NCBI GenBank assembly: GCA_029961745.1
Contig: CP124680.1
Location: forward strand, 4,526,001 to 4,590,000
Direction of reading: 5' to 3'
Length of the DNA stretch: 64,000 nucleotides
Source of the DNA: Nocardioides sp. L-11A
GTDB lineage: Bacteria; Actinomycetota; Actinomycetes; Propionibacteriales; Nocardioidaceae
The stretch's first letter is position 1, and each line of letters opens with the position of its first letter. Of the stretch, positions 1 to 64,000 are shown piece by piece. A program made the translations under genes and the position numbers. The notes under the pieces are model-generated. The model was given only the letters and a program-made list of their open reading frames with translations. It ran no database searches and was not told where the DNA came from.

Positions 1-7
1 GACGCCC

Positions 8-13
8 TAGGCT
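8..13 (+). promoter_or_regulatory. -10 element of a leaderless promoter
   Basis: TAGGCT lies 7 nt before the ATG at 21. No ribosome binding site separates them, and the same hexamer recurs before other starts in this window, so transcription probably begins at or next to the start codon. The -35 region is outside the window. Confidence 0.5.
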
Positions 14-20
14 GGCGGCC

Positions 21-1223
21 ATGACCCTGGAGCGCCCCCGGATCTCCGCCCGCGTCCGCGCCATCGCGGAGTCCGCCACCCTCAAGGTCGACGCCCGGGC
101 CAAGGCCCTGCGCGCCGAGGGCCGGCCGGTCATCGGCTTCGGTGCCGGCGAGCCCGACTTCCCGACACCCGCCCCCATCGTCGAGGCCGCCGTGGCCGCC
201 TGCCGGGAGCCCCGGTTCCACCGCTACACGCCGGCGAGCGGGCTCCCCGAGCTCAAGGACGCGATCGTGCGCAAGACCCGGCGCGACTCGGCGTACGAGA
301 TCGAGGCGAGCCAGGTCCTGGTCACCAACGGCGGCAAGCACGCGGTCTACGGCGCCTTCGCCACGCTGCTCGACCCCGGCGACGAGGTGCTGCTGCCCAC
401 GCCCTACTGGACGACCTACCCCGAGGCCATCGGCCTGGCGGGCGGCGTGCCCGTGGAGGTGTTCGCCGACGAGACCCAGGACTTCAAGGTCACCGTCGAG
501 CAGCTGGAGCGTGCCCGGACCGCGCGCACCAAGGCGCTCCTGCTCACCTCGCCGTCGAACCCGACCGGCGCCGTCTTCACGGTCGAGGAGATCACCGCGA
601 TCGGCGCCTGGGCCGTCGAGCACGGCCTGTGGGTGGTGACCGACGAGATCTACGAGCACCTCGTGTACGACGGTCTCGCCACCGCCTCCCTGCCCGCCGT
701 GTGTCCCGAGCTGCGCGAGCGCTGCATCGTCGTCAACGGCGTCGCGAAGACCTACGCCATGACCGGCTGGCGGGTCGGCTGGATCGTCGGGCCCAGCGAC
801 ATCGTGGCCGCGGCGTCGAACCTGCAGTCCCACGCGACCTCCAACGTGGGCAATGTCAGCCAGGTCGCCGCCGCCGCGGCGCTCGACGGCGGCCTCGAGG
901 CCGTCGCCGAGATGAAGTCCGCCTTCGAGCGCCGGCGCCGGGCCATCGTCGACCTGCTCAACGACGTCCCGGGCGTCGTGTGCCCCGAGCCGCAGGGCGC
1001 CTTCTACGCCTTCCCGTCGGTCAAGGGCCTGCTGGGCCGGAGCCACCGCGGCGTGGAGATCGCGACCTCCTCCGAGCTCGCCTCCTACATCCTCGACCAG
1101 GCCGACGTCGCCGCCGTCCCGGGCGAGGCCTTCGGCGCGCCCGGCTACCTCCGGTTCTCCTACGCCCTCGGCGACGACGCGCTCCACGAGGGGATCACCC
1201 GGATCCAGAAGCTCTTCGGATAA
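21..1223 (+). CDS. PLP-dependent aminotransferase, class I/II (aspartate aminotransferase-like)
   Basis: A 400-residue fold-type I aminotransferase that would move an amino group between an amino acid and a 2-oxo acid in the cytoplasm. Visible hallmarks are the N-terminal [20 protein letters not shown] in the cofactor phosphate region, SPSNPTGA, and the Schiff-base lysine near residue 243 in [16 protein letters not shown]. Length is normal for the family. The start is set by the TAGGCT element 7 nt upstream. It stands alone before the DGPF/ECF pair. The motifs fit aspartate aminotransferases of the Thermus/Bacillus type, but substrate choice among Asp, aromatic or other amino acids cannot be read from motifs, so no symbol is given. 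Confidence 0.9.
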
Positions 1224-1228
1224 TCGTC

Positions 1229-1259
1229 AGCTGCCGATGTCGAGAAGGCGTCGGCGGCT
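1229..1259. terminator. Putative hairpin terminator
   Basis: Arms AGCTGCCGA (1229-1237) and TCGGCGGCT (1251-1259) pair with one G-U wobble around a 13-nt loop just after the aminotransferase stop. There is no U tract, as is usual at this GC content. Confidence 0.4.
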
Positions 1260-1314
1260 CCGTCCCCAGGGTGAAGGCGGCAGGATGGCCGTCTCGGACC
1301 TGAGGAGATCGATC

Positions 1315-1728
1315 ATGGCGAAGTACCTCTTGCTCAAGCACTACCGCGGCGACCACGCGATCGCCAAGGACGACCTCGTCCCGATGGACCGGTGGACGCC
1401 GGAGGAGGTCACCGCGCACATCGACTTCATGCGCCAGGTCGCCGACGAGCTGCGCGAGCGCGGCGAGTTCGTCGACGAGCAGGCCCTGTCCCCCGAGGGC
1501 ACCTTCGTGCGGTACGACGGCGAGGGCCGCCCGCCCGTCACCGACGGCCCGTTCGCCGAGACCAAGGACCTGATCGCCGGCTGGATGGTCATCGACGTCG
1601 ACAGCCAGGAGCGGGCCTACGAGGCCGCGGCCCGGCTGTCGTCGGCGCCGGGCCCGGGCGGGCGGCCGATCCACGAGTGGATCGAGGTCCGCCCGTTCTA
1701 CGGCGAGCCGCCGGTCGTCACGGAATGA
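1315..1728 (+). CDS. YCII-related DGPF-domain protein
   Basis: A 137-residue single-domain protein of the YCII/DGPF family. The diagnostic DGPF is at residues 77-80 in VTDGPFAETKDLIAGW. An upstream in-frame ATG exists, but the start at 1315 has a good GAGGAG site at 1302-1307 and gives the usual N-terminus MAKYLLLKHY. It overlaps the next gene by 4 bp (ATGA), so the two are translationally coupled. DGPF proteins are the standard genomic partners of ECF42 sigma factors. Their molecular role is not settled, and a ligand-binding or small-enzyme function is only inferred. Confidence 0.85.
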   Translation: MAKYLLLKHYRGDHAIAKDDLVPMDRWTPEEVTAHIDFMRQVADELRERGEFVDEQALSPEGTFVRYDGEGRPPVTDGPFAETKDLIAGWMVIDVDSQERAYEAAARLSSAPGPGGRPIHEWIEVRPFYGEPPVVTE

Positions 1729-2870
1729 CCGACCTGGGCGTGGACCTGCGCGACCTGACGCCGCAGGTCCTCGGTGTCCTCGTCCGCCGCGGAGCCGACT
1801 TCGCGGCGGCCGAGGACGCCGTCCAGGAGGCGCTGATCGAGGCGCTGCGGCACTGGCCGGACACCCGGCCCGACAACCCGCGGGCCTGGCTGATCACGGT
1901 CGCCGGGCGCAAGCTGGTCGACGCCCAGCGCTCGGCGTACGCGCGGGAGCGGCGTGAGCTGCGGGTGCAGCTGGAGCCCGAGCCCGGACCGTCGGAGCAG
2001 GAGGACGACACCCTGCTGCTGTTGAGCCGCTGCTGTCACCCGGCGCTCACCCCGGCCTCGGCGATCGCGCTGACCCTGCGCGCGGTCGGCGGCCTCACCA
2101 CCGCCCAGATCGCGGCGGCCTTCCTCGTCCCCGAGGCGACCATGGCGCAGCGGATCACCCGCGCCAAGCGCACGGTCAGCGGCGAGCGCTTCGACCGGCC
2201 GGGCGAGGTCGGCGCGGTGCTGCGCGTGCTCTACCTGATGTTCAACGAGGGCTTCACCGGCACCGTCGACCTGGCCGACGAGGCGATCCGGCTGACCCGG
2301 CAGCTCGCCGCCGCGACCGACGACCCCGAGGTCGACGGCCTGCTCGCGCTCATGCTGCTGCACCACGCACGCCGCCGCGCCCGGCGTACCGGATCGGGGG
2401 CGCTGGTGCCGCTCGCCGAGCAGGAGCGCTCGCTGTGGGACTCCGCGATGATCGCCGACGGGGTCCGCGTGCTGCAGGCCGCGCTCGCGCGCGACGCCGT
2501 CGGTGAGTACCAGGCGCAGGCGGCCATCGCCGCCCTCCACGACGACGCCGCGAGCGCGGAGGAGACCGACTGGCCACAGATCCTCGAGTGGTACGACGAG
2601 CTGATCCGGCTCGTCCCCACCCCCGTGGTCGCGCTCAACCGCGCGGTCGCGGTCGGCGAGGTCGACGGACCGCTGGCGGGGCTGCGCCAGGTCGAGGGGC
2701 TCCCCGAGGACCTGCCCCGGCGCGATGCCGTCGCGGCGTGGCTGCACGAGCGGGCGGGCCACCGAGAGGAGGCGGCCCGGCACTACCGGGTCGCGGCCGA
2801 GCGGGCGACCAATGTCGCCGAGCGGGACCATCTCACGCGACAGGCGAGCCGGCTCCACGCGGGCGGGTGA
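1725..2870 (+). CDS. ECF42-type RNA polymerase sigma factor with C-terminal helical extension
   Basis: A 381-residue extracytoplasmic-function sigma factor. Sigma region 2 is at about residues 15-65 (AEDAVQEALIEALRHW). Region 4 is at about 105-150 (LTTAQIAAAFLVPEATMAQR). A long C-terminal helical, TPR-like extension (DUF6596 type) ends in alternating Ala/Arg/Glu helices. ECF42 proteins carry this extension instead of a membrane anti-sigma factor and sit next to DGPF genes, exactly as here. The start at 1725 overlaps the DGPF stop. The longer open frame reaching upstream to 1392 lies inside the DGPF gene and is not protein-like. Its regulon cannot be deduced, though the DGPF gene is the expected first target. 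Confidence 0.88.
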   Translation: MTDLGVDLRDLTPQVLGVLVRRGADFAAAEDAVQEALIEALRHWPDTRPDNPRAWLITVAGRKLVDAQRSAYARERRELRVQLEPEPGPSEQEDDTLLLLSRCCHPALTPASAIALTLRAVGGLTTAQIAAAFLVPEATMAQRITRAKRTVSGERFDRPGEVGAVLRVLYLMFNEGFTGTVDLADEAIRLTRQLAAATDDPEVDGLLALMLLHHARRRARRTGSGALVPLAEQERSLWDSAMIADGVRVLQAALARDAVGEYQAQAAIAALHDDAASAEETDWPQILEWYDELIRLVPTPVVALNRAVAVGEVDGPLAGLRQVEGLPEDLPRRDAVAAWLHERAGHREEAARHYRVAAERATNVAERDHLTRQASRLHAGG

Positions 2871-2959
2871 GCGACATCCGGCGAAGGTCGCCGTATCACC
2901 GCCGGGGGTTCGCGGGTCTGGAGTAGGTCAGCACCTCACCCCCTCCGAAAGGCTCAGCC

Positions 2960-4246
2960 ATGCGCCGTCTCGCGCTGATGACCGCAGGTGTCATCACTCT
3001 CGGAGGCCTCGCCGGCCTCACCACCACAAGTCCCGCCCAGGCAGCATCCGGGACCTTCACCAACAGCGCGGCGATCGCGATCGCCGACGCCGCCACCGTC
3101 ACGAGGTCGGTGTCGGTCTCGCCGTTCGGCGGCGCCATCACCGACGTCGACGTCGTCCTGACCAACCTGTCGCACACCTTCGCCGCCGACCTGGACATCT
3201 ACCTCCGGGCGCCCGGTGACGGCAACCAGGCCGTCAAGCTGATGTCCGATGCCTGTGGCGGCGTGCCGATCAACGGCACGTTCACCTTCGACGACGAGGC
3301 CGCCGCCGGCCTGCCGGGCTCGGGATGCGGCAGCGGCTCGTTCCGTCCCACGAACGTGGCGGAGGGCGACAACACCCCGGCCGGCCTCACCGTGGCGTCG
3401 TCGCTGTCCGCGTTCGACGGCCGCAACCCGGTGGGCTCGTGGACGCTCTACGTCGTCGATGACGCGGGCGGCGACATCGGCACGATCAGCGGCGGGTTCT
3501 CGGTGCGGATCACGACCGCGTCCTCGGTGGTCGACGTGCCGATCACCGGCAACGCCGTGCCCTACCCGTACCAACTGGCCGTCGACGGCGAGGCCGGCGC
3601 CATCACCGATCTCGACGTCCGCCTCAGCGGCGTCAGCCACACCTGGCCGACCGACCTCGACATCCTGCTGGTCGGCCCGACCGGGGTCAGCACGCTGCTC
3701 GTGTCCGACACCTGCGGCACCGGCGACGTCGACGACGTCGACTGGCGCTTCGACGACTCCGGGCCGGCGTTGCCGACGGCCGGGCCGTGCCCGAGCGGGA
3801 CGTACCGACCGACCAACAACGACAACACCGAGGCCTTCACCCCACCCGCGCCCGCCGCGCCGTACGGCGCGACGCTCAGCGCCTTCAACGGCAGCTCCCC
3901 GAACGGCACCTGGCGGCTCTTCGTGACCGACGACGGCAGCCCGGACGGTGGCTTCATCACGAGCGTCGACCTGGTCATCAGGACCGACGCGCCCGGCAAC
4001 ACGACCATCACGAGCAAGCCGAGGAAGAACACCACGAAGCGCAGGGCGACCATCGGCTTCACCGCCGACAAGGGCGACGTGAGCTTCCAGTGCAAGGTCG
4101 ACGCGAAGGCGTGGAGGGCCTGCTCGTCGCCGCTGCGGGTCAAGAAGCTGAAGCCCGGCAAGCACAAGGTCCGGGTCCGCTCGGTCGGGACCTCCGGCCA
4201 GGTCGAGACCACGCCGGCGCTGGTGAAGTGGCGGGTACGCCGCTGA
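2960..4246 (+). CDS. Secreted protein with two proprotein-convertase P-like domains
   Basis: A 428-residue exported protein of unknown role. Residues 1-29 form a signal peptide with a hydrophobic core and an AQA cleavage site. Two tandem P/homo-B-like beta domains follow (about 30-185 and 190-350). Each has the aspartate-rich strand DLDIYLRAP or DLDILLVGP, a Cys pair, and the closing strand GSWTLYVVDD or GTWRLFVTDD. Residues 350-428 form a basic Ig-like module with two Cys (FQCKVDAKAWRACSSP). No protease domain is attached, although P domains usually accompany subtilases, so this is a free-standing, possibly surface-binding copy. A GAAAGG site precedes the ATG. Confidence 0.75.
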   Translation: MRRLALMTAGVITLGGLAGLTTTSPAQAASGTFTNSAAIAIADAATVTRSVSVSPFGGAITDVDVVLTNLSHTFAADLDIYLRAPGDGNQAVKLMSDACGGVPINGTFTFDDEAAAGLPGSGCGSGSFRPTNVAEGDNTPAGLTVASSLSAFDGRNPVGSWTLYVVDDAGGDIGTISGGFSVRITTASSVVDVPITGNAVPYPYQLAVDGEAGAITDLDVRLSGVSHTWPTDLDILLVGPTGVSTLLVSDTCGTGDVDDVDWRFDDSGPALPTAGPCPSGTYRPTNNDNTEAFTPPAPAAPYGATLSAFNGSSPNGTWRLFVTDDGSPDGGFITSVDLVIRTDAPGNTTITSKPRKNTTKRRATIGFTADKGDVSFQCKVDAKAWRACSSPLRVKKLKPGKHKVRVRSVGTSGQVETTPALVKWRVRR

Positions 4247-4274
4247 ACCTGTCTTCACCGATTCACCGGGGACA

Positions 4275-4309
4275 CCGGAGGCGGATCAGCGCTGCTGGTC
4301 CGCCTCCGG
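4275..4309. terminator. Bidirectional hairpin terminator between convergent genes
   Basis: Perfect 11-bp arms CCGGAGGCGGA (4275-4285) and TCCGCCTCCGG (4299-4309) flank a 13-nt loop. The loop and distal arm contain the stop and last codons of the minus-strand gene, so one element would serve both converging genes. Confidence 0.7.
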
Positions 4310-5116
4310 CCCGTCGCGGAACAGGGCGTTGAGGTCGGCACCGGCCGCGGATCCGTCGAATCCGTCGAAGCGCCCCTCGACGAGGGCGTCGGCGGCCCGC
4401 TCGAACCCGCCCCAGGCGGCGCGGGCGAGCGCGCCGCCCACGCTGACCCGGCGTACGCCGAGGTCGGCGATCTGCGTCAGCGTGAGCCGACTCGGGCCGC
4501 CGACGAGCAGGTTGACCGGCGTGGGCGCCACGGCCGCGACGACGGCCGCGATGTCCTCCGGCGCGCTGATGCCGGGCGCGTAGAGGCAGTCGGCCCCGGC
4601 GGCGGCGTAGGCGCGCAGCCGGTCGAGCACCTCGGCGAGGTCGGGCCGGCCGATGATGAAGCCCTCGGACCGTCCGACCAGCAGGACGTCGTGGCCACTG
4701 GCGTCGATGGCCTCCCGGGCGGCGGTGATGCGCTCGGTGGCCACGTCGAGGGCGTAGGGCTCGCCGTCGAGCGCGTCCTCCACCGACAGACCCGCGACAC
4801 CGGTCTCGACAGCGAGGGCCACGCTCACCGCGACCTCGGCCGCGGTGTCGCCATAGCCGTTCTCGAAGTCGGCGTTCACCGGCAGGCTCGTGGCACCGAC
4901 GATGTCGGCGAGGTGGTCGAGCGTCTCGTCGCGGGTCGCGGAGCCGTCGGGCCGGCCGCGGCTCCACGCCGCGCCGGAGCTGGTGGTCGCCAGCGCGGCG
5001 AAGCCCCGGTGCTCGAGATAGCGGGCGGACCCGCGGTCCCAGGGGTTGGGCAGCAGGAAGCAGCCGCGCTCGTGGAGAGCACGGAACGCGGCGCGGCGGT
5101 CGGCGATGCTCGTCAT
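4286..5116 (-). CDS. Isocitrate lyase/PEP mutase superfamily protein
   Basis: A 276-residue TIM-barrel protein of the isocitrate lyase/phosphoenolpyruvate mutase family. It shows FLLPNPWDRGSARYLEH, the metal-binding strand VNADFENGYG, VEDALDGEPY and RSEGFI, in the normal order and length for the short "oxaloacetate decarboxylase/PEP mutase-like" members. These enzymes make or break C-C or C-P bonds beside a carbonyl using Mg2+, but the substrate of this subgroup is uncertain. The ATG at 5116 is preceded by TACGGT 6 nt away on the minus strand (5123-5128), indicating a leaderless start. The longer frame upstream overlaps the YbjN gene and is excluded. Confidence 0.82.
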   Translation of the reverse strand: MTSIADRRAAFRALHERGCFLLPNPWDRGSARYLEHRGFAALATTSSGAAWSRGRPDGSATRDETLDHLADIVGATSLPVNADFENGYGDTAAEVAVSVALAVETGVAGLSVEDALDGEPYALDVATERITAAREAIDASGHDVLLVGRSEGFIIGRPDLAEVLDRLRAYAAAGADCLYAPGISAPEDIAAVVAAVAPTPVNLLVGGPSRLTLTQIADLGVRRVSVGGALARAAWGGFERAADALVEGRFDGFDGSAAGADLNALFRDGPEADQQR

Positions 5117-5122
5117 GCCCCG

Positions 5123-5128
5123 ACCGTA
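5123..5128 (-). promoter_or_regulatory. -10 element of a leaderless promoter
   Basis: TACGGT on the minus strand lies 6 nt before the ATG at 5116, with no purine-rich ribosome site between. Confidence 0.4.
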
Positions 5129-5145
5129 GGCCGGGCCGCCGACAT

Positions 5146-5655
5146 TCACTCCGGGGCGTCGGCCTCCAGCCAGCCCCGGAACGCCTCCAGGTTGGCGGTC
5201 GACTCGCCGCGCTCGATCCGCCAGGCCCACTCCTTGCGGATGGACGACTCGAAGCCGAGCTCGAGGATGGTGTTGAAGGCGGAGTCGGCGTACTCCAGCA
5301 CCGAGCCCAGCAGCCGGTCGAGGTCGTCGGGGGTGACCGACGACAGCGGCAGCCGGGCGTCGAGGTAGATGTCGCCGTGGTGGTCGATGCCGAACGCGAC
5401 GGCGTACATCCTCATGTTGCGCTCGAGCAGCCAGCGGTAGACCCGCTCGAACTCCTCGTCGGGCCGCCGGCACACGAACGCGTGCACGCCCAGCGCGTGG
5501 GGCCCCAGGTCGAGGCGGACCGGCGTCTGCAGCTTCTTCTCCCCCGGGAGCGCGAAGCTGAACGTGCCGTCCTCGGTCTCCTCGAAGGCGATCTCGTTGT
5601 CGGCCAACCACGCGCGGACGACGTCCGCCGGGCCGTTCGGGTCGGGGTGGGTCAT
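5146..5655 (-). CDS. YbjN-domain protein coupled to mshA
   Basis: A 169-residue soluble protein of the YbjN/type III secretion chaperone-like fold. It shows [20 protein letters not shown] at the N-terminus and a central [20 protein letters not shown]. Its ATG overlaps the mshA stop (ATGA, 5652-5655), so it is read from the same messenger. Proteins of this family follow mshA in many actinobacteria. Their job is unproven, and association with mycothiol metabolism is by position only. Confidence 0.8.
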
Positions 5656-6929
5656 CCGACGCGCGCCTCCTGCCGCAGGAGCGCGTGGGCGCGCTCGTAG
5701 ACCTCCACCGTATGGGCGGCGGTGGCCTCCCACGAGAACCGCCGCGCCTGCTCGAGCGCGCCGGCGGCGAGCCGGTCGCGGTAGGCCGGGTCGGCCACCA
5801 CCCGCTCCAGGGCGACGGCCCAGTCGTGCGGCTCGTGGGTGTCGACGAGCAGGCCGCTGTGGCCGTCGCGGACGACGGTGGTCAGTCCGCCGACAGCCGC
5901 GGCGACGACCGGGGCTCCGGACGCCTGGGCCTCCGCGGCGACCAGGCCGAAGGACTCGTTGTAGGACGGGACGGCGACGAGGGTCGCGGCGGCGTACCAG
6001 TCGGCGAGCTCGTGCTGGGGCACGGGCGGCACGAAGCGGACCACGTCGTCGATGTGGAGCTCGGCGGCCAGGTTGGCGAGCGCGGCGGGCCGCTCCAGGC
6101 CGCTCCCGGACGGTCCGCCGACGACCGGGACGACCAGGCGCGGGCGCAGGTCGGGGCGCCGGGCGAGCAGCTCGGCGACGGCGCGCAGCAGTACGTCGGG
6201 GGCCTTCAGCGGCTGGATCCGGCCCGCGAAGAGCAGGACCAGCGCGTCGTCGGCGAGGTCGCGCTCGCGGCGCGCGCGGGCCCGCTCGGCGGGCGTCAGC
6301 GAGCAGAACACCTCGGTGTCGACACCCGGGTGGACCACCTCGACCCGGCCCGGGTCGGCGTCGTACAGGTTGATCAGCTGCTTGGCCTCGAGGTCGGTGT
6401 TGGCGATGAGCACGTCGGCGGCCTCGACCACCTGCTCCTCGCCGATGACCCGGGCCTGCGGCTCGGGGGTGTCGCCGGCGGCCAGCGCCTCGTTCTTGAC
6501 CTTCGCCATGGTGTGCATGGAGTGGACGAGCGGCACGCCCCAGCGGTCGCGGGCCAGCGCGCCGACCTGGCCGGAGAGCCAGTAGTGGGAGTGGACGACG
6601 TCGAAGTGGCCGGCCGGGTGGGCGGCCTCGGCGCGCAGCACCTCGCGGGCGAAGACACAGAGCTGGCCGGGGAGCTGGTCCTTGGTCAGCCCCTCGAAGG
6701 GCCCGGCGTGCACGTTGTGCACGGTGACGCCGTCGCGGACGGGGACCACAGGGTCCAGGCGCGAGCTGGTCGCGCGGGTGAAGATGTCGACCTCGATGCC
6801 GCAGTCGGCGAGGCGCCGGGCGAGCTCGATGACGTAGACGTTCATCCCGCCCGCGTCACCGGTGCCGGGCTGGTCGAGCGGGGACGTGTGCAGGCTGACC
6901 ATGGCGACCCGACCGATCGACTCCCCCAT
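5652..6929 (-). CDS. mshA: D-inositol-3-phosphate glycosyltransferase
   Basis: A 425-residue GT-B (GT4) glycosyltransferase for the first step of mycothiol synthesis: transfer of GlcNAc from UDP-GlcNAc to 1D-myo-inositol 3-phosphate. The N-terminal acceptor half has [19 protein letters not shown] and [15 protein letters not shown]. The C-terminal donor half has [17 protein letters not shown] and the E-x7-E motif in [16 protein letters not shown]. Length and motif order match MshA closely. The start has a strong GGGAGG site. Mycothiol is the actinobacterial glutathione equivalent, so this gene alone places the window in that phylum. The YbjN gene is coupled downstream. Confidence 0.95.
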
Positions 6930-7017
6930 CGCACCTCCCGCTGTCTGAACCCATTGCCGGTCGATCGGTCAACCCTGCCAGTGTGCCCGGCATTCCCGAT
7001 CCACGAAGATGGGGTCC

Positions 7018-7758
7018 ATGAGCACCCGCATCGCCGTCGTCACCGGGGCGTCCAGCGGCATCGGCGCCGCCACCGCGCGCCATCTCGCCCGGGAGGGCTT
7101 CGAGGTCGTCTGCGCGGCCCGTCGCGCCGACCGGATCGAGGCGCTCGCCGCCGAGATCGGCGGCCGGGCGGTCGTGTGCGACGTCACCACGGAGGCGTCG
7201 GTCGCGACACTCGCCGCCGCGGTCGGGCCGCGCCTCGACGTCCTGGTCAACAACGCCGGCGGCGCCTTCGGGCTCGCGCCCGTGGCCGAGGCGGACGCCG
7301 ACGAGTGGCGCCGGATGTACGACGTCAACGTGCTCGGCCTGATGCGCGTCACCCAGGCGCTGTTGCCCGCCCTGGTCGCGAGCGGAGCGGGCGTCATCGT
7401 CAACGTCGGCTCGATCGCGGGACGGGGCGCCTACGAGGGCGGCGCCGGCTACACGGCCGCCAAGCACGGCACCAAGGTCGTCACCGAGACGCTGCGCCTG
7501 GAGCTCTTCGACCAGCCGGTGCGGGTGTGCGAGGTGGCACCGGGACTGGTGCGCACCGAGGAGTTCTCGCTCACCCGCTTCGGGGGAGATCAGGCGCGCG
7601 CGGACGCGGTCTATGCGGGGGTCCCCGACCCGCTGGTGGCCGACGACGTGGCCGACGCCATCACCTGGGTTGCCACCCGCCCGGCGCACGTCAACATCGA
7701 CGAGCTGGTGATCAAGCCCCGCGCCCAGGCCGCGACCCACAAGGTGCACCGGGTCTGA
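7018..7758 (+). CDS. Short-chain dehydrogenase/reductase (YdfG-like)
   Basis: A classical SDR of 246 residues with the Rossmann glycine motif TGASSGIG, NNAGG, catalytic Ser in NVGSIAG, and Tyr/Lys in YTAAKHG. The pattern matches NADP-dependent oxidoreductases acting on hydroxy acids such as L-allo-threonine or 3-hydroxypropionate. Two ATGs are in frame, 7009 and 7018. The second gives the usual MSTRIAVVTG start. It is divergent from mshA and convergent with the nucleotidyltransferase, so nothing nearby reveals its substrate. Confidence 0.85.
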   Translation: MSTRIAVVTGASSGIGAATARHLAREGFEVVCAARRADRIEALAAEIGGRAVVCDVTTEASVATLAAAVGPRLDVLVNNAGGAFGLAPVAEADADEWRRMYDVNVLGLMRVTQALLPALVASGAGVIVNVGSIAGRGAYEGGAGYTAAKHGTKVVTETLRLELFDQPVRVCEVAPGLVRTEEFSLTRFGGDQARADAVYAGVPDPLVADDVADAITWVATRPAHVNIDELVIKPRAQAATHKVHRV

Positions 7759-7790
7759 TCCGGGTCCGCGCCCGACCAGGACCGGTCCGG

Positions 7791-8894
7791 TCAGCGGCGC
7801 ACCAGGCGCTGGGCGCGCAGGGCGAAGGCGCGTGGCACGCCGCCCCAGGCGGTGGCCGAGCGGACCGGCAGCGCGGCGTGCGCCGGCAGCACGAGGCCGA
7901 CAGCGAGCTGCTGGAGATCGCGTGGCCTCCGCGTGGCGGTCAGCCCGTTGCGGAAGTCGCGAGCGGTGCTCGCGCCGCCCCAGGCCGCCACGGGCAGCCG
8001 ATGGCCGGCCCGAGCGCGGGCCACCACGGCCTCCGGCACCCGGTCCAGCGCGGCGAGCACCCACGCGGGCACCGTGTCCGGCAGTCCGACGGTCGCGCGG
8101 GCCGCGGCGAGCGAGGCGAGCGCGGGCGCCGGCAGCTCCTGCGCGAACACCTCCGGGTCGCGGGCCAGGCGGCGCAGGTCGACCAGGGTGCGCAGCCAGA
8201 TCCAACCCTCGCGATGTCCGGCCAGGTGACGGAGGGCATCGGCCGGGGCGAGGGTCGGCACCGCGACGCCGCCGACCTCGACCGTCGTACGGCGCGCCAG
8301 CAGCTCCGCCGGGTCCGGCTGGGCGCCCGGCATGGCGTCGAGCCGCCAGTGCAGGTCGACGTCGGCGCCGGCGCCCAGGTAGGTCAGCGTGTGGCCCCAG
8401 CGCAGGACGTGGCGCCAGGCCCACATGCCCGGCTCGATCCGGCAGTCCTCGTGCAGGGCCCATCCGGACGTGCTCAGCAGCCGGTGTGCGGCCGCGGCCG
8501 CCCCGGGGCGGACCAGCAGGTCGATGTCGCCCGCGCCGCGGGCGTCGGGCCGGCCCGTGGTGAGCACCGCCAAGGGGATGCCCTTGAACACCAGGGCCTC
8601 GATGCCGGCCGCGTCGAGGAGCTGCCAGGCGCGCACCGTCTCCAGGGTGTGCACCATTCGGCGCTGCCGCGCGCCCTCGACCATCGCGGCCAGCACCCGG
8701 GCGGTCCCGCCGGACAGGCCGAGCTCGTCCGCGTGGGCGCGGAGCAGCTCCGGCACCCGGTGGCGGCGTACCCCGTCCAGCAGGTCGCGCTCCGTCCCCG
8801 TCGGGACGCGCACCGGGACGACGGCGTGCCCCTCCTCGGCGGCGAGCGCGCTGCGCACCAGCCGGCAGAGCAGGTCGAGGACGTCGGCGCTCAC
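7791..8894 (-). CDS. RiPP-associated nucleotidyltransferase family protein (NTP_transf_5-like)
   Basis: A 367-residue protein of the uncharacterised nucleotidyltransferase family found beside lasso-type and HPr-kinase/PqqD peptide clusters. The central segment VFKGIPLAVL followed by GAGDIDLLV holds the nucleotidyltransferase Asp-x-Asp metal site (about residues 115-140). The rest is Ala/Leu-rich helix. It starts with GTG at 8894 and is divergent from the peptide precursor, sharing a 168-bp intergenic region with it. An obvious role is transfer of a nucleotide or similar group to the peptide or its phosphate, but this is inferred from neighbours. The converging SDR ends 32 bp away. Confidence 0.8.
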   Translation of the reverse strand: MSADVLDLLCRLVRSALAAEEGHAVVPVRVPTGTERDLLDGVRRHRVPELLRAHADELGLSGGTARVLAAMVEGARQRRMVHTLETVRAWQLLDAAGIEALVFKGIPLAVLTTGRPDARGAGDIDLLVRPGAAAAAHRLLSTSGWALHEDCRIEPGMWAWRHVLRWGHTLTYLGAGADVDLHWRLDAMPGAQPDPAELLARRTTVEVGGVAVPTLAPADALRHLAGHREGWIWLRTLVDLRRLARDPEVFAQELPAPALASLAAARATVGLPDTVPAWVLAALDRVPEAVVARARAGHRLPVAAWGGASTARDFRNGLTATRRPRDLQQLAVGLVLPAHAALPVRSATAWGGVPRAFALRAQRLVRR

Positions 8895-9062
8895 CGCGCG
8901 AGCGTGGCACGCGGCGGGCCCCGGCGTCGGAGGAACGGGAACGCCGGGAAGGTTAAAAATCGGGTGAAGCGGGGGCGAGGCCGTGTCCTGCGCGCGGGTA
9001 TCCGCGTTGCACCGTCGACGGAGGCACTCCCTCCTCTCCGTCCTGCACCCAATGGAGCTCCT
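8895..9062. promoter_or_regulatory. Shared intergenic control region of the peptide locus
   Basis: A 168-bp region between the divergent nucleotidyltransferase and the precursor gene. It contains a locally A/T-rich stretch (GGTTAAAAATCGG, about 8950-8962), unusual for this DNA and the likely promoter core. The precursor ribosome site GGAG is at 9054-9057. I could not fix -35/-10 pairs with confidence. Confidence 0.4.
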
Positions 9063-9164
9063 ATGAAGCTGACCTACGTCCCCCCGACCCTGGAGACCCT
9101 GAGCCTCACGGCGACCCAGGACATCGATATCGACATCGACATCACTCTCGGGCTCGGCAGCTGA
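9063..9164 (+). CDS. Lasso-leader-type RiPP precursor peptide, 33 residues
   Basis: A 33-residue peptide starting MKLTYVPPTLETLSL. Tyr5-x-x-Pro8-x-Leu10 is an exact match to the YxxPxL motif by which lasso leader peptides are bound by the PqqD-like B1 protein. Thr18 sits where lasso leaders carry the -2 Thr, which would put cleavage after Gln19 and leave a 14-residue core: four Asp-Ile repeats then TLGLGS. Ser33 is the last residue, the site phosphorylated by HPr-kinase-like lasso kinases of the PadeK/ThcoK type. A GGAG site is 5 nt upstream. Lasso ring formation would need a cyclase that is not encoded here. Confidence 0.8.
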   Translation: MKLTYVPPTLETLSLTATQDIDIDIDITLGLGS

Positions 9165-9187
9165 CCTCTGCGAGGTTCAGACTCGCC

Positions 9188-9610
9188 GTGGCCGCCGCGT
9201 GGTGCCTGCTGGGCGCCACCCGGCTGCTGACGGTCGTCCTGCCGTTCGGTGCGGTACGTCGCCTCCTCGGCGAGCCGGTCGCACCGGGCGGATCCGGGGC
9301 CCCGGCGCCTCCGGGTGCGAGCGCACGTCAGGTCGCGCGCGCCCGGGCGGTCGCACGGGTCGTCGGGCAGGCCGCCGGACGGACTCCCTGGACGTCCGAC
9401 TGCTACCCGCAGGCCCTGACCGCGCGCATCCTGCTGCGCGGCGCACGGGTGCCGCACACGGTGGTGTTCGGTCTGCGTCGGGATGACGCCGGCGAGCTGC
9501 GGGCCCACGCCTGGGTCACCGTCGGCCCCGCGGCCGGCGAGCCGGTCACCGTCACCGGTGGCTCCACCCGGGCCTGGACCCCCGTCGGGGCCTTCAGCTG
9601 GCAGCCCTGA
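9188..9610 (+). CDS. Lasso-type B2 leader peptidase (transglutaminase-like)
   Basis: A 140-residue protease of the lasso peptide biosynthesis B2 family (Transglut_core3), which cuts the leader from the precursor. The catalytic Cys is about residue 72 in SDCYPQALTARILL and the His about 107 in AHAWVTV, with the usual spacing. I see no clear Asp for the third catalytic position after the His. The N-terminal hydrophobic helix (AAAWCLLGATRLLTVVLPF) is typical. GTG start with GCGAGG upstream. It lies 23 bp after the precursor and 22 bp before the kinase, so it is in the same operon. Confidence 0.83.
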   Translation: MAAAWCLLGATRLLTVVLPFGAVRRLLGEPVAPGGSGAPAPPGASARQVARARAVARVVGQAAGRTPWTSDCYPQALTARILLRGARVPHTVVFGLRRDDAGELRAHAWVTVGPAAGEPVTVTGGSTRAWTPVGAFSWQP

Positions 9611-9632
9611 GCCTCCTCCCCTCCTCCCGACC

Positions 9633-10583
9633 ATGTACGCCGGCTACGGACTCCGCATCGACAGCGAGCTCCTGCTGCCCGAGCTGCCCCCTGCGCCCGG
9701 GCTCCCGGCACGGGCGGACGTCGTGGTGCGGCTGGGCCCCGTGCGCCCTCCGGCGCCGGACGCCCTCGCGCTCCCGCACGGCTTCTGGGCCGACGGCGAC
9801 CGGATCGGCCTCGACGTCCCCGAGGTCGGCCGCTACCTCTGCGAGCGGGGCACCCGGATCACCGTCGAGCCGGCGCCGGGCGCCTCGACCGACGCGCTGC
9901 GGCTGTTCCTCCTCGGCTCCGCGCTCGGCGTCCTGCTGACCCAGCGCGGCCTGCTCGTCCTGCACGGCAACGCCTTCGTCGTCGACGGCGCCTGCGCGGT
10001 CGTCCTCGGCCACTCCGGCGCCGGCAAGTCGACCCTGGCCGCCGAGATGCACCGCCGCGGGCATGTCGTCCTCAGCGACGACGTCGTACCGGTGGACGCG
10101 GCCGGGCGGGCCCTCCCCGGCTGGCCCCGGATCAAGCTCTGGCAGGACGCCCTCGACCGGCTCGGCCTGCCCTCGTCCGGGCTGGACCGGGTGGGCGCGG
10201 GCTTCGACAAGTACCACGTGCCGCTGGAGCGCGCCGCCGCGCCGGGGCCGGTGCCCGTCCAATGGATCTACGTCCTGGACAGGCACGAGGGCCCGCTGCG
10301 GGTCGTACCCGTCACGGGGGCTGCGGGCTTCGCCGTCCTGCACGAGCACAGCTACCGCAACGAGATCCTGGTCGGCGGGCTGCGGCGTACCCACCTGGCG
10401 CGCAGCGCCGCCCTGGCCCGGGTCGCCGGCCTCGCGCGCGTCGAGCGCCCGCGCGGCGTCGACTCGGTCGCGTCCTCGGCCGACGCGATCCTGGACCACA
10501 TCGCCCGGGCAGCCCGTCCGGGCCCCGTCATCCGAGAGGAGCAGCATGCGACCGGCACAGCGACCCGAACGGTGGGTGCGTGA
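9633..10583 (+). CDS. HPr kinase-like peptide kinase
   Basis: A 316-residue kinase of the HPr kinase/phosphorylase-related family found in RiPP clusters. The Walker A loop GHSGAGKST is at residues 126-134 and the acidic pair SDDVVPVD at about 148-155, corresponding to the HprK nucleotide and catalytic regions. The N-terminal YAGYGLRIDSELLLPELP is shared by these cluster kinases. Relatives in paeninodin-type clusters phosphorylate the C-terminal Ser of the precursor, and the precursor here ends in Ser. The ATG at 9633 lacks a good ribosome site, so translation may depend on the B2 gene. The end overlaps the next gene by 38 bp. Confidence 0.82.
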   Translation: MYAGYGLRIDSELLLPELPPAPGLPARADVVVRLGPVRPPAPDALALPHGFWADGDRIGLDVPEVGRYLCERGTRITVEPAPGASTDALRLFLLGSALGVLLTQRGLLVLHGNAFVVDGACAVVLGHSGAGKSTLAAEMHRRGHVVLSDDVVPVDAAGRALPGWPRIKLWQDALDRLGLPSSGLDRVGAGFDKYHVPLERAAAPGPVPVQWIYVLDRHEGPLRVVPVTGAAGFAVLHEHSYRNEILVGGLRRTHLARSAALARVAGLARVERPRGVDSVASSADAILDHIARAARPGPVIREEQHATGTATRTVGA

Positions 10584-10830
10584 CCCCGCCCTGCAGGCCG
10601 TGGAGATGGGCGAGGAGTTCGTGATGATGGGACTCGCCCAGGGCGAGTACTACGCGGTCAAGGGGGTCGCCGCGGCCCTGTGGCGCCACCTCGAGCAGCC
10701 GCGCGACCTCGGCGAGCTGTGTGCCCTCGTCGCCGCGGACTACGACGTCAGCGCCGAGGCCTGTCGCGACGACATCGTGGCCTTCCTCGACGAGCTGCGC
10801 GGCCGGCGGATGGTGCACACCGCGTCCTAG
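10546..10830 (+). CDS. PqqD-like RiPP recognition protein (lasso B1 type)
   Basis: A 94-residue PqqD-fold protein that would bind the precursor leader and present it to the protease and kinase. Visible features are the strand pattern VEMGEEFVMMGLAQGEYYAV, the signature GVAAALWRHLEQPRDL, and the helical DDIVAFLDELRGRRMV end. GAGAGGA (10534-10540) precedes the ATG by 5 nt. The start lies inside the kinase gene in another frame. It is the last gene of the precursor-B2-kinase-B1 operon and is followed by three successive hairpins. Confidence 0.85.
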   Translation: MRPAQRPERWVRDPALQAVEMGEEFVMMGLAQGEYYAVKGVAAALWRHLEQPRDLGELCALVAADYDVSAEACRDDIVAFLDELRGRRMVHTAS

Positions 10831-10874
10831 ACGAGTGATTCCCGGGTCTCGCACGCTCCGCGGGAATCGATCGT
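10831..10874. terminator. Hairpin terminator after the PqqD gene
   Basis: ACGAGTGATTCCCG (10831-10844) pairs with CGGGAATCGATCGT (10861-10874) at 12 of 14 positions around a 16-nt loop, directly after the PqqD stop. Confidence 0.6.
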
Positions 10875-10892
10875 CTCGCGGCGCGCCATTCC

Positions 10893-10910
10893 GGTCACAC
10901 TGGTCACACT
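10893..10910. repeat. Two tandem 9-bp repeats
   Basis: GGTCACACT occurs twice in direct succession, lying between the first and second hairpins of this intergenic region. No function is assigned. Confidence 0.6.
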
Positions 10911-10928
10911 GGACGGGCATTTCCTGCA

Positions 10929-10956
10929 CTTGTCGGGCGTTGCAACGCCCGACAAG
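10929..10956. repeat. Perfect 28-bp palindrome
   Basis: CTTGTCGGGCGTTG is followed immediately by its exact reverse complement. It sits between the convergent PqqD and racemase genes. It could act as a bidirectional terminator or a protein-binding palindrome. A loop-free 28-bp palindrome suits a dimeric protein or cruciform better than a simple RNA terminator. Confidence 0.75.
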
Positions 10957-10960
10957 CGCG

Positions 10961-10986
10961 GGAACAACCGGTCGACCGGTTGTTCC
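10961..10986. repeat. Perfect 26-bp palindrome
   Basis: GGAACAACCGGTC is followed directly by its exact reverse complement, 4 bp after the preceding 28-bp palindrome. The sequence TTCCTGCA flanks the pair on both sides (10921-10928 and 10983-10990). Confidence 0.75.
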
Positions 10987-11001
10987 TGCAGCCGGCCGGC
11001 C

Positions 11002-11691
11002 TCAGCCCAGCGCGCGGTCGAGCGCCGCGGCGACGTGCAGCGTGGTGCACGGGAAGACGGGGATCTCGGAGTCGGCCTGCCGGATGAGCAGCTCGAGCTC
11101 GGAGCAGCCGAGGATGACACCGCCGGCGCCGGCGTCCCACAGCTCGCTGATCATGCCGACGACGGCGCGGCGGGAGTCGTCGACGACCTTCCCGTGCACC
11201 AGCTCGTCGTAGATGATCCGGTTGAGCTCGTCGTGGTGGGCCGCGTCGGGGACCAGGACGCCGAGGCCGTGGCTCGCGATCCGGTCGGTGAAGAAGGTGC
11301 GCGACATCGCGAACTTCGTGCCGAGCAGGGCGACGTTCTCGACGCCCTCGGCCTTGCACGCCTCCGCGACGACGTCGCCGAGGTGCAGCAGCGGGATGGA
11401 GACGGCGTCCTGGACCTGCTCGGCGACCCGGTGGAAGGTCGTCGTGCAGAGCATGAGGAAGTCGGCGCCGGCCCGCTCGACGGACTGGGCGGCGGAGCGC
11501 AGGATGACCGCGACGCCGTCCCAGTCCTCGGCCTCCTGCAGCTCGGTGACCGTGGCGAAGTCGACCGACGCCATCACCGTCGCCGCCGAGTGGAGCCCGC
11601 CGAGCCGCTCCTCGACCCCACGGTTCAGCGCCTCGTAGTACGCCGCGCTGCTCTCCCAGGACATGCCGCCGACAAGGCCGATGGTCTGCAT
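11002..11691 (-). CDS. Aspartate/glutamate racemase family protein
   Basis: A 229-residue member of the Asp/Glu/hydantoin racemase superfamily, aspartate racemase branch. It starts MQTIGLVGGMSWESS and has both catalytic Cys regions: LMLCTTTFH (about residue 80) and GGVILGCSELELL (about 190). The family interconverts L- and D-Asp or Glu by a two-base cofactor-free mechanism, and some members racemise other amino acids. TAGACT lies 7 nt before the ATG (11699-11704), which settles the start and indicates a leaderless transcript. It converges on the peptide locus but is on the opposite strand with its own promoter, so a functional link is not supported. Confidence 0.87.
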   Translation of the reverse strand: MQTIGLVGGMSWESSAAYYEALNRGVEERLGGLHSAATVMASVDFATVTELQEAEDWDGVAVILRSAAQSVERAGADFLMLCTTTFHRVAEQVQDAVSIPLLHLGDVVAEACKAEGVENVALLGTKFAMSRTFFTDRIASHGLGVLVPDAAHHDELNRIIYDELVHGKVVDDSRRAVVGMISELWDAGAGGVILGCSELELLIRQADSEIPVFPCTTLHVAAALDRALG

Positions 11692-11698
11692 GGGGCCG

Positions 11699-11704
11699 AG
11701 TCTA
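11699..11704 (-). promoter_or_regulatory. -10 element of a leaderless promoter
   Basis: TAGACT on the minus strand, 7 nt upstream of the racemase ATG. Confidence 0.45.
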
Positions 11705-11752
11705 GGGCTCGTGGGCATTGACGTCCGAGGCACTGCCCACCACGGTGTCCCC

Positions 11753-12370
11753 ATGAAACTCCGCTCCCTCCTCAAGAACATCGCCTCCGCACCGATCATC
11801 GCGGCGCTGGTGATCGTCACCCTCGCCGTCGGCGGCACCGCCTTCGCGGCCGGCAGCATCACCGGCAAGCAGATCGCGAAGAACACCGTGACGAGCAAGA
11901 ACATCAAGAACGCCACGATCAAGACCAAGGACATCGACCCCGCCGCCTTGGCCGAGATCCAGGCCAACGCCCAGTCCAAGGGCAATGCCTATGCGGTACG
12001 CCGCATCGACGGCGCCCTCGCCCAGCCGGCGAACACGACCGTCGACGTCAAGACCCTCTCGCTGCCCGCCGGCACCTTCACCCTCATGTCGCGCGTCTCC
12101 CTCGACGACGTCTCCGGCTCCCAGAGGCTGGTCCAGTGCCAGCTCAGCCAGGGCACGAAGGTGCTCGACAGCGTGTACCAGTCGCTGCCGGGCGTCATGG
12201 GCGGCTATGCCTGCACGAACATGAGCGTCGTCACGCTCAGCAGTCCCGCCACGATCACGCTGCGCGTGCTGACCCCGCCGGACAGTCAGGTCCGTCTCGG
12301 TCCCGACAACCAGATCATCGCGACGCAGGTCGCGTCCGCGACGGTCTCCGCGTCGCTCGGAGCCAACTGA
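11753..12370 (+). CDS. Exported protein with Lys/Asn/Ile repeat stalk
   Basis: A 205-residue predicted exported or membrane-anchored protein. Residues 1-32 form a basic then hydrophobic signal segment ([18 protein letters not shown]). Residues 33-60 hold short repeats of the form [25 protein letters not shown], a pattern common in actinobacterial surface proteins. The remaining 140 residues look like an all-beta domain with two Cys (VQCQLSQG and YACTNMS). Function unknown. It is monocistronic and followed by a strong terminator. Confidence 0.75.
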
Positions 12371-12377
12371 TCGCGCC

Positions 12378-12411
12378 GCTGTGCCCGCCCGGTGCGCCGG
12401 GCGGGCACAGC
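12378..12411. terminator. Strong hairpin terminator
   Basis: Perfect 15-bp arms GCTGTGCCCGCCCGG (12378-12392) and its complement (12397-12411) around the loop TGCG, 8 bp after the exported-protein stop. It insulates typA from upstream transcription. Confidence 0.8.
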
Positions 12412-12441
12412 GACGATGCGAGCCGGGAGGTCCCGCGCCAG

Positions 12442-12447
12442 TAGGCT
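12442..12447 (+). promoter_or_regulatory. -10 element of the typA leaderless promoter
   Basis: TAGGCT, 8 nt before the GTG of typA, with no ribosome binding site between. Confidence 0.5.
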
Positions 12448-12455
12448 GGTCGTTC

Positions 12456-14360
<1,905 letters not shown>

Positions 14361-14405
14361 CCTGCCCTCGCAGGTGAGTCCGCTCTGACCGCGCAGCCGG
14401 GGCGG

Positions 14406-14419
14406 GTCACTTGTTCGCT
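14406..14419. repeat. Inverted copy of the typA 3' tail
   Basis: GTCACTTGTTCGCT is the exact reverse complement of 14348-14361 and pairs nearly as well with 14478-14491, allowing two alternative hairpins. A terminator role is plausible. Confidence 0.6.
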
Positions 14420-14456
14420 CTCTGCGAGGCGAGCGATCGCGCGACGAAGGAGCGCC

Positions 14457-14490
14457 GATCACGAGCCGAGGGCGTAAAGCGAACAAGTAA
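14457..14490. repeat. Direct repeat, copy 2 (non-coding copy of the typA 3' end)
   Basis: Matches 14327-14360 at 32 of 34 positions. It ends in TAA rather than TGA, so the reading frame equivalent to the end of TypA is kept. Confidence 0.75.
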
Positions 14491-14519
14491 CGCCGCGTAG
14501 GTCCGGCCAGGGACGCGCT

Positions 14520-14628
14520 GTAACACGCCGTCCGCCCGACTCCCCCGCGGTTGTCAGCAGTGGCGACGGCGTGGCGACGGCGTGTCGTGCTGACAGGCTG
14601 GCCGTCAGTCAGGTGGACGGCGTGTTAC
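14520..14628. other. Large nested hairpin or cruciform element
   Basis: The outer stem pairs 14520-14541 with 14607-14628: 22 bp with one mismatch and one G-U, the terminal 14 bp being perfect (GTAACACGCCGTCC). An inner stem TGTCAGCA (14552-14559) pairs with TGCTGACA (14588-14595). The apical loop holds two tandem copies of TGGCGACGGCG (14561-14582). No transposase or known attachment site is nearby. Confidence 0.6.
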
Positions 14629-14720
14629 TGCGCGCATCGGAACCACCCGCGACCAGGTCGATCCCGCTCACCACGCACCTACTGGATCCGTCGCCACCGG
14701 AGGTCGGCCGCGACAATTCT

Positions 14721-14739
14721 GGTCGGTGCGACGCCGACC
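14721..14739. terminator. Small hairpin, probable thiolase terminator
   Basis: GGTCGG (14721-14726) and CCGACC (14734-14739) pair around a 7-nt loop, 20 bp beyond the minus-strand thiolase stop. Confidence 0.4.
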
Positions 14740-14758
14740 GGAGCCTGCCCCGATCGCG

Positions 14759-15976
14759 TCAGGACAGGCGCTCGAGCACCATCGCCATGCCCTGCCCGCC
14801 GGCGGCGCACATCGTCTCGAGCCCGAACTGCGCGTCCCGCTCCTGGAGGCCGTGGATCAGGGTGGTGGCCATCCGGGCGCCGGTCGAGCCGAACGGGTGG
14901 CCGAGCGCGATCGCGCCGCCGTTGACGTTGACCCGGTCCAGGTCGAGGCCGAGCTCGTCGATGCAGGGCAGCACCTGGGCGGCGAAGGCCTCGTTCATCT
15001 CGACCAGGTCGATGTCGCCGAGGGAGAGACCCGCGCGGGCGACGGCCTGGCGGCTGGCCTCGACCGGGCCGAGGCCCATGATCTCGGGGCTCAGCGCGGA
15101 GACGCCGGTCGCGACGACCCGGGCCAGCGGGGTGATGCCGAGCTCGGCGGCCCGGGTGTCGCTCATGACGACGAGCGCGGCGGCGCCGTCGTTGAGCGGG
15201 CAGCAGTTGGCGGCCGTGACGGTGCCCTCGGGATGGAACACCGGCTGCATGGCGGCGACCTTCTCCAGGGTGACGCCGGCACGCGGGCCGTCATCACTGT
15301 CGACGACGGTGCCGTCGGCCAGGGTGACGGGCGTGATGTCGGTCTTCCAGAAGCCGCGCTGCGCGGCGGCCTCGGCGAGGTTCTGGCTGCGCACGGCGTA
15401 CGCGTCCTGCGCGGCCCGCGAGACGCCGCGGTACGACGCGACGTTCTCCGCGGTCTCGCCCATGGCGAGGTAGATGTCCGGCAGCTCGCCGCTCGCACGC
15501 GGGTCGGCCCACGGATCGCGGGCGGCGGCGCGGGCCGCCGCCCGGGCAGCCGCGTCGGCGTACAGCGGGTTGCGGGTCTCGGGCATGCCGTCGGCCTTGC
15601 CGCGCTCGAAGCGGGAGACGCACTCGACCCCGGCGGCGACGAAGACGTCGCCCTCTCCGGCGCGGATGGCGTGCAGCGCCATCCGGGTCGCCTGCAGCGA
15701 CGAGGCGCAGTAGCGGTGCACAGTGGCGCCCGGCACGCCGTCGAGGCCGAGGCGGAGCGCGACCATCCGACCGATGTTGTAGCCCTGCTCGCCGGCGGGC
15801 TGGGCGCAGCCGACCAGCAGGTCCTCGACCAGGCTCCGGTCCAGCTCGGGGACGGACGCCAGCGCGGCGTCGACCATCTGCGCGGCGAGGTCGTCGGGCC
15901 GCATGTCGCGCAGCGAGCCCTTGTAGGCGCGGCCGATCGGCGACCGGGCGGCGGAGACGATGACTGCATCGGGCAC
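14759..15976 (-). CDS. Acetyl-CoA C-acyltransferase (thiolase)
   Basis: A 405-residue thiolase that would cleave a 3-oxoacyl-CoA with CoA (or condense acyl-CoAs). The three catalytic regions are intact: nucleophilic Cys in VHRYCASSLQA, His in GGAIALGHPFGSTGAR, and the C-terminal Cys in ETMCAAGGQGMA. The GTG at 15976 has a GGGAGC site. An extended frame upstream overlaps the SDR and is rejected. It follows the SDR by 20 bp on one messenger. With that SDR and the operator upstream, a place in steroid-ring or other acyl-CoA breakdown is suggested, but the exact substrate is not visible. Confidence 0.88.
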   Translation of the reverse strand: MPDAVIVSAARSPIGRAYKGSLRDMRPDDLAAQMVDAALASVPELDRSLVEDLLVGCAQPAGEQGYNIGRMVALRLGLDGVPGATVHRYCASSLQATRMALHAIRAGEGDVFVAAGVECVSRFERGKADGMPETRNPLYADAAARAAARAAARDPWADPRASGELPDIYLAMGETAENVASYRGVSRAAQDAYAVRSQNLAEAAAQRGFWKTDITPVTLADGTVVDSDDGPRAGVTLEKVAAMQPVFHPEGTVTAANCCPLNDGAAALVVMSDTRAAELGITPLARVVATGVSALSPEIMGLGPVEASRQAVARAGLSLGDIDLVEMNEAFAAQVLPCIDELGLDLDRVNVNGGAIALGHPFGSTGARMATTLIHGLQERDAQFGLETMCAAGGQGMAMVLERLS

Positions 15977-15996
15977 GGTTGCTCCCTGGGTCGGGG

Positions 15997-16764
15997 TCAG
16001 GCGTTGGGGGTGTGCTGGAGGAAGGCGGGCCACTCGCCGCCGCCGTCGACGTTGAGGACGGCTCCGGTGATGTGCGTGGCGAGCGGCGAGGACAGGAAGA
16101 CGCAGGCCTGCCCCACCTCGAGCGGCCGGGCGAAGACGCCCCGCGGGATGGTGGCGGCGACGCGCGCGAACTGCGCCGCGTCGCCGTAGTGGTCGGCGGA
16201 CCCGGGCGTCTCGACCAGGCCGCAGCTGACCGCGTTGACCCGCACGTCCGGCGCCCACTCGACCCCGAGACTCGCGGTGAGGCTCTCCAGGGCTGCCTTC
16301 GCGGCGCCGTACACCGCGGTGCCGGGGCTGGGCCGGCGGGCGGAGATCGAGGTGATGTTGACCATCGAGCCACCCGCCGCCCGCAGGTGCGAGTGGGCCG
16401 CATGCGCGAGGTGGACCGCGGACATGAAGTTGAGGTCGTTGATCTTCGCGTGGAAGCGCGGGGAGGCGGCGGCGAAGTCGGCGTACGGCGCCCCGCCGGC
16501 GTTGTTGACGACGACGTCGAGCCGCCCGCGCCGGCTCACGACGTCCTCGACCCAGGCAGTGACCTGGTCGGCCTCGCGTACGTCGACCGTCGAGAAGTGC
16601 GGCCGGCGGCCGTCGACCTCGCGCAGGGCGTCGGGGGTGCTGCGCCCGCAGATCTCCACGTCGGCGCCCGCCTCGAGATAGGCCTGCACGATGCCGTCGC
16701 CCACGCCCCGACCGCCGCCGGTCACGAGCACCACCTGGCCGGTCATGTCGATGCTGTACGCCAC
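15997..16764 (-). CDS. SDR family oxidoreductase, probable steroid-catabolism type
   Basis: A 255-residue classical SDR: TGGGRGVGDG, NNAGGAPYA, Ser in NITSISARRPSPGT and YGAAKAALE, ending NVDGGGEWPAFL. The combination RRPSPGTAVYGAAKA with the GGGE-P-FL ending is, as I recall it, that of the SDRs in the KstR2 regulon (Mycobacterium Rv3548c-like), which act on steroid C/D-ring CoA intermediates. GTG start with AAAGGG upstream. A KstR2-like site lies 49-62 bp upstream. It is first in an operon with the thiolase. Confidence 0.78.
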   Translation of the reverse strand: MAYSIDMTGQVVLVTGGGRGVGDGIVQAYLEAGADVEICGRSTPDALREVDGRRPHFSTVDVREADQVTAWVEDVVSRRGRLDVVVNNAGGAPYADFAAASPRFHAKINDLNFMSAVHLAHAAHSHLRAAGGSMVNITSISARRPSPGTAVYGAAKAALESLTASLGVEWAPDVRVNAVSCGLVETPGSADHYGDAAQFARVAATIPRGVFARPLEVGQACVFLSSPLATHITGAVLNVDGGGEWPAFLQHTPNA

Positions 16765-16812
16765 GGGAACCCTTTCGTCGTCACTGCGGTGACGATCATA
16801 GGCCCGGAACCA

Positions 16813-16826
16813 AGCAAGTGCTAGGT
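16813..16826. promoter_or_regulatory. KstR2-like operator
   Basis: AGCAAGTGCTAGGT matches the KstR2 consensus AnCAAGnnCTTGnT at 9 of 10 defined positions. An outer AACC/GGTT pair (16808-16811, 16824-16827) extends the symmetry. The position, 49-62 bp before the SDR start, is right for repression of the SDR-thiolase operon. Confidence 0.45.
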
Positions 16827-16845
16827 TAGTCCACGGAGGCCGTGC

Positions 16846-18324
16846 TCACTTCCGGCCGCACAGGTAGCCGATCACCCCGACCGACAGCAGCGCGCTCACC
16901 ACGGCGCCGCCTCCGGTGGGGGCGAGGAGCATCGGCAGGGCGGTCAGCACGGCGATGTCGAACCCGCGCAGCGCGCTGCCGTAGAGGTTCGTCGGCACAC
17001 CACCGGCAGGCGTCGAGATGAGCGGGCGCCCGTAGTCCGGCGGCCGGCCGGTCACCCAGCGCACGCCCGCCGCCAGCCCGCCGAGCCCCGACGCCGCGCC
17101 CAGCAGCGCGAGGTCGCCCGCGGGCGCGTCGAGGGTCCGAGCCAGCGCGGGCGCACTGAGCAGGCCGTGCGCCAACAGCAGGACGCCGGGGACGACGACG
17201 GCCGCGGCCCGGGTCGCGCCGAGCGCGGTCGGGAACATCCGCGCCATCCCCGACGAGCGGGTCAGCACCCGCAGGGCGACCAGGAAGGGCACGACCAGGA
17301 CGAAGCAGACGAGCACCTCGACCAGGACGACCACCACCCGGCCCCCGACCGCCGCGACGGCGTACGGGACCAGCAGCGAGCCCGCCAGCAGCAGCACACG
17401 GCCGGGGTGGCGCCGCAGCCGGATCACGTCGCGCCAGGCCAGGGCCGCGAGGCCGTGCGGACCGCCGCGGCGGGACCGGACCAGACCACGACGGGCGGTC
17501 GCGTGCGCGACGAGCACGTCGAACATCAGCGCCAGGTCCAGCGTCGCCAGGGCGCCGCCCAGACCGGGGACCAGGACGCCGCCGGGCGCCACGTCGCGGC
17601 GGCGCAGGCGCGCGGTCAGTGCCCGGGCCCGCAGGAGGGCCACGACCACGCCGACCCAGACGAGTACGACGCCGGCCAGTGCCGGCCCCCGGGCCCCGGA
17701 GCCGGCGGAGAGGGTCGGCTCGACGGAGAGCGCGATCGCGGCGAGGCCCGTCGCGACCGCGACCAGGCTGACCGGGCCGAGGAGCAGCGCGGGGTGGCGC
17801 CGGCGGCCGACCGCCTGGGCGTGGACCAGCGCGCCGACGCCGTACGACGCCAGGCCCGCGGCGCCCACGGCGAACAGCACCAGGACGGGGACGTCGAAGC
17901 CGGCCAGGGTGGCGGTGCCGGCGGCGACCGGGGCGACGAGAGCGGCGGCGAGCAGCACGGTGCCCCGCGCCCGACCGCGGAGCAGCTCACCCCGGTCGAC
18001 GGGGGTGGGCACCAGCCACCCGGCCACGCCCGGGCTGACCGCCACCGGGCCGACCATCCGCGCGAGGGACCAGAGCACCGCGAGCAGGGTGCCGACGACC
18101 AGCCAGGGCAGCAGCGACCGGGCCGCCGCGCAGTCGGCGGCCACGCAGGCCCGGTCGCCGACGTCGGACAGGTTGACCAGGACGCTGACCAGCATCGAGC
18201 CGAGCATCAGCACCGCGAACACCCCGATGTAGAGGTCCTGCAGCGCCTCGCCCACCGAGAGGGTGCGGCGGCTGCGCCGCCAGTGCCGGATGTCGGCCCA
18301 CAGCTCGCGCGCCTCCGTGGTCAC
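16846..18324 (-). CDS. Multi-spanning ABC exporter membrane subunit (DUF6297-like)
   Basis: A 492-residue integral membrane protein with about 10-12 hydrophobic segments. The first is near residues 30-50 (DLYIGVFAVLMLGSMLVSVLV), and paired helices follow through to GGAVVSALLSVGVIGYL at the end. A cytoplasmic RHWRRSRRT patch sits near the N-terminus. It overlaps the ABC ATPase by 4 bp (GTGA) and would be its membrane partner. I match it loosely to the actinobacterial DUF6297 family, whose cargo is unknown. The GTG at 18324 is chosen for this coupling. Longer frames upstream are antisense to the ATPase in composition only. Confidence 0.75.
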   Translation of the reverse strand: MTTEARELWADIRHWRRSRRTLSVGEALQDLYIGVFAVLMLGSMLVSVLVNLSDVGDRACVAADCAAARSLLPWLVVGTLLAVLWSLARMVGPVAVSPGVAGWLVPTPVDRGELLRGRARGTVLLAAALVAPVAAGTATLAGFDVPVLVLFAVGAAGLASYGVGALVHAQAVGRRRHPALLLGPVSLVAVATGLAAIALSVEPTLSAGSGARGPALAGVVLVWVGVVVALLRARALTARLRRRDVAPGGVLVPGLGGALATLDLALMFDVLVAHATARRGLVRSRRGGPHGLAALAWRDVIRLRRHPGRVLLLAGSLLVPYAVAAVGGRVVVVLVEVLVCFVLVVPFLVALRVLTRSSGMARMFPTALGATRAAAVVVPGVLLLAHGLLSAPALARTLDAPAGDLALLGAASGLGGLAAGVRWVTGRPPDYGRPLISTPAGGVPTNLYGSALRGFDIAVLTALPMLLAPTGGGAVVSALLSVGVIGYLCGRK

Positions 18325-18977
18325 GGGCGCCCCGCGCCGGCCGTGCCGGAGCGGTCGAGGCTGACCACCTCGTCGGCGACCGCCTCGACCAGCCGCGGCG
18401 AGTGGCTGGCCAGCAGGATCGCCAGTCCGGCCGCCTTCTCGGCCCGCAGCCGGGTCACCAGCCAGTCGAGGCCCTCCTGGTCGAGGCGCTGCTCGGGCTC
18501 GTCGAGGACGAGCAGCCGCCGGGGCCGGACGAAGGCGCTCGCCAGCGCGAGCCGGCGCCGCTGGCCCGACGACAACGACGTCGGGAGCTGGCCGGACTGG
18601 GCGGTGAGCCCGACCTCCTCCAGCACGTCGTCGACGACATCGTCGGCGTCCTCGGTCCGGTGGGCGCGCGCGAACAGGTCGAGGTGCTCGACCACGGTCA
18701 GGTCGGGGAAGAAGTCGAGGTCGTCCATCACCACGGCCAGCGCGGCACGGATCGTCGCCGAGCGCTCGTCGAAGGCCTCTCCCAGCACCTCCACCGTGCC
18801 GGCGTCGGCCTCGTCGGCACCGGTGATGCACCGCAGTGCGGTGGACTTGCCCGCGCCGTTGGGTCCGACGAGTACCGCAGCCGTCCCCGCGGGGACGTCG
18901 AGGTCGAGGTCCGCGAGCACGCGGTGGTCACCGAACGAGCGCGTGAGTCCACGCACCGAGAGGACTGCTTCCGTCAC
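18321..18977 (-). CDS. ABC transporter ATP-binding protein
   Basis: A 218-residue nucleotide-binding domain. Walker A is GPNGAGKST (about residues 38-46), the signature TSLSSGQRRRLALA, Walker B LLVLDEPEQ, and the switch His in ASHSPRLVE. The Walker B sequence ends in E-Q-R-L-D, and LSSGQ replaces the usual LSGGQ; both occur in exporters. GTG start. It forms an overlapping pair with the membrane subunit and probably drives export or membrane-stress functions. It diverges from the ABC-F gene. Confidence 0.85.
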   Translation of the reverse strand: MTEAVLSVRGLTRSFGDHRVLADLDLDVPAGTAAVLVGPNGAGKSTALRCITGADEADAGTVEVLGEAFDERSATIRAALAVVMDDLDFFPDLTVVEHLDLFARAHRTEDADDVVDDVLEEVGLTAQSGQLPTSLSSGQRRRLALASAFVRPRRLLVLDEPEQRLDQEGLDWLVTRLRAEKAAGLAILLASHSPRLVEAVADEVVSLDRSGTAGAGRP

Positions 18978-19035
18978 GGTCCCAGACTCCCAGACCGGCC
19001 CTCACCCCACCCACCACGGGCGACGCGCCGGGACG

Positions 19036-19041
19036 TAGGCT
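19036..19041 (+). promoter_or_regulatory. -10 element for the ABC-F leader transcript
   Basis: TAGGCT, 6 nt before the GTG of the 7-codon leader ORF, so the messenger would begin at that GTG. Confidence 0.5.
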
Positions 19042-19047
19042 GGCCTC

Positions 19048-19071
19048 GTGATCGAGGTCGACAGACGCTAG
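19048..19071 (+). CDS. Leader peptide ORF upstream of the ABC-F gene (7 codons)
   Basis: GTG ATC GAG GTC GAC AGA CGC TAG encodes MIEVDRR. The start lies 6 nt after a TAGGCT -10 element, so it would be the first codon of a leaderless messenger. The stop codon overlaps the first base of a GC-rich hairpin (19071-19089). Antibiotic-resistance ABC-F genes are often controlled by short leader ORFs whose stalled translation opens an attenuator. The arrangement here fits that, though no drug specificity is visible. Confidence 0.5.
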   Translation: MIEVDRR

Positions 19072-19089
19072 CCGCCCCGACCGGGCGGC
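19071..19089 (+). terminator. Leader hairpin / possible attenuator
   Basis: GCCGCCC (19071-19077) pairs perfectly with GGGCGGC (19083-19089) around a 5-nt loop, immediately at the leader ORF stop and 142 bp before the ABC-F start. Further small hairpins follow (CGGGC/GCCCG at 19172-19188, GCTC/GAGC at 19188-19199). Confidence 0.45.
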
Positions 19090-19231
19090 CCGCCCCGCGC
19101 GACCGGACGCCCCTCGAGGCGCGCTCGGCGGACGGCACCTGCCCCCGGACGGACCTGACGTCAACCTCACCCGGGCCTGTCGCGCCCGCTCCGCGGAGCC
19201 CGCGCCGGCCGATCACGAACGGACCTCTGTC

Positions 19232-20836
19232 ATGTCCAGCAACGCTGTCATCACCCTGCGCGACCTCACCTTCGAGTGGCCCGACGGCACGCTCGCCCTC
19301 GCCCACCTCACCGGGTCGATCAACACCGGCCGGACCGGACTCGTCGGACGCAACGGAGCGGGCAAGTCGACCCTGCTGCGTCTCGTCGCCGGCCTGCTGC
19401 GCCCCACCGCGGGCCACGTCGACGTCGTCGGCGAGGTCGGCTACCTGCCCCAGACGCTGACCCTGCAGTCCGATACGACGATCGCCGGACTGCTCGGCAT
19501 CCGGTCGATCGTCGAGGCGATCGATGCCATCGAGCGCGGCGACCCGGACCCGCGTCACTTCGACACGATCGGCGACGACTGGGACATCGAGGCGCGCGCC
19601 GACGAGCTCCTCGACCAGATCGGCTTCGGAGCCCGGGACCTCGGACGCCGGATCGCCGAGCTGTCCGGGGGCGAGGCCATGCTCCTCGCCGTGACCGGCA
19701 TGCGCCTGCGACGCACCCCGATCACCCTGCTCGACGAGCCGACCAACAACCTCGACCGGCCGACCCGGGCGCGGCTCGCCGCGTTCGTCGACCAATGGCC
19801 CGGCGCCTTGGTGATCGTGAGCCACGACCGCGAGCTGCTGGAGCACGTCGACCAGACCACCGAGCTGTACGACGGCACGCTGACCACGTTCGGCGGCACC
19901 TACCGGGCCTGGCAGGCACACCTGGAGCAGGAGCAGGCGGCCGCGCGACAGGCCGCGCGCTCGGCCCAGCAGGCACTGAAGGTGGAGCGGCGGCAGCGTG
20001 CCGAGGCCGAGACCAAGCTCGCCCGCCGCGAGCGCACCGGTCGCCGTACCCAGCAGGACGGCGGCATCCCGCGCATCCTCGCCGGCAACCGGGCAAGCAG
20101 GGCGCAGAACGCCGCCGGGTCGCTGCGCGCCACCCTGGACGAGAAGGTGGTGGCCGCCCAGGCCGCCGTCGACTCCGCCGACGCCCGGCTCCGCCGCGAG
20201 GAGCACATCAGCCTGGAGCTGCCCGATCCCGCGCTGCCCCGTGGCCGGCGGCTGCTCGAGATCGCCCACGCGGAGCGGGTCGTCGTCGTCCAGGGTCCCG
20301 AGCGCTTCGTCCTCGTCGGACCGAACGGCAGCGGCAAGTCGACCCTCCTGCACCAGCTGGTGCACGGCCGTCCCGCGCTCCCCGGTGCGCCCGTCGGCCG
20401 GCTGCTCACCGATCGCGTCGGGTTCCTGCCGCAGCGCCTGGACGGACTCGACGCCGAAGCGGACGCGATGGCGAACGTACGCCGCGTCGCTCCCGGCGTC
20501 CCGGACGGCACCATCCGCAACCAGCTCGCCCGGATGCTGCTGCGCGGGCCGAGCGTCGACCGCCCGGTCGGCTCCCTCTCCGGTGGCGAGCGCTTCCGGG
20601 TGGCGCTGGCGACCCTGCTCCTCGCCCGGCCTCCGGCCGAGCTGCTCATCCTCGACGAGCCGACCAACAACCTCGACCTCGCCAGCGTCGGCCAGCTGAC
20701 CGAGGTCCTGTCGGGCTACCGCGGCGCGCTCCTGGTCGTGAGCCACGACCAGGAGTTCCTGGAGAGCCTGCGCCCGGACACCGTGCTGGCGCTGGACGGG
20801 AGCGGCCGGCTGTCCCGGACGGCCGGGCTCAGCTGA
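19232..20836 (+). CDS. ABC-F family ATP-binding protein (ribosome-associated)
   Basis: A 534-residue protein of two ABC ATPase domains with no membrane segment. Walker A motifs are GRNGAGKST and GPNGSGKST, signatures are LSGGE twice, and Walker B is LLDEPTNNLD twice. A charged interdomain linker (about residues 220-300, AARQAARSAQQALKVERRQRAEAETK) separates them. ABC-F proteins bind the ribosomal E site and either regulate translation or dislodge antibiotics. The long leader with its short ORF supports an inducible, resistance-type member. The ATG at 19232 has GGAC 8 nt upstream. It overlaps the convergent phospholipase gene by 8 bp. Confidence 0.88.
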   Translation: MSSNAVITLRDLTFEWPDGTLALAHLTGSINTGRTGLVGRNGAGKSTLLRLVAGLLRPTAGHVDVVGEVGYLPQTLTLQSDTTIAGLLGIRSIVEAIDAIERGDPDPRHFDTIGDDWDIEARADELLDQIGFGARDLGRRIAELSGGEAMLLAVTGMRLRRTPITLLDEPTNNLDRPTRARLAAFVDQWPGALVIVSHDRELLEHVDQTTELYDGTLTTFGGTYRAWQAHLEQEQAAARQAARSAQQALKVERRQRAEAETKLARRERTGRRTQQDGGIPRILAGNRASRAQNAAGSLRATLDEKVVAAQAAVDSADARLRREEHISLELPDPALPRGRRLLEIAHAERVVVVQGPERFVLVGPNGSGKSTLLHQLVHGRPALPGAPVGRLLTDRVGFLPQRLDGLDAEADAMANVRRVAPGVPDGTIRNQLARMLLRGPSVDRPVGSLSGGERFRVALATLLLARPPAELLILDEPTNNLDLASVGQLTEVLSGYRGALLVVSHDQEFLESLRPDTVLALDGSGRLSRTAGLS

Positions 20837-22229
20837 GCTCGGCCTCGAGCTCGTGGAACGGATAGTCCTTCGGGCCGAGGTAGCCCTCGTCCCGGTAGCC
20901 GTCGCGCCGCGGCGTCGGGTCCGGGTCGGCGGAGTTGACGTAGTTGCTGAGGGTCCGCGGCGCCTGGCGGTAGATCATGTCGACGTGCTTGACGTACTTG
21001 GCCGTCATCGCCGCGTCCCCCCGGATGATGATGTTCTCCTCGTCGGAGTGCCAGCCCAGCCGGGTCCAGTTCTCGCTGCTGGACAGGACCACGTTGCCGT
21101 CGCCGCGGCCGTCGACGTTGCCCTGGACCGCCAGCCCCTTCATGTGGACATAGCGGTCCTTGAACTTGTCGGCCTCCTCGCCGTAGATGTAGACCATCTG
21201 CTTGGCCCGCATCCCCCGCAGGATGCCGCGGATCCGGCGCTGCATCATCATGAAGACGATCTCGACGTCGCAGCCCGCGCGGTCGAGCTGGCGGGCCTTG
21301 CGCGCGATCCGGGCGCCGCGCTCCTCGCCCCACACCGCGTTGGCGATGCGGACCTTGGTGCGCCCGTCGGGGGTGTTGGTGGCGCCGGTGCACTGCACCT
21401 TGTTGAGCACCGACAGGGCCGGGTCGACATTGCCCTTGTGGGGCGCGAACATCGTGGTGATGTTGCCCACCGTGAACCTCATCGGCGGGAAGTTCCGGTC
21501 CTGGGTGGCCTGGTCCCACATCTGCATCCAGCCGTCGTAGAGCGCCTTGTTCTCCGTGACGGTGGTCCAGTCGTTGAACTGCTGCACGGCCGCGGCGCCG
21601 GTGAAGTTGCCGGAGCCCTGCATCACGATCCAGTTGGTGGCGCCGGAGCGACTGACCAGCATCAGCTTGGAGTGCATCGACCCGCGCTTGCCGCGGCAGG
21701 TCTGCTTGCAGGTGCGGATCCAGCTCTTCAGGCCCTCGGGGCGCTTCTTCTCCCCCCGCGCGAAGGCCCGCAGCATCATCGGGTACGACCGTGCCGGGTT
21801 GCCGCCCTGCGAGCGGGCCAGACCACGGGACATGATGATCTGCACCGACACGCCCCGGTTGTGCGCGTCGATGAACTTGCGTGCGAGATAGGGCGAGTCG
21901 AAGTTCCAGGTGATCACCCGCACGGTGGCGCCGGCGGGCGCGTTCTTGAGCGCCTTGACGATCCGACGGTGGATCTTGCCGCGCTTCCCGTTGCGGAAGG
22001 GGTGGTTGAACGTGATCCCCGGCTTCACGACGTACTTGGGATTCGGCTTCTCCGCCGTCGCGGCGGCCGACGCCGCCACCGGCACCGGCACCGGAGCGGA
22101 GGCGCGGGCCGGGACGAGGGTGCCGTGCCCCGCCATCAGCAGCGTCACCGCGACGAGCAGCGCCAGTGTCGTCGACACCAGCCTCCGGCCTCGTCCCACC
22201 ACCGACGCGATCCCCCACGCAGTCGCCAC
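20829..22229 (-). CDS. Secreted phospholipase D-like protein
   Basis: A 466-residue exported protein of the PLD superfamily, expected to hydrolyse or transfer phosphodiester bonds outside the cell. Residues 1-45 form a signal peptide (LVSTTLALLVAVTLLMAG). Two half-sites are present: His-x-Lys in MHSKLMLV with GSGNFTG (about residues 195-220), and VHMKGLAVQG with LSSSENWT (about 375-400). The canonical final Asp of each HKD motif is not obvious, as in some divergent members. Many Lys/Arg suggest binding to anionic substrate. GTG start. Monocistronic. Confidence 0.83.
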   Translation of the reverse strand: MATAWGIASVVGRGRRLVSTTLALLVAVTLLMAGHGTLVPARASAPVPVPVAASAAATAEKPNPKYVVKPGITFNHPFRNGKRGKIHRRIVKALKNAPAGATVRVITWNFDSPYLARKFIDAHNRGVSVQIIMSRGLARSQGGNPARSYPMMLRAFARGEKKRPEGLKSWIRTCKQTCRGKRGSMHSKLMLVSRSGATNWIVMQGSGNFTGAAAVQQFNDWTTVTENKALYDGWMQMWDQATQDRNFPPMRFTVGNITTMFAPHKGNVDPALSVLNKVQCTGATNTPDGRTKVRIANAVWGEERGARIARKARQLDRAGCDVEIVFMMMQRRIRGILRGMRAKQMVYIYGEEADKFKDRYVHMKGLAVQGNVDGRGDGNVVLSSSENWTRLGWHSDEENIIIRGDAAMTAKYVKHVDMIYRQAPRTLSNYVNSADPDPTPRRDGYRDEGYLGPKDYPFHELEAELS

Positions 22230-22350
22230 GATCCCGCATCCCCCTACTTCGGCCGAGCTGACCCAGGGACCCTACCCAACCGAGCGGGCGGGCGAACCCC
22301 GGCCGGGGAAACACGCCGCCGCGGGCCTTGACCGGCGGGGTCATCGCGGA

Positions 22351-22356
22351 AAGGCT
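22351..22356 (+). promoter_or_regulatory. -10-like element of a leaderless promoter
   Basis: AAGGCT, 6 nt before the GTG of the GNAT gene, in the same position as TAGGCT elsewhere in the window. Confidence 0.35.
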
Positions 22357-22362
22357 GGGTGC

Positions 22363-22662
22363 GTGCAGATCGCGGACCAGCCCGACCGGAAGCGCTTCGA
22401 GGCCCTGGTGGACGGCCAGCTGGCCGGCTGGGCCGAGTACCAGCTCACCGACGAGCTGATGGTGTTCACGCACACCGAGGTGGCCACGGCGTACGAGGGT
22501 CAGGGGGTCGGCGGCGCCCTCGCCCGCGCCGCGTTGGACGAGGTGCGTGCCCGCGGGCTGCGGGCGCTGGTGGTCTGCCCGTTCATCACCGGCTGGATCG
22601 GCCGGCATCGCGAGTACGCCGACCTGCTCTACGGCGCTCGCCCGAGCAGCGTGACGGACTGA
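22363..22662 (+). CDS. Small GNAT-type N-acetyltransferase (YidJ-like)
   Basis: A 99-residue protein of the short Gcn5-related acetyltransferase family. It retains the central strand-helix core: AGWAEYQLTDELMVFTHTEV, then the acetyl-CoA pyrophosphate loop YEGQGVGGALARAALDEV, and a C-terminal Tyr-containing strand (RHREYADLLYG). Members of this single-domain group act on small amines or are of unknown substrate. The GTG start is set by the AAGGCT element. Two hairpins follow the gene. Confidence 0.82.
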   Translation: MQIADQPDRKRFEALVDGQLAGWAEYQLTDELMVFTHTEVATAYEGQGVGGALARAALDEVRARGLRALVVCPFITGWIGRHREYADLLYGARPSSVTD

Positions 22663-22679
22663 CCCGTCGGGTCGCGACG

Positions 22680-22720
22680 GCACCAGCGTCGCTGGTGCTG
22701 ATGGCCGCCGACTTGCGGCC
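22680..22720. terminator. Tandem hairpins after the GNAT gene
   Basis: GCACCAGC/GCTGGTGC (22680-22687, 22691-22698; 3-nt loop) is followed by GGCCGC/GCGGCC (about 22703-22720). They separate the GNAT gene from the glutaryl-CoA dehydrogenase gene. Confidence 0.5.
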
Positions 22721-22786
22721 TCGGGCCCTTTCGGCGGGCGGCCGCCGCCTGACAGCCTTTCGGCATCCGAGCTGAGAGGTGACCCC

Positions 22787-23974
22787 GTGCCCATCGAGCT
22801 GACCGGTCAGGTCGATCCCCGTGACCCCGCCGGCCTGTCCGCCCTGCTGACCGCCGACGAACGAGATGTCGCCTCCTCCGTGCGGCAGTTCTGCGCGGAG
22901 GCCGTGGACCCCTATGTCGCGGAGTGGTTCGAACGGGGCGAGATCCCCGACGTGCGGGCGCTGGCCAAGGAGCTCGGCGCGCTCGGGGTGCTCGGCATGC
23001 ACCTCGAGGGCTACGGCTGCGCCGGGATGTCGGCGAGCCAGTACGGCGTCGCCTGCCTGGAGCTGGAGGCGACCGACTCCGGCCTGCGCTCCCTCGTCTC
23101 CGTGCAGGGCTCGCTCGCGATGTTCGCGATCCACCGCTGGGGCAGCGAGGAGCAGCGACAGGAGTGGCTGCCGCGACTTGCGGCCGGCGAGGCGATCGGC
23201 TGCTTCGGGCTCACCGAGCCGGACGCCGGCTCGGACCCCGCGGCGATGCGCACCCGGGCACGGCGCGACGGCGACGACTGGGTCCTCGACGGCCGCAAGA
23301 TGTGGATCACCAACGGCTCGGTCGCCGACGTCGCCGTGGTCTGGGCCCGGACCGACGAGGGGGTGCGCGGCTTCGTCGTACCGACCGCCACACCGGGCTT
23401 CTCCGCTCCGGTGATCAAGCACAAGATGTCGCTGCGGGCGTCGGTGACCAGCGAGCTGGTCCTCGACGGCGTGCGCCTGCCGAGCACGGCGCTGCTGCCC
23501 GGGGCGCAGGGACTCCGCGGTCCGCTCGCCTGCCTCAACGAGGCCCGTTACGGCATCGTCTGGGGAGCGATGGGCGCGGCCCGCTCGGCACTGCACGCCG
23601 CCCAGGCCTACGCCGGCGAGCGGACCCAGTTCGGCAAGCCGATCGCGGCCTTCCAGCTGACCCAGCAGAAGCTGGCCGACATGCACCTCGAGTACGCCAA
23701 GGGGGTGCTGCTGGCCCTGCACCTGGGCCGCCGCAAGGACGCCGGACAGCTGCTGCCCGCGCAGGTGAGCATGGGCAAGCTCAACAACGTGCGCGAGGCG
23801 CTCCGGATCTGCCGTACCGCGCGGACCATCCTCGGCGCGAACGGGATCTCCTTGGAGTTCCCGGTGATCCGGCACATGAACAACCTCGAGTCGGTGCTGA
23901 CCTACGAGGGGACCGCGGAGATGCACACCCTGGTCGTCGGCCAGGCCGTGACGGGCCAGGCAGCCTTCCGATGA
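22787..23974 (+). CDS. gcdH: Glutaryl-CoA dehydrogenase
   Basis: A 395-residue FAD enzyme of the acyl-CoA dehydrogenase family, oxidising and decarboxylating glutaryl-CoA to crotonyl-CoA with electrons passed to ETF. Family hallmarks are the FAD loops FGLTEPDAGSDPAAMRT and MWITNGSVAD, the substrate Arg region NEARYGIVWGAMGAA, and the catalytic Glu in TYEGTAEMHTL near the C-terminus. That combination, with CAGMSASQYGVACLELEATDSG, is the glutaryl-CoA rather than short-chain type. GTG start with GAGAGG. Coupled by ATGA to the next gene. It is the exit step of the lysine/pipecolate cluster. Confidence 0.88.
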   Translation: MPIELTGQVDPRDPAGLSALLTADERDVASSVRQFCAEAVDPYVAEWFERGEIPDVRALAKELGALGVLGMHLEGYGCAGMSASQYGVACLELEATDSGLRSLVSVQGSLAMFAIHRWGSEEQRQEWLPRLAAGEAIGCFGLTEPDAGSDPAAMRTRARRDGDDWVLDGRKMWITNGSVADVAVVWARTDEGVRGFVVPTATPGFSAPVIKHKMSLRASVTSELVLDGVRLPSTALLPGAQGLRGPLACLNEARYGIVWGAMGAARSALHAAQAYAGERTQFGKPIAAFQLTQQKLADMHLEYAKGVLLALHLGRRKDAGQLLPAQVSMGKLNNVREALRICRTARTILGANGISLEFPVIRHMNNLESVLTYEGTAEMHTLVVGQAVTGQAAFR

Positions 23975-24954
23975 GCGGCGCCGAGGACGCGGCGGTCCGG
24001 GACGGCCGGGCACCGGACGTGCCCTTCCTCACCGCGGAGGCCCTCGCCGGGTGCGCCACGGTCCTCGACGCGGTGGACGCCCTCGCGGACTGCCTGACCG
24101 GCGGCTTCGACCCCGACGACGACCCGGCGCGCGCCGCCGCGGACGTGCCGGCCGGCCGGCTGCTGCTGATGCCGGCCGCGTTCGGCGACCTCGCCGGCGT
24201 CAAGCTGGTCTCGATCGCGCCGGACAACCCGGACCGCGGCGTACCGCTGGTGCAGGCGCTCTACGTCCTGCTGGACGGCGCGACGCTCACCCCGCTCGCC
24301 ACCCTCGACGGGACCTACCTGACCACGCTGCGCACCTCGGCGGTGTCCGCCCTGGCCGCACGCCGGCTGGCGCGTCCCGAGAGCAGGAGCCTGGTCCTCT
24401 TCGGCGCCGGCGTCCAGGCCTGGGCGCACGCGCGGAGCCTGAGCCGGGTGCTGCCCCTGCGAGACGTGCAGGTCGTGGGCCGGGACCCCGGCCGGGTTGA
24501 CGCACTGGTCGGGCGGATCCGCGACGAGCTCGGGCTCATCGCCTCCGCCGCCGGCCCTGAGGCGGTGGCCGAGGCCGACGTCGTCGCCTGCTGTACGACC
24601 GCTCGGCAGCCGCTGTTCGCCGGCGAGCGGCTGCGCCCGGGGACGACGGTGATCGCGATCGGCGCCTACGAGCCCGACGCGCGCGAGCTCGACGACGCCA
24701 CGCTCCGCGGGGCGACCGTGGTCGTCGAGTCACGGGGCTCGGCGCTGCGCGAGGCGGGCGACGTCATCCAGGCGCTCGCGTCCGGCGCGCTCGGGCCCGA
24801 CGACCTGACCACGCTCACCACGTGGGTCCGGACCGACCGGGAGCCCCCTCCGGCGGCGGTCCGCGTCTTCAAGGGCACCGGCATGTCGTGGCAGGACCTC
24901 GCCGTGGCCGGCATGCTCCATCGCCGGCTCCGCGGCGCTGAGCCTGCATGCTGA
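23971..24954 (+). CDS. Ornithine cyclodeaminase/mu-crystallin family protein, probable ketimine reductase
   Basis: A 327-residue Rossmann protein of the OCD/mu-crystallin family. The NAD(P) loop LFGAGVQAWAHARSL is near residues 140-155, the preceding TYLTTLRTSAVSALAARRLA holds conserved substrate residues, and GAYEPDARELDD is typical. Family members deaminate ornithine or reduce cyclic imines. Mu-crystallin reduces delta1-piperideine-2-carboxylate, a lysine-pathway ketimine. Coupling to gcdH and nearness to an FAD amine oxidase and an ALDH7 enzyme favour piperideine-2-carboxylate reduction to pipecolate. This is inference. It ends convergently with the LysR gene. Confidence 0.75.
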   Translation: MSGAEDAAVRDGRAPDVPFLTAEALAGCATVLDAVDALADCLTGGFDPDDDPARAAADVPAGRLLLMPAAFGDLAGVKLVSIAPDNPDRGVPLVQALYVLLDGATLTPLATLDGTYLTTLRTSAVSALAARRLARPESRSLVLFGAGVQAWAHARSLSRVLPLRDVQVVGRDPGRVDALVGRIRDELGLIASAAGPEAVAEADVVACCTTARQPLFAGERLRPGTTVIAIGAYEPDARELDDATLRGATVVVESRGSALREAGDVIQALASGALGPDDLTTLTTWVRTDREPPPAAVRVFKGTGMSWQDLAVAGMLHRRLRGAEPAC

Positions 24955-24965
24955 GCCTGGCTCAG
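24951..24965. terminator. Compact inverted repeat between convergent genes
   Basis: CTGAGCC and GGCTCAG separated by one T, spanning the stop codons of the OCD-family and LysR genes; possible shared terminator. Confidence 0.35.
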
Positions 24966-25882
24966 ACTGAGCCCGCGACCGGCGCCGCGGGCGCCACGGC
25001 CTTGCGGACGACCTCCGCGAGCGCCCGCACCGCGGCGTCGTGCACCCCGTCGGGTACGACGAGCACGATGTCGCGGGTGACCGGCTCGCGCAGCGCCACC
25101 TGCCGGATGTCCACCCGCGGGTTGAGGCGCAGCATCAGGTCCGTGACGGGGGCGACGCCCACGCCCTCGGCGGCGAGCACCAGGCTCGCCGCGGTGTCGG
25201 TGACCTCGTGCGCCACGACCGGTTCGAAGCCGTGCCGGCGGCAGACCGAGCGGAGTGCCGCCCCGTAGGCGCTGCTCGCCGCCGGCATGATCCAGTCGGT
25301 CGCGGCGAGCTCGTCGAGCCCGACCTCGGCGCGCCCGGCCAGCGGATGACCCGGGCCCACCGCCAGCGCGAACACCTCACGGCGCAGCCGCAGCAACCGG
25401 ATCCGCGGGTCGCGCGCCATCGGGGCGTCCGCGTAGTCGAGGCCGAACGCCACGTCGACGTCGCCGAGCCGGACCGCCCGGGCGGCCTCGTCCACGTCGA
25501 TCTCCCGGCTGCGCACCCGCAGCGCTGGGTAGCAGGCCGCCGCCTCGCCCAGCACCGGCGCGAGCAGCGCGGCCGTCGTACTCCCCCAGGTGCCGACGAC
25601 CAGCGAGCCGCGGACCTCGCCCACCCCGTCGGTGACGGCGTGAAGGGCACGGGACTCGGCGAGGAGCAGGACCTCCGCATGCTCGGCGAGCACCCGGCCC
25701 GCGTCGGTGAGCACGAGGTGCCGCCCGGCCCGGCGCAGCAGCGGCCGGCCCACGGAGCGCTCGAGGGCGCTGATCTGCTGGGACGCGGCTCCGGGCGTGT
25801 AGCCGAGGGCCGCGGCCGCCGCGGTCAGGCTGCCGCGGCGCACGAACTCGTGCAGCGTGGCCAGCTGGGTCAGGTTGAGCAC
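24962..25882 (-). CDS. LysR family transcriptional regulator (lysine/pipecolate cluster)
   Basis: A 306-residue LysR protein. The N-terminal winged helix-turn-helix is at about residues 5-60 (SLTAAAAALGYTPGAASQQISALE) and the periplasmic-binding-protein-like effector domain at 90-300. GTG start with a TAGCCT -10 element 7 nt upstream (25890-25895), so it is leaderless and its own 5' end abuts the control region of the divergent FAD oxidase operon. Two inverted repeats in that region are the expected binding sites. It probably activates the flanking lysine-degradation genes in response to a pathway intermediate. Confidence 0.87.
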   Translation of the reverse strand: MLNLTQLATLHEFVRRGSLTAAAAALGYTPGAASQQISALERSVGRPLLRRAGRHLVLTDAGRVLAEHAEVLLLAESRALHAVTDGVGEVRGSLVVGTWGSTTAALLAPVLGEAAACYPALRVRSREIDVDEAARAVRLGDVDVAFGLDYADAPMARDPRIRLLRLRREVFALAVGPGHPLAGRAEVGLDELAATDWIMPAASSAYGAALRSVCRRHGFEPVVAHEVTDTAASLVLAAEGVGVAPVTDLMLRLNPRVDIRQVALREPVTRDIVLVVPDGVHDAAVRALAEVVRKAVAPAAPVAGSV

Positions 25883-25889
25883 GCTGTCC

Positions 25890-25895
25890 AGGCTA
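25890..25895 (-). promoter_or_regulatory. -10 element of the LysR leaderless promoter
   Basis: TAGCCT on the minus strand, 7 nt before the GTG. Confidence 0.45.
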
Positions 25896-25950
25896 GGCAG
25901 CCGGATCCCCCGTGTCTGCGGGCCGAGCCCCCGGGTCGACGACGCCGAGG

Positions 25951-25999
25951 TTCAGCATCGCTGAAGCTCGGACTTCAGGATCTGTCGCTGGTCCTGAAG
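25951..25999. promoter_or_regulatory. Candidate LysR operator, two inverted repeats
   Basis: TTCAGC-ATC-GCTGAA (25951-25965) is a perfect palindrome of the T-N11-A kind bound by LysR proteins. It is followed by CTTCAGGA-N11-TCCTGAAG (25973-25980, 25992-25999). Both contain TTCAG/CTGAA half-sites and lie between the LysR gene and the FAD oxidase operon. Confidence 0.55.
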
Positions 26000-26072
26000 A
26001 CCCACGGGGACTGAGCATGAGAGGACACGCAGCACCTCACCTCGGCAATCAGCGATCGGCAGGAGACCCACC

Positions 26073-27239
26073 GTGGGCGCCACTGGGAAAGAGCTACCTC
26101 GTCGGGCCGGCGTCGTCGTCATCGGCGGCGGAGTGATGGGCGTGAGCACGGCGTACGAGCTGGCCGCCGCCGGGGTACCGGATGTGCTGCTCCTCGAGCG
26201 CGACCAGCTCGGCTCCGGGTCGACCTGCAAGGCGGCCGGCGGGGTCCGCGCCCAGTTCTCCGACGAGGTCAACATCGCACTGGGTGCGCGCAGCCTGGAG
26301 ACCTTCGAGCGCTTCGGCGAGCGCTTCGGCCAGGAGATCGACCTGCACCAGGTGGGCTACCTGTTCCTCCTCGACGCACCCGACGACGTCGCCGCCTTCG
26401 AGCGCAACGTCCGCCTGCAGAACGAGCTGGGGGTGCCCAGCCGGATGATCAGCGTCGCCGAGGCCAAGGAGCTCTCGCCCCTGATCAGCACCGAGGGCCT
26501 TCTCGCCGCCGCCTACTCCCCGACCGACGGCCACTGCACGCCGGAGTCGGTGGTGCAGGGGTACGCCGCCGCGGCCCGGCGCCACGGCGCCCACCTGCTG
26601 ACCGGCTGCGCGGCCCACGGCATCGAGGTCGTCGACGGCCGGATCGTGGCGGTGACGACCAGCCGAGGACGGGTCGAGACCGACACCGTGATCTGCACGG
26701 CGGGTGCCTGGTCGAAGGAGGTCGGCGGCTGGGTGGGTGTCGACCTGCCCGTCGAGCCGCTGCGTCGGCAGATCCTGGTGACCGACCCGACGCCGTGGGT
26801 CGCCGACGACACCCCGTTCACCATCGACTTCGCCACGACCTTCTACCTGCACCGCGAGGGCCACGGCCTGCTGGTCGGGATGTCGGACCCGGAGGAGACG
26901 CCCGGCTTCAAGCTGTCGCGGTCCCCGGACTGGCTCCCGCGGCTCGCCGAGGCGCTCGGCCGGCGTACCCCCTCGCTGGTCGACGTCGGGATGGCCTCCG
27001 GCTGGGCCGGCCTGTACGAGATGACCCCCGACCACAACGCCCTCGTCGGCGAGGCCCCGGGCGTGTCCCGGTTCCTCTACGCGACCGGCTTCTCGGGGCA
27101 CGGGTTCCTGATGGGCCCGGCCATCGGCGAGGTGATGCGCGACCTCTACCTCGAGCGCACCCCGTTCGTCGATGTGAGCGGGCTGCGCGCCGACCGCTTC
27201 GCGGACAGCCTGATCCGGCCCGAGCTGAACATCGTCTGA
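26073..27239 (+). CDS. FAD-dependent amine oxidoreductase (sarcosine/pipecolate oxidase-like)
   Basis: A 388-residue DAO-family flavoprotein. The dinucleotide fold VVVIGGGVMGVSTAYELA is near residue 15, followed by the ribose-binding acid LLLERD, GSTCKAAGGVRAQFSDE around the flavin, and a C-terminal GFSGHGFLMGPAIGEV flavin loop. Such proteins oxidise secondary or primary amines such as sarcosine, proline or pipecolate. Its place 13 bp before an ALDH7 dehydrogenase suggests L-pipecolate to piperideine-6-carboxylate, which the next enzyme would consume. GTG start with GGAG upstream. First gene of a four-gene operon. Confidence 0.82.
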   Translation: MGATGKELPRRAGVVVIGGGVMGVSTAYELAAAGVPDVLLLERDQLGSGSTCKAAGGVRAQFSDEVNIALGARSLETFERFGERFGQEIDLHQVGYLFLLDAPDDVAAFERNVRLQNELGVPSRMISVAEAKELSPLISTEGLLAAAYSPTDGHCTPESVVQGYAAAARRHGAHLLTGCAAHGIEVVDGRIVAVTTSRGRVETDTVICTAGAWSKEVGGWVGVDLPVEPLRRQILVTDPTPWVADDTPFTIDFATTFYLHREGHGLLVGMSDPEETPGFKLSRSPDWLPRLAEALGRRTPSLVDVGMASGWAGLYEMTPDHNALVGEAPGVSRFLYATGFSGHGFLMGPAIGEVMRDLYLERTPFVDVSGLRADRFADSLIRPELNIV

Positions 27240-27252
27240 AGGGAGCACCACC

Positions 27253-28791
27253 ATGACCTCGACCCCGACACTGCCCTCCGCGGAGGAGCTGACCCGTCTC
27301 GCCGGTACGGCGGCCGCCGCGTGCGGCGTCGACGTGGCCGGCTGGCGAGGCGATCACCCGGTCGTCTCGCCCGTCAACGGCGCCGCCGTGCACGACGTGC
27401 CGTGGGCCACCGCGTCCGACGTCGACAAGGTGGTCGACCGCGCGCGCGACGCCTTCCGGGTCTGGCGCACGGTGCCGGCCCCGGCGCGCGGGGCCGTGAT
27501 CCAGCGGTTCGGCCGGCTCCTGGCCCGGCACAAGGACGATCTGGCGACGCTGATCAGCGTCGAGGTCGGGAAGATCACCTCGGAGGCGCGCGGCGAGGTC
27601 CAGGAGATGATCGACATCTGCGACTTCGCCGTCGGCCTCTCGCGGCAGCTCTACGGCCGGACCATGCCCTCGGAGCGGCCCGGGCATCGGCTGATGGAGA
27701 CCTGGCACCCGCTCGGTGTGGTCGGTGTGGTCAGCGCGTTCAACTTCCCGTCGGCGGTGTGGGCGTGGAACACCGCGATCGCCCTGGTCTGCGGCGACAC
27801 CGTCGTGTGGAAGCCCTCGGAGCTCGCCCCGCTGACCGCAGCGGCCAGCGCCGTCCTGCTCCAGCGGGCGATCGACGACTGCGGCGCCCCGGGCGACATC
27901 AGCCAGCTCGTCATCGGTGCCCACGACGTCGGCGAGGCGATCGTCGACCATGCCGGAGTGGCGCTGGTGAGCGCCACCGGCTCGACCCGGATGGGCCGAG
28001 CGGTCGGACCGCGGGTGGCCGACCGGTTCGGCCGGTCGATCCTGGAGCTCGGCGGCAACAACGCCGCGATCGTCGCCCCGTCGGCCGACCTCGGGCTGGT
28101 GGCCCGCGGCGTGGTCTTCGCGGCCGCCGGCACGGCCGGCCAGCGGTGCACCACGCTGCGGCGCGTGATCGCCCACCGCAGCGTCGTCGAGGAGGTGGAG
28201 CGGACGGTGGCGGACGCCTACGGCCGGCTCCCCATCGGCGACCCGCTCGCCTCGGGAACCCTCGTGGGTCCGCTGATCCACGCTCGCGCGTACGCCGCCA
28301 TGACCGACGCGCTGGACGCGGCGGCGGCGCAGGGCGGCACCCTGGTGGCCGGCGGCGAGCGGGTGCTCCAGGAGCAGGCGCCGGACGCCTACTACGTCCG
28401 GCCCGCGGTGGTCCGGATGGAGGAGCAGACCGAGATCGTCACCCAGGAGACCTTCGCCCCGGTGCTGTACGTGCTCCCCTACGACACGCTCGACGAGGCG
28501 ATCGCGCTCAACAACGGCGTCCCGCAGGGACTCTCCTCGAGTATCTTCACCGGCGACCACGCCGAGGCCGAGCGCTTCCTCGGCCCGGAGGGCTCCGACT
28601 GCGGCATCGTCAATGTCAACATCGGCACCTCGGGCGCCGAGATCGGCGGCGCCTTCGGCGGCGAGAAGGAGACCGGTGGCGGCCGCGAATCGGGGTCCGA
28701 CTCGTGGCGCGCCTACATGCGTCGGGCCACCAACACCATCAACTACTCCGGCGAGCTGCCCCTGGCGCAGGGCGTCGACTTCTCCGTGTGA
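27253..28791 (+). CDS. ALDH7-type aldehyde dehydrogenase (aminoadipate semialdehyde / piperideine-6-carboxylate dehydrogenase)
   Basis: A 512-residue NAD-dependent aldehyde dehydrogenase. The catalytic Cys is in AGQRCTTLRR (about residue 299) and the base Glu in ILELGGNNAAI (about 265). The ALDH7 fingerprint GGEKETGGGRESGSDSWRAY is near the C-terminus, with the ending TNTINYSGELPLAQGV. ALDH7 enzymes (antiquitin, bacterial AmaB/Pcd) oxidise alpha-aminoadipate semialdehyde, in equilibrium with piperideine-6-carboxylate, to aminoadipate. Normal length. ATG with GGGAG site. The neighbours fit lysine breakdown. Confidence 0.87.
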   Translation: MTSTPTLPSAEELTRLAGTAAAACGVDVAGWRGDHPVVSPVNGAAVHDVPWATASDVDKVVDRARDAFRVWRTVPAPARGAVIQRFGRLLARHKDDLATLISVEVGKITSEARGEVQEMIDICDFAVGLSRQLYGRTMPSERPGHRLMETWHPLGVVGVVSAFNFPSAVWAWNTAIALVCGDTVVWKPSELAPLTAAASAVLLQRAIDDCGAPGDISQLVIGAHDVGEAIVDHAGVALVSATGSTRMGRAVGPRVADRFGRSILELGGNNAAIVAPSADLGLVARGVVFAAAGTAGQRCTTLRRVIAHRSVVEEVERTVADAYGRLPIGDPLASGTLVGPLIHARAYAAMTDALDAAAAQGGTLVAGGERVLQEQAPDAYYVRPAVVRMEEQTEIVTQETFAPVLYVLPYDTLDEAIALNNGVPQGLSSSIFTGDHAEAERFLGPEGSDCGIVNVNIGTSGAEIGGAFGGEKETGGGRESGSDSWRAYMRRATNTINYSGELPLAQGVDFSV

Positions 28792-28819
28792 CGACGCTCG
28801 AGGAAAACGAGGAAGGGCC

Positions 28820-29979
28820 ATGACTGAGGACCTGCTGGGCCAGATCGACCACTGGGGACCCGAGAAGGTGGTGTGCGTCTCGGACCGCCGGACCGGCATG
28901 CGGGGCGTCCTGGTGCTGGACAACACCGCGCGCGGGATGGGCAAGGGCGGCACCCGGATGAGTCCGACCCTGACCGTCGCCGAGGTGGCCCGCCTGGCCC
29001 GGACGATGACCTGGAAGTGGGCGGCCGTCGACCTCTTCCACGGCGGCGCCAAGGCCGGCATCCGGTTCGACCCGGCCTCCCCCGACAAGGAGGCGGCGAT
29101 CCGCGCCTTCGCGCGGGCGCTGAGCAACGAGGTGCCCGCCGAGTACGTCCTCGGCCTCGACATGGGGATGGGCGAGGCGGACGCCGCCATCGTCGTCGAC
29201 GAGCTGGGCCGCGGTACGGCGGTCGGGCTCCCCCGGGCGCTCGGCGGCCTCCCCTACGACCAGCTCGGCGTGACCGGCTTCGGTGTGGCCGAGGCCGTCG
29301 ATGCCGCCTGCGCCGCCCGGGGTCTCGCCCTCGGGAGCGCCCGGGTGGCGATCCAGGGCTACGGCGCCGTGGGCTGGGCGGCCGCGCGGCGCCTCACCGA
29401 GTTGGGAGCGACCATCGTGGCGGTCTCCAACGCGGAGGGCGCTCTGCACGACCCCGACGGCCTCGACATCCCCCGGCTGGCCGCGCTGCGGGCCGAGCAG
29501 GGGGACGCCGGCATCCGTGCCTACGGCGGGATCCTCCACGACCCGGACGCCGTGCTGCGGGTGGACGCCGACATCCTGCTGCCCTGCGCCCGCGAGGACC
29601 TCGTGGACGAGCAGGTGGCGCGCTCGACCACCGCCCGGCTGGTCGTCGAGGGGGCGAACCTGCCCACCACGCCGGCGGCGAAGGAGGTCCTGCACGCCCG
29701 CGGCATCCCCGTGGTGCCCGACTTCATCGCCAACGCCGGCGGCATCGTCGCCGCGGCGTACTCGATGGACGCCCGGCTCTCCCCCTTCACCGTCGACCCG
29801 GAGCGGGTCTTCGAGATGATCACCCAGAAGCTGCGGGCCAACACCGTCACGGTGCTCGGCACCAGCGACCGCCTCGGCGTCACTCCCCACGTCGCCGCCC
29901 AGCGGATGGCCGAGTCCCGGGTGGCCGAGGCGATGGGCCTGCGCGGCCAGCCGACCGTCGAGCGGGTGAGCGTCGCGCG

Positions 29980-29983
<4 letters not shown>
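28820..29983 (+). CDS. Glu/Leu/Phe/Val dehydrogenase family protein
   Basis: A 387-residue amino-acid dehydrogenase. The N-terminal substrate domain has GMGKGGTRMSPTLTVAEVA and the catalytic Lys region DLFHGGAKAGI. The NAD domain begins IQGYGAVGWAAARRLTELG (about residue 175). VEGANLPTTPAAKEVLHARG and DFIANAGGIVAAAYSM complete the family pattern. It reversibly deaminates an amino acid to a 2-oxo acid. Between the aminoadipate-forming dehydrogenase and a 2-oxoacid E1, it may convert aminoadipate to 2-oxoadipate or regenerate an amino acceptor. AGGAAGGG site. Coupled (ATGA) to the E1 gene. Confidence 0.85.
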
Positions 29984-32166
<2,183 letters not shown>

Positions 32167-33109
32167 GCGAGGGGTGCGCGAAGGCGGACCGCAGCGCATG
32201 GCCGATGTCGTCCAGCGCCTCCCACGAGCGCCGGATCACGCCTGTCGCCCGGACGAAGCCGTGGATCTGGCCGAGGTAGCGGCGCGAGGTGACCGGCACC
32301 CCCGCCTCCAGGAGCCGGGTCGCATAGTCCTCGATCTCCGGCCGCAACGGGTCGAGCTCGCAGCTGACGACGTACGCCGGCGCGGAGCCGGTCAGGTCGG
32401 GAGCATGGAACGGCGACACCTCGGGGTCGAACGGGTCGCCCGTCTCGCCGAGATAGTGCGCGTAGTAGAAGCGCAGGCCGTCCAGGGTCAGGCCGTAGGC
32501 GCTGGCCGTCCGGTCGTCCGGCGGCGCGTCCAGACGGTAGTCGGTCGAGGGATGGAGGAGTACCTGGAGCGCCAGCGGGAGGCCCGCCGCACGGGCCCGC
32601 AGGGCGACGACGGCGGCGAGGTTGCCGCCCGCGCTGTCGCCGCCGACCGCGAGCCGACGGGGATCGCCCCCGACCTCCTCGGCGTGCTCGGCGAGGAAGG
32701 TGGTGACCGCCCAGCACGCGTCGAGACCCGCGGGGAACGGGTGCTCGGGTGCCAGCGGATAGTCGACGGAGACGACGATGCAGTCGCCACGGCGTGCCAG
32801 CGCGCAGCACATCACCTCGTGCGAGTCCAGGTCGCAGGTCACCCAGCCGCCGCCGTGGAAGAAGGTCAGCACGGGCAACAGCTCGCCGGTCTCGCGGGGG
32901 ACATAGACCCGGACGCCGACCGGGCCGGACGGTCCGGGCACGGACCGGTCGTAGACCTGGGCGATGGGCTCAGGGGTGCCGTTCGCCCACGTGGTCCGCA
33001 GGCGCTGCTGCTCGCGGGCGGTCGACGGGGTCAGCTCGTGCACCGGCGCGCCGCGCTCGGCCATCATCGCGAGCAGGGACTGGGCATCGGGGTCCATCGG
33101 CATTCGTCG

Positions 33110-33115
33110 AGAATA
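33110..33115 (-). promoter_or_regulatory. -10 element of the esterase leaderless promoter
   Basis: TATTCT on the minus strand, 6 nt before the ATG at 33103; it decides between two in-frame starts. Confidence 0.5.
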
Positions 33116-33229
33116 GGTCCGCGGCAGCCCGCCGACGGCTCGCGCAGTCGAATCCAGCACCAGGATTGCTCGCCTTCTCCATCAGCAACGCAGGGGCTCA
33201 GGCCATCCCGTCGACCGGTGGTCTGACGG

Positions 33230-33235
33230 TAGCGT
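33230..33235 (+). promoter_or_regulatory. -10 element of the DppB-type permease promoter
   Basis: TAGCGT, 6 nt before the ATG at 33242; leaderless configuration. Confidence 0.4.
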
Positions 33236-33241
33236 CGCGCC

Positions 33242-34174
33242 ATGGCTCGCTTCCTGCTCAGCCGCGTGGTCCAGGCGGTGATCACCGTGCTGGTGCTGAC
33301 CTTCGCGATCTTCCTGATCGGTCGGGTCACCGGCAATCCCACCGACACACTGCTGCCCCCCGACGCGTCCGACCTCCAGCGCCAGGCCCTGACCGAGCGT
33401 CTCGGCCTCGACCAGCCGCTGCTCCAGCAGTACTGGCTCTACATCTCCGACTTCGCCCGCGGCGACTTCGGCACGTCCATCCGCACCGGCGGCCCGGTCG
33501 TCGATGTGGTCATCCCCCGGTTGATGAACTCGCTCGCCCTGGTGTCGGTCGGCTTCGTCATGGCCCTCCTGGTCGGCATCCCGCTGGGCATCGCCGCCGC
33601 GGTCCACCCCCATCGCCTCGTCGACCGGATCGCGATGGGCGTGGCACTGATCGGACAGTCCGTGCCGTCCTTCCTCAGCGGCCTGCTGCTCATCCTGGTC
33701 TTCGGCGTCACCCTGGGCTGGTTCCCCACCAGCGGGATCGGCGACTGGCGCTACTTCGTCCTCCCTGGCCTGACCATGGCGTGGTTCCTGGTCGCGGCCA
33801 TCGTCCGGCTGATGCGCTCGAGCATGCTGGAGATCCTCGGTGAGGACTACGTGCGCACCGCCCGCGCGAAGGGGCTCTCCAACAACGTGGTCGTCTGGAG
33901 GCATGCCGCACGCAACGCGCTGCTGCCCGTCGTGACCTACATCGGCATGATGTTCGGCATCGCGATCGCCTCCGCCATCACCACCGAGGTCATCTTCAAC
34001 TGGCCCGGCCTCGGACGGCTGGCGTACGAATCGGTGGTGTGGCGCGACTTCCCGCTCCTGCAGTTCACCGTCGTGATGTGGGCGCTGGTCATCGTGACCA
34101 TCAACCTGATCGTCGACATCACCTACGTCTATCTCGATCCGCGCATCAGCATCGCGAAGCACAGCACGGTCTGA
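33242..34174 (+). CDS. Peptide/nickel-type ABC transporter permease (DppB/OppB-like)
   Basis: A 310-residue inner-membrane permease with six helices. The N-terminal FLLSRVVQAVITVLVLTFAIF segment is followed by a large external loop ending in DFGTSIRTG. The EAA-type cytoplasmic loop DYVRTARAKGLSNNVVVWRHAARNAL contacts the ATPase (about residues 200-230). The family normally pairs with a DppC partner. None is adjacent, but one lies 15 kb away at 48948-49904, and the ATPases and binding proteins are at 35654-41147. It shares a messenger with the MmgE/PrpD gene, 5 bp apart. Confidence 0.88.
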   Translation: MARFLLSRVVQAVITVLVLTFAIFLIGRVTGNPTDTLLPPDASDLQRQALTERLGLDQPLLQQYWLYISDFARGDFGTSIRTGGPVVDVVIPRLMNSLALVSVGFVMALLVGIPLGIAAAVHPHRLVDRIAMGVALIGQSVPSFLSGLLLILVFGVTLGWFPTSGIGDWRYFVLPGLTMAWFLVAAIVRLMRSSMLEILGEDYVRTARAKGLSNNVVVWRHAARNALLPVVTYIGMMFGIAIASAITTEVIFNWPGLGRLAYESVVWRDFPLLQFTVVMWALVIVTINLIVDITYVYLDPRISIAKHSTV

Positions 34175-34179
34175 GCCCG

Positions 34180-35544
34180 ATGGACCAGGTCACCGCCTCG
34201 CTGTGCGACTACGCCGACGCGATCTCGTACGAACTCCTCGACGACCGCACCCACCACCGGGCCAAGCTGATCCTGGTCGACTCGCTCGCCAGCGCGCTCG
34301 CCGCGACCCGACACCCGTCCGTCGACATCGCTCGCGCGCTCGCCCTGCAGGCGCAGGGAGGCGCCGGTTGGGGCAGCACCGTGCTGGGCACCGGCCACCG
34401 GTCCACTCCCGAGCTGGCCGTCTTCGCCAACTGCGCGATGATGCGGTGCCTCGACCACAACGACACCTATCACGCCCAGGACACCGGCCATCCCAGTGAC
34501 CAGATCCCCGGCATCCTGGCAGCCGCCGAGCTGTCCGGCGCCGGCGGCCGCGAGGTCCTCGCGGCCATGGTGCTGGCCTACGAGATCTTCTGCCGCCTCT
34601 GCGACGTGGCCGTGATCCGCGGGTGGCAGAGCGCCACCTTCACGGCGATCTCCTCGGCGACCGCGGTCGCCCAGGTGCTGGGCCTGTCCCGCCGGCAGAC
34701 GGCCAACGCGATCTCGCTCGCGACGGTCTCCCATGCGGCGCTCAAGGTCTTCACCCACGGCTCCGACGGCCTGATGTGGCTCACCTACGCCGACGCGAAC
34801 GCCGTCCGGCAGGGCATGTTCGCCGCGCTGCTGGCCCGCCAGGGGGTCGAGGGGCCGTCCCGGCCCTTCGAGGACGAGACCGGGTTCTTCGAGCGGATCT
34901 CCGCCGGCCCCTTCGAGCTGCCGGCCCTCGGCGGCCACGAGCACCGGTACCGGATCCACGACGTGCTGATCAAGAAGTACGGCACCTGCTCGCACCTGCA
35001 GACCGCCGCGGAGGCGGCCCTCGACCTGCATGCCCGGCTCACGCCCGACGCAGCGATCGCCTCGATCCGCGTGGTCACCAACGCTCGCACGATCTTCAAC
35101 TGCGCGCGGCCGGACCGCTGGCACCCCGACGGCCAGAAGGCCGCCCATGTGAGCCTGCCCTACTGCGTCGCTGTCGTCCTGCTCGACGGGACGATCGGCG
35201 AGGCGCAGTATGCGGCGGACCGGATCCGCGACCCCGAGGTCGCACGCCTGATGAAGCGGGTCGAGGTCGTGGAGAACCTCGCGTTCAGCGACCGCTACCC
35301 GGCGGAGTCGGTCACCCGGATCGAGGTCACCGACGAGCACGGTCGCACCCTGACCGCGGAGTGCGCGGCGACCGAGGGCTTCGCCCAGATCCCGACGACG
35401 CCGGAGCAGGTGAACCGGAAGTTCGTCGAGCTCACCGCTCCCGTGCTGTCGACCGGCCTCCAGCAGGCCGCGCTCGACGTGCTGTGGAACCTGGAGGCGC
35501 TCGAGGACATCGGCGTCCTCTTCCGCCTCCTCGCCACGGACTAG
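34180..35544 (+). CDS. MmgE/PrpD family protein
   Basis: A 454-residue member of the 2-methylcitrate dehydratase superfamily. It has RAKLILVDSLASALAATRHP near the N-terminus, the active-site region RCLDHNDTY...GHPSDQIPG (about residues 88-110), and KKYGTCSHLQTAAEAALDLH (about 265). Members dehydrate 2-methylcitrate, epimerise iminodisuccinate or isomerise related diacids. Here there is no methylcitrate synthase or lyase, so propionate metabolism is unlikely. Co-transcription with an importer permease points to breakdown of an imported acid or amide. Followed by a terminator. Confidence 0.82.
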   Translation: MDQVTASLCDYADAISYELLDDRTHHRAKLILVDSLASALAATRHPSVDIARALALQAQGGAGWGSTVLGTGHRSTPELAVFANCAMMRCLDHNDTYHAQDTGHPSDQIPGILAAAELSGAGGREVLAAMVLAYEIFCRLCDVAVIRGWQSATFTAISSATAVAQVLGLSRRQTANAISLATVSHAALKVFTHGSDGLMWLTYADANAVRQGMFAALLARQGVEGPSRPFEDETGFFERISAGPFELPALGGHEHRYRIHDVLIKKYGTCSHLQTAAEAALDLHARLTPDAAIASIRVVTNARTIFNCARPDRWHPDGQKAAHVSLPYCVAVVLLDGTIGEAQYAADRIRDPEVARLMKRVEVVENLAFSDRYPAESVTRIEVTDEHGRTLTAECAATEGFAQIPTTPEQVNRKFVELTAPVLSTGLQQAALDVLWNLEALEDIGVLFRLLATD

Positions 35545-35599
35545 CTTTCAGCTCCCGCTGGCGGGCGAGACGCCCGGGCGCGGCTGGCTGGCTGGCTGG

Positions 35600-35637
35600 C
35601 CGCAGCGCATCCGGAGCTGCGCCTGGATGCGCTGCGG
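35600..35637. terminator. Bidirectional hairpin terminator
   Basis: Perfect 13-bp arms CCGCAGCGCATCC (35600-35612) and GGATGCGCTGCGG (35625-35637) with a 12-nt loop, between the convergent MmgE/PrpD and DppF-like genes. It is preceded by a (CTGG)n tract at about 35584-35599. Confidence 0.75.
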
Positions 35638-35653
35638 CGTCGAGGGCCCGGAC

Positions 35654-36679
35654 TCAGTCCGGGAAGTGGCACGCTGTCCAGTGCCGCGGCTGGAGCTCGA
35701 CCAGGGGCGGCTCGACCTCGGCGCACGTGTCCTGGGCCTTCCAGCACCGGGTCCGGAAGCTGCATCCCGAGGGGGGGTTCGCCGGGCTCGCGATCTCTCC
35801 CTTGAGGATGATCTGCTCCCGTGAGGCCTCCAGCACCGGATCGGGCATGGGCACGGCCGAGAGCAGGGCCTGGCTGTAGGGATGGGTCGGGCTGCGGTAG
35901 AAGTCGTCCCGGTCGGCCGTCTCCACGATCCGGCCGAGGTACATCACGGCGACCCGGTCGCTGAGGTGGCGGACCACGGAGAGGTCGTGGGCGACGAAGA
36001 GGTAGGCGAGGTTGAACTCCTGCTGCAGGTCCTCGAGGAGGTTGACGACCTGCGCCTGGACCGACACGTCCAGCGCCGAGATCGGCTCGTCGGCGACGAT
36101 GAAGTCGGGCTCGACCGCCAGGGCTCGGGCGATGCCGATCCGCTGCCGCTGGCCGCCGGAGAACTCGTGGGGGTAGCGCGACACGATCGACGAGCTGAGG
36201 CCGACGGTGTCGAGCAGCTCGTCGATGCGCCGCTCCTTGGCCCGGCCCTTGGCCAGGCCGTGGACCCGCAGCGGCTCGCCGAGGATGTCGGCGACGGTCA
36301 TCCGCGGGTTCAACGACGCGTAGGGGTCCTGGAAGATCATCTGGCTGCGGCGGCGCATGCGGCGCAGGTCGTCGCCCTTCAGGCTGGCCAGGTCGACGCC
36401 GTCGAAGACCACCCGGCCGGCGGTCGGCCGATACAACCGCAGCACCGCTCGGCCGGTGGTCGACTTGCCGCAGCCCGACTCGCCGACCAGCCCGAGGGTC
36501 TCGCCGCGGGCGACGGTGAAGCTGACTCCGTCGATCGCCTTGACCGCACCGACCTGCCGGCGCAGCAGGCCTCCCGAGGTGATCGGAAAGTGGACCTTGA
36601 GGTCCTTCACCTCGACCAGCGCCGGCGCCCCGGCCTCGGGCGTGCCCACCCGGTCCCGCGGCGACTGGATGGTGGTCAT
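35654..36679 (-). CDS. Oligopeptide ABC transporter ATPase (DppF/OppF-like)
   Basis: A 341-residue import ATPase. Walker A is [10 protein letters not shown]-loop [15 protein letters not shown], signature [15 protein letters not shown], Walker [12 protein letters not shown], and the switch [11 protein letters not shown]. The C-terminal oligopeptide-transporter extension carries Cys residues ([15 protein letters not shown]), as in OppF. GGLLRR in the N-terminal third is typical of the F-type subunit. The ATG at 36679 overlaps the DppD stop by 4 bp. It works as a heterodimer with the next gene upstream. Confidence 0.9.
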
Positions 36680-37740
36680 GAGATCGCCTCCGTCGCCTGC
36701 GTCGTCGTCTGCGCGTCGACGTCCTCGTCCCGCCAGGAGTGATCCACCAGCCAACCGCCCTCCTGGGTCCCCCAGCACCGGGCCTCATGGCCGGACGCGG
36801 CGTCGGGAACCACGGTCAGGTCCGGGTCCTGCTCGCGGCAGATCGCGCGCTGGTACTGGCACCGGTTCGCGAACCGGCAGCCCACCCGACCCGCCGTCGG
36901 GGCGCCGGGCGAGCCCTGGATCGGCTGGAGCCGGCGCCGCTCCCCCTCGAGCCGGGGGATCGAGCGCAGCAGACCCCACGTGTAGGGCATCTTCGGGTTC
37001 GCGAACAGCTCGGCGGTGTCCGCCTTCTCCACGATCTGACCGGCGTACATCACGTGGATGCGCTGCGCCATGCCGGCCACCACCCCGAGGTCGTGGGTGA
37101 TCAGGATGCACGCCGTGTTGAACTCCTGCGAGAGCCGCTTCAGCAGCCGGAGGATCTGCGCCTGGATGGTGACGTCCAGCCCGGTGGTCGGCTCGTCGGC
37201 CAGGATCAGCTTCGGATTGCACGACAGCGCCAGCGCGATCACGACCCGTTGTCGCATGCCGCCGGAGAAACGGTGCGGGAAATCATCGACCCTCAATTCG
37301 GGGCTGGGAATACCGACCATCTCCAGCAATTCGATCGCGCGCTTGCGCGCGTCGGCCTTATTCATCTTCAAATGCAGACGAAGGGCTTCGATAATCTGCT
37401 GGCCGACGGTCAGCACCGGATTCAGGGAGGTCATCGGATCCTGGAAGATCATCGCGATCTGGCTGCCCCGGATCCGGCGGACCTCCTGCTCGCTCATCTG
37501 CAGGATGTCCGCCCCGTCGAACCTCACGACGCCGCCGGCGATCTGCCCCGCCTCGCTCGGGATGAGCCGCATCAGGGACAGCGAGGTCACGCTCTTGCCG
37601 CACCCGGACTCGCCCACGATCCCCAGGGTCTCCCCCTGGGCCAGCGTGAACGAGACGCGGTCGACGGCCGGGACGACACCCTCGCGCGTGACGAACTGGG
37701 TCTCCAGGTTCTCGACCGAGAGCAGATCTGGCTCGTGCAT
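36676..37740 (-). CDS. Oligopeptide ABC transporter ATPase (DppD/OppD-like)
   Basis: A 354-residue partner ATPase. Walker [11 protein letters not shown]-loop [14 protein letters not shown], signature [15 protein letters not shown], Walker [13 protein letters not shown] and switch [14 protein letters not shown] are all intact. The C-terminal Cys cluster ([15 protein letters not shown]) is typical. The ATG at 37740 has a GAGG site. An upstream in-frame ATG lacks one. A stretch at about 37265-37395 is noticeably lower in GC than the rest of the gene. It lies between the binding proteins and DppF on one minus-strand messenger. Confidence 0.9.
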
Positions 37741-37794
37741 CGGTTCCTCACTCGCTCGAAGGATCGCGCTTGCCATGCTAGGGCGCCGCGGCGC

Positions 37795-39396
37795 TCACTT
37801 CGCCGGTTGCAGGGTCTCGTAGGCCAGCACCTTGGAGATCCCCGAGATGGGCTCCCAACCGTCGATCCGGTCGCCGGCGGCGTAGAGCGTGTTCTTCATC
37901 GCGATCGGGATCGACCAGTACTCGTCGTACAGCTCCTGGTTGATCTCGCGCAGCCGCTCGTCCCTGGCCGCCTCGTCGACGATCCCCGACACCTCGGCGT
38001 GCAGCTCGTCGGCCCGCTTCGGATCCCAGTAGGTGCGGTAGGCGCCGCCGGCGTCCGGGCTCATCATCAGCGACTGCATGTTGGTGAGCACCGAGGGCCG
38101 GTTCGAGGTCGGGAAGCCGGTCACGGCCACGGAGGGCGCCCGATCGAAGCCGTCGCTGTCGATCCGCTCCTTGAGCGTCGCGAACTCCGACGGCACGATC
38201 TCGACCTTGATCCCGATCTTGCTCCAGAAGCCCGCGATGGCCTCGTTGACGTCCTTCTGCTCAGGACCGTCGGGGAAGATCACTGTCCAGATCTTGAGCG
38301 GGGAGCCGTCGTATCCGGAGGCTGCCAGCAGGCGCTTGGCCTCGTCCGGGTCGTAGGCGTAGGGCTCCAGATCGGGGTCGTGACCCAGCGTGGTCTCGCT
38401 GAACGGCACGGCGTCGCCGGAGGTCCGCTTGCCCGCCTCCTCCGGGTAGAAGGCCTTGATGACCTCGTCCATGTCGATCGACAGCGCCAGGGCCTTGCGG
38501 AACTCCAGCTTGTTGGTCAGCTCAGCGGGGTCGCTGCTCTTGAAGAAGAGGATCTCGGAGAAGACGGTGTTCTCGACCGTGAGGATGTCGAAGCCGTCCG
38601 ACTTGGACGCCGGCACCTGGTCGGGCGAGATCGCGATCATGTCGGCCTCGCCCCCCTTGAGCATCGCCACGCGGGTGTTCTGGTCGGGCGCGAGCACGAT
38701 CTCGAGCTTCTCGAACTTCGGCTTGCGGTCCTCGTCCCAGTAGGCGTCGTTGGCCTCGTAGGAGATCGACTGTCCGACATCGCGCGAGACGAACTTCCAC
38801 GGGCCCGAGCCCAGCGGGTCCGACTCGAAGCCGTCCCAGCCGACCTCCTCGACGTGGTGCTGGGGCAGGATCACGATGCTGCCCTCGATCGGGCCGAACT
38901 GCGCCGGGATGTTGACGTCCGGCTCCTTGAGGACCATCCGCACGACCTTCTCGTCGACGACCACGACGTCGGCGAGGTTGTTGGCGAGGGCACCGCACAC
39001 GCCGCCGCACGTCGCGTCGGGGCTGGCGAACTCGCGGATGGTGAACGCCAGGTCCTCGGTCGTCACGTCCTCGCCGTCGTGCCACTTCATGCCCGAGCGG
39101 AGGGTGAAGGTCCACTCGCTGGCGTCGGCGTTGGGCTCCCACGCCCCGAGGGCGCCGGTCTCGGTGGACAGCGAGCCGTCGGGGGCCGCGCCGATCAGGA
39201 AGTCGAACATGGGACCGAAGTAGGCCAGGCCGCCCGGGTCGAACGCCGGCGGGTAGACCTTCTCCCTGCTGAAGGAGGCCAGCGCCACCGTCACGGTGCC
39301 GTCCGACTTCCCTCCTGTTGTTTCATCGGTGGCACATCCAGCCCCCACGAGAAGCAGCGTGGCCGCGACGAGAATTCTCAGATTCCGATGGGACAT
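37795..39396 (-). CDS. ABC transporter substrate-binding lipoprotein, family 5 (copy 1)
   Basis: A 533-residue solute-binding protein of the peptide/nickel type (SBP_bac_5). It has a lipoprotein signal with lipobox LLVGAGC (about residues 16-22), the PAFDPGGLAYFGPMFDFLIG opening, WTFTLRSGMKWHDGEDVT in the first lobe, and KVLAYETL at the end. It binds the substrate outside the membrane and delivers it to the permease. It is a close paralogue of the next upstream gene, equal in length and aligned without visible gaps. Lower-GC DNA lies between the two. ATG at 39396. Confidence 0.9.
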   Translation of the reverse strand: MSHRNLRILVAATLLLVGAGCATDETTGGKSDGTVTVALASFSREKVYPPAFDPGGLAYFGPMFDFLIGAAPDGSLSTETGALGAWEPNADASEWTFTLRSGMKWHDGEDVTTEDLAFTIREFASPDATCGGVCGALANNLADVVVVDEKVVRMVLKEPDVNIPAQFGPIEGSIVILPQHHVEEVGWDGFESDPLGSGPWKFVSRDVGQSISYEANDAYWDEDRKPKFEKLEIVLAPDQNTRVAMLKGGEADMIAISPDQVPASKSDGFDILTVENTVFSEILFFKSSDPAELTNKLEFRKALALSIDMDEVIKAFYPEEAGKRTSGDAVPFSETTLGHDPDLEPYAYDPDEAKRLLAASGYDGSPLKIWTVIFPDGPEQKDVNEAIAGFWSKIGIKVEIVPSEFATLKERIDSDGFDRAPSVAVTGFPTSNRPSVLTNMQSLMMSPDAGGAYRTYWDPKRADELHAEVSGIVDEAARDERLREINQELYDEYWSIPIAMKNTLYAAGDRIDGWEPISGISKVLAYETLQPAK

Positions 39397-39545
39397 TGGC
39401 TCTCTTTTCCTCGTCCTGCATTTATCTGCATCGCCGAAGTCTCGATTTCGTTTAGCGTAGAACCGGCCCTCGCCGCCGACAACGGCCCGAGCCTCACTCA
39501 TGGTGATCAAGATCACCACCGCTGCTAACGCTGCGCCCGCCGTGG
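39397..39545. other. Lower-GC spacer between the paired binding-protein genes
   Basis: 149 bp that is distinctly richer in A/T than the surroundings. It includes GGTGAT-CAAG-ATCACC (39500-39515). A second promoter for copy 1, or a processing site that changes the dose of the two copies, would sit here; neither is proven. Confidence 0.35.
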
Positions 39546-41147
39546 CTACGGCGCGGGCCGCAGGCTCTCGTAGACGAGCACCTTCGACACGCCCGAGATC
39601 GGCTGCCATCCCTCGATGCGGGGGCCGGCGGCATAGGGCGTGCTCTTCATCGCGATCGGGATCGACCAGTACTCGTCGTACAGCTCGCGGTTGATCTCGC
39701 GCAGCCGCTCGTCCCTCGCCGACTCGTCGACGATCCGCGACACCTCCGCGTGATAGGCGTCGAGCTTGGCGGGGTCCCAGTAGGTGCGGAAGCGGCCGCC
39801 GGCCTCCGGGCTCAGCATCATCGGCTCGAAGTTGGCGAGCACGGAAGGACGGTTGGAGGTGGGGAAGGCCGTCACCGACGCGATCGGCGGAGCGTCGAAG
39901 TTGCCGCTGCCGAGCCGCTCCAGCAGGGGGCCGAACTCGGTGGGAACCAGCTCGACCTCGACCCCCACCTTGCTCCAGAAGCCGGCGATCGCCTCGTCCA
40001 CCTCCCGCTGCTCGGGGCCGTCGGGGAAGGTGACCGTCCACAGCTTCACCGTGGATCCGTCGTACCCGGCCTCCTCGAGCAGACGCTCGGCCTGGTCGGG
40101 ATCGTAGGGATACGGCTCCAGGCTCGGGTCGTGCCCGAGCGTGTTGGGGCTGAACGGGACGGCGTCGCCGCTGGCCCGCTCGCCGGTCCCCGACGGATAG
40201 AAGGCCTTGACGATCTCGTCCATGTCGATGGCCAGGGCGAGGGCCTTGCGGAACTCCAGCCGGTGGGACATCTCCCCGGGGTCGTAGCTCTTCGCGAACA
40301 GGATCTCGGAGACGATCGTGTTGTCGATGTTGAGGACGTCGAAGCCGTCGTCCTCCGCGGTCGGCACCGCGTCGGGCGAGATCGCCACCAGGTCCGCCTC
40401 ACCGCTGCGCAGCATCGCGAGCCGCGTGTTCTGGTCGGGGGCGAGGACGATCTCCAGGTCGTCGAAGCCCGGCTGCCGGGCCGGATCCCAATACTCGCGG
40501 TTCGCCGTGTAGGTGATCGACTGGCCGATCTGACGCGAGACGAACTTCCAGGGCCCGGAGCCCATCGGCTCCTTCTCGAAGCCGTCCCAGCCGACCTTCT
40601 CGACGTGGTGCCGGGGAAGCAGCACGATGCTGCTCTCGATCGGCCCGAACTTCGCCGGGATGGTGACGTCGGGCTCCTTCAGCGACATCGGGACCGTGCG
40701 GTCATCGACGATCTCGATGCCGGCGAGATTCGTCTGCAGCGTGGCGCAGACAGCGGCGCACGTCGCCTCGGGGCTCCCGAACTCCCGGAGGGTGAAGGCG
40801 AGATCGTCGGAGGTCACCGGTTCGCCGTCGTGCCAGGTCATGCCCGCGCGCAGGGTGAGGGTCCAGACGCTCGCGTCCTGGTTGGGCTCGTAGGCCTCCA
40901 GCGCGCCGGTCTCCGTCGAGAGCCTGCCGTCCGGGCTCGCTCCGATGAGGAAGTCGAACATCGGCCCGAAGTACACCAGGCCACCCGGGTCGAAGGCGGG
41001 CGGGTAGAGCTTCTCGCGGCTGAAGGAGGCGAGGGCCACGGTCACTGCGCCGTCGCCCTTCTCGGTGCTCGTCGAGGCGGACGTGCACGCCGAGACGACG
41101 AGCACCAACAGCGTCACGACGGCGTACGTCGATCTCCTCATGGACAT
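39546..41147 (-). CDS. ABC transporter substrate-binding lipoprotein, family 5 (copy 2)
   Basis: A 533-residue paralogue of the neighbouring binding protein. It has a signal peptide and lipobox VLVVSAC (about residues 15-21), then VALASFSREKLYPPAFDPGG almost as in copy 1. Segments such as EILFAKS, RLEFRKALALAIDMDE and SVTAFPTSNRPSVLANF mirror the first copy with conservative changes. Two binding proteins serving one importer usually widen or tune its substrate range. ATG at 41147 with AGAGGA upstream. It follows the amidase on the same strand. Confidence 0.9.
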   Translation of the reverse strand: MSMRRSTYAVVTLLVLVVSACTSASTSTEKGDGAVTVALASFSREKLYPPAFDPGGLVYFGPMFDFLIGASPDGRLSTETGALEAYEPNQDASVWTLTLRAGMTWHDGEPVTSDDLAFTLREFGSPEATCAAVCATLQTNLAGIEIVDDRTVPMSLKEPDVTIPAKFGPIESSIVLLPRHHVEKVGWDGFEKEPMGSGPWKFVSRQIGQSITYTANREYWDPARQPGFDDLEIVLAPDQNTRLAMLRSGEADLVAISPDAVPTAEDDGFDVLNIDNTIVSEILFAKSYDPGEMSHRLEFRKALALAIDMDEIVKAFYPSGTGERASGDAVPFSPNTLGHDPSLEPYPYDPDQAERLLEEAGYDGSTVKLWTVTFPDGPEQREVDEAIAGFWSKVGVEVELVPTEFGPLLERLGSGNFDAPPIASVTAFPTSNRPSVLANFEPMMLSPEAGGRFRTYWDPAKLDAYHAEVSRIVDESARDERLREINRELYDEYWSIPIAMKSTPYAAGPRIEGWQPISGVSKVLVYESLRPAP

Positions 41148-41211
41148 GGACCTGTTCCTCTTTCGGGTAAGGGTCGACGGTGCCGGGGAGTGCCGGATCC
41201 CGGGGTCGCGC

Positions 41212-42681
41212 TCAGGGACGGCGTGCGCGCCGCGTGCCCTCGGGCACGCGCGGCCGATGCTGTGCCCACGGCTTCGCGATCTCGAACGCCCGCGAGGCCT
41301 GGAGGACGCGTCGGTCGTCGAGGTGGTTGCCGACGATCTGCAGGCCGACGGGCAGTCCGCTCCGCGTCCAGCCGCACGGGATGCTCGCGCACGGGTTGCC
41401 CGCGAGGCTGATGGGTGCGGTGAACTGCGCGAGGGGCATCGGGTCGGTGACCGGCGCGCCGCCGATCTCGGTCGGCCCGGCCAGGTGGAGGGGGAAGGCC
41501 GCCACCGGCGCTGCGGGCGTCAGCAGGAGGTCGTAGCGCTCGAAGTAACGCCAGAAGGCGTTGTAGAGGTCCTTGCGCGCCGCGACCCCGGACGAGGCGT
41601 CCAGGAACGAGCGCTCCGGCTCGAGCAGGGCGGCCAGGCGAGGCGGCGCCTCGCCGGCGGGATAGCGGGCGACCAGCTCCCGCATCGCGTGCAGGTCGGC
41701 GTCCAACGCCATGATCGCGCCGAAGGTGGGGGCCGGGTCGGCGATGTCCGGGCAGGCCACCTCGACGATCGCGCCCAGGTCGGCGAAGACCCGGGTCGCG
41801 CCCTCGACCAGCGCGGCGACCTCCGCGTCGACCCGGGCATGGCCACCCCAGTCGAGGGTCCACCCGATGCGGAGCCCGGCCAGGTCGGTCTCGAGGTCCT
41901 CCCGGTAGCGCTCACCCGCGTCCGGCAGCGAGTGCCGGTCCCGCGGGTCGGGGCCCTTGAGCACGTCGAGGAGCAGGGCCGCGTCGGCGACCGTGCGGGT
42001 GAGCGGTCCGATCCTCTCCAGCGACTCCCAGCCGCTGAAGCCCGGATAGCGGGTGTCCCGGGTGCCCGGGTAGAGCGGGACCCGGCCGAAGGACGGGTTC
42101 AGCCCGTAGACGCCGCAGAAGCTCGCGGGGACCCGGATCGAGCCACCCCCGTCGCTGCCCAGGGACACCGGCCCGAGGCCGGCCGCGACCGCCGCGGCCG
42201 AGCCCCCGCTCGAGCCCGCGGGGCTGCGGTCGAGATCCCACGGGTTGCGGGTGGTCCCGAAGACCGGGTCGAAGGTCGGGCCGTACCCGAAGTCGGGCAC
42301 ATTGGTCTTCCCGAGCACGATGCCACCGGCCCGGCGAACCCGTTCGACGACCACGTCGTCCTCGTCGGGGGTGAACCCGGCGTAGAGCTTGGAGCCCCCC
42401 ACCGTCGGGAGGTCCTTGGTGAAGATGAGGTCCTTCACGCTCACGGGGACGCCGTGCAGCGGGCCGAGCGGCTCGTCGCCGAGCACCTTCCGCTCGGCCG
42501 CCACGGCCGCCTTGCGGGCGCGGTCGTGGTCGACCGCGCAGAAGGCGACGATCTCGGGGTCGATCCGCTCGACCCGCTCGAGGACGGCGTCCATCAGCTC
42601 GACCGGCGAGAGCTCGCGTCGTCGGATACGCGCGGCGAGCTCGTGCGCGCTGGTGAAGCAGAGCTCCTCGCCTGTCGTCAT
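41212..42681 (-). CDS. Amidase (amidase-signature family)
   Basis: A 489-residue amidohydrolase with the Ser-cisSer-Lys triad: Lys in VSVKDLIF (about residue 80), and the Gly/Ser loop SPAGSSGGSAAAVAAG (about 155-170) containing the cis-Ser and nucleophile. SLGSDGGGSIRVPASFCG follows as usual. It hydrolyses a C-N amide bond, releasing ammonia or an amine. Relatives include indoleacetamide, malonamate and allophanate-type hydrolases, and the substrate is not defined by motifs. Spacing of 21 bp to RidA and its place in the importer operon suggest it acts on the imported compound or a product of it. Confidence 0.87.
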   Translation of the reverse strand: MTTGEELCFTSAHELAARIRRRELSPVELMDAVLERVERIDPEIVAFCAVDHDRARKAAVAAERKVLGDEPLGPLHGVPVSVKDLIFTKDLPTVGGSKLYAGFTPDEDDVVVERVRRAGGIVLGKTNVPDFGYGPTFDPVFGTTRNPWDLDRSPAGSSGGSAAAVAAGLGPVSLGSDGGGSIRVPASFCGVYGLNPSFGRVPLYPGTRDTRYPGFSGWESLERIGPLTRTVADAALLLDVLKGPDPRDRHSLPDAGERYREDLETDLAGLRIGWTLDWGGHARVDAEVAALVEGATRVFADLGAIVEVACPDIADPAPTFGAIMALDADLHAMRELVARYPAGEAPPRLAALLEPERSFLDASSGVAARKDLYNAFWRYFERYDLLLTPAAPVAAFPLHLAGPTEIGGAPVTDPMPLAQFTAPISLAGNPCASIPCGWTRSGLPVGLQIVGNHLDDRRVLQASRAFEIAKPWAQHRPRVPEGTRRARRP

Positions 42682-42702
42682 GTCGGTCCTCGTCGCCCGG
42701 AA

Positions 42703-43077
42703 CTAGCCGCGGACCCGCGCGACGGCCTCGATCTCGACCTTGAACTCGGGAGCGGGCAGTCCCGCCACCCCGATGGTCGACCGGCACGGCAGCGGTTCGG
42801 GGAAGGCCTCCAGGTAGACCGCGTTCATCTCGTCGATCGTCGTCACGTCGGTGAGGAAGACGGTGGTCTTCACGACGTCGCCGAGATCGAGTCCCGCGTC
42901 CACCAGCACCGCCTTCAGGTTCGCGAGCGCCGCGGCGGTCTGCTCACGCACCGTCCCGCCGGTCTCGCCCGTCTGCGGATCCTTGCCGACCTGGCCCGAG
43001 AGGAACACCAGGTCTCCCGACACGAGTCCGCTCGAGTACGGCGCCGGGGTCGCCGGTCCGATTGCCTTCTTCTCCAT
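42703..43077 (-). CDS. RidA family protein (enamine/imine deaminase)
   Basis: A small YjgF/YER057c/UK114-family protein of 124 residues. It has FLSGQVGKDPQTGE, EQTAAALANLKAVLVDAGLDL, and the C-terminal Arg/Glu pocket residues in LPCRSTIGVAGLP and KVEIEAVARV. RidA proteins hydrolyse reactive enamines and imines released by PLP or amine-oxidising enzymes. Three starts are in frame (43095, 43080, 43077). GGAGGA just before the paired ATGs favours one of the latter two. The upstream MFS frame overlaps it by 134 bp. Confidence 0.85.
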   Translation of the reverse strand: MEKKAIGPATPAPYSSGLVSGDLVFLSGQVGKDPQTGETGGTVREQTAAALANLKAVLVDAGLDLGDVVKTTVFLTDVTTIDEMNAVYLEAFPEPLPCRSTIGVAGLPAPEFKVEIEAVARVRG

Positions 43078-44290
43078 CATTCCTCCGTTGCTCATTGTTC
43101 ACTGAGTTCTGCTGGTCAGGGCTGGTGCGCGCCGGGGATGTCGTGCGTTTCCCCGGGAGCGAGGACGACAGCCCGAGGGCGACCAGGAGCGCGGCCACGC
43201 CGATCCACAGCGCCACCTGCAGGCCTCGGGCGTCGGCGACCGATCCGAGGATCGGGGTGAACAGACCGGCCGCGGTGATGCTGAACCCGAGCGTGACTCC
43301 GCTCGCGGTGCCTTGTCGGTTGGGCAGATAGTCCTGGCCCAGGACCAGCTGCACCGCGAACGGCATGTACCAGGCGAAGCCCACGAGGGCCGCCGCAGCC
43401 AGCCCCAGCGGGTACGACGGCAGCAGGATCACCCCGGCCATCGCGAGGGGCGCGAGCACATAGGCCGCCCGGAGCGCCCCCACCCGGCCGATGCGGTCGG
43501 CCAACCAGCCGCCGAAGAGGGTCCCGAGGACACCGAAGCCGCTGAAGACGCCCAGGGCGAGCGAGCCCTCGGATGCGGACCGGTCGAACTCGGCGATCAG
43601 GTAGAGGGCGATGAAGGAGCCCGTGCCGACCGAGCCGATCGCGCGGGCGACGATCACCGCCACCAGGATCCCGAAGTTGCGCCAGTCGTCCTCCGCCGTG
43701 CCCACGGGCCCGCTCGACCTGCTCCGCTCCGCCGGACGCTGGGCCGGCCCGGGAACCGGCCGCGCCACGACGTAGGTCGCGGCCATGACCACAGCGGGGA
43801 CGGCCAGCACGGCCGTCCCCACCAGTCCGGTGAGGCCGACCACCAGCACGACCGCGAACGGACCGAGGGCCAGCCCGATGTTGCCGCCCACCGAGAAGAC
43901 GCTCATCCCCCGGGTCGACTCCCCCGCCACGGCCCGGGCCGTCTTCGCGGCTTCCGGATGGTAGGCGGCGACGCCCACGCCGGACAGCGCGACGGCCAGA
44001 CAGACCACCAGATAGCTGTCGACCAGTCCGGCGAGCCCCACTCCCAGTCCGGCCGCGAGCATCCCGCCGGGCACCATCCACCAGAGCCGATGGCGATCGC
44101 TGAGCACCCCGAAGGCCGGCTGCACGATGCAGGACAGCAGGGTGCCGGCCAGCAGCACGCCTCCCACCGCCGCGTAGTCGTAGCCCCGCTCGGCGGCGAA
44201 GTAGGGCAGCAGGGCGGGGACGGCGCCCACGTAGAAGTCGTTCACCACGTGGGTCGCCGTCAGGAGCCCCAGGGGCCAGCGTCTGCTCAT
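42944..44290 (-). CDS. MFS transporter with C-terminal tail overlapping ridA
   Basis: A 12-helix major facilitator carrier of the fosmidomycin-resistance-like group. It has VVNDFYVGAVPALLPYFA near the N-terminus, the loop PAFGVLSDRHRLWW, a Pro/Ser-rich central loop, and helices 7-12 ending LWIGVAALLVALGL. The transporter proper ends near residue 400. The frame then runs on about 50 hydrophilic residues to 42944, inside the ridA gene in another frame. Either the tail is real or a small change has removed the original stop. The ATG overlaps the RraA stop (TGATG). It could carry the substrate or export a product. Confidence 0.78.
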   Translation of the reverse strand: MSRRWPLGLLTATHVVNDFYVGAVPALLPYFAAERGYDYAAVGGVLLAGTLLSCIVQPAFGVLSDRHRLWWMVPGGMLAAGLGVGLAGLVDSYLVVCLAVALSGVGVAAYHPEAAKTARAVAGESTRGMSVFSVGGNIGLALGPFAVVLVVGLTGLVGTAVLAVPAVVMAATYVVARPVPGPAQRPAERSRSSGPVGTAEDDWRNFGILVAVIVARAIGSVGTGSFIALYLIAEFDRSASEGSLALGVFSGFGVLGTLFGGWLADRIGRVGALRAAYVLAPLAMAGVILLPSYPLGLAAAALVGFAWYMPFAVQLVLGQDYLPNRQGTASGVTLGFSITAAGLFTPILGSVADARGLQVALWIGVAALLVALGLSSSLPGKRTTSPARTSPDQQNSVNNEQRRNDGEEGNRTGDPGAVLERTRVGRPGVPLGPGRQGSADGRDRRDGA

Positions 44291-44976
44291 CAGTCCGGGA
44301 AGTCGATCCCCGCCGCGCGGAGCGTCTCCTCGATCTTGGCGATATTGGCCTGGGTTCCCTGGCGCAGCGACGCCTGGGCGGCGTCGTGCTTGGCCTCGAG
44401 GGCATGGGCCTTCTCGAGGACCTCCTCTGCGAAGGCGACCGGCACCACGACGATGCCCTCCTCGTCGACGACGACGATGTCGCCCGGCGAGACGACGGTG
44501 CCGCCGCAGGCGATCGGCACGTTGACCTCGCCCTGGTCGGGTCCGCACGGTCCCTCGGCACAGGCCACGCCACGGGCGAAGACAGGGAGCCCGTCCTCGG
44601 CGATCTCGTCGACGTCGCGGACGACGCCGTCGAAGATCGCGGCGGCACCACCGCGGTTGAGCAGGCCACGCATCATGTTCGAGCCGGCCAGCACGGACGT
44701 CATGTTGCCGACGGCGTTCACGACCACGATGTCCCCGGCCCGCGCGGTGTTGAGCGCGTACTTGATCAGGAACTCCGAGTTCGTCGGGACCGACACCGTC
44801 AGGGCCGGCCCGGCGACCCGCGTCACGGGGCGGTGGACGGGCGCGATCTGCCCCGTCATGGTGTAGGAACCGCCCATCACGTCGGACAGGTCGGTCGTCC
44901 GGACCTGGGCGAGTCGCTTCACCAGGTCCGGGTCCGGCGCCGGCGCGGGCGGCAGGATCCTCGATCCGAGAGACAT
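44290..44976 (-). CDS. RraA-like protein (HMG aldolase/oxaloacetate decarboxylase family)
   Basis: A 228-residue RraA-family protein. It shows TTDLSDVMGGSYTMTGQI, the pocket GDIVVVNAVGNMTSVLAGSN (about residues 90-110), GAAAIFDGVVRDVDEI (about 120), and the C-terminal GDIVVVDEEGIVVVPV. The family contains metal-dependent 4-hydroxy-4-methyl-2-oxoglutarate aldolases and oxaloacetate decarboxylases. True RNase E inhibitors are a minority, and a catabolic setting favours an aldolase or decarboxylase. It is coupled to the MFS gene and lies 14 bp after the nitrilase-family gene. Confidence 0.8.
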   Translation of the reverse strand: MSLGSRILPPAPAPDPDLVKRLAQVRTTDLSDVMGGSYTMTGQIAPVHRPVTRVAGPALTVSVPTNSEFLIKYALNTARAGDIVVVNAVGNMTSVLAGSNMMRGLLNRGGAAAIFDGVVRDVDEIAEDGLPVFARGVACAEGPCGPDQGEVNVPIACGGTVVSPGDIVVVDEEGIVVVPVAFAEEVLEKAHALEAKHDAAQASLRQGTQANIAKIEETLRAAGIDFPD

Positions 44977-44990
44977 GACGGACCGTCCTC

Positions 44991-45884
44991 TCAGCGCCAG
45001 CCGGTGGCGGGGTCGTAGTGGCCGGACTCGTCCGGGCTCATGCCGAAGTCCTCGTAGCGCGTGTCGCGGATGCTGCCGTAGTGCTCGCGGGACTTGCGGA
45101 TCATGTCGAGGTCGATGTTGTGGGCGGCGATGCCCTCCTCCGCGCCGAGGTTGACCAGGAGGTCGGCCTTCGGGCCCATGATCGTCGTGCCGCCGAACCA
45201 GTTGAAGTGCTCTTCCTGGCCGCACACGTTGTTCTGGATGATGTAGATCGAGTTCGCCACGGCGTTGACGTGGATCTCGGGGATCCAGTTCCGGTTGCCG
45301 AACGCGGTGGGGGTGTTGTTGACGCAGAACACCATCTCCGCGCCCTTGAGGGTGAGGATGCGGAACACCTCGGGGAAGTGCCGGTCGAAGCAGATGACCA
45401 CGCCGATCTTCCCGTAGGGCGTGTCGAAGACCGGGTAGGGGATGTTGCCCGGGGTGAAGTAGTGACGCTCCTGCATGCCCGGGATCGAGGGGATGTGACG
45501 CTTGCGGTAGCGGCCCATCAGTCCGTGCGGGCCGATCACGGCCGCGGTGTTGTAGTAGGTGTGGAAGTCGGCGTCGATCTCCCAGATCGGCGAGATCAGG
45601 TAGACGTCGAGCTCCTTGGCCAGCGCGATCATCCGCTGGGTGGTCGGCCCGTCCGGAATCTGCTCGGCCAGGTCCCACAGGCTCTTGATGCTGGTGTCGT
45701 CGACGTCGATGTCCTCGACGTAGCCCGGCAGATAGCCGGTGGAATAGAGCTCCGGAAGCGAGATGATCTTGGCGCCATCGCCGGCCGCCTTGCGCACCCA
45801 CTCCTCCGCACGGTTGACGTTGTACTCGACGTCGCGCATCTTGCGGGTGAACTGAATGGCTGCGACCTGGACTTCACGACTCAT
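44991..45884 (-). CDS. Nitrilase-superfamily amidohydrolase (beta-ureidopropionase/N-carbamoyl amidohydrolase-like)
   Basis: A 297-residue carbon-nitrogen hydrolase with the catalytic Glu in SLPELYSTGYLPGY (about residue 44), Lys in GRYRKRHIPS (about 128), and Cys in VVICFDRHFPEVFRI (about 163). FDRHFPE and FNWFGGTTIMGPKADLL resemble N-carbamoyl-amino-acid amidohydrolases and beta-ureidopropionases, which split a ureide to amino acid, CO2 and ammonia. A dihydropyrimidinase/hydantoinase gene stands 1.6 kb upstream, giving the two steps ring opening and decarbamoylation. ATG start. Cytoplasmic. Confidence 0.85.
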   Translation of the reverse strand: MSREVQVAAIQFTRKMRDVEYNVNRAEEWVRKAAGDGAKIISLPELYSTGYLPGYVEDIDVDDTSIKSLWDLAEQIPDGPTTQRMIALAKELDVYLISPIWEIDADFHTYYNTAAVIGPHGLMGRYRKRHIPSIPGMQERHYFTPGNIPYPVFDTPYGKIGVVICFDRHFPEVFRILTLKGAEMVFCVNNTPTAFGNRNWIPEIHVNAVANSIYIIQNNVCGQEEHFNWFGGTTIMGPKADLLVNLGAEEGIAAHNIDLDMIRKSREHYGSIRDTRYEDFGMSPDESGHYDPATGWR

Positions 45885-45898
45885 TTTCTTGGGTTCCT

Positions 45899-46315
45899 CT
45901 ACTTCTCGAAGTTCTTCTGGATCAACTGGAAGCGCACGCCCATGGTGGTGGCGGGCACCGAGAACGACATGCGGTCTCCGTCGTGGAGCAGCGGCTCGGC
46001 GTCCATCTCGCCGCCGTGTCCTGCCAAGTGCTGCAGGATCTCGTCGAGGCTCTCCACCTGCACGGCGATGTGCTCGATGCGGGCCTCGTTGTCGCCGAGA
46101 CGGCGCTGACGCACGTCCTCGGGAAGCACCTCGATGACCTCGATCTGGGCGCTACCGCACTGGAAGAAGGCGGCGCGCGTCTTCTCCGGAATATGCGTCT
46201 CTTTGACGAGCGGTAGCCCGAGGACGTCACCGAGGAACTTCTTGGCGTTGTCGATGCTCCGCACGATCACGCCAATATGGTCAATATCTCTGGGAATAGG
46301 TGCTGTCGTTGTCAC
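45899..46315 (-). CDS. VOC-fold metalloenzyme, methylmalonyl-CoA epimerase-like (copy 1)
   Basis: A 138-residue vicinal-oxygen-chelate protein. It has DIDHIGVIVRSIDNAKKFL (metal His), CGSAQIEVIEVLPED (Glu), RIEHIAVQVESLDEIL (His), and FSVPATTMGVRFQLIQ at the end. It is a close paralogue of the gene at 49922-50356 and is preceded by the same promoter sequence. Epimerases and glyoxalase-like isomerases of this fold abstract a proton next to a carbonyl. Here it may racemise or isomerise an intermediate such as a hydantoin or acyl-CoA, which is inferred. GTG start. First gene of the large minus-strand operon. Confidence 0.82.
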   Translation of the reverse strand: MTTTAPIPRDIDHIGVIVRSIDNAKKFLGDVLGLPLVKETHIPEKTRAAFFQCGSAQIEVIEVLPEDVRQRRLGDNEARIEHIAVQVESLDEILQHLAGHGGEMDAEPLLHDGDRMSFSVPATTMGVRFQLIQKNFEK

Positions 46316-46401
46316 ACCACAAATGCTGGCAGTTTCCCGAGGTCAATGTAAGACGCTGAGCACCCAAGCCGCCGACCGTCAGCATCAGCCTCGCTGATGC
46401 C
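46310..46401 (-). promoter_or_regulatory. Duplicated promoter/operator, copy 1 (VOC copy 1)
   Basis: Shares ordered blocks with 50350-50442: ATGCTGGCAGTT, GAGCAnCCAAGCCG and CGTCAGCA-CAGC...GCTGATGCC (plus-strand reading). It contains the palindrome GCATCAG-CCTCG-CTGATGC (46382-46400), with LysR-like symmetry, and lies between this VOC gene and the LysR gene. Confidence 0.6.
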
Positions 46402-46411
46402 TCACCACAGA

Positions 46412-47377
46412 TCAGTCGGACGGGTCGCTGGGGTAGGACCAGGGGGTCGAGGAGTCCTCGCTCACCAGTGACGACGAGACCTCGCGCAGAGCGTCGACGA
46501 GCGCCAGGATCAGCGGGCTGGCGTCGTCGGGGAGGTAGGCGGCGTACACGATCCGCATCGCGTTGGAGTCGGCCAACGACACGGTCGTGACACCGGGCAT
46601 CGGCACGAAGCCCATCGCGGGGATGAGCGCGACGCCCACGCGCTCGCGCACCAGCCGCTCGATCACGTCGGGGTCGTTGGACCGGAAGCCGATGTTGGGC
46701 GTCATGCCCGCCGCGGCGCAGAGGTCCTCGAGCCCCTCGGCACCGGGCGTTCCCTCGTGGCTCGCGATCCACTTCTCGTCGCGCATGTCGGCCAGGGACA
46801 CGTGCTTCTCGCCGGCGAAGCGATGGTCCTCCGGCAACAGGAGCAGCATCTTCTCGCTGAGCAGTTCGACGAACTTGATCTCCTGCATCCACTTGCGCTG
46901 CGAGGGGCCGTGGGAGTAGACGAGGGCGACGTCGAGGTCGCGGACGACGAGGGCGCGCAGCAGCTCGGTCGGGAAGCCCTCCTCGAGCATCACCTCGCTG
47001 CCGGGATAGCGGTCGACGAAGTGACGGACCGCCGTCGGCAGGAGATGTTGGCTCGCGGTGCCGAACGCACCGACCCGGATGCTGCCGTGCCAGCCCTGGG
47101 AGATGGCGCGGATCTGGTCCCGCAGCCGGTCGAGTGCCATGAGCACCTCGTTGGAGCGCTCCGCGATCAGCCGGGCGACCGGCGTCGGATGCACGCTGTG
47201 CGCACGGCGCTCGAAGAGCTCGACCTTGCACGTCCGCTCGAGTGCGGCGATCTGCTGTGACACCGCGGACGGGGAGTACCCCAGGTCGCGTGCGGCACCG
47301 GAGAAGGAGCCGTGGCGGACCACGGCGACGAGCGTTCGCAGCTGCACCACGTTCGTGACGCTGAAGACCTGTGCCAA
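46412..47377 (-). CDS. LysR family transcriptional regulator (catabolic island)
   Basis: A 321-residue LysR protein. The DNA-binding helix-turn-helix is at about residues 15-75 (SFSGAARDLGYSPSAVSQQI) and the effector domain about 100-305. It uses a TTG start at 47377 with GGAGAG upstream. The next in-frame GTG lies just before the helix-turn-helix and would be short. It sits between the hydantoinase gene and the operator of VOC copy 1, on the same strand as both. The two identical-type operators at 46310 and 50350 are the expected targets, making it the likely switch for the whole importer and amide-catabolism island. Confidence 0.86.
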   Translation of the reverse strand: MAQVFSVTNVVQLRTLVAVVRHGSFSGAARDLGYSPSAVSQQIAALERTCKVELFERRAHSVHPTPVARLIAERSNEVLMALDRLRDQIRAISQGWHGSIRVGAFGTASQHLLPTAVRHFVDRYPGSEVMLEEGFPTELLRALVVRDLDVALVYSHGPSQRKWMQEIKFVELLSEKMLLLLPEDHRFAGEKHVSLADMRDEKWIASHEGTPGAEGLEDLCAAAGMTPNIGFRSNDPDVIERLVRERVGVALIPAMGFVPMPGVTTVSLADSNAMRIVYAAYLPDDASPLILALVDALREVSSSLVSEDSSTPWSYPSDPSD

Positions 47378-47452
47378 CCTGCTCTCCTGCCCCTGCGTGC
47401 CGTGTCGTCACAGTACCGAACTTCCCCGGCTCCTCCGGGGGGTTACCCGGGG

Positions 47453-48877
47453 TCACACAGACATCGGGGAGCGGGGCGCCCGGACGCCTGTCGGCGAGTC
47501 CACGAGCAGCTTCCCGTCCGACACCACGACGGTGCCGCGGAGCATCGTCAGCACGGGCCAGAGCCGGACCTCGGTGCCGTCCCAGGGGCTGTAGTCGGTC
47601 TGGTGCAGGTCCTCGGCGCGCAGTGGCGCCGGCGCCCGGGACTCGAGGACGACCAGATCGGCGTCGCTGCCCGGCAGGATCACGCCCTTCTTGGGGTACA
47701 TGCCCAGCAACCGCGCCGCGTTCGTGGACGTCGCCTCGGCCAGCTGGGACAGCGACATCCCTCGATTGAGACCACCCGAGTAGGTCACCGCCATCCGCTC
47801 CTCGATGCCGGCGCTGCCGCCCGTGACGTCGTCGATGCGCTCGCCCACCAGCTTCTGCTCCAGGGTGGTCACCACGCCGTCGGTGGCGACCGTCTCGATC
47901 GTGCCGTCGCTCAGCCCCTGCCAGAGCGAGGCGCAGTCGTGGGCCTCCTTCAGCGAGGGGTAGCTGTGGTAGATCTGCCCGTTCTGGCGGTGGTAGTGCT
48001 CGCGTGAGAAGAGTGCGTACTGGTGCAGCGTCTCGGCGTGCACGTCCTGGCCGTCCGCACGCGCCTCGCGGATCGCGTCGACCCCGAGCTCGCAGCTGAC
48101 GTGCATGATGTAGAGCCGGCAGCCCGCGGCGGCGCCGAGCCGCAGGACCTGTCTGATCGCGAGCTCCTCCGACAGGTCGGTGTGCACGTCCGGCATCTTG
48201 GTGAAGTGGACGTCGCCGGCGGCGAGATGGCGGTCGTAGGCGTGCACGACCAGGTCGTCGTCCTCGCAGTGCAGCGCTGCCATGCCACCGACGGGCGCGA
48301 GCGCCTTGAAGACGTCGAGCATGTGGCCGTAGTGCACGCGGCGGCCCGCGCGCCCGGAGAAGACATTGGTCGTGAACATCTTGAAGCTGGGGTGCCCGGC
48401 GCGGACGATCGAGGGGATCTCCTCGAGGATCGCGTCCGAGATGTCGCCGAGCAGCATGACGTGCTCGGAGTAGTCGGTGTAGGTGAGGTTGGCCCACTTC
48501 TTCTCGTTGACCGCCAGCGCCTCGGCGAGGGTGCCCTCCTGCTGCCAGGTCGCGAAGTCGACCAGGGTCGTCGTACCACCGAAGAGCGCGGACCGGCTGA
48601 CATCGGTCGGCGAGCTGCTGTAGAGCCCGTGGGTGCAGTTGTGCGCGGAGCCGGGCGCGGGCTCGAGGCCGGGCGGCATGATCGGCTGGCTGGTGTGGAC
48701 GTGCGGATCGATGCCGCCGGGGACGACGATCCGGTCACCGAGGTCGTGCAGCTCGCGCCCCTCCAGGGTCCCATGACTGGCCAGGCACGAGATCACCTCG
48801 CCCTGGATCCCGATGTCGAGCGCGACGACCCCGTCCGGAGTGACCACCCGCGTGCTGCGGACCACGATGTCGAGCAT
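47453..48877 (-). CDS. Dihydropyrimidinase/D-hydantoinase family cyclic amidohydrolase
   Basis: A 474-residue metal-dependent cyclic amidase. The metal ligands are visible: His-x-His in DPHVHTSQPI (about residue 58), the carbamylated Lys region SFKMFTTNVF (about 150), HCEDDDLVVHAYD, MHVSCELGVDAI and the Asp in VATDGVVTTLEQK. It opens five- or six-membered cyclic diamides such as hydantoins or dihydropyrimidines to N-carbamoyl acids, which the nitrilase-family enzyme downstream could take further. The ATG at 48877 is chosen; the longer frame upstream is non-protein-like. It lies between the DppC-type permease and LysR. Confidence 0.87.
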   Translation of the reverse strand: MLDIVVRSTRVVTPDGVVALDIGIQGEVISCLASHGTLEGRELHDLGDRIVVPGGIDPHVHTSQPIMPPGLEPAPGSAHNCTHGLYSSSPTDVSRSALFGGTTTLVDFATWQQEGTLAEALAVNEKKWANLTYTDYSEHVMLLGDISDAILEEIPSIVRAGHPSFKMFTTNVFSGRAGRRVHYGHMLDVFKALAPVGGMAALHCEDDDLVVHAYDRHLAAGDVHFTKMPDVHTDLSEELAIRQVLRLGAAAGCRLYIMHVSCELGVDAIREARADGQDVHAETLHQYALFSREHYHRQNGQIYHSYPSLKEAHDCASLWQGLSDGTIETVATDGVVTTLEQKLVGERIDDVTGGSAGIEERMAVTYSGGLNRGMSLSQLAEATSTNAARLLGMYPKKGVILPGSDADLVVLESRAPAPLRAEDLHQTDYSPWDGTEVRLWPVLTMLRGTVVVSDGKLLVDSPTGVRAPRSPMSV

Positions 48878-48947
48878 CTGTCCAGCCTTCCTGTTCGTGC
48901 GTTGTCCTTCGTGCCTGTCGGCGCGCGTCGAGGAGTCCGGAGCGTGG

Positions 48948-49904
48948 TCAGACCTGGCGCAGCCGCGGATCGAACTCGTCGCGCAACCAGTCGCCCAGCA
49001 GGTTCGCCGAGACGATGACACCCGCGATGGCGATGCCGGGGAAGACCCACATCCACCACAGCGTGTCGATGTAGTTGTGACCGTCGGCGATCATCCCGCC
49101 CCAGGTCGGCGTCGGCGGCGGCACGCCGGCGCCGAGGAAGCTCAGGGCCGCCTCCGAGAGGATGACGTAGCCGACCTGCAGGGTGGAGAAGACGATCACG
49201 GTGTTGACCAGGTTCGGCAGCACGTGGCGCAGCACGATCCGGGTGGGCCGGCAACCGGTCACCACGGCGGCGAGCACGAACTCGCGCTCCTTCCACGACA
49301 GCGTCTCGGCCCGCACCAGACGCGCGTACCGGGACCAGAGCACCAGGCTGAGCACTCCGACCACAACCCACACGCTGCTGCCGACGGTGACGGCGACGGC
49401 GAGCGCGACCAGCACCGGCGGGAAGGCCGACATGCCGTCGACGAGTCGCGTGATGACCGCGTCCAGCCAGCCGCCCTTGTAGCCCGCGATCAGCCCGAGG
49501 GCGGTGCCGATGACGCAGCTGATCAGGATCACCAGGGCCGCGATGGTGAGGGAGACCCGGGCACCGACCATCACCCGGATGAGGATGTCGCGCCCCTGCC
49601 GGTCCGTGCCCAGCCAGTGGCTGGAGTCTCCCCCGTCCATCCAGGCGGGCGGGAGCTGCCGGGCGACGAGGTCGGTCTCGGTGGCGTCCCACGAGGAGAT
49701 CATCGGGCCGAACACCGCGACCAGCACCGTGACCAGCAGGATCCCGGTGGCGAGCTTGGGGGCCCGCGCCAGCCGGGTGCGACCGGTACGCCGCCGCTTC
49801 CGCCTCATCCGTGTGCCCTCCCCGCCGGTGACGACCGCCCGCGCCGCAGACACTACGGCTCCGGAGGCGGTCGCGGGCGCTACTCCGTCGCGGGTCTCGG
49901 TCAT
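48948..49904 (-). CDS. Peptide/nickel-type ABC transporter permease (DppC/OppC-like)
   Basis: A 318-residue permease. A long basic N-terminus (RMRRKRRRTGRTR) precedes the first helix LATGILLVTVLVAVFGPMI. Next come LGTDRQGRDILIRVMVGAR (the DppC hallmark), five more helices, the EAA loop EREFVLAAVVTGCRPTRIVLRHVLPN, and LSEAALSFLGAGVPPPTPTWG. It should pair with the DppB-like permease at 33242, because each is the only one of its type in the window. It is co-transcribed with VOC copy 2 and the hydantoinase. Confidence 0.9.
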   Translation of the reverse strand: MTETRDGVAPATASGAVVSAARAVVTGGEGTRMRRKRRRTGRTRLARAPKLATGILLVTVLVAVFGPMISSWDATETDLVARQLPPAWMDGGDSSHWLGTDRQGRDILIRVMVGARVSLTIAALVILISCVIGTALGLIAGYKGGWLDAVITRLVDGMSAFPPVLVALAVAVTVGSSVWVVVGVLSLVLWSRYARLVRAETLSWKEREFVLAAVVTGCRPTRIVLRHVLPNLVNTVIVFSTLQVGYVILSEAALSFLGAGVPPPTPTWGGMIADGHNYIDTLWWMWVFPGIAIAGVIVSANLLGDWLRDEFDPRLRQV

Positions 49905-49921
49905 CGTCCGGGTCCTGGCGC

Positions 49922-50356
49922 TCAGGATGCCTGGGCCGCGGGCTCGACGCCCTTCTGGATGAACTGGAAGCGGACCCCCATGGTGGTGGCCGGCACCGAG
50001 AACGACATCAGGTCCCCGTCGTGCAGGAGGGGCGCGGCATCCATCTCGCCGCCCACGCCGCCGAGGTGCTCGAGGAGCGCGTCCAGGTCGGGGACCTGCA
50101 CGGCGATGTGCTCGATGCGCGCCTCGTTGTCGCCGAGTCGGGCGCGACGAGCCTCCTCCCGCAGGCACTCGATGACCTCGATCTCGCAGTTGCCCACCCG
50201 GAAGAAGGCCGCCTTCGTGCCCCGCTCGGGGAAGTCGGTCTCCTTGACGAGGGTCAGGCCGAGTGTCTGGCCGAGGAAGGCCTTGGCGCGGTCGATGCTG
50301 CGCACGATCAGCCCGATGTGGTCAACGTCCGTGGGAGAAGGGGTTGTCGTCGTCAC
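49922..50356 (-). CDS. VOC-fold metalloenzyme, methylmalonyl-CoA epimerase-like (copy 2)
   Basis: A 144-residue paralogue of the VOC gene at 45899: DVDHIGLIVRSIDRAKAFL, CEIEVIECLREEA, RIEHIAVQVPDLDALLEHL and FSVPATTMGVRFQFIQ keep the metal His/Glu ligands. Its C-terminus has a short extra tail. GTG at 50356 matches the start of the other copy. The two copies and their upstream regions appear to come from one duplication. It is the first gene of the unit VOC-DppC-hydantoinase-LysR. Confidence 0.82.
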   Translation of the reverse strand: MTTTTPSPTDVDHIGLIVRSIDRAKAFLGQTLGLTLVKETDFPERGTKAAFFRVGNCEIEVIECLREEARRARLGDNEARIEHIAVQVPDLDALLEHLGGVGGEMDAAPLLHDGDLMSFSVPATTMGVRFQFIQKGVEPAAQAS

Positions 50357-50442
50357 CCCACGAATGCTGGCAGTTCGATCATCTCCGCGGAACACTCCGA
50401 GCAACCAAGCCGACGGGCGTCAGCACCAGCAGTGCTGATGCC
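50350..50442 (-). promoter_or_regulatory. Duplicated promoter/operator, copy 2 (VOC copy 2)
   Basis: Homologous to 46310-46401. The inverted repeat is TCAGCAC (50420-50426), a 5-nt spacer, and GTGCTGA (50432-50438). The block ATGCTGGCAGTT lies directly before the GTG start on the plus-strand reading. Confidence 0.6.
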
Positions 50443-50560
50443 CTGTGTGTGTGCCACCCGATGCCGACGACCCGGCCCTCCGGGCGGTCGGCGGCACCGG
50501 CGACGAGGCCGGCGTACGACACCATGGCCGGTACCGTCCCGTCCCCGAGCGAGGAGCCCC

Positions 50561-51109
50561 GTGCTGCCGAACCCCCTGCCCCGCATCCTCGTCGTCACCG
50601 GCATCATGGCGTCCGGCAAGTCGACCGTCGCCCAGGCGTTGGCGGAACGGCTGCCGAAGGCCGTGCATCTGCGCGGCGACGTGTTCCGCCGGATGATCGT
50701 CTCCGGCCGGCTCGAGGTGACGCCGGATCTGCCGGTCGAGGCGATGCACCAGCTGGAGCTGCGCCACCGCCTGGCGGCGACGGTCGCGGCGGAGTACGCC
50801 GCGGCCGGCTTCACCGTCGCGTGGCAGGACGTGATCCTGGGGCCGACCCTGGGGCGGGTGGCCGGTCTGCTGCAGGGCCGTGATGCGGGCGTGGTGGTGC
50901 TGTGCCCGTCCCCCGGTGTGGTGACCGAACGCGAGGCCGGTCGTGCCAAGACCGGCTACGGCGCCTGGACGCCCGAGGATTTGGACCGGGGCCTGCGGGC
51001 CGACACGCCCCGGATCGGGCTGTGGCTCGACAGCTCGGGCCTGACGGTCGAGGAGACGGTCGACGCCGTCGTCGCCCGCGCCGACGAGACCCGCCAGGGG
51101 CTGGGATAG
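50561..51109 (+). CDS. P-loop kinase-like AAA protein
   Basis: A 182-residue P-loop phosphotransferase-like protein. Walker A is GIMASGKSTVAQALAERL (about residues 14-21), then the strand-helix AVHLRGDVFRRMIV, and the late RAKTGYGAWTPEDLDRGLR lid-like region. It resembles the chloramphenicol/zeta-toxin/shikimate-kinase-like small kinases that phosphorylate small molecules. The specific substrate is not evident. GTG at 50561 has a GAGGA site 5 nt upstream. It ends 4 bp from the convergent TetR pseudogene. Confidence 0.78.
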   Translation: MLPNPLPRILVVTGIMASGKSTVAQALAERLPKAVHLRGDVFRRMIVSGRLEVTPDLPVEAMHQLELRHRLAATVAAEYAAAGFTVAWQDVILGPTLGRVAGLLQGRDAGVVVLCPSPGVVTEREAGRAKTGYGAWTPEDLDRGLRADTPRIGLWLDSSGLTVEETVDAVVARADETRQGLG

Positions 51110-51113
51110 GCGA

Positions 51114-51673
51114 TCAGTGGGGCAGCAGCTCGACCCCGAAGGCCCGGACGAACACCTCGCCCAGGAGCACACCGGCCTCGGCCTCCGACCGCTGCCCGGC
51201 CCGGACGTCCTCGAGCGCGGCGCGTGCCGTCCCGTGGATCATCGAGTACATCCAATCCGGCGGCAGGCTCGCGACCAGCGTCCCCGAGGCTGCCTGATCC
51301 GTGAGCCAGGCCAGCAGCGGCTCGTCCGCACCCGGGTGCCGGAGCTCGTCGTCGAGGGCGAGCGGGGCGTGCACGGCCACCGACCGGAACTCGACGCCGA
51401 CCCGGATGATCGCGACCGCGAGGGCGCGTGCGTTCCGTCCGCGACGGTGAGGGCATCACGCACGGCGGCGCGCTCGGCGGTGGCGACCGCGTCGAGGACT
51501 CCGAGGATGAGCGCCTCCCGGGTCGGGAAGTGGCGGTAGACCGTGGAGCGGCCCAGACCGGAGCGCGTCGCGATCTCGACCATCCCGGCCTCGGCGTCCT
51601 CGCTCAGCGCCTCGATCGCCGCCGCCAGCACGAGTTCCCGGTTGCGCCGGACGTCGGCCCGTGCCTCCCCCAT
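51114..51673 (-). pseudogene. TetR family regulator, frameshifted
   Basis: Two frames together make one TetR protein. The first, from ATG 51673 with a GGAGGAGCG site, encodes the helix-turn-helix (MVEIATRSGLGRSTVYRHFP, residues 25-45) and then loses homology after VADGT. The second, ending at 51114, supplies the ligand domain (LAVAIIRVGVEFRSVAVHAP onward to VRAFGVELLPH). A shift of one inserted or two deleted bases near 51424-51432 would rejoin them. As written, the first frame ends at 51239 with an unrelated Ser/Arg tail. It may be an inactive gene, a sequencing error in GC-rich DNA, or a truncated DNA-binding form. Adjacent and divergent to the pentapeptide-like gene. Confidence 0.75.
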
Positions 51674-51704
51674 CGCTCCTCCTCGGCCGTGATAGGAATG
51701 AAGT

Positions 51705-51719
51705 GGTACAGAGTGTCCC
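51705..51719. promoter_or_regulatory. Candidate TetR operator
   Basis: GGTACA-GAG-TGTCCC forms an imperfect inverted repeat (five of six pairs) between the divergent TetR and pentapeptide-like genes, 15 bp before the latter's ATG. The surrounding DNA is unusually A/T-rich. Confidence 0.4.
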
Positions 51720-51733
51720 ATTTAGGAGTCCGG

Positions 51734-52390
51734 ATGACCAGCCGCGCCCAAGCACCCCAAGCACCCCGGCCCGACCTCGCCGAGCTGACCGAGGGGACGC
51801 CCGACCAGCTCTCGGCGCGGGCCGATCTCGACGGTCATCGGTTCGCCGAGCCGAGCGGCGCGCTCCTCACCCTGTCCGACGCGGTCCTGCAGTCGTGCGT
51901 GCTGGACCGCGCCCGCTTCGAGAACGTCGACGCGCAGCGCGCGACGCTGCGGGACCTGCGCTGGGAGCGACCGGAGCTGGTCAGCCTGCGCGGCTGGCGC
52001 GGTCGGTGGCGCGACCTCATCATCGAGGGCGGCCGGATCGGCGTCCTCGAGGCGTACACCTCCACCTGGAGCTGCGTGGCCCTGCAGGGCGTCAAGGCCA
52101 GCTACGTCAACCTGCGCGGCTCCGAGCTCGTCGACGTCACCCTGACGGACTGCCGGATCGAGGAGCTCGACCTCTCCGAGGCCACGGGGAAGCGGGTCGC
52201 CTTCCCCGGCAGCCGCATCGAGAGACTGGTGGTGCACCGGTCGACCGTCGGCGACCTCGACGTGCGCGGCGCGGAGATCGGCCAGTTGATCTGGGCCGAC
52301 ACGCTCACCGGCCTCGTCCTGTCCCACGACCAGGCCGTCGATCTGGCCGCCGAGCTGGCCCGCCGGGCCGGCGCCCGGGTCGAGGGCTGA
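51734..52390 (+). CDS. Pentapeptide-repeat-like protein
   Basis: A 218-residue protein whose middle reads as a right-handed beta-helix. Successive stretches place Leu/Phe/Val every five residues (LDRARFENVDAQRATLRDLR; VNLRGSELVDVTLTDCRIEE; LDLSEATGKRVAFPGSRIER). No catalytic motif is seen. Proteins of this shape can mimic DNA or act as scaffolds, but the role here is unknown. AGGAG 5 nt before the ATG. It is divergent from the TetR gene, so that regulator, when intact, probably controlled it. Confidence 0.75.
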   Translation: MTSRAQAPQAPRPDLAELTEGTPDQLSARADLDGHRFAEPSGALLTLSDAVLQSCVLDRARFENVDAQRATLRDLRWERPELVSLRGWRGRWRDLIIEGGRIGVLEAYTSTWSCVALQGVKASYVNLRGSELVDVTLTDCRIEELDLSEATGKRVAFPGSRIERLVVHRSTVGDLDVRGAEIGQLIWADTLTGLVLSHDQAVDLAAELARRAGARVEG

Positions 52391-52507
52391 GGCCCGCCCC
52401 GCGGCCGTCTGCCGTCCTCTCGGCCGGGTAGTTCACAAAGAGTCGGCGCCACGTGTCGCGCGTGGCCCGACCCGCCGTCATCCCTTCCCGAGACCGAGGT
52501 ACCGATC

Positions 52508-53062
52508 ATGAGCGAAGACGTCGTCGACCTGATCATGCATGACCACCGCGAACTGGAGCGGCTCTTCGAGGAGCTGCTGAGCCACCCCGAGCAGCGCGCG
52601 GGCCTGACCCCCGTGATGACCACGCTGCTGACCGCCCACAGCCGCGCCGAGGAGTCGGAGGTCTATCCCGCCGCCCGCGAGGCGGGGGCGCAGGACGATG
52701 TCGAGCACAGCCAGAAGGAGCATCTCGAGGCCGACCAGCTCGCCAAGCGGGTGGCCTCGACCGACCCCGACGACCCGGCGTTCGCCGAGGTGCTGCGCGA
52801 GCTCGTCGACGCGGTCAAGCACCATGTCGAGGAGGAGGAGAGCACCGTGCTCCCCGGCATCCGCGAGCGGATGGACGCAGCGCGGCGCGTAGAGCTGGGC
52901 GCGGCCTTCCTCACCGCCCGCGAGCAGCATCTCGGGGCGCAACCCGCCGACATCACGAAGGCGGAGCTGGAGCAGCAGGCCGCGAACGCCGGCGTCTCCG
53001 GCGCCTCCTCGATGAGCAAGGACCAGCTCGCCGACACCCTCGAGGAGCAGGCGGAGAGCTGA
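52508..53062 (+). CDS. Hemerythrin-like metal-binding protein with Rho-N/SAP-like tail
   Basis: A 184-residue protein. The N-terminal 130 residues form a hemerythrin four-helix bundle with iron ligands at MHDHRELERLF, AHSRAEESEVYPA, SQKEHLEADQ and VKHHVEEEESTVLP. The last 40 residues (TKAELEQQAANAGVSGASSM then KDQLADTLEE) look like the small Rho-N/SAP-type helical module. Such proteins sense oxygen, NO or iron. A GGGTAG sequence at about 52426 could be the -10 of a general-stress sigma factor promoter, but this is weak. Monocistronic. Confidence 0.85.
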   Translation: MSEDVVDLIMHDHRELERLFEELLSHPEQRAGLTPVMTTLLTAHSRAEESEVYPAAREAGAQDDVEHSQKEHLEADQLAKRVASTDPDDPAFAEVLRELVDAVKHHVEEEESTVLPGIRERMDAARRVELGAAFLTAREQHLGAQPADITKAELEQQAANAGVSGASSMSKDQLADTLEEQAES

Positions 53063-53075
53063 GGAACCTCGTCGG

Positions 53076-53104
53076 GGCTGCACCGCATCAGCGGCGGTGC
53101 AGCC
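53076..53104. terminator. Bidirectional hairpin terminator
   Basis: Perfect 11-bp arms GGCTGCACCGC (53076-53086) and GCGGTGCAGCC (53094-53104) with a 7-nt loop, overlapping the 3' end of the minus-strand methyltransferase and serving the hemerythrin gene on the other strand. Confidence 0.75.
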
Positions 53105-53732
53105 TGACGACGAGTCCCCGTCCGGGCTCCGGCCGGGTCTCCGCGACAGCCAGCGACTCCGGCAGGTCGGCCGCCAGCAGATTCGCCTGCGCGAGGGACC
53201 CCAGCTGGAGGAGGGCTGCGCCCTCGGGATGCAGGCAGCGGTCGATCACCGCGACGCACTCCCGCGCCAGGTCCAGGCCGTCGGCGCCGCCGTCGATGGC
53301 CAGCACCGGATCGGCCGGGAAGCAGCCGACCAGCTCGGTGCGCACCCAGGGCGGGTCCGCGATGATCAGGGGGAACGGATCGTCGGCCGCGAACGACCCC
53401 AGCTCCTCCCGCCGTACGTCGACCAGGTCGGCGCGCCCGGCCGCGACCGCGTTGGCCACGGCGTAGTCGCACGCGACCGGATCGACGTCGACGCACACGA
53501 GGTGCCGTTCGGTCCCGTGCACGGCGAGGAGGCCGATGTGACCCACGCCGCTGCAGATCTCGAGGACCGGCCCGGGCGGGGCGTCGTCGAGCAGCTCGCG
53601 CGCCCAACGCGACTGGGCGGCGGTCCAGGCGCGGGGCGCCAGGACCCGGTGGTCGAAGGAGATCGACAGCGGCCCGAACGCCATGGTCTGCGGCGCCGGC
53701 GGCGTGGCCGCCGCGATCCGCGGCATCGTCAT
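53088..53732 (-). CDS. Class I SAM-dependent methyltransferase (HemK/PrmC-like fold)
   Basis: A 214-residue methyltransferase. The SAM-binding motif is VLEICSGVGHIGLLAVHG (about residues 55-70), the acidic post-strand 2 residue is in LVCVDVDPVACDYAVANA, and the catalytic-type motif IADPPWV occupies the N/D-P-P-Y/W position of amino-group methyltransferases such as PrmC. It is shorter than PrmC and lacks its N-terminal helical domain, so the target is probably not release factors. ATGA overlap with the upstream membrane protein gene. Confidence 0.8.
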   Translation of the reverse strand: MTMPRIAAATPPAPQTMAFGPLSISFDHRVLAPRAWTAAQSRWARELLDDAPPGPVLEICSGVGHIGLLAVHGTERHLVCVDVDPVACDYAVANAVAAGRADLVDVRREELGSFAADDPFPLIIADPPWVRTELVGCFPADPVLAIDGGADGLDLARECVAVIDRCLHPEGAALLQLGSLAQANLLAADLPESLAVAETRPEPGRGLVVRLHRR

Positions 53733-54154
53733 GACGCCGCTCCCGGGGACGACGACTCCGCGCGCTCGGGCTCCGGCTCGGCCGAGGAGTCGATGTCGAC
53801 GCCGACCCGCTCGGCGATCGAGTCGACCTTGCGCTCCAGCCGCTCCATGTCCTCGGCGTCGACGCGGAAGATCCAGTGCTTCGCCCCGAGCAGGAGGATC
53901 GCCTGGAAGATCAGCTGCAGCCACTCGCTCTGCCAGTTCTCGAAGGTGCTGGCGAAGAAGTCGACGAGGTAGTCCGACCACACGAACGGCTCGCCGTGCA
54001 GCTGCTGGTCGCTGCGGAACTCGGCGAGCTGGGTGAGGAACTGTCCGGCCCACGACCCGACGAAGAGCAGGAGGAGCAGATAGACCGCGCCCCACCGTCG
54101 TACGTGCTCGGCGATCCCCTTCCGCTCCGGGTGGCCAGGGTGCTTGCTGTTCAT
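53729..54154 (-). CDS. Small membrane protein (DUF6766-like)
   Basis: A 141-residue protein with two hydrophobic helices: RRWGAVYLLLLLFVGSWAGQ (about residues 18-38), and a second near WQSEWLQLIFQAILLLGAKH (about 75-95). These surround the loop EFRSDQQLHGEPFVWSDYL. A charged C-terminal coil follows (ERLERKVDSIAERVG). It resembles actinobacterial DUF6766 proteins of unknown function. The ATG at 54154 has no ribosome site in front. It is coupled to the methyltransferase. Confidence 0.65.
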   Translation of the reverse strand: MNSKHPGHPERKGIAEHVRRWGAVYLLLLLFVGSWAGQFLTQLAEFRSDQQLHGEPFVWSDYLVDFFASTFENWQSEWLQLIFQAILLLGAKHWIFRVDAEDMERLERKVDSIAERVGVDIDSSAEPEPERAESSSPGAAS

Positions 54155-54200
54155 GACGAGGAGATACCCGCAGCATCTCCGAGCAGCCGGTCGCTCCTCG

Positions 54201-55727
54201 CTAGCGCGGCGCCAGCGGGACGGTCGCCGGCCCCTCGAGGACGTCGCCGTCGGGAGCGAACCGGGATCCGTGGCAGGGGCAGTCCCAGGTCGTCTCCGCC
54301 GCGTTCCACGCCACCGCGCAGCCCAGGTGGGTGCAGGTCGCCGAGACGACGTGGGCCACGCCGGCCGGATCGCGGTACGCCGCGACCCGCTCGCCCCCAT
54401 CGGACAGCACCGCCGCCTCGCCGGGAGCAAGATCGGCCACGTCGCCCCGCCCGGACGCGATGCGCCCGGCGACGAAGCGGAGTCCGACCTTGCCGTTCTC
54501 GGTGGCGAACCGGACGCCCTCGGCGAGCGGATGCAGCCGGTCGGCCGCGAAGAAGCGCGCCCAGGGGTTGGCGCGCCCGACGATCGCGCCCGTGATCAGC
54601 GTCGCGGCCAGGGTGCCGGCCGTCATGCCCCACTTCTTGTAGCCGGTGGCGACATGCACCCGCCGGGACCGCCAGTTCACCGCGCCGATGTAGGGGACGC
54701 CGTCGTCGGACGTGAAGTCCTGTGCCGACCAGCGATGCTCGAAGGAGACAACGTCCCAGTGGTCGGTGGCGAACGCCGCGAGACGCTCGTAGCGCGCGGG
54801 CGTCGCCTTCCCCGAACCGGTGTGATGGCTCTCCCCCAGCACCATGAGCAGCTCGGTGTCCCCGAAGGGGACTGCGCGGATCGAGTGCGTGGGAGGCGCG
54901 GCCGCATGCAGCATCGCGTCCGGCAGGTCGCCCCGCACCCGTGCCGTCACGACGTACGACGTGCTCGGGTAGGCCCGCGCGAAGTGGGCGCCGCGGTCCA
55001 GGAACGGGAGGAGGGTCGCCACCACGACCTGGCCCGCCCGTAGCGCCCCCTGCTCGGTGCGCACCCGGCAGTGGGTGCTGTCCTCCTCGACATCGGTCGC
55101 CCGGGTGTGCTCGAAGATCCGGCCGCCGGCCCGCTCGAACCGCTCGGCCAGTCCGACCAGGTAGCGGACCGGGTGGAGCTCGACCTGGTCGTCGAAGCGC
55201 AGCGCGCCCTTCGTGGCGAACGGGACGGGGACGTCGTCGGTCAGGCTCGCCGGCAGGCCCGCTCCTCGCGCGGCGCGGGCCTCGACCTCCACCAGTAGAC
55301 GCTCCGGCGTCCGCGTGGCGTAGAGGTAGGCCGGACGGCGCCTCAGGTCGCAGTCGATCCCGTCGGCCAGTTCGACGACCCTCTCCTTGCTGGCCTCCAT
55401 CGCCGCGCCGTACGTCGCCGGCCCCTGCGGACCACGGCTCAGCAGGAGCCGGGCGTAGGTGAGGTGGTGCTGGGAGGTCACCTTCGCCGTCGTGCGGCCA
55501 CTGGTCCCCGCCACCAGCCGGTGCTGCTCGACCAGCACGACCGACAGCCCCTCCTCCGCCAGCAGGAGCGCGACGGTCAGGCCGGTGATGCCACCGCCGA
55601 CGACCGCCACATCACACGACAGATCACCGCGCAGCGGCTCGCGCTCCGGCTGTTCGACGCCGTCCGACCACAGCGAGCGATGCCGCGCGCGGTGGACGTC
55701 GGCCGGAACGGCCCCCGACCTGGTCAT
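54201..55727 (-). CDS. FAD-dependent oxidoreductase with C-terminal Rieske [2Fe-2S] domain
   Basis: A 508-residue two-domain flavoprotein. The N-terminal FAD domain has [20 protein letters not shown] and [14 protein letters not shown] (about residues 40-100). The Rieske domain at about 430-508 has Cys-x-His and Cys-x-x-His clusters: [11 protein letters not shown] and [12 protein letters not shown]. The same architecture occurs in a widespread family of "FAD-dependent oxidoreductase/Rieske" proteins of unknown electron acceptor. The ATG at 55727 has AGGGA upstream. Alone in its unit; it may carry electrons between an unknown donor and a small-molecule substrate. Confidence 0.82.
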
Positions 55728-55865
55728 GACACTCCCTGGGATCGACGACGGACCTCGCGGTACCCGCCCCGGCGCCGTCGAACACTCCACTCGCTCTCAG
55801 CGCGTCAGGTCGTAGGCCAGCACGTCGTCGCCCCAGGTCGGCTCCCGAGGCCGCGGGGCGGGCGT

Positions 55866-56627
55866 TCAGCGAACCGCCGCAGGCGGCCCCGACGCCCCGC
55901 CGGCGGACGAGCGGGCGCCCGCGCAGCACACGTCGGCGCAGTCGCCGGCGGCGACGCCCACGGTCGCGCTCGGAGCGCAACAGCCTTCGCCGCGCCAGGC
56001 CTGGATCCCCTCGCGCACCGCGACCGCGGCGATCACGAGGCCGGCCACCGGGTCCGCCCAGGACCAGTCGAGGGTGGCGTTCAGCAGCAGGCCGGCCAGG
56101 AGCACAGCCGAGAGGTAGGTGCACAGCAGGGTCTGGGTCGCGTCCGCGACGACGGCGTTGGAGCCCAGGCCCCTCCCGGTGCGGCGCTGCGCCCACGACA
56201 GGAACGGCATGATCGCCAGCGAGGCCGCCGCCAGCGCGATGCCGACGGCGGACGGATCGGGGTCCTGGCCACCGACCAATGCACGCGCGGACTCGACGCC
56301 CACGTAGGCGGCGAGCGCGAAGAAGGAGAGAGCCATCAGCCGCAGCGCCCGGCGCTCCCGCGATGCGGGCAGCGGGTGGCGGAACTGCCACAGGATGATC
56401 AGCCCGCTGCTCACCTCCACCACCGAGTCCAGGCCGAAGCCGATCAGGGCGACCGACCCGGCGACCAGCCCGGCGCTCACCGCGATCACGGCCTCGACGA
56501 CGTTGTACGCGACCGACGTCGCCGCCAGCAGCCGGGCTCGGCGGGCCAGGCGCGCTCGGCGGTCCGGGGCCTCCCCGCGCTCCGTGGGCGCACTGGCGGT
56601 GGGCTCCACCCGGACATTCATCGTCAT
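55866..56627 (-). CDS. Cation diffusion facilitator-type metal transporter with Cys-rich tail
   Basis: A 253-residue CDF-family protein, shorter than typical members. Six helices are visible, with the metal-site pattern in SVALIGFGLDSVVEVSSGLI (helix 2, D-x3 near residue 68) and LGSNAVVADATQTLLCTY (helix 5). The C-terminal cytoplasmic domain is replaced by a short tail holding five Cys (EGCCAPSA and GDCADVCCAG). It would exchange Zn2+, Mn2+ or Fe2+ for protons. The Cys tail suggests soft-metal sensing or binding. TAACAT 6 nt before the ATG (56634-56639) marks a leaderless promoter of its own. Confidence 0.8.
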   Translation of the reverse strand: MTMNVRVEPTASAPTERGEAPDRRARLARRARLLAATSVAYNVVEAVIAVSAGLVAGSVALIGFGLDSVVEVSSGLIILWQFRHPLPASRERRALRLMALSFFALAAYVGVESARALVGGQDPDPSAVGIALAAASLAIMPFLSWAQRRTGRGLGSNAVVADATQTLLCTYLSAVLLAGLLLNATLDWSWADPVAGLVIAAVAVREGIQAWRGEGCCAPSATVGVAAGDCADVCCAGARSSAGGASGPPAAVR

Positions 56628-56633
56628 ATGGCG

Positions 56634-56639
56634 ATGTTA
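56634..56639 (-). promoter_or_regulatory. -10 element of the CDF gene leaderless promoter
   Basis: TAACAT on the minus strand, 6 nt before the ATG, in an A/T-rich patch. Confidence 0.5.
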
Positions 56640-56683
56640 ACGCCGGATGACTCCAGGTCGCAACGCCGGCCACGTCGCCGGGC

Positions 56684-57256
56684 TCAGCAGGACGCTGTCC
56701 CCAGCGCCCGGGCCAGGACGGCGCGGAGCCGGTCCGGGTCGGCCGGCTCGTCGTCCAGCAGGACAGCGGTGCAGAGGCCGTCGGCGGCGACGACGAGACC
56801 GGTGACGGCGACGGGATCGTCGGTGAGGGTGGTCGCGAGCTCGGCGATGTTCTCCCGCCACCGGCGGGCGACGGGGCGCAGCGCGGGTCGGCGGGCGGCG
56901 AGCGTGGCCAGCTCCCGCTCGGCCAGGGCCCGCTCGCGGCCCGGCCCCCCGGACTCGGCGATGAGCGCGGCCAGGCCGGTGAGCCGGTCGTCGCCGCCGT
57001 CGATGATCTGGCGGATCTTGGCGGTGTAGTCGTCGGCGACACTGGTGAGGGCGGCGACGAGGAGGTCGTCGAGAGTGGCGAAGTAGTAGGTGCTCAGCGA
57101 GGTCGCGACGCCCGCCTGCCGAGCGACCGTGCGGTGGGTGACGCCTGCGGCGCCGTCCCGGGTGACCACCGCCAGCGTGGCCTCGATGATCTCGGCCCGA
57201 CGCCGGGCGCCGCGAGCGAATCGCCCGTCCGCGGGCTCGCCGTCATCCTTGGGCAC
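56684..57256 (-). CDS. TetR family repressor of the adjacent efflux operon
   Basis: A 190-residue TetR protein. The helix-turn-helix is at about residues 15-60 (GVTHRTVARQAGVATSLSTYYF). The C-terminal helical ligand domain is of the TetR_C-like type ending LRAVLARALG. GTG at 57256 with a GAGGAGGGG site. It follows the MFS gene by 37 bp on the same strand. The inverted repeat upstream of that gene (58850-58884) is the expected operator, giving repression relieved by a transported compound. Confidence 0.88.
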   Translation of the reverse strand: MPKDDGEPADGRFARGARRRAEIIEATLAVVTRDGAAGVTHRTVARQAGVATSLSTYYFATLDDLLVAALTSVADDYTAKIRQIIDGGDDRLTGLAALIAESGGPGRERALAERELATLAARRPALRPVARRWRENIAELATTLTDDPVAVTGLVVAADGLCTAVLLDDEPADPDRLRAVLARALGTASC

Positions 57257-57293
57257 ATCCCCTCCTCTGCCCGCAGGATAGTCCCGCCGCGGC

Positions 57294-58847
57294 TCACCGA
57301 GCGGAGTCCGGGGTCGGCATGCGGCCGAGCCGAGGCAGCCGACGCAGGCGGTGCAGGGAGAGGGCGGCGGCCACGGCGATCACGAGTCCGGCGACCGCGG
57401 AGGCGACGTTCAGACCCGCCGTGAACGCGAGCTGCGCGTCGGCCAAGGCGCCCGGAGGCAGCTCGCCGGCGACCGCCGACGCCGTACCGAGACCGTCGAC
57501 CAGGGCGGCGGCCTCGGCGTCGGCGACATCGTCGGGAAGAGCGAGTCGGCTGCGGTACACGGCCGTGGTGAGGCTGCCGAGCAGGGCGACCCCGATGGCG
57601 ATGCCCAGCTCCTGCACGGTCTCGGACAGGGACGCCGCCGATCCGGACTTCTCCGGTGGCGCCGCGCCGACCACGATGTCGGTGCCCAGCGCGGCGATCG
57701 CCCCCAGGCCGAGGTAGACGAATCCGAACCCGGCGGCGACGGCCAGCTCGTCGCCGCGACCCACCGTGGCCAGCAGCGCGTAGCCGATCAGCGAGATGCC
57801 CAGGGTGCCGCCGATGACCAGGCCGGGCGGGATGCGCCGGGCCAGGAGTGGCGCGCCGATGCCGGCGAGGACCATCGCGATCGCCGGCGGGCCCATCCAC
57901 AGACCGGCGGCGGACGGCGACAGCCCGTCGACCAGCTGCAGGTACTGGGTGACCAGGTACATCGTGCCGCCCACCCCCGTCAGCCCCAGCAGGAGTACGG
58001 CGAGCGCCGCGCCGAACGCCCGGTCGCGGAACAGGCTGACGTCGACCAGCGGGTCCTCCAGTCGGCGCTGGCGCCGCCAGAACGCGACGCCGGCAACCAC
58101 GCCGGCCACCGAGGCGGCCAGGGCGCCGGCGTCGGGACCACCGGACGCGGCGTGCTTGACGGCGTAGACGAGCGGCAGGATCGCCGCCAGCGACAGCACC
58201 ACGCTGGCCGGGTCGAGGCGTCCCGCTCCCGGATCGCGGTACTCGGGCAGGAGCAACGGGCCGCAGGCCAGGACGACCGCGGCGACCGGCACGGCGAGCA
58301 GGAACGCCGCACCCCACCAGAGGGCGTCCACGAGGAGTCCACCCACGATCGGCCCGGCGGCCATGCCCGCGGCGAACATCGTGGCCCACACGCCGATCGC
58401 GACCGCCCGCTGCCGAGGGTCGGGGAACATGGTCGAGACCAGCGACAGGGTCGAGGGCATCAGCGTCGCCCCCACCACCCCGAGCAGCGCCCGCGCCAGG
58501 ATCAACAGCTCCGGCCCCGGGGCGAACGCGGCGAACCCGGACACCGCGGCGAACGCCGCGATCCCCACCATCAGCAGCCGCCGGCGACCCAGCCGGTCCC
58601 CGAGCGTGCCCATCGTGACGAGGAAGCCCGCCAGCAGGAAGCCGTAGGCGTCCATGATCCACAGCGTCTGGGTCGCCGACGGGCCCAGCTCGGCCGCCAT
58701 GGCCGGGAGGACCAGGTAGAGCACCGTGACATCGAGCCCCAGGAGCAGCGTGGGCAGCGCCAGCAGGGCCAGGCCCGCCCACTCCCGGGGGCCCGCCGGC
58801 GCCGGGAGGCCATCGGCCGCCCCCTTCTCGTCCCGGATCCTCCGCAT
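57294..58847 (-). CDS. MFS drug efflux transporter (EmrB/QacA, 14-helix type)
   Basis: A 517-residue drug:H+ antiporter of the DHA2 family with 14 predicted helices. Motif A is GTLGDRLGRRRLLM (about residue 80), motif C-like GPIVGGLLVDALWWGAAFL, and helix-1 Asp in LLLGLDVTVLYLVLPAM. Length is normal. It would export hydrophobic or cationic drugs. The ATG lies 7 nt after TATCGT, a -10 preceded 17 bp earlier by TTGTAC, so the transcript is leaderless. The operator overlaps both elements. Its own TetR repressor follows. Confidence 0.88.
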   Translation of the reverse strand: MRRIRDEKGAADGLPAPAGPREWAGLALLALPTLLLGLDVTVLYLVLPAMAAELGPSATQTLWIMDAYGFLLAGFLVTMGTLGDRLGRRRLLMVGIAAFAAVSGFAAFAPGPELLILARALLGVVGATLMPSTLSLVSTMFPDPRQRAVAIGVWATMFAAGMAAGPIVGGLLVDALWWGAAFLLAVPVAAVVLACGPLLLPEYRDPGAGRLDPASVVLSLAAILPLVYAVKHAASGGPDAGALAASVAGVVAGVAFWRRQRRLEDPLVDVSLFRDRAFGAALAVLLLGLTGVGGTMYLVTQYLQLVDGLSPSAAGLWMGPPAIAMVLAGIGAPLLARRIPPGLVIGGTLGISLIGYALLATVGRGDELAVAAGFGFVYLGLGAIAALGTDIVVGAAPPEKSGSAASLSETVQELGIAIGVALLGSLTTAVYRSRLALPDDVADAEAAALVDGLGTASAVAGELPPGALADAQLAFTAGLNVASAVAGLVIAVAAALSLHRLRRLPRLGRMPTPDSAR

Positions 58848-58849
58848 GG

Positions 58850-58884
58850 TTTGTACGATAGTTCAATTAGAACGATCGTACAAA
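58850..58884. promoter_or_regulatory. TetR-type operator overlapping the MFS promoter
   Basis: Outer arms TTTGTACGAT (58850-58859) and ATCGTACAAA (58875-58884) are exact complements. Inner arms GTTC (58861-58864) and GAAC (58870-58873) add symmetry. On the minus strand the -35 TTGTAC and -10 TATCGT (17-bp spacer) both lie inside the palindrome, so a bound dimer would block RNA polymerase. Confidence 0.8.
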
Positions 58885-58962
58885 TACTGTGACCGAACCG
58901 AGCGGACGACGGCGGGCGCCATCCGGTCACCCGTCGGGACAGGGGGCGAGTCGCCGTGAGCG

Positions 58963-59727
58963 CTACGCCATCAGGCCGAGCCGGCGGGCCTCGACGACCG
59001 CCGCCTGCCGCGTGCCGGCGTGCAGCCGGGCCATCGCGGCGCGGAGGTAGCTCTTCACGGTCGGCAGGGAGAGCCCCAGATGCTCGGCGATCTCGGCGTT
59101 CCGCAGGCCCAGCTCGACCAGGGTGAGGACCTCGACCTGGCGGGGTGTGAGCACGGGCTCCGGCTCGCCGGCCGCCGGCGCGCCCCCGGCCGAGCCGGCC
59201 CGGACGCCGGCGAAGCGCGCCGGCACGGCGCGGATCGCGTCGGCGGCCAGCAGCATGCGCAGGCGCAGGTCGACCTGGTCGCGGACGTCGAGCTCGTGGG
59301 CGACCTGGCCGGCCTGCCGCTCCAGGCAGCGCACCAGCTCACGCCCCTGGGCGGGCGAGCGGGTGCCGGCGTACAGCAGGCCGCGCATCCGCCGCCGCAC
59401 GATGATCGGCGCGACGGCGAGGGTGACGATGCCCTCACTGAGGATCTGGTCGTCGAACTCGTGGGTGATCTCGTCGGCGGACGCGTAGTCGTCGACGACC
59501 AGGGGCCGCCGGACGTCCCAGCTGCGGCCGCCCAGACCGCGTGAGGGCGCGAGCACGATCGAGCTGAGCTTCCGGGTGGCCGCGCCGGCCACCGCGGTGA
59601 CCCGGACCTGGCCCTGGTCGCAGAGTCCGGCGAAGGAGACGGCGCCACGGATCGTCTGGCGGACCTCGCGGCTGGCCTGCTTGATCAGCGCCATGTCGCT
59701 CGGGCGCATGAGATCCACGGACACCAC
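58963..59727 (-). CDS. GAF-LuxR family transcriptional regulator (RamA-like)
   Basis: A 254-residue regulator. The N-terminal GAF-type sensor domain (about residues 10-165, [20 protein letters not shown]) precedes a C-terminal LuxR helix-turn-helix ([20 protein letters not shown] onward to about 245). There is no response-regulator receiver domain. The domain order is that of corynebacterial RamA, a regulator of acetate genes, and it is divergent from the acetate activation gene here. GTG start. It probably responds to a small metabolite and controls acs. Confidence 0.8.
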
Positions 59728-59834
59728 TACCTACCTTCGGACGTGCCGGCCGGACGCTCGGGCACCTGAGCATGTGGCGCAGACCACGACGCTCCCGTGA
59801 TTCTCGCGGGCGCACCCCACGGAGGCAAGATCAG

Positions 59835-61801
<1,967 letters not shown>

Positions 61802-61802
<1 letters not shown>

Positions 61803-62383
61803 TGCGGCTGCTGATCATGGGCCCGCCCGGCGCCGGCAAGGGCACCCATGCCGGCGCCCTCGCGGCGCTCGTCGGCGGGCCGCACATCTCGACCGGCGAC
61901 CTCTTCCGCGACCACATCGACCGGCGTACCGAGCTCGGCCGGCTCGCGGAGAAGTACCTCGCCACCGGCGAGTACGTCCCCGACGCGGTCACCGACGACA
62001 TGGTGCGCGACCGCCTCGCCCGGCCGGACGCCGCCCACTCCTTCGTCCTCGACGGCTACCCGCGCACCGACGCCCAGGTGGCCACGCTGGACGAGCTGCT
62101 CGACGCCCGCGGCACCGCTGTCGACGGTGTCGTCGAGCTGACCGTCCCCGACGACGAGCTCGTCGCGCGGATCCTGCGCCGCTCCGCCGTGAGCGGGCGC
62201 AGCGACGACACCGAGGAGGTCGTCCGGCACCGGCTGGCGGTGTACACCGACCAGACCGCTCCCCTCGTCCGGGCCTACGGCGAGCGGGGTCTCCTGCACC
62301 GCGTCGACGGCACCGGCTCGATGGAGGAGGTGCGGCGCCGGGTGGAGGCGGCCGTCGCGGCGCGGGTCCGGCCCGGGGCCTGA
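61802..62383 (+). CDS. Adenylate kinase family protein (coupled to acs)
   Basis: A 193-residue nucleoside monophosphate kinase. The P-loop is GPPGAGKGTHAGALAAL (residues 7-15), the AMP-binding segment STGDLFRDHI, and LDGYPRTDAQVATLDE. The LID is short (SAVSGRSDD), the short type without zinc Cys. It transfers phosphate from ATP to AMP (or a related NMP). The ATG overlaps the acs stop, so it is made with the AMP-producing synthetase and would clear its AMP. Because the housekeeping adk usually sits among ribosomal genes, this is likely a second, dedicated copy. Confidence 0.85.
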
Positions 62384-62403
62384 CCAGCACGCGTCCGGCG
62401 AGC

Positions 62404-64000
62404 TCAGCCGGGCGCTGCCCGCGTCACGCGGACATCGGGCGCACGGCCGTCGAACCGGGCGACGCGAACCCTGGCCAGCTGGCCGCTGCATCCCTGGGTC
62501 AGGCGCGAGGTGCCCACGTCGGCAGTGAGCACGTTCGGGTTGCCGTGGATGCACAGCTCCTTGCCGTCGACCTCCACCGGCTCGAACCAGGCGCCGGTCG
62601 ACAGCTGGACCACCCCCGCCTTCACGTCGGGCGACACGACCGCGCCGGCCAAGCAGGCCCCCCGCTCGTTGCTGATCAGGACGACGTCCCCGTCGCCGAT
62701 GCCGCGGGGGCCGGCGTCATCGGGATGGATCCGGACCGGCTCGCGACCGGCCACCTTGGACGCCTGGCTGAAGGAGCCCGGGTCCAGCTGGCTGTGGAGG
62801 CGGGTCGCGGGGTTGTTGGCCAGCAGCTGCAGCCACCCGTCCGCGAGATCCCGGTCGCTGACGCGCTCGGTCGACTCGAACCACGCGACGTGACCCCAGC
62901 AGTCGTCGTACCCGAACGAGGCGATCTCCTCGGAGTAGAGCTCGATCCGTCCGCTCGGCGTGGGCAGCCGGTGGGTGGCGGGGTCGCGGCGGAAGAGCTC
63001 GATCGGCGACCCCTCCCGCGGCTGCGGCGGGATCGGCATCCCGCCGGCCCGCCAGAACTCGTCCCAGCTCGGCGCCGACACCCCGACGTCGGCAGCCGAT
63101 CCCCGCAGGTCCTCGTACATCTCCCGGAGCCACACGTCGCTGCTCCTGCCGCCGGTGTACGCCCGCGCGACGCCGAGACGCTCGGCGATCGACGCGAGGA
63201 TCTCGAAGTCGTCCCTCGCCTCGCCGTGCGGCGCGGCGACCTGGTGCATCGCGATCAGGCGGCGGTCGTGCCGGCCGGCGCCCAGGTCCCGGCGCTCCAG
63301 CGAGACCGTCGCCGGGAGGACGATGTCGGCCAGCCGCGCTGTCGAGGTCCAGTACTGCTCGTGCACCACCACCGTGTCCGGTCGGGTGAACGCCTCGCGG
63401 AGCCGGAACAGGTCCTGGTGGTGGTGGAAGGGGTTGCCGCCGGCCCAGTAGACGAGCCGGATGTCCGGGTAGGTCAGCACCTGCCCGTCGTAGTCGTAGG
63501 TCTCGCCCGCACCGAGGAGGAGGTCCGCGATCCGCGCGACGGGGATGAAGTCGCGCACCGGGTTGGCGCCCTGCGGCAGCGCCGGGACCGGGAACGCCAT
63601 CGGCGGGGCGCCGTTGTTGCCCATGGAGCCCAGCGAGTACGCGTAGCCCCGGCCGGGATGCCCCACCTCGCCGAGCAGGCAGGCCAGGGTGAGCGCGGCC
63701 CAGAGCGGCTGCTCCCCGTGCTGCGAGCGCTGCAGCGAGTGCGTGGTGTTGATCAGCGTCCGCGCTTCGGAGGCGCGCCGGGCCAGGGCGATGATCTCGT
63801 CGGCCGGTACGTCGCAGAGCGGCGCCGCCCAGGCCGGGTCCTTCGGCACTCCGTCGCTCTCCCCGAGCACATAGCGGCGGACCTGCTCGAAGCCGACGGT
63901 GTAGCGATCCAGGAAGTCCGTGTCGTGGCGGTCCTCGGAGATCAGGACCCAGCACATCGCCAGGATCAGCGGGACGTCGCCGAAGGGCCGGACCGGGATC
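62404..64000 (-). CDS. Molybdopterin oxidoreductase, BisC/TorA type (5' end beyond the window)
   Basis: The C-terminal 530 or so residues of a molybdopterin-guanine-dinucleotide enzyme of the DMSO/TMAO/biotin-sulfoxide reductase family. The frame is open to the window edge, so start, any Tat signal and FeS site are not seen. Visible are SMGNNGAPPMAFPVPALPQG, the cofactor-domain WAGGNPFHHHQDLFRL, EQYWTSTARLADIVLPAT, and the C-terminal dinucleotide-binding domain (LLANNPATRLHSQLDPGSFS, STGAWFEPV). The catalytic Ser/Cys region is upstream of the edge. It probably reduces an S- or N-oxide. It converges on the acs-adk operon. Confidence 0.83.
   Translation of the reverse strand, partial: IPVRPFGDVPLILAMCWVLISEDRHDTDFLDRYTVGFEQVRRYVLGESDGVPKDPAWAAPLCDVPADEIIALARRASEARTLINTTHSLQRSQHGEQPLWAALTLACLLGEVGHPGRGYAYSLGSMGNNGAPPMAFPVPALPQGANPVRDFIPVARIADLLLGAGETYDYDGQVLTYPDIRLVYWAGGNPFHHHQDLFRLREAFTRPDTVVVHEQYWTSTARLADIVLPATVSLERRDLGAGRHDRRLIAMHQVAAPHGEARDDFEILASIAERLGVARAYTGGRSSDVWLREMYEDLRGSAADVGVSAPSWDEFWRAGGMPIPPQPREGSPIELFRRDPATHRLPTPSGRIELYSEEIASFGYDDCWGHVAWFESTERVSDRDLADGWLQLLANNPATRLHSQLDPGSFSQASKVAGREPVRIHPDDAGPRGIGDGDVVLISNERGACLAGAVVSPDVKAGVVQLSTGAWFEPVEVDGKELCIHGNPNVLTADVGTSRLTQGCSGQLARVRVARFDGRAPDVRVTRAAPG

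Follow-up and report, generated by a model that had tools for sequence, protein, structure and literature searches.

Can a locus that holds the recognition protein, leader peptidase and kinase of lasso-peptide biosynthesis make a peptide without the cyclase, and what kind of peptide would it be? The question is posed by positions 7791–10830 of a 64,000-nucleotide stretch of the Nocardioides sp. L-11A genome (the window). Here a 33-residue precursor, a B2 peptidase, an HprK-like kinase (K) and a PqqD-like RRE protein (B1) are encoded in one operon, with an NTP_transf_5 nucleotidyltransferase-like gene (NT) divergent from it. All five genes named in the original prediction lie where it placed them, as profile matches and the sequence itself establish.

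Gene content and conserved residues

NT occupies 7791–8894 on the reverse strand (PF14907, 113.1 bits against a cut-off of 31.2) and the operon is on the forward strand. The precursor gene (9063–9164) is followed by B2 (9188–9610; the start codon at 9188 is not certain), a transglutaminase-like cysteine protease that scores 68.5 bits with NF033537 (cut-off 33) and 71.1 bits with PF13471. K (9633–10583) and B1 (10546–10830; PF05402, 65.1 bits) come next, with the start of B1 overlapping the end of K.

A strong orthologue of K is present in 31 of 294 genomes sampled from the family. In a kinase tree a branch with 100/99 support sets these 31 apart; it also takes in the long-branch row L138 (G440), whose placement is unsure. 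The gene order NT / A-B2-K-B1, without a cyclase, is found in 30 of the 31 loci. The exception is L181 (G638), where kinase and B1 are present, no precursor was found and the nearest B2 is on the opposite strand beside a second, weaker kinase. One chromosomal site is shared by 18 loci and the others are elsewhere; L167–L170 were assigned to the common site through flank matches to L168 and the other loci by a gene-by-gene test. Kinase fragments alone occupy this site in G081, which shows that the cluster can be lost.

The enzymes retain their key residues across this set. K scores 32.0 bits with Hpr_kinase_C, slightly below the cut-off of 33.3, and its predicted structure has PEPCK/HprK matches in 49 of the 50 entries listed out of 260 matches; the remaining one is a respiratory supercomplex chain. 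His111, Lys132, Asp149 and Asp150 are invariant in all 31 kinases; compared by eye and not by alignment, they correspond to the conserved His-Lys-Asp-Asp motif of characterised lasso kinases of the PadeK/ThcoK/BsfK type (PMC10368454 and PMC9266682). In B1, Asp71 and Phe75 (numbering of the aligned stretch) are invariant in 31/31. NT was found in all 31 loci, with Lys104, Gly122, Asp123 and Asp125 invariant in 13 aligned proteins and both aspartates retained in at least 30 of the 31. The dN/dS ratios of K, B1 and NT, calculated over 11 of the loci, are 0.27–0.33.

Conservation of B2 is judged from an alignment of 16 proteins, in which Cys72 and His107 are invariant, and from a strict regular expression that matches 18 of the 31 loci (L168 and L171–L182 do not match). 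Its dN/dS of 0.59 and its rows in the residue comparison of the 31 loci were left out of the argument because pieces of neighbouring reading frames lie inside the alignments. Searching the PDB with a B2 profile gave no hits.

The precursor has counterparts in 30 of the 31 loci. All 30 conform to the leader consensus YxxPxL[ED]xLx[ILV]xxTx, keeping YxxPxL and Thr(-2), and all end in serine. From the position of Thr(-2), cleavage is predicted to follow the leader MKLTYVPPTLETLSLTATQ and to leave a core of 14 residues, DIDIDIDITLGLGS. Lasso cores typically carry Gly, Ala, Ser or Cys at position 1 and Asp or Glu at positions 7–9. The core in the window has Asp at both 1 and 7 and so lacks this ring signature. 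Amongst 25 distinct cores an acidic residue at 7–9 occurs in 14, that of the window included, and glycine at position 1 in four; the full signature is present in three. What is kept is an alternation of polar and aliphatic residues, over lengths of 14–30 amino acids, and in 16 of the 25 the C-terminal serine is the only Ser or Thr. Taken by itself, the core has a dN/dS of about 1.07, a value drawn from 14 codons in which synonymous and non-synonymous changes are both very few.

The description of this precursor as lasso-type holds for the YxxPxL motif and Thr(-2) and no further. The NCBI lasso leader model NF033521 matched none of four precursors from the orthologous loci, the window's amongst them, at an E limit of 10 and with the HMMER filters on, under which few hits weaker than roughly 0.1 are kept. 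Its cut-off was passed by two canonical lasso precursors from the genus and by one cyclase-free precursor from family f18, discussed below.

Absence of the cyclase

The original prediction had noted no lasso cyclase at the locus or elsewhere in the window, and this extends to the complete genome, a single contig of 5,684,321 bases without a match to PF00733 (Asn_synthase). The same search returned matches in 11 of 14 control genomes. No PF00733 match exists in 25 of the 31 orthologue genomes, this one counted, and in the other six the matches lie away from the locus, beyond the sequence retrieved on either side of the kinase. An Asn-synthase-type frame is present elsewhere in three: G042 has a 666-residue open frame on the cluster's own contig, at a distance of about 90 kb, and G695 and G638 have PF00733 genes on other contigs. 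The comparison of homologous loci that the prediction called for finds 30 of 31 cyclase-free and otherwise complete. Its absence is genuine and conserved, and the locus is therefore not a split lasso cluster.

Within the genus, a cyclase is no more than 0.5 kb from B2 in five of seven other B2-bearing genomes. Eight genomes of the same family (G001, G077, G091, G129, G584, G633, G639 and G682) have a cyclase within about 1 kb of an HprK-like kinase; four of these kinases are in the tree outside the branch of 31 and the other four score far lower. The four genomes of the 294 that have a weak kinase match all have the cyclase beside the kinase, within about 0.6 kb. Candidate precursors were found in five of the eight, four with a Y-type and one with a W-type leader, all with a glycine-rich tail and, as in the window, a final serine (the ends are GLGLGS, PYGTGS, PYGNGS and PYGTAS); both of those tested match NF033521.

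Other cyclase-free contexts also exist. In f18, another family of the phylum, three genomes (G233, G265 and G341) have B1, B2, a precursor, a kinase and NT with no local cyclase, and an ABC exporter follows NT in both loci checked (G233 and G341). Their kinases form a separate branch near the cyclase-bearing G172, and their precursors are rich in proline and glycine and, unlike that of the window, do not end in serine. In the phylum sample, PF00733 occurs somewhere in 16 of 18 other kinase-bearing genomes and is absent from G171 and G281. Three of seven weak kinase matches are in genomes without PF00733 (the G081 fragments, G047 and G136); G047 and G136 are not amongst the 21 B2-bearing genomes. 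G025 has B1, B2 and NT, with no adjacent cyclase and no kinase. The contigs concerned are about 4 kb long in G116 and 3 kb in G400.

Comparison with known phosphopeptide systems

A cyclase-free RiPP family, the Linear Polyphosphorylated Peptides (LPP), was described in 2026 from the lpp genes of Paenibacillus alginolyticus (Nat Commun; PMC13381572). There a kinase/RRE/NTP-transferase set makes linear phosphopeptides with phosphates on core Ser3, the leader motif is YxxPxVLxHQxIxFETxxS, the leader peptidase is a SipW-like archaeal-type signal peptidase and the family is restricted to Bacillota according to its authors (PMC13381572). The window locus resembles LPP in its discrete RRE, HprK-like kinase, NTP transferase, YxxP leader motif and lack of a cyclase, and 12 of its 31 relatives have an MsbA-like exporter beside NT (Pfam check in four of the 12), as LPP does. 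These 12 sister loci, which share the kinase group of the window locus and are not at the racemase-flanked site, have the LPP core set, but B2 replaces the signal-peptidase-like protease. The window locus differs in using a lasso B2 cysteine protease, in its Nocardioidaceae host and in a short, alternating, Ser-terminated core. It has no MsbA-like exporter, no signal peptidase was found amongst the genes scanned at 7009–11700, B2 included, and the LPP leader motif occurs in none of the 30 leaders.

Likeness to the paeninodin and pseudomycoidin systems (PadeK, ThcoK, PsmK and PsmN) lies in B1, B2, the HprK-like kinase and a C-terminal serine as phosphate acceptor, and for pseudomycoidin also in an NTP-transferase homologue, PsmN, which is linked to hexose addition (PMC9266682). 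Unlike the window locus, those systems include the C cyclase and form a lasso ring. The locus has the B1 and B2 of a lasso cluster, and no cyclase, NF033521 leader or core signature. The claim of an undescribed pathway has to be narrowed now that LPP has been described, and B2 sets the locus apart from that family.

A probable linear phosphopeptide and the alternatives

We consider it likely, with some room for doubt, that the locus encodes a working RiPP pathway to a linear peptide phosphorylated on its C-terminal serine, in which the cyclase and the ring-forming segment are dispensed with. This was the product originally proposed, and it is the best reading because serine is last in 30/30 precursors and the sole Ser/Thr in 16/25 cores; the chemistry is predicted. 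The pathway probably descended from those of C-terminally phosphorylated lasso peptides. We infer the chemical steps and functions as follows. B1 would bind the YxxPxL leader and present the precursor to K, which would phosphorylate the invariant serine, the likely phosphosite, perhaps several times. B2 would cut after Thr(-2)-Gln to free the core, and NT might finally add a sugar or nucleotide to the phosphate as a cap. What results would be a linear, acidic, strictly alternating and hence beta-strand-prone phosphopeptide. In the sister loci the MsbA-like exporter would carry it out of the cell; the clade of the source genome has none.

The missing exporter counts against this reading, being unusual for a secreted RiPP. 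None of the 18 same-site loci has one beside NT and no close relative occurs in 17 of the 18 genomes; in the source genome the best match to a sister-locus exporter has 37% identity over partial length, against 56% and 63% for two positive controls. Together with the fixed chromosomal site, this would suit an intracellular peptide that reports metabolic state through its phosphorylation, in the manner of HprK and HPr. We think such a switch very improbable, given that the same kinase group includes 12 loci with an ABC exporter next to NT and that the leader peptidase is kept in 30/31 loci. A functionless remnant of a decayed lasso cluster, for which the one missing core enzyme and the G081 fragments might speak, is equally hard to credit; we rejected it on the 30 complete loci, the invariant catalytic residues of 31 kinases, dN/dS values of about 0.3 over 11 loci and a core pattern that survives changes in length. 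The locus looks like a real, little-known peptide pathway, and not a broken one, as related soil bacteria share the arrangement.

An ordinary lasso cluster served by a cyclase elsewhere in the genome or in trans would account for the B1, B2, kinase, NT and C-terminal G-x-S shared with cyclase-bearing clusters, and the distant genes of G042, G695 and G638 would fit it too. The negative whole-genome search rules this out for the source genome unless the cyclase is beyond the reach of PF00733, and with 25 of 31 genomes lacking any match and so few cores bearing the ring signature we regard it as highly unlikely. Given the acidic residues at 7–9 and Gly1 in some cores, cyclisation in trans keeps a small residual probability. 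Slightly less improbable, though still unlikely, is outright membership of LPP, to which the kinase type, discrete RRE, NTP transferase, absent cyclase and exporters of the 12 sister loci point. The presence of B2 instead of a SipW-like peptidase, the missing leader motif, a likely phosphosite at the C-terminus and not at Ser3, and the restriction of LPP to Bacillota all argue otherwise.

The linear phosphopeptide reading indicates that cyclase-free phosphopeptide pathways extend beyond Bacillota and can employ a true lasso protease, and lasso machinery may be a general module for leader recognition and phosphorylation. Such a locus would escape any search that demands a cyclase or a hit to the NCBI lasso leader model. 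The small system (a 33-residue substrate, RRE, kinase, protease and NT) makes the role of NTP_transf_5 proteins testable without a lasso fold. More tentatively, and with doubt outweighing belief, we suggest a separate RiPP class of linear, end-phosphorylated and maybe sugar- or nucleotide-capped beta-strand peptides, with (polar-aliphatic)n cores ending in G-x-S that form amphipathic sheets at or in the cell. These would be made by lasso machinery without cyclisation and, in the clade of the source genome, would be an exporter-free, vertically inherited chromosomal trait and not a mobile antibiotic cluster.

A link to the flanking amino-acid racemase (11002–11700), SDR and mshA-like genes, for example through an epimerised peptide, was rejected because the racemase is general in the genus (134 of 145 genomes contain a match with an E value of 1e-60 or lower) and its neighbours occur without the cluster: of 16 cluster-free loci amongst the 30 closest racemases of the 134 genomes, 15 have mshA and/or the SDR gene close to the racemase.

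Upstream of the precursor, an alignment of 18 upstream regions shows a mostly conserved GGTTAAAAA block (8951–8959, forward strand), a possible promoter element. A predicted 5' UTR hairpin on the same strand (9017–9042; arms 9017–9023 and 9036–9042) ends 20 nt ahead of the precursor ATG. It is present in 16 of the 18 same-site loci, with all seven pairs in 13, and one locus has both sides of one pair changed.

Gene order, chromosomal site and distribution

All five genes named in the original prediction are found in the window. The precursor gene (9063-9164), the B2 leader peptidase (9188-9610), the HprK-like kinase (9633-10583) and the PqqD-like B1 protein (10546-10830) are tightly packed on the plus strand, with the nucleotidyltransferase-like NT gene (7791-8894, minus strand) divergent from them. 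The lasso B2 model has a single match in the genome, which is one contig of 5,684,321 bases with the window at 4526001-4590000. A hairpin in the 5' untranslated region (9017-9042; arms GACGGAG and CTCCGTC around a loop rich in pyrimidines), lying 20 nt ahead of the precursor start, is kept in 16 of the 18 loci that share the window's chromosomal site. Judged from sequence, CUCC in its loop could pair with the Shine-Dalgarno GGAG, a predicted pairing that would perhaps act as a translation switch at the precursor start. The block GGTTAAAAA (8951-8959), upstream and largely conserved among same-site loci, is possibly a promoter element.

Of 147 genus genomes searched with the kinase, 22 have a match, which is strong (E 3.4e-82 or better) in 15. 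A profile from 16 orthologues matched 35 of 294 family genomes at a threshold of E 1e-15: four weakly and 31 strongly (E 8.6e-98 or better), the latter comprising 19 in the genus, with all 15 from the genus search included, and 12 in two other genera. At E 1e-8 the phylum sample of 396 genomes yielded 19 with a match, among which the window's own genome scored by far the best. Of 7997 candidates scored in the protein database, 1562 meet a limit of E 1e-20, and the named entries among the 120 matches listed are mostly Nocardioides and Marmoricola. Where named, relatives bearing the kinase belong to Nocardioides and Pimelobacter; one distant match is to Sphingomonas. In the kinase tree a branch supported at 100/99 has all 31 on the same side; L138 (genome G440), a long-branch row, is drawn with them, a placement flagged as unsure. 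The nearest scorer outside this orthologue group (G254, 194 bits) has the gene row B2, ABC exporter, NT, kinase and B1, with an asparagine-synthase gene convergent beside B1.

In 30 of the 31 loci NT is divergent from the other four genes, which run in the order precursor, B2, kinase, B1. At the exception, L181 (G638), the strong kinase and B1 adjoin a frame that we take to be sulfotransferase-like and another kinase/B2/NT set, a weaker one, and no precursor was found at the locus. The shared site of the 18 loci (14 placed gene by gene, four by flank matches) has SDR and presumably mshA-like genes on one side and a racemase on the other. Since the racemase has mshA and/or SDR close by in 15 of the 16 loci without the cluster among 30 fetched, and kinase fragments remain between racemase and mshA in G081, the pattern is consistent with the cluster having been acquired here and later lost in some genomes. 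An ABC exporter frame follows NT in 12 of the 31 loci, none at the common site; four were checked, and all exceed the ABC_tran cut-off and two that of ABC_membrane. A search with positive controls at 56% and 63% identity revealed no close relative of this exporter in 17 of the 18 same-site genomes (37% at best in the window's genome); G695 has one of 49% identity on another contig, beside its asparagine-synthase gene.

Search for a lasso cyclase

A search for asparagine-synthase domains that matched 11 of 14 control genomes gave nothing in the window's whole genome. The Pfam model PF00733, standing for the cyclase, was run against all 31 strong-kinase genomes (15 in one set, 16 of another set of 20) and matched in six. 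Three matches are short and partial (G035, G590, G610), that of G035 reading like a QueC-type protein; in G042 a 666-residue asparagine-synthase-like frame, some 90 kb away from the locus, is matched weakly; the matches of G695 and G638 are on other contigs than the locus. None falls inside the stretches of 9-18 kb retrieved around the kinase in the 31 genomes. Cyclase genes in most orthologous loci, the outcome named beforehand as telling against the original prediction, were thus sought in these genomes and not found. All seven genus genomes with B2 outside the orthologue group have a PF00733 match, at most 0.5 kb from B2 in five, and in the four weak-kinase family genomes its distance from the kinase is about 0.6 kb or less. 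The rule is not clean, however: G047, G136, G171 and G281 have weak kinase matches and no PF00733 match at all. In the draft genome G281, B1, kinase and NT stand together (L136), with no B2 found nearby.

Three genomes of the phylum sample, G233, G265 and G341 (loci L127, L128 and L130), all from another family of the phylum, f18, carry B1, B2, precursor, kinase and NT in that order with no local cyclase; genome-wide, PF00733 gave weak matches or, in G341, an asparagine-synthase-like gene 2.7 Mb away. Their kinases sit on a supported branch of their own near that of cyclase-bearing G172, and therefore gene sets of this type without a cyclase probably have more than one origin. An ABC exporter follows NT in both of these loci that were checked (L127 and L130). 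An O-antigen ligase gene lies near L127. A further B2 context without cyclase is L120 (G025), where B1 and B2 stand beside DUF4395, thioredoxin, rhodanese and NTP_transf_5 genes; neither a kinase nor an adjacent cyclase was found there.

Precursor peptides

The 30 precursors represent 25 distinct cores of 14 to 30 residues. All 30 have YxxPxL, Thr at position -2 relative to the presumed cut, and a final Ser (endings LGS, IGS, LIS or LLS), which is the sole Ser/Thr in 16 of the distinct cores. Aliphatic/aromatic and other residues alternate, switching class at 350 of 411 adjacent steps; shuffled cores with the last two residues fixed average 205 switches (s.d. 9.7) and 0 of 10000 reach 350, a figure that overstates independence, the core sequences being related. 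Aliphatic or aromatic residues occupy 157 of 197 even and 28 of 214 odd positions, and the pattern persists through changes in length and residue. Only three of the 25 cores combine a lasso-type first residue with an acid at positions 7-9; the acid, with or without such a first residue, occurs in 14, the window's included. With the limit set at E 10 and the HMMER filters on, the NCBI lasso leader model NF033521 matched none of four family precursors tested; two lasso precursors of the genus and one from f18 exceed its cut-off.

Cyclase-bearing relatives have candidate precursors with the same tail type, found by motif and with inferred cut sites: the core GTGLVPEGLGLGS (L227) and the tails YDIDIPYGTGS (L123), HIVIPYGNGS (L119) and ITIDIPYGTAS (L230). 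On our reading, the cyclase-free peptides would be lasso tails without the ring. The L227 candidate (G584, 5007-5108) is very short, with a W-type leader and a cyclase in its cluster, and is possibly intermediate between ringed and ring-free forms.

Enzymes and relation to known pathways

Cys72 and His107 of B2 are kept in 16 of 16 aligned proteins. The third member of the triad is Asp, and Gly seems to replace it here, as it also seems to in the B2 of G044 and G254, two genomes whose B2 clusters include a PF00733 gene. NT has a conserved G-D-I-D motif. The kinase model (mean pLDDT 87.3) matches PEPCK and HprK structures, and HPr kinase is the first match in a profile search of the PDB. The His-Lys-Asp-Asp motif of characterised lasso kinases, as given in the available text of PMC9266682 and PMC10368454, is kept in 31 of 31 kinases. 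B1 has conserved Asp and Phe four residues apart, a match in spacing, rather than a structural test, to D70 and F74 of LppB, which grip Tyr and Pro of the leader (PMC13381572, available text).

The Linear Polyphosphorylated Peptides (LPP) are made by a precursor, RRE, HprK-like kinase, NTP transferase, MsbA-like exporter and SipW-like peptidase, with no cyclase; their phosphates sit on core Ser3 and, in the text available, LPP and paeninodins are stated to be restricted to Bacillota (PMC13381572). PadeK, ThcoK, SyanK and PsmK phosphorylate a C-terminal Ser, and hexose addition is linked to PsmN (PMC9266682, available text). The window locus is predicted to work like the LPP systems, but by membership tests it fits neither LPP nor lasso peptides. 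Titles and abstract openings among the matches listed from the open-access literature included none that deals with a B2 cluster of Nocardioidaceae lacking the cyclase. We consider the locus to be, probably, a functional and conserved cyclase-free offshoot of phosphorylated lasso pathways; our guess at its product is an envelope-associated, sheet-forming acidic phosphopeptide.
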